Origin: a virus | DNA: 23,438 bases | IMG/VR virus record: IMGVR_UViG_3300032087_003036 | Coordinates: 1-23,438 of that record | Reading direction: 5' to 3' (one strand) | Shown here: in pieces, positions 1 to 23,438 of the stretch | How the letters are laid out: each line of letters opens with the position of its first letter | Position numbering within the stretch: position 1 is the stretch's first letter | Notes under the pieces: model-generated | Seen by the model: the letters and a program-made list of their open reading frames with translations, nothing else | Databases searched by the model: none | Told to the model about the DNA's origin: nothing | Position numbers and translations under genes: made by a program

Positions 1-2537
1 CCAACACAACATTTAATGAAATCAATCAAGATCTAGCGACTGAAACTGAAAATGTGAACCCATTTGATGTCATTCTTTACAATGGAACACTGGTAGTTTC
101 TCCAGAAGCAGATCAATGGAGAGAATTTAGAACAATTCAGACTGTTACATCTACAAGAGAAGCTGCTCGTAGTGAAGAGAGAAGAAGAGAAATTATCAAT
201 CGAATCGTGCGTCCTAGTGAATTTATCACTGCTGCAGATTTAGGCATTGATCAATTTACTATTGGTGTCGGCGACGTTATCAGTACAAGGACACGAAGAC
301 AGGTACTTAGTAGTACGACCCAGAGGAGCACTGCTACAAACAATCTGGGGTTGACAGTCACCACCAGAAGGATTACCAGAACAGTTAGAACTATTTTCGC
401 CACGATTGTTGCTGATCTGACACTCCTTCCATTTGTTCGCTCCAGAAAGGTATTCTTTAGAGCAGAGGGTCTTGCGCCTAATAGAGAGCACTTCTTATAC
501 TTTGATAGAACACCAATCAAAGATTATGCTAGAGAAGAAACTTTCCAGAGGTTTACTGATAGTGCTGATCTGGACGATTATACAGAGGGTCGGTTCGCTG
601 GCAGAACTTCGCATCCACAATCTTCATCTACACTTGTTAGTAATGAATTTGGTGAGATTGAAGGTTCGTTCTTTATTCCGAACAATGACACATTACAGTT
701 TGATGCTGGCGAGAGAAGAGTTGTAATTCATGATCTCGACCAGACAGCAGCAAACTACAGTGAAATTGCACCACTTTCGAGCGCTGCGGCACTCTATTCT
801 GCACAAGGCATTAGAGCAGATCTAATTAATCTTGCAACAGCACCTATAACTGAGCGCATTACTCGTACTAGCGGAGGAAATTTACCGCCTAAAGAACCGA
901 TCGCACAATCTTTCCAAATTCAAAATGCTAATGGTGGATTTATTACGAGCGTTGAAGTTTTCTTTGCGACTACTCCTAATTCGATAAATGCTAACGGAGA
1001 TAACGATACAAACGACAATGCTCCTATTACATTACAAATTAGACCAGTTCAAAGCGGCGTTCCTTCACAGGAAAATATAGTTCCGGGTGCAGAAAAGGTT
1101 CTGAAACCTTCTGAATGTTCTGTTACTCCCCTAACAACTACTGTAACAATTGCAGATATTCGCAATAATCCTACAAAGTTTGAGTTTGATGCTCCTGTTT
1201 ATTTACAGGGTAACACTGAATATGCGATTGTACTGATTGCTAATACACAAAACTATAACGTTTATGTTTCCAAGATCCAAGATTTTGTTATTGGTAGCAC
1301 AGACAGAAGAGTTACAAAACAACCTTCTCTTGGTTCGTTCTTTATGTCTCAGAATGCTATCACATGGACACCAGATCAATTAAGAGATATGATGTTCAAA
1401 GTGAATAGAGCAGATTTCAGTACTTCTGGTACTGCTGTATTTGAGAACAGAGCAGTTCCGACTGTTACTCCAAGATTTGATCCGATCTCTACAATTAGTG
1501 GAGATAGTGATGTGACAATTCTGCTGGAAAACTCTGGATTTGTGAAGAATGACAAAGTCTTCATTTCTGGACTAGACTCTTCTACTAGATACGGTGGTAT
1601 CTTAGGTAGTACTCTTATCGGCGAGCAGACAGTCAAGAAAGTAGACGGTAAGTCATTCCAGATTACTGTAGATTCTGCAGCAACTGAAACTGCTTTGTCA
1701 GGAGGAACATCTTTACAAACTGAAAGAAATGTATTGATGGACGAATTCCTTGCAAACATTAATACATTCTTCCCTGCAGATGCTACTACGATGAGCACTG
1801 GGGCAGAGTTTACAGGTGGTGTATCGCTGGTAACTGCAAACAATGTTACTAATAATGCATATACTGAGTTGAGTTCAGTTAATATTGTTCCATATCGTTT
1901 GACTAGATTTGAGTCTCCAAGAGTTATTGCATCTGCTAGAATTGAAGAAGATGAGTTTACCGGACCTTCTGCGGGAAGAAAGTCTGTGACATTTACTTCT
2001 AGTCTCGCAACGACTGATACATATATCTCCCCTGTTGTTGATCTGCAGACACTTTCTATTTCTGGTGTCAGTAACTTCATTGACAATCAGACTGCTGATT
2101 CAGCAACTGCTGCAGAACCGAATACCACATTTAACAACCCAATTGATTTTGTAGCGGATAGTGCAGCAAACTCTGGTTCTTCTCTGTCTAAGCATCTTAC
2201 TATTCCGATCAACCTTGAAGAACCTGCTGTTGGTCTGAAAGTTCTGCTTGGAGCGAATAGACCTAGTGGTTCGTTCATTGATCTTTACTACAGAACATTG
2301 CCTGCAGGTTCTGATACTGATATTGAAAATATTAAGTTTATTCTTGCAACAGAGGATACTAGTATTCAGACTGATGATAACAGAAGTATCTTCAGACAGT
2401 ATGAATATACGATTGGTGGTCAGGCAGGAACATTAACACCGTTCTCTACCTTCCAACTGAAGATTGTATTTAGATCTCAAAACTCTTCTAGAGTACCTAG
2501 AATCAAGGACTTGAGAGCAATCGCACTGGGAACATAA
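1..2537 (+). CDS. Large baseplate/tail structural protein (5' truncated by window edge)
   Basis: The reading frame is open to the left edge (first full codon at position 3, reading N-T-T-F-N-E-I) and ends with TAA at 2535-2537, so the true start is upstream. The GTG at 54 is only an internal in-frame codon. The visible part is about 845 residues, beta-rich, with no signal peptide or membrane segment. An Arg-rich stretch is followed by a module of the type 'KVFFRAEGL...FLYFDRTPIKDY' then 'SNEFGEIEGSFFIPNN', a signature I associate with large baseplate or tail proteins of marine T4-like phages. A later segment starting 'AQSFQIQNANGGFITSVEVFF' looks like a jelly-roll domain, and an Asp/Asn-rich loop (near 985-1020) could bind a metal ion. 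Its place upstream of the fibre genes matches T4 gene 10 (wedge/tail pin), but I cannot show homology to gp10. The structural role is fairly sure; the exact name is not. Confidence 0.75.
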   Translation, partial: NTTFNEINQDLATETENVNPFDVILYNGTLVVSPEADQWREFRTIQTVTSTREAARSEERRREIINRIVRPSEFITAADLGIDQFTIGVGDVISTRTRRQVLSSTTQRSTATNNLGLTVTTRRITRTVRTIFATIVADLTLLPFVRSRKVFFRAEGLAPNREHFLYFDRTPIKDYAREETFQRFTDSADLDDYTEGRFAGRTSHPQSSSTLVSNEFGEIEGSFFIPNNDTLQFDAGERRVVIHDLDQTAANYSEIAPLSSAAALYSAQGIRADLINLATAPITERITRTSGGNLPPKEPIAQSFQIQNANGGFITSVEVFFATTPNSINANGDNDTNDNAPITLQIRPVQSGVPSQENIVPGAEKVLKPSECSVTPLTTTVTIADIRNNPTKFEFDAPVYLQGNTEYAIVLIANTQNYNVYVSKIQDFVIGSTDRRVTKQPSLGSFFMSQNAITWTPDQLRDMMFKVNRADFSTSGTAVFENRAVPTVTPRFDPISTISGDSDVTILLENSGFVKNDKVFISGLDSSTRYGGILGSTLIGEQTVKKVDGKSFQITVDSAATETALSGGTSLQTERNVLMDEFLANINTFFPADATTMSTGAEFTGGVSLVTANNVTNNAYTELSSVNIVPYRLTRFESPRVIASARIEEDEFTGPSAGRKSVTFTSSLATTDTYISPVVDLQTLSISGVSNFIDNQTADSATAAEPNTTFNNPIDFVADSAANSGSSLSKHLTIPINLEEPAVGLKVLLGANRPSGSFIDLYYRTLPAGSDTDIENIKFILATEDTSIQTDDNRSIFRQYEYTIGGQAGTLTPFSTFQLKIVFRSQNSSRVPRIKDLRAIALGT

Positions 2538-2540
2538 TGA

Positions 2541-2777
2541 ATGTCTGATGATTATGTAAAAGTTAAGGGCAAACCCAATCTCGTAAAAAATGCAGCTGGG
2601 GTTGTCCTTAACATTGATAAGAATGGTTTAGAAGCTGCTAAAAGAAGAAAACTTTTAGCGCAAGAGCAACAAAAAGAAAAAGAACTTATGCGTGAACTTA
2701 AATCTGAAAATGAAGAATTAAGGAACGATATAAAAGAGATGAAGGATTTACTTAACAGTTTAATTAAATCTAAATGA
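2541..2777 (+). CDS. Small coiled-coil protein conserved in marine T4-like phages (unknown function)
   Basis: 78-residue protein starting three bases after the upstream stop (TAA then TGA then ATG), so it is probably translationally coupled to the large structural gene. The N-terminal third contains 'YVKVKGKPNLVKNAAGVVLN', a pattern I recall from short cyanophage proteins in this gene block. From about residue 30 to the end it is very rich in Lys, Glu and Leu with a heptad-like pattern (LMRELKSENEELRNDIKEMK), indicating a coiled coil. No separate Shine-Dalgarno sequence is evident. It could be a small virion component or an assembly factor; the sequence does not decide. It is the last gene before the late promoter at 2779. 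Confidence 0.75.
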   Translation: MSDDYVKVKGKPNLVKNAAGVVLNIDKNGLEAAKRRKLLAQEQQKEKELMRELKSENEELRNDIKEMKDLLNSLIKSK

Positions 2778-2778
2778 T

Positions 2779-2786
2779 TATAAATA
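2779..2786 (+). promoter_or_regulatory. T4-type late promoter
   Basis: Exact octamer TATAAATA, the T4 late promoter -10 element recognised by sigma gp55 with gp33/gp45 in T4. It begins one base after the TGA stop (2775-2777) of the upstream gene and ends 30 bases before the ATG at 2817. The leader carries the strong Shine-Dalgarno AGAGGAA at 2807-2813. It probably drives the cassette at 2817-4939. Confidence 0.85.
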
Positions 2787-2816
2787 AACTAGATAATACT
2801 TTTTTCAGAGGAAAGC

Positions 2817-3170
2817 ATGGCGCAGCAAAGAGATTTTGTAATCGATCAAGGATCAGACATTACTTTTGAACTTCATCTCAAAGAAGAAGATGGAGGCGCA
2901 AAGGATCTGTCTGGTCATAGTTTGAGAGGTAAAATTAAAAAAACATATGATACTACAGACAGTGATCAAATTTTTGATTTCACCGCAACTTCGGTCAAAT
3001 TTCCTGCTACAGATGGTATTGCTTTAATTACAATTTCTAGTGCTACTTCAGATACAATGAAAGCTGGAAGATACGTCTATGATATTGAACTGGTTTCTGG
3101 AGGAGACTCTGATATTGTAGAAAGAATATTAGAAGGTAAGTTAAATGTCACACCTTCTGTGACAAGATGA
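2817..3170 (+). CDS. Small beta-sandwich virion structural protein (BppU N-terminal-like)
   Basis: 117-residue protein with a strong ribosome site (AGAGGAA, 3 bases upstream of ATG). Its pattern is 'FVIDQGSDITFELHL', then 'KDLSGHSLRGKIKK', then 'GIALITISSATSDTMKAGRYVYDIEL', ending 'ILEGKLNVTPSVTR'. This layout (an N-terminal strand with DQG, 'dLsGy..rgqirk' and 'aGrYvYDie') is the small immunoglobulin-like fold seen in BppU-type baseplate proteins and in short structural proteins of cyanophages. It is first in a late-promoter unit and probably forms part of a fibre attachment or baseplate periphery. The fold is inferred from sequence pattern only; the exact virion location is unknown. Confidence 0.75.
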   Translation: MAQQRDFVIDQGSDITFELHLKEEDGGAKDLSGHSLRGKIKKTYDTTDSDQIFDFTATSVKFPATDGIALITISSATSDTMKAGRYVYDIELVSGGDSDIVERILEGKLNVTPSVTR

Positions 3171-3178
3171 GTTAGATC

Positions 3179-3496
3179 ATGGCTACTTATGTAAGTGAAT
3201 TAAGACGAGACAAAGATACGCATAAGGTTAAGATTGAATATCGTAATGGTACGATAGTTGAAAAAGTTGTCGTTAAGAAACCTCTTGCTCTTTCTGATGT
3301 AAGGGGTGGTCTTCTTAGAGACTTAAATGATGTTACTGACAGTGATGGTAATATCTTGGTTGGAAACACAACTAATTTACAGGATGGAGCATTATTAGTT
3401 TTTAATAAAACTACAAACCAATTTGAAGGCACTACAACATTAGGAAGAAGTGACAGGCCGAATCAAGTACAAACAATAAACGGGGGCGAATACTAA
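3179..3496 (+). CDS. Small fibre-associated structural protein with GGxY C-terminus
   Basis: 105-residue protein, 8 bases after the preceding stop, with only a weak ribosome site, suggesting coupling. A charged N-terminal half (ELRRDKDTHKVKIEYRNG) is followed by 'LLRDLNDVTDSDGNILVGNT' and 'LQDGALLVFNKTTNQFEGT'. The latter is a short 'dGalLvyn..t..f' module that recurs in marine phage fibre proteins. The segment DSDGN resembles a calcium-binding loop. It ends 'TINGGEY', nearly the same as the end of the next gene product ('TIDGGSY'). The next ATG follows its stop with no gap, so the two are probably co-translated and may be partners in one fibre. A specific function is not assignable. Confidence 0.75.
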   Translation: MATYVSELRRDKDTHKVKIEYRNGTIVEKVVVKKPLALSDVRGGLLRDLNDVTDSDGNILVGNTTNLQDGALLVFNKTTNQFEGTTTLGRSDRPNQVQTINGGEY

Positions 3497-4939
3497 ATGG
3501 CCGTCATTCTTATAAAACGTGCGGATAGCGACGGTAAACCAGCTGATGGTGATCTTGCCCGTGGCGAACTCGCCTATGCGTTTGGCACTGGTACTGATAC
3601 TAATGAAGGCCAGCGATTATTCGTAGGTGTTCCTAACGGTGGCACGAGCAGAACTGCAATCATCGGTGGTGAATACTTTGCTAATTTCTTAGACCATGCT
3701 CCTGGCACTCTTACGGCGTCTTCTGCTATCATTACAGATGCCAGTAATAAAATTGACCAGTTAAAAGTTGATCTATTAACCTTAGACAGTGATACTATTT
3801 CTACCGAGAGCGGTAATTTAGTACTCTCTTCTAATACAGGTATTGTTGAACTTGGTAATTTAGAGTTTGAGAATAATGAAATTAGAACAAATTCTAATAG
3901 TCAAACTTTAATTCTTAATCCATATCCAACTACTGACTCTGGCACAGTAATTATTAAAGGCGACTTGAGAGTTGACGGTACAACAACTACTGTAAATTCT
4001 ACTGAAGTTACTATCAATGATCTAGCTATTATTGTAGGTGATAGTGGTGGTACAGCTCCATTAGAGTTTGATGGTGCCGGTATCATTGTCTTTTCTGCTG
4101 AATCCAATTCAGTATTCGGAACAACCTCACCTAGCATTACTTACAACGGCACGACAGACCGCTGGGACTTCAGTAGAGCAATTGATGTAGACTCTGCCTA
4201 TATTGATAATATAGTTTCTACACAAGTAAGCATTACTAATCTAACTGTTACTGATTCTGCTACCATTGCCGATGCAACAGTAACTGGCACAGCAACTATT
4301 AATGATGCTGATATTACTACGTTAGACGTAAGCGACTCAGCAACAATTGTAGATGCTAATATTACTGGCACCGCTACGATTAATCAGGCGACAGTAACTA
4401 CCCTTGACGTTACTGACTCAGCAACTATCGTTGATGCTAATATCACTGGCACTGCAACTATTGCTGTTCTAGATGTTACAGATTCTGCTACTATTAACCA
4501 AGCCACAGTAACTACCCTTGACGTTACCGATTCAGCAACGATTGTAGATTTAACAGTTTCTAATCAAACCAATCTTACTAATGCAAGCATCACAGACTTA
4601 ACTGTTACTGATTCGGCGACAATTAATTTTGCAAGTATCAGTAACATGACGTTTACTGATTCTGCTCTATCGCAGTTCTTAGATAGTGACGACTTCGTCT
4701 TTAGTAGTGGTCAGGCAAGTCTTAAAGCAGAAGCAGTTGAAGATATTGTCGGCACTATGGTCTCTGGAAATACAGAGACAAATATTACAGTAACATATCA
4801 AGATGCAGATGGAACGATTGACTTTGAAGTTCCTACAGCATCTACTGCGCAGGTCGGTGTGGCGCAGTTTGACAGCAATGAATTTGATGTTGTTGCAGGA
4901 TTTGTTACAATTGACACGATAGATGGCGGCTCTTACTGA
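3497..4939 (+). CDS. Tail fibre protein with internal DSATI repeats
   Basis: 480-residue protein whose ATG directly abuts the preceding TAA; a G-run at 3482-3486 may serve as ribosome site. Residues 1-60 ('ILIKRADSDGKPADGDLARGELAY') resemble the N-terminal particle-attachment domain found in Mtd-like and cyanophage fibre proteins. Residues 140-235 carry a module ('KGDLRVDGTTTTVNSTEVTI', then 'ITYNGTTDRWDFSRAIDVD') that recurs in the giant fibre gene. Residues 249-391 consist of short Thr/Asp-rich repeats built on DSATI with spacings of 16, 22 and 27 residues, probably a triple-stranded beta shaft. The C-terminus has 'VEDIVGTMVSGNTETNITVTY', a widespread phage fibre module, and ends 'TIDGGSY'. 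A late promoter starts at the base after its stop. Fibre role is sure; receptor unknown. Confidence 0.85.
   Translation: MAVILIKRADSDGKPADGDLARGELAYAFGTGTDTNEGQRLFVGVPNGGTSRTAIIGGEYFANFLDHAPGTLTASSAIITDASNKIDQLKVDLLTLDSDTISTESGNLVLSSNTGIVELGNLEFENNEIRTNSNSQTLILNPYPTTDSGTVIIKGDLRVDGTTTTVNSTEVTINDLAIIVGDSGGTAPLEFDGAGIIVFSAESNSVFGTTSPSITYNGTTDRWDFSRAIDVDSAYIDNIVSTQVSITNLTVTDSATIADATVTGTATINDADITTLDVSDSATIVDANITGTATINQATVTTLDVTDSATIVDANITGTATIAVLDVTDSATINQATVTTLDVTDSATIVDLTVSNQTNLTNASITDLTVTDSATINFASISNMTFTDSALSQFLDSDDFVFSSGQASLKAEAVEDIVGTMVSGNTETNITVTYQDADGTIDFEVPTASTAQVGVAQFDSNEFDVVAGFVTIDTIDGGSY
4241..4669 (+). repeat. Coding tandem repeats (DSATI units) in the fibre shaft
   Basis: Seven units begin with [LM][TD][VF][TS]DSA in a row at spacings of 27, 27, 22, 16, 27 and 16 residues. 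At DNA level a 23-base stretch at 4391-4413 recurs exactly at 4505-4527, an offset of 114 bases. The mixed period suggests units gained and lost by recombination or slippage within the frame. Confidence 0.85.
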
Positions 4940-4947
4940 TATAAATA
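4940..4947 (+). promoter_or_regulatory. T4-type late promoter
   Basis: Exact TATAAATA starting at the base after the TGA stop (4937-4939) of the upstream fibre gene. The distance to the next ATG (5035) is 87 bases, far longer than the 30-32 bases seen after the other three late octamers in this window. It probably drives the gene block 5035-14892. Confidence 0.8.
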
Positions 4948-4952
4948 GTTGA

Positions 4953-4982
4953 AGTGGCGGAGCTCATATAGTTATCGCCACT
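4953..4982 (+). promoter_or_regulatory. Stem-loop at the predicted 5' end of the 5035 transcript
   Basis: Perfect 7-bp inverted repeat AGTGGCG (4953-4959) / CGCCACT (4976-4982) with a 16-base loop. It lies 6 bases downstream of the late octamer, so the transcript would begin at or next to the stem. A second small hairpin, GACTT (5001-5005) / AAGTC (5010-5014), lies further down the leader, followed by a Shine-Dalgarno GGAG at 5026-5029. No U-run follows the main stem, so it does not look like an intrinsic terminator. A role in protecting the mRNA 5' end or tuning translation is inference. Confidence 0.55.
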
Positions 4983-5034
4983 ATAAAATACAAATTTATA
5001 GACTTCTATAAGTCGATGCAATATTGGAGACGTA

Positions 5035-7491
5035 ATGTCAACTATCAAGTTACGCCGCAGTGCTGTAAAAGGCAATAAGCCAACTCCAGCGCAGTTAGAT
5101 TTAGGCGAAGTAGCCATCAACACTCATGATGGCAAAATGTTCTTCAAAAGAGACAAAGATGGAGATCTTTCCATCATTGAGCTTGGCGGTGCACAAGTTG
5201 CCGAGAATGTCTTTTATGTCTCTAAGAGCGGTAACGATAGTAATGAAGGCACAACTCTCGATAGAGCATACCTCACGCTCGATAAAGCATTAGAAGAAGC
5301 AGCAAAAAGAAGAGGCGCTGCTGGTCTCGACTCAGATGGTGCACAGTCTTCCGTCATTGAGACTAAGACAAGAAGAGACTTAGGTTACTACATAGATGCT
5401 TCAAAATATGATATTGCATTAGGTACAAGTTTTAATCAGGTATTCCAAGGACGTGCAGGGTCGTATACGCAAGGTATCACTGAAGTATTATTCAGTTTAG
5501 ACCAGACTAAAGACCTTGTTAACGATCTTACTGCAATATCTGGTGATGCTACTTCTCTTTCAAGAGCAGATGCATACTGGGATGAAGTAAAAGATATTAT
5601 TCAGAACGGTAGGGATAATGCAGATGCTTTAGGTGCTTCTCAATATCCTATTCCTACTAATGCTTCTACATACTATGACTCTTCTCAGACAGAAGATGAT
5701 GCTTCTAGATCAAAGACTAAACTTTTAAACAATAAAGTATTCATCTCAGAAGAAGTAAACGAGTGGGTAAAGGCAAACTATAACCTTTCATATGATAGCG
5801 CCAAGTGCAAAAGAGATATTAGGTTTGCTGTAGAGGCATTGACTTACGATGCAACGTATCTCGGTAATGCTGGTGCCTATGATAATGCCAACTTCTTCTT
5901 CTTTAATGGTGATGGTCCTGCACAGATCTCCGTGGCAGAGACTCCTGCAACTGCTGCTGCTTATGATCGTATGGCAGAAGTTGTTGAAGGCGTATTGAAA
6001 GACAGTGCTGTAGTTCTTTCCGGACCGGGTGGAAACTATAGTGTAACGCAAGATACCACTGGTCTGACTCCAAGACAGATTAAAGTAAATGAACTTTCTG
6101 CTTCTGTTACTATGATCGGTAACGTAATTAGGAATGGTCGCACTTCTTTACCTGCCTCCAGAATTACTCCTGACTTAGACACCAGAGTTACCTTTGATAG
6201 TAATGGTCTTGATGCTAGTGCACTGATGACTTCATTTGATGCGATTGCGAATAACAAGTCAACTATCATTGATGATGTTATTGATCTGGTTGATAGTGAA
6301 TATCCTTTACTGTTTGGTATCGGTGACAGATATGTAGACGTACTGGACGCTCCAGAGATTGCATCTACAATCTACCTCAAGACAGGCGACTACACAATCA
6401 ATAATCCAGTAGAGATTCCAAAGAACGTATCTATTATCGGCGATAACTTGAAGAATACAAGCATTCGTCCTAAGAACAAGACCTCTGACATGTTCTATGT
6501 CAATAATAACTGTTATATGTCAGATATAACTTTCCGTGATCATTTACAACCCGCTGCTGTTATTGCATGGGATCCTTCTGGTGACTCTGCATCTAACATC
6601 ATTGTAAACTCTCCTTATATTAGAAACTGTACATCTATCACAGGTCCAGACCTTACAAGAAACGACGATGGCACCTATAAGTACCCTGACGCAATTGACC
6701 CAACTAAACCCGCTCAAGGCGGTGATGGTATTCGTAACGACGGATCCAAGGTCGGTGGCATTCGTTCTATTGTAGTTGACTCGTTTACTCAAATCAACCA
6801 AGGCGGTAAGGGTGTCTATCTGCTGAACAGAGGTTACTGTCAGTTGGTGTCAGTGTTTACGGTTTACTGTGATGTGGGATTCTTGGCAGAGAACGGTGGG
6901 TTTGCCTCGATCACTAACTCCAACAGTTCGTTCGGCAATATCGGTTTGAAAGCGACTGGCGTATCTGACAAACTTTATGAGGCAAAGGTAGATGGCCAGC
7001 AAGACAGGATTGATAACCTCATCACTCTTAAGAACCTGACAAAGAGACCAAACATCTCTGATGCAGTTAAGTTTGCGTCTGATCCACTTTACTATACTGT
7101 AGACTCTGCTTCTTGGGACTCTGATGCTCGAACAGGAACGATTAAGATCCTAGAAGATCCTGATGTAAATCTTCCAGACGATGACTCCGCCACTTTCCAC
7201 CAGAGAAGTGCATTGTCCTCCTCTGGCCATACCTTTGAGTGGATCGGTACAGGCACAGATGTAAGGACAGCGCTACCTTATCGTGGAGGTATTCCAGCTC
7301 AAGCAGATGAGGTTGTACAGGACTCTGATAGAGCAGGTCTCTGCTTCGTTACCAGTACTGACCAGAAAGGTGACTTCAGAGTCGGTGAAGACTTCCTTAT
7401 TCAAAGATCAACAGGCACTATTGAGGGACAAGCATTTGACCGCAGTCTCTTTGCCCGTGTAACTCCATTCTCTCTCGCACTTGAGGACTAA
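5035..7491 (+). CDS. Beta-helix tail fibre/structural protein (pectin-lyase-like) with helical insertion
   Basis: 818-residue protein with ribosome site GGAG 5 bases before ATG. Residues 1-52 ('IKLRRSAVKGNKPTPAQLDL', then GEVAIN and DGKMFFK) form an Mtd-like N-terminal attachment domain. Residues 60-90 ('FYVSKSGNDSNEGTTLDRAY') are the classic opening of secreted or phage beta-helix (DUF1565/pectate-lyase-like) proteins. The helix continues at 443-480 ('TIYLKTGDYTINNPVEIPKN', then VSIIGD) and about 563-642. In between, a largely helical insert contains 'SAKCKRDIRFAVEALTYDAT' at 255-274, a motif I know from several cyanophage structural proteins. The C-terminus ('GDFRVGEDFLIQRSTGTIEG') matches the shared end of cyanophage fibre proteins. 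Catalytic activity on polysaccharide is possible but no active-site residues can be asserted; a receptor-binding or enzymatic fibre is likely. Confidence 0.85.
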   Translation: MSTIKLRRSAVKGNKPTPAQLDLGEVAINTHDGKMFFKRDKDGDLSIIELGGAQVAENVFYVSKSGNDSNEGTTLDRAYLTLDKALEEAAKRRGAAGLDSDGAQSSVIETKTRRDLGYYIDASKYDIALGTSFNQVFQGRAGSYTQGITEVLFSLDQTKDLVNDLTAISGDATSLSRADAYWDEVKDIIQNGRDNADALGASQYPIPTNASTYYDSSQTEDDASRSKTKLLNNKVFISEEVNEWVKANYNLSYDSAKCKRDIRFAVEALTYDATYLGNAGAYDNANFFFFNGDGPAQISVAETPATAAAYDRMAEVVEGVLKDSAVVLSGPGGNYSVTQDTTGLTPRQIKVNELSASVTMIGNVIRNGRTSLPASRITPDLDTRVTFDSNGLDASALMTSFDAIANNKSTIIDDVIDLVDSEYPLLFGIGDRYVDVLDAPEIASTIYLKTGDYTINNPVEIPKNVSIIGDNLKNTSIRPKNKTSDMFYVNNNCYMSDITFRDHLQPAAVIAWDPSGDSASNIIVNSPYIRNCTSITGPDLTRNDDGTYKYPDAIDPTKPAQGGDGIRNDGSKVGGIRSIVVDSFTQINQGGKGVYLLNRGYCQLVSVFTVYCDVGFLAENGGFASITNSNSSFGNIGLKATGVSDKLYEAKVDGQQDRIDNLITLKNLTKRPNISDAVKFASDPLYYTVDSASWDSDARTGTIKILEDPDVNLPDDDSATFHQRSALSSSGHTFEWIGTGTDVRTALPYRGGIPAQADEVVQDSDRAGLCFVTSTDQKGDFRVGEDFLIQRSTGTIEGQAFDRSLFARVTPFSLALED

Positions 7492-7493
7492 AC

Positions 7494-7829
7494 ATGGCTG
7501 ACCTAAACGTATTTAAAACAGTAACAAAGTCGATTGATACTAGTAATCAGACGATCTATACTGCGCCTTCAAACTATACTGGAATCGTGCTGTCTACTCA
7601 GATTGCCAATGCATCTGACTCAGACGCCACTCTGACATTTACATATCAGGACTCTGCCAGTGCAACTGCTGTAGAACTTCTTTCGCAGTTTGATATTCCA
7701 TCTCGAGACACAGCAAACGGTTCTGTAGGTAAACTGGTGATTACCGCAAACGGTATTCTCAAGATGACTTCTAATAAAGATGATAAGTTAAAACTGGTAA
7801 TGGGTGTACTGGAATCGCTCAATGGCTAA
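7494..7829 (+). CDS. Small beta-rich structural protein
   Basis: 111-residue protein, 2 bases after the preceding stop, with GAGGA at 7483-7487 as ribosome site 6 bases upstream of ATG. It is Thr/Ser/Ala-rich with alternating hydrophobic strands ('[20 protein letters not shown]', then '[18 protein letters not shown]') and no cysteine. The pattern 'iyt.p....givl..qian' with a polar beta-sandwich body is typical of short phage proteins encoded next to fibres, but I cannot name the family. Its stop codon lies inside the first codons of the giant fibre gene (8-base overlap), so translation of the two is probably linked and the products may associate. Confidence 0.75.
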
Positions 7830-10800
7830 AACAGAATCAAGACTCCTTAGCGGTCGTATTAAGACTAAAACTGGCAATAATCTAGACTCTAGAAGAAGTG
7901 CGTTCCTGAGTCTGGACAACGCTGAACCGAACTTTGGTAATCCCGATTCCGACCGTTATATTCTTGCTTCTCTTGCCGACGGTACACGTTTATTCTTAAA
8001 ACTCAATAAAGGATTTCTTGTCAGCGCAGACAGTGTAAGCGCAGACGAGTCTACCTTTGAGATTGATCCTTCTGGATTAACAAATGCTGCTGGTACTACT
8101 CTTGCAGAAGTATTAGATGATCTTGATTCTGCAATCAGTGATGCTCTTTTAAGTGGTGCTTTCCATGATGACAACTTTAATGGTTCTGGTACTGTTTCCG
8201 ACCCATTAACATTAGACTCTGACCTTCGGATCTTTGGCATTACAGGTGACTCTGCAACATTTACAAATATTACAAGAACAGGTACAACTGTAACTGCAGG
8301 AACTTATGGTTCTGTTACAGAGATTCCCGTCTTTACAGTTGATGCATCTGGATTTATTGATAGTATCGGTGAAGTCTCTATTAGCACAACCCTGAATACT
8401 TCTGGTGAAACAGGTACAGGTTCTGTAAGTCTACTTGATTCTTCACTGAATATTGCGGCAGGTGAAGGTATTAATACAGTAGCATCTGGTAATACTATTA
8501 CTGTATCTGGTGAAGATGCTAGTACAACAAATAAAGGTGTTGCTAATTTTGATTCTGGCGACTTCACAGTCAGTTCTGGATATGTTTCTGTAAAGACTAG
8601 TGGTATTGATAATGATCAGTTAGCAGGTAGTATTACTAACGATAAGTTAGTCAATACAACAATTAAATTAGGCAGCACTACAGTTGCTCTGGGCGATAGT
8701 TCTGATAATCTTACTATTGACTCTGCCGATATTACAAAATTAGATGTTTCGGGCACTGCTACTCTGGCGAGTGCTAGTGTCACTGACTTAACAAATGATA
8801 GAATTGTAGTCGCTGGGACTTCTGGTGAACTTGAAGATGATGCTAACCTGACATACGATGGTTCTACTTTAACTGTTGCTAATAATACAGCATCCACTAA
8901 CTCAGCAAGTGGCGCATTAGTTGTCACAGGTGGTGTAGGTATCGGCGGGGCCTTGAATGTCGGCGGAAACGTAGAAGTCAATGGCGATTTCACAGTCACT
9001 GGTACAACTACTACGATTGATGTACAAACATTAGCGATTCAAGATCCATTGATTCACCTTGCAGACTCTAACGAAACTGGCGATGAAGTTGATATTGGTT
9101 TTATTGGTCATTACTATGATGCTGCATTAGGTGGTAGACAGCATACAGGTCTGTTCAGAGACGCTACAGACGATAAGTACTACCTCTTTGCTCAATACCA
9201 AGACTCTGCTCTAGACTCTTCTCCTAGATCAAACGTCATTGATAGAAGTGATCCGTCTTTTGTATTAGCAGATTTTAATGCCGCTACTATAGTTGCAGAT
9301 ACATTCTCTGGAACAGTCAGCGCAGACTCTATCACCACAACAAACTTTACAGCAACAAGTGTAGACATTAATGGTGGTACGATCGATGGAACTACTATCA
9401 CAGTAGGCGCTACTAAAACTTTAGATGTATCTGCTGGAACACTGACTCTTGCTAATGATCAAATCTCTGGTGATAAAATTGAAGGTGGGGAGATTGGTAA
9501 TGTTACTATTACAAATCTCACCTCTGGCAATGTTAACATTGATGGCGGATTCATTGATGGTACTGCTATCGGACATTATACAGCAGACTCAGGCACGTTT
9601 ACTAATCTCGCCAGAACCTCTCCTGCTGGAGTGACAGCAGGTAGTTACGGTTCTGTAACAGAGATTCCAGTAGTTACTGTAGACGCTTCTGGTTTCATCG
9701 ACAGTATCGGTGAAGTTGCAATCAGCACGACTCTGAACACAGCAGCAGAGACTGGAACAGGAACAGTAAACCTGTTAGACTCTTCTCTTGAGATTGCTGC
9801 AGGTGAAGGTATCAATACCACTGCTTCTGGCAGAACAATTACAATCGCTGGTGAAGATGCAAGTACATCTAATAAAGGTATCGCTAGTTTTGATACAAAC
9901 GACTTTAGCGTATCTTCTGGTGCTGTTAGTATCAAGACTGCTGGTGTAGGAAATGATCAGTTAGAGTTTGACAGTGTAACAGTCACTGCAGGTTCCGGTC
10001 TTACAGGTGGGGGATCAGTTGCACTCGGCAGTTCAACTGAACTCAAACTAGACTCTGCTGCCGTCAAAGGTCTGTTCTCTAGTGGAGATAACATCAACTA
10101 TAACAGCACCACAGGTGAGATTGCTGTTGCCCTTAGTGGTGTTGTTGCAGGCACATATGGCACCTCCACAAAGATTCCAATTATTAGCGTTGACAGTTAT
10201 GGACAAGTTGATAGTATCGGCCTCGTTTCTGCTCAGGCGTCCTTGGGTGATACCATTGATAGTATCAATCACAACCCGATCACTGGTGAACTTAGAATTG
10301 TAACAGACATTGCTTCGTTCTTTACAGATATTGTTCTTGATCCATATACAACAGACAGTCTGTCCGAAGGCACGACTAATCTCTACTACACTAAGACCAG
10401 AGTAGACTCTGACATTGATCAGGCATTCAACGAGAATCCTTCTTTCGGTGGATCTGGCGCACCGTTCAGCGTAACATCTGATACACTTGTAACTAACCTG
10501 AACGCAGATAAACTCGATGGCATTTCAAGCGAATCTTTCTTGAGATCAGATGCTGCCGATATTAAGACATCCGGTGATCTTAGATTCAACGATAATGTTA
10601 AACTGACATTTGGTGCATCAGACGATCTACAAATCTATCATGATCAAACAAACAGTTACATTGAAGAGATCGGAACAGGTGATTTTAAGTTACTGACTAA
10701 TGGTCAGAGCATCATCTTAGAAGACTCGACTAACGAGAAAGTATCTGGTAAGTTTACTCCGGCAACTTCTGTAGAGTTATACTATGCAGGTAACAAGAAG

Positions 10801-13800
10801 TTTGAAACAAGTGCTACTGGCGTAACTGTAACTGGTGAAGTAGTAGCAGACTCCTCTACATTTACAAATATCACAAGAACTGGTACTACTGTAGTTGCGG
10901 GAACATATGGTTCTCAAACAGCTATTCCTGTTGTGACTATAGATGCATCTGGATTTGTAGACAGTATCGGAACTGAAGCGCTCAGTACAGTGCTTAGCAC
11001 TAGTGCAGAAACTGGCACAGGTTCAGTAAATCTTCTTGACTCTGCTTTAGAGATTGCAGCAGGTGTTGGTATCGACACTACTGCTTCTGGTAATACTGTT
11101 ACTGTAGAGATTGACTCCGGTGATCTTGCAGCATACTTTAGTAAAGTCATTGTTCACGATAATACAAATGGATTCGTTGCAGACGAACACGTAGCACACT
11201 CCGGTGTTAATATTACAGCGGGATCAGGTTTAACTGGTGGTGGTGATATAACTACTACCCGCACATTAAACGTTGGTGCCGGAACAGGAATCAGAGTAAA
11301 TACTGATGATGTAGAGATTGACTCCGCTGATCTTGCTGCTTACTACAGTAAAGTTATTAATCATGACAATACTTCTGGTTTCGTTGCTGATGAGCATGTA
11401 GCGCACTCTGGAGTTACTCTAACAGCTGGAAATGGATTAACTGGAGGCGGTACAATAGCTGCTAGCAGATCATTTGCTGTTGGTGAAGGTACAGGCATTA
11501 CAGTTGCAGCTGATACGGTTTCTACCAATGATGCTGAGATTGTTCACGATAATCTTTCTGGATTCGTCGCTAATGAACATATTGACCACTCTGGAGTCTC
11601 TATCACAGCAGGTAAAGGTCTAACTGGCGGTGGTGATATTACATCAAGTCGTGTTATTGACATTGACTCTGCCAACGTCCGTGGAATGTTCAGTGGCGGT
11701 ACTGGAATAACCTATAATAGCGGAACAGGTGAGTTTACAACTACAGATGGCGAGATTGTTCACGATAATCTTTCTGGATTTGTAGGAAACGAACATATCG
11801 ACCACTCTGCAGTTAGTATCACAGCAGGTAATGGATTAACTGGTGGTGGTGATATTACCTCTACTAGAACATTAAACGTTGTCGGCGGTGATGGTATCAC
11901 TGCTAATGCAGATGAGATTGAAGTTACTGTTGATGATGCTACTATTGAACTATCTGCTACTGATGGTTCTGGTGCAGTCAGAGTAAAAGATGGCGGTATC
12001 ACTAACACCAAACTTCAGTATGACTCATCCACAATCGGTACTACTTCTATTGTTCTCGGTGGATCTACTACTACACTTGCTGGTCTTACTCAAGTAGATA
12101 TCGACAATGTTCGTATTGATGGGAATACCATCAGTACTACTGGTGGGTCTTACATGTATATTGACCCGCATCCTACAGACAGTGCTGGTACTCTTGTTAT
12201 TCTTGGTAACTTACAGGTAGACGGTGAAACGACAACAATTCAATCGTCCACTGTAACTATCAGCGATAAGAATATTGTTCTTGCAGACTCTGCTACTACA
12301 AACGCACAGGCAAATGGTGCAGGGATTACTGTAAACGGATCGAATGCCACTATTACATACGATGGTAGCACTGACAGATGGGACTTTAATAAAGATATTG
12401 AAGTTTCTACTGTACATGGCGCTCTGTCCGGCAACGCTTCAACTGCGAGTGCGCTGTCAAGTGCTGTTACTGTTCAGCTTAGTGGAGATGTTTCTGGTAG
12501 TGCAACATTTACTAGTGCAGGTGATACTGCAAACATTTCTACTACTATTCAACCAAACTCTGTTGCTCTTGGCGATGACACTACTGGTAACTATGTCGCA
12601 TCTCTTGTAGCTGGTAATCTGATTGACTTACAAAACAACTCAGGTGAAAACGCTACTCCTACAATTGATGTTGACCTATCAGAACTCACTGATATGACTG
12701 ATGCTGCTGTAGGAACAGATGAGTTAGTCATATTAGATGCTGGTTCTCAGAAAAGAAAAGCAATCAATGAAATAACTCTTGGATTGTTCAACACTACTAA
12801 TCAGATTGTTCTTGGCGACGATACAACAGGTAACTATGTACAACAAGGTACTACAAGTGGTAATGGTATAAGTGGTAGTGTTAATTCAGAGGGTGGCACA
12901 TTTACCGTAACATCAAACGCCACAAATGCAAATACTCCAAGCACTATTGTATTTAGAGACGGTTTAGGTAACTTTTCTGCAGGAACTATTACTGCTGCAC
13001 TCTCGGGTAACGCTTCAACTGCAACTGCTTTAGCATCATCACAAAACTTTAGTCTCACAGGAGACGTAACAGCATCAGCAGTGAGTTTTGATGGTACAGG
13101 CGCTGTTCAGCTAACTACTGCTTACAATCCCGGTTCTATCGTAAATGATGACATTAATACATCTGCTGGAATTGTAGACACTAAACTCGCCACGATTAGC
13201 ACTGCTGGTAAAGTAGCAAATTCAGCAACAACTGCAACTAATGCAAATACAATTAATGCTATTGTGGCTAGAGATGCTTCTGGTAATTTCTCAGCAGGAA
13301 CCATTACTGCTTCACTCTCAGGTAATGCTACAACTGCCACAACTGCAACTAATGTTACTGCGACTGCAAATAACTCTACCGATGAAACTGTTTACTTGAC
13401 ATTTGTAGATGGTGCAACTGGTTCTCAAGGTATTGAAACTGATACTGGATTAACATATAATCCATCAACCGGACTCATCACCTCTACTGCATTTAGTGGT
13501 AATTTAACAGGAAATGTTACAGGTAACGCTTCAACTGCAACTGCTTTAGCATCATCACAAAACTTTAGTATAAGTGGCGATATTACTGCAGCGGCGGTAG
13601 GATTCGATGGAACTGGAGCGGTCACATTAAGTGCTGCTATTACATCTGGTTCTATCGTAAATGATGACATTAATGCATCTGCCGCAATTGCAGATACTAA
13701 ACTTGCAACAATTAGTACAGCAGGTAAAGTTTCTAACTCTGCCACAACTGCAACTAATGCAAATACAATTAATACTATTGTAGCAAGAGACGGTTCTGGC

Positions 13801-14892
13801 AACTTCTCTGCTGGCACAATCACTGCCACATTAAGCGGTAATGCCACCACTGCCACTAACGCCACCAACTCTACTAATGTTGCTATCACCAACGATACTA
13901 CTACCAACTCTACTCACTATGTCCACTTTGGAGATGCAACTTCTGGTAATGATGGAGTAAAGGTATCTAATTCTAAATTGACCTTCAATCCTTCTAGTGG
14001 TGTCTTGAGTGTAAACGGTGTATCTGTAGCAACTACTGCTGATCTGACTGCAGCAAGCAGTCCAAACTTCTCGGTAGACTCTGCTAACTTCGGAACAGCA
14101 AATTCGTTTACTATCGGTGAAGGTAAGGCAGTTTACTATGACACTGGAACGAGTAAGTGGGAAGGTGCATATAACGACTCTACAGGCGAGTATACTGCAT
14201 CTCACGTTATTGTTGATATGGCAGCCACAGATGTAAAGATCGCCTCGACTGGTATCTTTACTCTTTCAGGCGGACTGTCTGCAAACAATTATTATTTCTT
14301 ATCTTCCACAGCAGGTACAGCAACAAACGATCCAGATTCCTCTCCTACTGCATGGCAACCTTTATACTATGCTTTAGATGCAAATACGATTGATCTGCAA
14401 ATTCAGACTCCAGAAGATACTGTCATTACCACTTTTGGTAGTGATGGTTCTATTAACGATGCTACTGCAACAAGATATTTCTCTGCGTATGCTAATGCTA
14501 TTACTAGTACCTTAACAGGTACTTATGCTATTGTTCCTATCGATACTGAATTAGCATCTAGGGCATCTGCTTTCAGTTTAAGTGGTGGTAGAGTAACAGT
14601 AAACTATGCTGGTACATACACGATCACTTATGATGTAACAACTAATAATATATCTGGGGCCGCAAGATCAGATACAAGTGCCATATTATATAAAAATGGA
14701 TCAGCAGTTACAGGAACTGAATCCAGAATGTATAATAGAGTTGCGGGTGTAGGCGAGTCCACTGGTACTGCTACTGTTATTTTAACTTTAGCAGCAAATG
14801 ATATTATTGATGTTAGAGCCGCTCTAAACAGCGGTACTGATACTGTAGTAACCCTAGCAGATGCATGTAGATTGACAATTACGGAAATTTAA
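7822..14892 (+). CDS. Giant mosaic tail fibre protein with C1q-like tip (2356 aa)
   Basis: I start it at ATG 7822 ([20 protein letters not shown]), not the GTG at 7804. The ATG overlaps the upstream gene by 8 bases, and the sequence after it matches N-termini of cyanophage fibre proteins ('[20 protein letters not shown]'). The protein is Thr/Ser/Gly/Asp-rich, without cysteine-rich or membrane segments. It is modular. '[10 protein letters not shown]...[11 protein letters not shown]' blocks begin at residues 146, 592 and 1013. '[20 protein letters not shown]' is near 370, and '[16 protein letters not shown]' near 934. Four 'HDN..GFVA.EH..HS' blocks begin at 1112, 1181, 1242 and 1314. A '[17 protein letters not shown]' block is near 1460. 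'[10 protein letters not shown]...LSGNA' blocks span about 1700-2010. The last ~140 residues ('[20 protein letters not shown] ... [11 protein letters not shown] ... [10 protein letters not shown]') fit a C1q/TNF-like trimeric jelly roll, likely the receptor-binding tip. Probably a long trimeric fibre. Confidence 0.85.
8257..11109 (+). repeat. Dispersed coding repeat, three copies in the giant fibre
   Basis: A block of about 122 residues beginning 'FTN.(T/A)R' and containing '([11 protein letters not shown])...LLDSS...IAAGEGI' occurs at 8257-8622 and 9595-9963, and in shortened form at 10858-11109. A fragment of the same type ([20 protein letters not shown]) lies near 10147-10205. The copies have diverged at DNA level, pointing to old duplication rather than recent slippage. 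Confidence 0.8.
11155..11889 (+). repeat. Four imperfect coding repeats (HDN..GFVA.EH..HS) in the giant fibre
   Basis: Copies begin at 11155, 11362, 11545 and 11761, spacings 207, 183 and 216 bases. Each has an HDN-GFV-EH-HS core followed by '[13 protein letters not shown]' and a short variable tail. The conserved His residues (about five per unit) are striking in a fibre and could bind metal ions at the trimer axis. The module is familiar from other marine phage fibres. Confidence 0.8.
12922..13853 (+). repeat. 516-base tandem duplication within the giant fibre
   Basis: Three separate stretches are identical at a constant offset of 516 bases (172 codons): 13006-13053 with 13522-13569 (48 bases), 13132-13158 with 13648-13674 (27 bases), and 13228-13257 with 13744-13773 (30 bases). 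The unit codes for '[18 protein letters not shown]' followed by 'GSIVNDDIN' and '[10 protein letters not shown]'. A further related '[10 protein letters not shown]' half-unit begins at 12922, and a more diverged 'LSGNASTA' copy is near 12424. The long identical blocks indicate a relatively recent in-frame duplication. Confidence 0.9.
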
Positions 14893-14953
14893 GAAGATTA
14901 CTAAATAACCCTATAGAGACTTGAAGAACTAAACAGAGGATGATAATTAAATC

Positions 14954-16294
14954 ATGTTAGATAATACCAGTTATGATGAGGACTACGATTCTATGATTAC
15001 CGCACCTAGACCAAAACCTGCAGAAACAGATTTGAAAGATCATTATAAAAAGACAAGTCATGCTTTTGAAGAGAATGGGTATCTCATTCTAAATAATGCT
15101 CTACCTAGAGAAAAATGTGATGAGTTAGTTCAACACATGTTTGATCTGGAAAAAGAGGGAAAACTTGTTCAAGATTCTCAATGCCCTCTTTCCGGTGCAA
15201 TCTATGGAGATCCACAGTTTGATGCGCTGCTAGAAGGATTTCGTGAAGGTATTGGTCAACAGGTAGGTAAAGAACTTCTTCCAACTTATACCTATGCTCG
15301 ACTCTATAGACCCGGAGAGGAACTGAAGAGACATAAGGATCGTCCTTCATGTGAGATTTCTGCTACACTGACTTTGGGTTATGATGAGTCTAAACCAGTA
15401 TGGCCAATCTATTTCGATGAAGATAAAGAGGTAAGAGTAAACCTTGATGTTGGAGAACTGGCGATTTATAAAGGATGTGAGGTAGAGCACTGGCGTCCTA
15501 AGTTTAAAGGTAACTGGCAGGTTCAAGTTTTCTTACACTTTGTAGATGCTAACGGACCATATAAGGATCATGCTACAGATGGTCGTGGTCAACTCGGCGT
15601 TCCAAAAGAGCATAGTGAAAATGGTAAAAGACCTCCTGATTTTTTCAGTGGCGTCAATTTCAATGGTGTGCTCTTACCTAAGACCGCAAAGCAGATCAAC
15701 TTCCCCGGATATGTTAGTATGAACTCTGAACATAATTCTCACCTTACTTTTAGCAAGGAAGAATGTGAGAAGATCATTGCGCTTTCAGAAGATGATTATG
15801 GTGGAACTGCTTCTATCGGTTCTGGTGGAGTATTTACGTCTAAAGTTTCTAGAGAGATTAGATCAGCGACAGTATATAATATTACTCCAAGCGAGGAAAC
15901 AGCATGGATATGGGATAAAGTCTGCCATATCGTTGCGCTTGCAAACGAGCATCACTTTAGATACGACATCAGTCATATTGAGCATGAACTGCAACTGATT
16001 CACTATAAGTCTGACGAGAAAGTTCCGGGACATTATAACTGGCATATTGATGCTGGTCCGGGAACCTCTGCTACTCGTAAGATTTCTTTTACAGCACAGT
16101 TATCTGATCCGAATGAATATACTGGTTGTGACCTTTTAATTCGTAACCAAGGTGATAAAGAGTTTCAGGCAGTTAGAGAGCAAGGTTCTATCTCTTTGTT
16201 CCCAAGTTATATGCCTCACTGTGTCTCCTCTATTGAAAGCGGCGAGAGATATGCTCTGGTGATTTGGGTTCATGGTGATATGCCTTTCAGATAA
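14954..16294 (+). CDS. Tandem (double-domain) 2-oxoglutarate/Fe(II)-dependent oxygenase
   Basis: 446-residue protein with two non-identical cupin oxygenase domains. Domain 1 (about 30-200) has 'YTYARLYRPGEELKRHKDRP' with HxD at H127/D129, a distal His H179 in 'EVEHWR' and a possible 2OG ligand R181. Domain 2 (about 260-440) is prolyl-4-hydroxylase/PiuC-like, with 'GHYNWHIDAGPG' giving H364/D366, distal H422 in 'SYMPHCV', and R432 in 'GERYALVIWVHG'. Both iron triads look intact, so both domains may be active. Such enzymes hydroxylate protein or small-molecule substrates using 2-oxoglutarate and O2. The gene sits between the giant fibre and the repeat adhesin, so a fibre or surface substrate is a reasonable inference; no collagen-like G-X-Y tract exists in the window to serve as obvious target. 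An AGAGGA lies 13 bases upstream of the ATG, rather far, so the start is less certain. No exact late promoter precedes it. Confidence 0.88.
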   Translation: MLDNTSYDEDYDSMITAPRPKPAETDLKDHYKKTSHAFEENGYLILNNALPREKCDELVQHMFDLEKEGKLVQDSQCPLSGAIYGDPQFDALLEGFREGIGQQVGKELLPTYTYARLYRPGEELKRHKDRPSCEISATLTLGYDESKPVWPIYFDEDKEVRVNLDVGELAIYKGCEVEHWRPKFKGNWQVQVFLHFVDANGPYKDHATDGRGQLGVPKEHSENGKRPPDFFSGVNFNGVLLPKTAKQINFPGYVSMNSEHNSHLTFSKEECEKIIALSEDDYGGTASIGSGGVFTSKVSREIRSATVYNITPSEETAWIWDKVCHIVALANEHHFRYDISHIEHELQLIHYKSDEKVPGHYNWHIDAGPGTSATRKISFTAQLSDPNEYTGCDLLIRNQGDKEFQAVREQGSISLFPSYMPHCVSSIESGERYALVIWVHGDMPFR

Positions 16295-16297
16295 TTA

Positions 16298-16305
16298 TAT
16301 AAATA
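16298..16305 (+). promoter_or_regulatory. T4-type late promoter
   Basis: Exact TATAAATA, 3 bases after the TAA stop (16292-16294) of the oxygenase gene and 32 bases before the ATG at 16338. The leader contains TTTTCTAAAGG at 16320-16330, nearly the same as in the gp13 leader, which includes the ribosome site. It would drive the adhesin and the 314-aa gene. Confidence 0.85.
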
Positions 16306-16337
16306 TACAATAAACCATATTTTCTAAAGGTTGCTAA

Positions 16338-19304
16338 ATGGCGAGAAATAATAAAACTTTTCTTAACAAAAGAACTTTAATTGGACGGAACTCTGTCGGA
16401 CTTCATGCTCTGGACGATTCTGCTGAAACATACCTTAAATTAGCTGATTCTGATTCGGTTAAAACTGTTTCTGGGTTTCCGGGTGCAAATATTCTAGATG
16501 GGTCCATTTCTCCTACTGCCATTAGCAACCAATCAGATTTGATCACTTCTGCAGGTGGACTCACTTCTATTGGGGTTTTAAATTCAGCAATTAATACTAG
16601 AACCAGTAATATGAATTGGGAAAAGGGTATTGATGACACTGCGATCGGATTACCCATACAGACACTTCCCGTTGACGGCACTACCAACCCGGCCTCCAGT
16701 ATACCCAGCCCCATCAATGAGAATTTTCATCTTGAATATCCTTTGAGTATTGGTAGGTCTACCTATCTTTTTGGAGATCAAGATGTATCATCAACATACG
16801 AAAATTATCCCAGAACCAGTCCAGCCAGCGCTCCAGCTGATTTCACACCTGTTACGACTTCTCATTCGAACAGCTATAAAACTTTCTCTCCAGTAATTAT
16901 GGGGCATAATGGGTTTTATGGCTTTACCACAATGCCGCAGGAACCGAACGGATGGAATTCGACGAATCCTGGCACCGATGCGGGACTGTTCAGATACATT
17001 TTTGGTGGAACTGATCCAGCTGGACCGCAACAATTAGCTAATGTTCCATCTTATGGCGGTCAACAAAACTCTCAATATTCTGGATCCATTACCTCTATGC
17101 ACCCGGCGATGGGATCTCCTCCTGAAAAACCAGGAGATCCCTCAACTCCTAGTTATCCAGCAGTGTCATCTCATATGCTTTATGCAGTTCCTACTGCAGA
17201 ACCCAGCGGAACTGATGCTCCATTAGCTGCATATACCACTCATGATGCATCTCCTTTTAAAACTCCTGGAGCACGAACTTACAACGAATTTGTTTTTATT
17301 CAAGGCATTAAAGAACCCGGAACAACACCTGCTCCTACTCTTTATACAACAATCCCCGGAAGCGCAGGAGGATTTAGGGTCAATTTAAAAGGTCAAAGTG
17401 TAACGACAAGGGAAACCCTCGACATTCTTGGTGGCGGGCATGGCGATATAGGAGACGCTGTACAGGAGTTTAGGGTTTGGGAAGAGGTTCCTGTACCATT
17501 AGCATCTCAGTCTCTACCAGATGTTGATGGAACTATAATTAACGTAGCAAAAATAGATTCTATGAGCGAATCTGACATTAACACCACCGTAGGCGGAGTT
17601 TTTGATGGTTGGGCATATATGAATAACTTACATGCCGATGCGATTCAAGGGACCGATGACGAGTCGATGGTCGGCCGACCCAATGATTTTTTAAGAGTTG
17701 GATGGACCGCTCAGGAGGGCGTGCAGCCTGACCCGACAGCGCCGGCCCCCCAAGAAGATAATTCTAGAAGGGAAAGATTAATTGGAGGGGTGGACGTTGA
17801 TATAACAGAGACGTCATATACTGATGTTCTTAATCAAATGATTATTCATAAAGGGTTTGAGGTTGGTATGCCTAGAGAGCATAAGATTGCTATGCCAACG
17901 ACCCCTTCAGACTACAGGTATGAAGCCCCCTTAAATTCTTGGAGACATAACAATGCTCTTCGGTTTGATTTTAGAACAAAATCTGATAATCCCGGATACA
18001 CTCCAGTAGTCAGCTCAAGTTCTAGACTTTCTCCTAGAGTACATTTTAGATATATGTATCATTCTCCAGAAGCTGGTGGAGTTTTCGGCGTCATTGCAGG
18101 TGGAACTGGCGCAGGTGGCGGTGATATGCTGACTGAAGGTAGGAACCACGGACCCGGTTTACGGCAAACTTTTAATTTTGCGAATAACGTCTCTAGAATT
18201 ATTGGAGAGTGGAACAACCCGGCCGGTGCCACCACTAACATTGGAAGGGTTGAGAGCGATGTTGCGAGTGCTACTATTGCGCAGAATATTGGTATGAAAG
18301 GTAGTAGTTCTCCTACTGTAGCATATTTCCATGGATATACTACTGGAAGCTTGGCGGAACCGACTGTGCCCCGCCCTGCTGATAATCATCCTTTTGAGCG
18401 GACAGGAAGTGCCGTTCCAAGAGAAAAATGGGGTAGATACACTGAGAAATTCCCATTCCAAGCTGTAGCTGATGTAGTAATCGCAGGTAATGAACTGTTT
18501 TACTGGAGAAGAGGCGGCATGTCATCTTACTCCACTGACGTTTCTTATTTGAGTGGCGGGTATATCCGCACTCCTGATTCCGGAACAGTTCCATCCAATG
18601 AATCCGGTCCAGTATACAACGACCGACAAAGGGGCGAGAGACAAAAAATGCCGCACTCGACAGAAACTTGGTCTGCGGTACCGGGTAATATGACTAACTA
18701 TGGACATTTTGGTAATGCAATCAGTGGAACGGATCAGGTTTCTTATAATTTTCCAGGAACACAGCACGATCTCGACTTCGGCGACCCCGGCCGGGTAGCG
18801 AATAGTCCCGGAACTAGAGAAAGGTTCCCATTTGCAACAGAAACTTTAATTAATGACGGATTAGTTTCTCAAAAGGTATTAGCCAGAGCATCTCTCGTAT
18901 CTCCAACTAAAGGGTTTCTTTTTGAAGGGTTTAATAATCAAGCATACCCTGATACGACAAGTCCAGCCGGCCCGAATGGACCAGAGAGTAACAGTGGAAG
19001 ACGAGTCGTTGAAAAATTCCCGTTTGCAACAGGAACCGCTGTAAACTGGGATCCGGGTGGATTAGACCACCGTTGGGGTCATGTAGGTATATCATCAACG
19101 CAAGGTAGAGGATACCTTATGACAGGTCGAACGCCGGTCAACACGACCGATTATATTACGCATCTACCGGGATTGCCAGATTTGGCCGGTGGTACTGGTG
19201 GGAGTCAGATAAATTTAATTGCATCTGATGGATCAAATATTTACAGGCATGATATGGGGTTATCCGCTGCAACAACAATGTTTGCTGATAAAGCTCAAGT
19301 ATAA
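16338..19304 (+). CDS. Large putative adhesin/fibre protein with ~63-residue propeller-like repeats
   Basis: 988-residue protein with ribosome site AAAGG 7 bases before ATG. The first 65 residues ('TFLNKRTLIGRNSVGLHALD', then YLKLADSDS) resemble the short N-terminal attachment region of marine phage fibres. The rest is Gly/Pro/Ser/Thr-rich with many aromatic residues. In the C-terminal third, motifs of the form EKFPFA recur at residues 703, 769 (QKMPHS), 828 (ERFPFA) and 892 (EKFPFA), about 59-66 apart, with 'hGy..g'-like ends between them. This recalls kelch/RCC1-like beta-propeller repeats found in phage proteins with 'dKFpFa...GdL' units. Base use differs visibly from neighbours (many CCGG, GGCC and CCC runs, e.g. 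near 17740-17755 and 18783-18796), suggesting separate origin or fast exchange. It has its own late promoter. Best guess: host-recognition adhesin; I do not recognise the middle region. Confidence 0.75.
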   Translation: MARNNKTFLNKRTLIGRNSVGLHALDDSAETYLKLADSDSVKTVSGFPGANILDGSISPTAISNQSDLITSAGGLTSIGVLNSAINTRTSNMNWEKGIDDTAIGLPIQTLPVDGTTNPASSIPSPINENFHLEYPLSIGRSTYLFGDQDVSSTYENYPRTSPASAPADFTPVTTSHSNSYKTFSPVIMGHNGFYGFTTMPQEPNGWNSTNPGTDAGLFRYIFGGTDPAGPQQLANVPSYGGQQNSQYSGSITSMHPAMGSPPEKPGDPSTPSYPAVSSHMLYAVPTAEPSGTDAPLAAYTTHDASPFKTPGARTYNEFVFIQGIKEPGTTPAPTLYTTIPGSAGGFRVNLKGQSVTTRETLDILGGGHGDIGDAVQEFRVWEEVPVPLASQSLPDVDGTIINVAKIDSMSESDINTTVGGVFDGWAYMNNLHADAIQGTDDESMVGRPNDFLRVGWTAQEGVQPDPTAPAPQEDNSRRERLIGGVDVDITETSYTDVLNQMIIHKGFEVGMPREHKIAMPTTPSDYRYEAPLNSWRHNNALRFDFRTKSDNPGYTPVVSSSSRLSPRVHFRYMYHSPEAGGVFGVIAGGTGAGGGDMLTEGRNHGPGLRQTFNFANNVSRIIGEWNNPAGATTNIGRVESDVASATIAQNIGMKGSSSPTVAYFHGYTTGSLAEPTVPRPADNHPFERTGSAVPREKWGRYTEKFPFQAVADVVIAGNELFYWRRGGMSSYSTDVSYLSGGYIRTPDSGTVPSNESGPVYNDRQRGERQKMPHSTETWSAVPGNMTNYGHFGNAISGTDQVSYNFPGTQHDLDFGDPGRVANSPGTRERFPFATETLINDGLVSQKVLARASLVSPTKGFLFEGFNNQAYPDTTSPAGPNGPESNSGRRVVEKFPFATGTAVNWDPGGLDHRWGHVGISSTQGRGYLMTGRTPVNTTDYITHLPGLPDLAGGTGGSQINLIASDGSNIYRHDMGLSAATTMFADKAQV
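18441..19150 (+). repeat. Degenerate ~190-base coding repeats (KFPFA units)
   Basis: Unit starts lie near 18444, 18642, 18819 and 19011 (spacings about 198, 177 and 192 bases), each marked by [EQ][KR][FM]P[FH][AS-Q] and followed by a Gly-rich stretch with aromatic residues. DNA identity between units is low, so these are old, structure-maintained repeats. A weaker candidate unit (QTFNFANN) is at about 18165. Confidence 0.6.
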
Positions 19305-19327
19305 TTTTATAATAGGATTAAGTATTA

Positions 19328-20272
19328 ATGAATGAAGATAATAATGAAATTTCTTTAACTGAAAATAATAATGCTCTCTCTTTAGTTGATGATCTCACGA
19401 AGAGTTTATCTCGGTCAGAAGAACCTCCGGCGATGTCTTTTCCAGAGGTTTTAGAAAAGGCAGAGTTAGCGGATATTCATAGTTTTGGTGATAAGACCTT
19501 TGGAGAAAATTCAGCTCTAGTAGAGCAGGCATTTAAAAATACTGACGATTTGGCAGCATTATTTAACAGAGGTCACAATCAGTGGATCTGGAAACATATT
19601 AACATGTCAAACTTTAGTGATTATTATAATGTTAGGCAGGTTTACAATGAAATCTCTCATAAGAAACGAAACTTAAATGAAGCCAAGTGGAGGTTTTTAA
19701 AATACAAAGCAAAAATGCAGAAAACTTATGAAGAATTGGAAGATGAAAACCTTTCTAAATGGGAGAGGTTTGATATTACTGTAAAACTGGCCCAACATCA
19801 TGAGATTGCTGAAGAAAACAGACTCGCTGCTGAAGGAGCTATGAAAGATGTCCTAGCCCTTAATGAAATTTATGAAGAACTCAAGACTAAAATTAATGGA
19901 TTTGATGAACACGACTTTGAAAAGCAAGAACCAATCGGTCATCTAAAGAGAAGTTTAACCCAGTCCCTTAGAGATATTCGTATGACGGGGAGAATTAGTA
20001 AAGGCGAACAGGAATATCTTGAGCAATGCGGAGCGAATGTTAGCAAAATTCAAAAACTATTAATCGAGTTTTGTGATCAGGAGCAGGAGTCTGAATCTTG
20101 GGATAATGTTTTACAACTCGAATTTATTGATAAACTTGCACATGAACTTGTTGAAGTGCATAAGGTTAGCGAGAAAAGAGCCAACTGGCACGGATTCAGC
20201 GATATTCCGATAGAAGATTTCTCTATTAGAAATAAAGTCGCTTTACTGACATCCGAAGAAAAAGATTTATAA
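19328..20272 (+). CDS. Mostly helical, coiled-coil protein of unknown function at the wac position
   Basis: 314-residue protein; AGGA at 19314-19317 lies 10 bases before the ATG, and a TATAATA-like run in the short gap is not a full late octamer. Residues 1-75 are acidic and probably flexible. A conserved-looking aromatic segment follows ('LFNRGHNQWIWKHINMSNFS', 78-97). Residues 100-190 form a long charged helix with heptad character ('NLNEAKWRFLKYKAKMQKTY ... IYEELKTKIN'), and 200-285 contain further helices. No signal peptide or membrane segment. It lies directly upstream of gp13, the place of fibritin (wac) in T4, but no fibritin foldon-like C-terminus is visible. It could be a whisker-like coiled coil, a fibre assembly chaperone, or unrelated. 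I do not recognise a family. Confidence 0.7.
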   Translation: MNEDNNEISLTENNNALSLVDDLTKSLSRSEEPPAMSFPEVLEKAELADIHSFGDKTFGENSALVEQAFKNTDDLAALFNRGHNQWIWKHINMSNFSDYYNVRQVYNEISHKKRNLNEAKWRFLKYKAKMQKTYEELEDENLSKWERFDITVKLAQHHEIAEENRLAAEGAMKDVLALNEIYEELKTKINGFDEHDFEKQEPIGHLKRSLTQSLRDIRMTGRISKGEQEYLEQCGANVSKIQKLLIEFCDQEQESESWDNVLQLEFIDKLAHELVEVHKVSEKRANWHGFSDIPIEDFSIRNKVALLTSEEKDL

Positions 20273-20275
20273 ATA
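20268..20275 (+). promoter_or_regulatory. T4-type late promoter overlapping a stop codon
   Basis: Exact TATAAATA that contains the TAA stop (20270-20272) of the upstream gene. It ends 31 bases before the gp13 ATG. The leader has TTTTCTAAGGA at 20290-20300, giving a good ribosome site 6 bases before ATG. It likely drives the neck and packaging block. Confidence 0.85.
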
Positions 20276-20306
20276 TATAATAAATATAGTTTTCTAAGGA
20301 ACAAAC

Positions 20307-21059
20307 ATGGCTACACCAAGTACAAGAGACCAACTGATAGATCATTGTCTAAGAAGACTTGGCGCACCTGTTATTGAAATCAATGTAGATATTGACCAGC
20401 TGGAAGATAGAACAGACGACACTCTTCAACTCTATCAGGAGTATCATTCTGATGCGGTTGTTAGGACGTTTCTGAAGCATCAGGTCACATCTACAGATAT
20501 TTCTAATGGTTATATCACTGTAGATGATAGTATCATTTATGTCAAGAGACTTTTTATGGTCAGAGGTTCAGGCAATTCTGCAGGAATGTTTGACATTAAA
20601 TATCAAATGTCCTTGAATGATATTTATGATCTTAACACCTATATTGGTGATCTTGCCTACTATGAACAGACAAAGCAATATCTTTCTTTGTTAGATGCAA
20701 AGTTGACTGGGTATCCACATATTGATTTCAATAGACATCAGAACAGAGTTTATATTCATGGCAAGTTTTCTGATCAGGATATTTTAGAAGATGATTATAT
20801 CGTCTTTGAAACTTTCAAGATTGTAGACCCAGAAACTCATACTGATGTTTATAACGATCTGTTTGTGAAAGAGTATTTGACACAGGCGATTAAACAGCAG
20901 TGGGGAGCAAATCTGATTAAGTTTGAGGGTATGCAACTTCCCGGTGGCGTTACATTGAACGGTAGACAAATATATGATGATGCAACTCAAGAGATGCTTA
21001 GATTAGAAGAAAAACTGCGTAATACATACGAGTTGCCTGTTGACTTTTTTGTAGGATAA
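20307..21059 (+). CDS. gp13: Neck protein gp13
   Basis: 250-residue protein matching the marine T4-like gp13 pattern: 'STRDQLIDHCLRRLGAPVIE', then 'DDTLQLYQEYHSDAVVRTFL', 'YITVDDSIIYVKRLF', and a C-terminus 'LPGGVTLNGRQIYDDATQEM' ending in LPVDFFVG. In T4, gp13 with gp14 completes the head and forms the neck that joins the filled capsid to the tail. It is first in a run of five closely spaced genes behind its own late promoter, with a good Shine-Dalgarno (AAGGA). Length and gene order fit cyanophage gp13. Naming rests on recognition of sequence and on synteny with the following genes. Confidence 0.9.
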   Translation: MATPSTRDQLIDHCLRRLGAPVIEINVDIDQLEDRTDDTLQLYQEYHSDAVVRTFLKHQVTSTDISNGYITVDDSIIYVKRLFMVRGSGNSAGMFDIKYQMSLNDIYDLNTYIGDLAYYEQTKQYLSLLDAKLTGYPHIDFNRHQNRVYIHGKFSDQDILEDDYIVFETFKIVDPETHTDVYNDLFVKEYLTQAIKQQWGANLIKFEGMQLPGGVTLNGRQIYDDATQEMLRLEEKLRNTYELPVDFFVG

Positions 21060-21063
21060 TGTA

Positions 21064-21951
21064 ATGGCTACCAATCTCTACTTTAGTCAATCAGTCAAAT
21101 CAGAGCAAGACTTATATGAAAACATTGTCATCGAATCTCTCAAGATGTATGGGCAAGATGTTTTCTATATGCCCAGAACACTTGTAGCAGAAGATAAAAT
21201 CTTTGGCGAAGATGTCGCTTCAAAGTTTGAAGATGCTTACAAGATTGAAATGTATCTGGAGAATATTGACAACTTTGACGGTGATCAAGAACTCTTTACA
21301 AAGTTTGGTGTAGAGATTAGAGACAGAGCAACACTGCATGTATCTAGAAGAAGATGGCAAGAAGTAGCATTCGATCATTCCTCTTCTCAGGTAAGACCAA
21401 ATGAAGGTGACTTGATTTATCTTCCATTGTCAGATCAAATCTTTGAAATCATGCGAGTGATTGATGATCAACCATTCTATCAGTTATCGAATCTCCCAAC
21501 ATTCCGTATGGAGATTGAACTGTTTGAATACAATGATGAAGACTTTGATACAGATATTCGTGTCATCGACGAAATTGAGCAGAATTATGCTTACCAGTAT
21601 ATTCTGACTCTTACAGATAGTTCTTATCCTAATGATATATTGCAGACTGGAACAACTATTCAGCAAGGTCTTGCCAATGACGTAACCATTTCTGGTGAGA
21701 TTGCTAAGTGGAACGATAGTTCTAACGAGTTGTCGCTTGTTCATCTTGGTGCGGACGATGGTAAGTATCACCTCTTTACAACAGGCAATATCACTAATAT
21801 TACTGAATTCAATGACAGCGCAACCTACACAGTGGTCTCTGTCAGAGAAAACAATCTGATTCAAACTACACAGCAGAATACTTTCTTTGAAACAGAAGGC
21901 GATAATATTATTGACTTCAGTGAAGGTAATCCATTCGGAGAGGTGACATAA
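21064..21951 (+). CDS. gp14: Neck protein gp14
   Basis: 295-residue protein, 4 bases after the gp13 stop, with AGGA just upstream. The N-terminus is characteristic of marine T4-like gp14: 'NLYFSQSVKSEQDLYENIVI', 'YGQDVFYMPRTLVAEDKIFG' and 'FTKFGVEIRDRATLHVSRRR'. gp14 acts with gp13 in the neck, sealing the head after packaging and docking the tail. A central acidic segment (about 155-180) and a Ser/Thr-rich region (about 195-245) follow, and the protein ends 'DFSEGNPFGEVT'. The order gp13-gp14-gp15 as in T4 supports the assignment. Confidence 0.92.
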   Translation: MATNLYFSQSVKSEQDLYENIVIESLKMYGQDVFYMPRTLVAEDKIFGEDVASKFEDAYKIEMYLENIDNFDGDQELFTKFGVEIRDRATLHVSRRRWQEVAFDHSSSQVRPNEGDLIYLPLSDQIFEIMRVIDDQPFYQLSNLPTFRMEIELFEYNDEDFDTDIRVIDEIEQNYAYQYILTLTDSSYPNDILQTGTTIQQGLANDVTISGEIAKWNDSSNELSLVHLGADDGKYHLFTTGNITNITEFNDSATYTVVSVRENNLIQTTQQNTFFETEGDNIIDFSEGNPFGEVT

Positions 21952-21952
21952 T

Positions 21953-22759
21953 ATGTTTAATCAACACTTCTACCATGAAAAGATCAGAAAGTGTGTTGCT
22001 GTATTCGGAACACTATTCAATAATATCTACCTGCTGAGAAAAGACTCCAGTGGTAATGTAATTAGTCAAATCAAAGTTCCTCTGAGTTATTCTCCAAAGC
22101 AGAAGTTCTTAGATCGTATTCGTGAAACAGCAGACATGGCAGATGCTAAACTGGCAATCAAACTCCCTAGAATGGGATTTGAAATGTCTTCTCTTTACTT
22201 TGACCCTACTAGACAATTACCAAAGACAAATAGTTTTACCAAGAATATTATAACAGATAATAATAAAAAGACAAAGTTTTTTACTTCTGTTCCATATATT
22301 CTTAATTTTCAGTTGAATATTTTAGCAAAAACGAATGAAGATGCTGTTCAAATACTTGAGCAGATTTTACCATTCTTCAATCCTTCTTATACAATTACGA
22401 TGAAACAGTTTAGCGATTATCCAGATATTACCGAGGATATTCCTATTTCTTTAATCGGTATTTCATTTACAGATGATTATGAAGGTTCTTTGGAGAATAG
22501 AAGAACAATTATATATACATTAGACTTTGAACTCAAAACAAGTTTCTTTGGTCCGATTGCTGACAGTTCTATCATTCGTAAGGCGATTGTTGACTTTAGG
22601 GACCCAGATGTACCTACTGTCGGTTCTTACAGTCTTACAGATTCGGATAATCTGTTCGAACGTATTATTGTTGAACCTGATCCATTGAATGTCAATCCAG
22701 ACAGTGATTATGGATTTACTGAGACGTTTATTATTCCAGGCGAGGGGGATAGTGCATAA
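21953..22759 (+). CDS. gp15: Tail sheath stabiliser / tail completion protein gp15
   Basis: 268-residue protein, 1 base after the gp14 stop, with GAGGTGA at 21938-21944 as ribosome site within gp14. Typical gp15 features: 'NQHFYHEKIRKCVAVFGTLF', 'KVPLSYSPKQKFLDRI' and 'AIKLPRMGFEMSSLYFDPTR', then a long beta-rich domain with 'IPISLIGISFTDDYEG'. T4 gp15 forms the hexameric ring that terminates the tail tube and sheath and provides the head-binding surface; T4 gp15 is 272 residues, so the length fits. The TAA stop overlaps the ATG of the next gene by one base. Confidence 0.93.
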   Translation: MFNQHFYHEKIRKCVAVFGTLFNNIYLLRKDSSGNVISQIKVPLSYSPKQKFLDRIRETADMADAKLAIKLPRMGFEMSSLYFDPTRQLPKTNSFTKNIITDNNKKTKFFTSVPYILNFQLNILAKTNEDAVQILEQILPFFNPSYTITMKQFSDYPDITEDIPISLIGISFTDDYEGSLENRRTIIYTLDFELKTSFFGPIADSSIIRKAIVDFRDPDVPTVGSYSLTDSDNLFERIIVEPDPLNVNPDSDYGFTETFIIPGEGDSA

Positions 22760-23172
22760 TGAATAGTATTGTTCCAAAAAGAGATATTCCTGAAAGTGTA
22801 CATTCGAGTTACGATGAAGACTTAGATCTAATTAGATCTACTCTCAGATCTTTATTATTATCTGGTGAAGAGGGTCTACGACTCGCCAGAGAGGTTGCAG
22901 AGGAGTCTGAACATCCTCGGGCAATAGAAGTCCTGACAGGCATGATTAAACAGCAGGCAGAGAATGCACACGCTTTATTGGCAATGCATAAAAAGAATCA
23001 AGAGATTAATGTCACTCAGGCAAAAGGTGCGCCAGATGATACTAAATCTCTTACTCAAAATGTATTTGTAGGATCCACAGCAGAACTACAGAAGATGTTG
23101 CGTGGTGAAGATGAAAAGGTGATTGAAAATGATTATGACAGAACTTACCAAGGGGATATTCAAACTCCTTAA
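22759..23172 (+). CDS. gp16: Small terminase subunit gp16
   Basis: 137-residue protein, overlapping the gp15 stop by one base. Sequence features match marine T4-like gp16: an acidic N-terminus ('SSYDEDLDLIRSTLRSLLLS'), a helical central part ('GLRLAREVAEESEHPRAIEV') for ring formation, 'AQAKG' region and the end 'VFVGSTAELQKML'. The T4 counterpart is 164 residues and forms a ring that regulates the gp17 motor and recognises DNA for headful packaging. It is followed by an overlapping small membrane gene and then gp17, so the packaging genes remain nearly adjacent. Confidence 0.9.
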   Translation: MNSIVPKRDIPESVHSSYDEDLDLIRSTLRSLLLSGEEGLRLAREVAEESEHPRAIEVLTGMIKQQAENAHALLAMHKKNQEINVTQAKGAPDDTKSLTQNVFVGSTAELQKMLRGEDEKVIENDYDRTYQGDIQTP

Positions 23173-23374
23173 AAGACTCATCGGCGAGTCTAGCATTGCA
23201 TTAGCAATCATTTATACTATCGGGCATATCTTTATTGCCACGATCTGCAACTGGTTAATCACTGGTGCAGCTATGGAGTTAGCGGCAATTGATGCGATTG
23301 TAGAACCCATCATTAACGGGATTTGGTTCTATGTACTCCATAAACTAGCAAAGAGATTCTTCAAGAGTGAATGA
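23129..23374 (+). CDS. Small DUF2061-like membrane protein nested between gp16 and gp17
   Basis: 81-residue protein read from ATG 23129, chosen because AGGTGA at 23117-23122 lies 6 bases upstream; ATG 23135 and TTG 23123 are alternatives. It overlaps gp16 by 44 bases and gp17 by 8. A basic N-terminus (KGIFKLLKRLIG) precedes two hydrophobic segments, about residues 20-44 ('IALAIIYTIGHIFIATICNW') and 48-70, and a basic C-terminus (HKLAKRFFKSE). The layout 'aiiytighififatfi..wlITG....a..i..ie.i...i.FYvLHklwkr' recalls DUF2061 two-helix membrane proteins. Function unknown; a holin-like role cannot be excluded but nothing specific supports it. The good ribosome site and long hydrophobic segments argue that the gene is real. 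Confidence 0.7.
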   Translation: MIMTELTKGIFKLLKRLIGESSIALAIIYTIGHIFIATICNWLITGAAMELAAIDAIVEPIINGIWFYVLHKLAKRFFKSE

Positions 23375-23438
23375 AACTTACCTCGGCAACAGCCAAGTAA
23401 AAAAAGACGGCGTACAGCAAGGTTGGACTAAAGAGGAT
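23367..23438 (+). CDS. gp17: Large terminase subunit gp17, N-terminus only (cut by window edge)
   Basis: A GTG at 23367 opens a frame reading M-N-E-T-Y-L-G-N-S-Q-V-K-K-D-G-V-Q-Q-G-W, which continues T-K-E-D to the window end. This is the typical N-terminus of marine T4-like gp17 ('YLGN..vKk.Gv...wt.e'). A TAG at 23346-23348 in the same frame and the lack of any ATG in between make GTG the only conventional start. gp17 is the packaging ATPase and nuclease of the headful motor. The start lies inside the 3' end of the membrane protein gene (8-base overlap), consistent with coupled translation. Only 24 codons are visible. Confidence 0.88.
   Translation, partial: MNETYLGNSQVKKDGVQQGWTKED

Follow-up and report, generated by a model that had tools for sequence, protein, structure and literature searches.

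A double 2OG/Fe(II) oxygenase forms part of a swappable adhesin cassette in T4-like marine phages

A protein carrying two 2OG/Fe(II) oxygenase domains is, in a group of T4-like marine phages, part of a swappable cassette, which consists of this double oxygenase, one or more adhesins built from a KFPF-containing repeat and a conserved protein designated Q. The stretch of DNA analysed here (the window), a virus record 23,438 bases long, comes from such a phage. Among the genes of marine phages that lack an explanation, 2OG oxygenases rank with the most frequent, and their functions have so far been guessed from metabolism or DNA repair. Our analysis extends the known phage 2OG oxygenases by a well-conserved double form located in a swappable adhesin cassette. 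Because this form is repeatedly gained and lost together with one adhesin family and Q, a concrete and testable substrate can be proposed for one oxygenase subclass; the evidence points to the adhesin or a partner as substrate rather than to general metabolism.

The enzyme is encoded by an open reading frame of 446 amino acids (14954..16294, + strand) with an ATG start and zero internal stops, and was defined by the ORF call, Pfam and PHROG families and an AlphaFold2 model. The first-pass annotation had claimed two different oxygenase domains with intact triads in one protein, and H127/D129/H179 and H364/D366/H422 were found exactly as named there. The N-terminal domain comprises residues 38-216 (15065..15601, +; profile span, PHROG, AlphaFold2, Foldseek). 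It contains the iron ligands H127-x-D129 (15332..15340, +), invariant in relatives, and the distal histidine H179 (15488..15490, +), which in the alignment of relatives is followed by an invariant R181. The C-terminal domain comprises residues 266-441 (15749..16276, +) and is 2OG-FeII_Oxy_3/PKHD-like according to Pfam and to PDB matches by sequence. Its iron ligands H364-x-D366 (16043..16051, +), the distal histidine H422 (16217..16219, +) and R432, ten residues past H422 (16247..16249, +), are likewise invariant in relatives. The position of R432 is presumably that of the residue usually binding the 2OG carboxylate in this superfamily. The two domains are joined by a variable linker (15602..15748, +) of low model confidence, the length of which differs among relatives.

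In family searches the C half passed the Pfam family 2OG-FeII_Oxy_3 (PF13640) with 46 bits against a cut-off of 27, its closest PDB entries by sequence being PKHD hydroxylases such as PiuC, together with P4H. The N half gave zero Pfam matches even at E<=10 and matched phrog_2954 instead (E 3.5e-44, PHROG search).

AlphaFold2 modelling of the whole chain with 44 relatives gave a mean pLDDT of 85.9, with values >90 over most of both domains, and the N domain modelled alone reached 93.8. In agreement with the earlier claim, each half is confidently predicted to adopt the double-stranded beta-helix (DSBH) fold of these oxygenases (AlphaFold2, Foldseek). Residues 221-235 and 237-241 have pLDDT values under 50; because of this floppy linker (221-241) and a pTM of 0.55, the relative placement of the two domains is not fixed by the model. 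Foldseek returned P. putida P4H, PHD2 and a viral collagen prolyl hydroxylase as best PDB matches of the N domain (TM about 0.6-0.7), which places it in the prolyl-hydroxylase fold class (P4H/PHD). The best match of the whole chain was Tpa1/OGFOD1 with an rmsd over 20 A, and thus not a rigid whole-chain match.

The HxD...H iron triad typical of the 2OG/Fe(II) superfamily is present in both domains and conserved in relatives. Among the fused proteins of the window's own class (class A, 39 distinct proteins) it is invariant in each domain (39/39), and in the fused proteins of class B it is kept in 36/36 N domains and 34/34 C domains. N domains encoded by single genes retain H127 and D129 in 92/92 cases and H179 in 91/92 (one gap). 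Every C domain covering the respective columns, including about 90 single genes, retains H364, D366, H422 and R432. R181 is invariant in essentially all N domains; R116, R181, Q191 and H195 are invariant or nearly so, none of them at the usual 2OG-carboxylate position. The iron ligands are thus not lost in relatives, and the first observation of a double oxygenase is confirmed and strengthened.

The N domain belongs to a family, phrog_2954 or cyanophage cluster T4-GC 615, that is labelled ferrochelatase in GenBank records, PHROGs and papers. No match to ferrochelatase PF00762 was obtained at E<=10 among the N-family members scanned with Pfam, and the N profile found zero ferrochelatase chains in PDB at E<=10. 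Given these results and the predicted oxygenase fold, the ferrochelatase reading of the N half was rejected. Judged from profiles and fold prediction, phrog_2954/T4-GC 615 is a putative 2OG/Fe(II) oxygenase family, not a ferrochelatase, and the name is evidently wrong. Apart from the domain in the window (15065-15601), the members called ferrochelatase include L060:12765-13535, L061:12518-13126 and L064:12369-12959. Phage 'ferrochelatase' has been treated as a haem/iron auxiliary metabolic gene, and its co-occurrence with a 2OG oxygenase has been reported (PMC9599517, PMC11561400). With phrog_2954 being a predicted oxygenase, this co-occurrence would represent two paired oxygenases, and haem/iron interpretations in recent ecological papers resting on the name 'ferrochelatase' need correction.

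Several known systems resemble the window protein in part. Members of the N domain's own family in cyanophages and pelagiphages share the invariant HxD...H and HWR motifs, but they are usually stand-alone genes adjoining a 2OG oxygenase gene, whereas the window domain is fused. The C domain matches PKHD-type hydroxylases (PiuC/YbiX, PF13640) by sequence; it lies, however, far below the NCBIfam equivalog cut-offs, is fused to a second oxygenase and is linked to an adhesin. P. putida P4H and PHD2, whose solved folds are most similar to the N domain, show only 12-20% identity to it and have a single catalytic domain. In contrast to these enzymes, the N domain carries the invariant R181 two residues past the distal histidine, and the position ten residues past this histidine is neither Arg nor Lys in the window protein. 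The ribosomal prolyl hydroxylases OGFOD1/Tpa1 likewise contain two DSBH domains per chain and are of the prolyl-hydroxylase class, but the C domain of OGFOD1 is devoid of metal ligands (PMC4396695), while the window protein keeps both sets and its domain packing is not superposable. Membership in the OGFOD1/Tpa1 double-DSBH family was therefore rejected. The two-domain oxygenase genes of S-SCSM1 (PMC9602691) and the 362-aa 'ferrochelatase' of ACG-2014f are tandem enzymes with the same N-then-C order as in the window; they differ in that their fusions belong to another lineage of the N-domain tree and lie outside any KFPF/Q cassette.

Separate, adjoining genes encode the two domains in the majority of phages, often with C before N. 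This applies e.g. to Mosig, S-MbCM6, S-SSM5 and HTVC033P, in which the C-type gene precedes the N-type gene, opposite to the order in the fusion. In the tree of N domains, a single supported clade unites the fusions of class A with the shorter ones of class B and includes a few later splits, and the fusions of S-SCSM1, S-T4 and ACG-2014f are placed outside this clade. The tree thus suggests that the fusion arose at least twice. From the repeated fusion and the occurrence of the genes in either order we infer that the two domains act jointly. Two of the loci (L005:131-1319, L009:5788-8375) contain C-type genes and an additional stand-alone N gene beside the fused one, i.e. several paralogous oxygenases can coexist.

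The genomic surroundings differ within the family. Class B fusions are located in a tail module that includes a tape-measure protein, where they immediately follow a tail-fibre gene. The N-only gene of S-E7 lies far from fibre genes beside clamp-loader genes, and some N-only relatives adjoin DNA methylase and clamp-loader genes. The family members of S-PM2 and S-RIM32 follow a helicase gene, and the ACG-2014f fusion, also far from fibre genes, adjoins ribonucleotide reductase. The link to fibres is hence strong for class A and common, but not universal, across the family. A cellular relative of the N domain was found in Brasilonema (L160:7968-8639) inside a PKS/NRPS-type gene cluster, so that the substrates of the N-domain family may also include small molecules or molecules bound to a carrier.

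In the window, the enzyme gene is placed, as claimed by the first-pass annotation, between a 2362-aa fibre-like protein (7804..14892, +), which shows a weak C1q-like C terminus below the cut-off, and a 988-aa repeat protein (16338..19304, +). The latter is a kelch-like adhesin with degenerate KFPF motifs at residues 704, 829 and 893, and its N-terminal 65 amino acids exhibit 48% identity with the KFPF adhesin of locus L002. The third cassette gene encodes Q, here a conserved protein of 314 amino acids (19328..20272, +). It is followed by the neck genes Ad2 and Hc2 and the tail sheath stabiliser (gp15-like), which form the backbone of the swap (20307..22759, +; PHROGs) and close the right end of the window together with the small terminase. 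Exact TATAAATA octamers, the core of the T4 late promoter, occur at positions 2779, 4940, 16298 and 20268, all on the + strand and about 30-90 bp before gene starts (4 in the window compared to a chance mean of 1.85). They precede the adhesin gene (T4-type late-promoter-like octamer at 16298..16305, +), the neck genes and two genes of the fibre region. Their position shortly before these genes is consistent with late expression.

A repeat about 47 residues long recurs in the neighbours of class A enzymes, with the consensus GYxSGGxxPxxxNxIDKFPFAxDxNATDVGDLTxxRxxxAGQSS. About six such repeats are found per protein of about 330 amino acids; they are kelch-like in length and in their GG motif, suggesting a propeller fold for the adhesin. 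A KFPF adhesin is present at 54/55 fused class A loci versus 0/37 fused class B loci. The sole class A exception, L004, has a 1103-aa kelch-like, Gly-rich neighbour. When, as a control for selection, only class A representatives found via the oxygenase were counted, 12/13 contained the KFPF adhesin. In the reverse test, starting from loci selected by the adhesin, an N domain is present in 61/100 KFPF loci, and in most of those lacking it the contig ends early on one side. The long KFPF records L196 and L250 carry the N domain not nearby but elsewhere on their own contig. Two further KFPF-bearing records are without an N domain (L207, 65.6 kb; L254, 74.9 kb), both of them fragments.

Q comprises about 310 amino acids with a mean column identity of 63% over seven members, and is present at 47/55 class A loci. 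In sequence searches Q reached no Pfam cut-off, matched no PHROG and gave no convincing hit in PDB. At every Q locus lacking the N domain, the contig ends within a few kb on the side where the enzyme would be expected.

In the fused classes, a fibre-like ORF of any kind adjoins the enzyme no more often than the within-locus control predicts for these fibre-rich loci, and such adjacency provides no evidence of linkage; weight attaches to the linkage with KFPF and Q. Of the fibre linkage proposed earlier, the part that stands is accordingly a strong link with the downstream kelch-like KFPF adhesin and Q rather than with the giant fibre. The two-step chemistry and the hiding of fibres from host defence that the first-pass annotation also suggested gained no support. 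Gly-rich tail-fibre neighbours were rejected as specific partners because they are as frequent in control loci. Collagen-type G-X-Y repeats were discarded as substrate in the window fibres, the longest run being 9 aa.

To account for shared ancestry, a control was anchored on gp15 (56-100% identity), the gene of which follows that of the enzyme at a distance of about 5.7 kb; only loci with enough upstream sequence were scored for their cassette state. Enzyme, adhesin and Q are all present in the window, L002, L073, L260, L287 and L004, the last with its divergent adhesin. In the remaining gp15 loci all three are absent, and other adhesin modules occupy the same site in these sister phages. In the cassette-free group neither the N domain nor Q was detected in whole records of up to 147 kb. 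The gp15 tree shows six changes of the cassette state, at least five of them on supported branches. L073, which has the cassette, and L263, which does not, are 99.3% identical in gp15. The all-or-none state and the at least five switches on the gp15 tree indicate that the cassette is swapped as a unit. This joint gain and loss is to be read as a pattern and not as formal proof, since the pairs are few (with five independent pairs, p of the sign test cannot fall below 0.06) and the co-presence of enzyme and Q defined the groups.

Hydroxylation of the adhesin is the best-supported function of the double oxygenase, although unproven. We give roughly even odds to a two-site protein oxygenase that serves a swappable host-recognition cassette by hydroxylating the adhesin repeats or Q. 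Such a two-site 2OG/Fe(II) enzyme of the prolyl-hydroxylase structural class would be made late, together with the virion proteins, and would act ahead of or during assembly by hydroxylating Q or repeat residues of the freshly synthesised adhesin. Its two active sites might serve two separate positions or consecutive repeats; because the repeats offer many equivalent target sites, an enzyme with two active sites would fit the adhesin. Candidate residues are the Pro of KFPF, Lys, Asp or Asn, all of which appear conserved enough (Pro 82%, Lys 94%, Asn 87%, Asp positions 78-86%). The modification may affect folding or receptor binding of the adhesin, and Q might be a helper or structural protein. 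The broader proposal of a dedicated, horizontally swapped protein-hydroxylation system, in which a two-headed oxygenase modifies adhesin repeats and so finishes receptor-binding proteins, is more tentative. If it is true, infectivity would hinge on the oxygen, iron and 2-oxoglutarate available during virion assembly. No report of phage adhesin hydroxylation was found in the open literature.

Alternatively, the enzyme might travel with the adhesin cassette and act on the host, its target being a surface component or a protein (e.g. a translation factor) matched to the recognised host. A swap of the adhesin is a swap of host range, so host-specific functions would travel along with it; moreover, P. 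putida P4H, the nearest solved fold, was crystallised with EF-Tu, and the Brasilonema relative makes small-molecule substrates conceivable in this family. Class A is, however, tied to one repeat family and Q and not to many adhesin types, and sister phages carry other adhesin modules at the same site without the enzyme, which makes this explanation rather unlikely. We give less credence still to only one domain being catalytic and the other serving for docking or as a scaffold, as in OGFOD1/Tpa1. It is suggested by the whole-chain Foldseek match and by the OGFOD1 C-terminal DSBH lacking metal ligands (PMC4396695). Against this, both triads and R432 are invariant in the 39 distinct proteins of class A and in about 35 of class B, unlike in a decaying domain, each domain also exists as a stand-alone gene, and the large rmsd argues against a rigid match.

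A role as auxiliary metabolic gene, which draws down or senses 2-oxoglutarate or iron and thereby steers nitrogen or haem metabolism of the host, has been proposed for cyanophage 2OG oxygenases (PMC3037559) and is implied for the phage 'ferrochelatase' (PMC9599517, PMC11561400). Such a role would not need joint gain and loss with one adhesin and Q, and the missing ferrochelatase homology in Pfam and PDB also speaks against it, so that we regard it as improbable. A nucleic-acid repair or hypermodification enzyme of the AlkB or TET type is the least probable alternative and highly unlikely. Very weak Tet matches were obtained (N profile, E 0.31; L063, E 0.0016, below the cut-off), and the DNA methylase and clamp-loader neighbours of some N-only relatives would agree with it, but the best folds are protein prolyl hydroxylases and class A sits in a late structural cassette.

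A comparison of repeats with and without a nearby enzyme did not single out a target residue within the adhesin, P, K and N being the same in both. The Asp positions 28 and 31 differ, but the control set comprises only 47 repeats from 3 loci, and among these L196 and L250 have the enzyme farther along the record. Tandem arrays of KFPF adhesins of about 330 aa each were detected in L192, L154, L155 and L243, with up to nine adhesins beside one double oxygenase (L192), perhaps providing an adhesin repertoire for recombination or switching.

A second kelch-like family, with repeats ending WNGTSWTEVNDL (phrog_27227), is located within a few kb of separate C and N genes at L133:3050-4876 and similarly at L124, L132, L136, L140 and L141; one KFPF adhesin also matches phrog_27227 weakly. 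As a general partner of the oxygenases this family was dismissed because it is confined to 8 split pelagiphage-like loci. In Synechococcus phage S-SKS1 (L186:6818-10666) an N-type oxygenase, broken-looking C-type pieces and a kelch-like repeat ORF occur together, near metabolic genes with a sulfotransferase and away from gp15.
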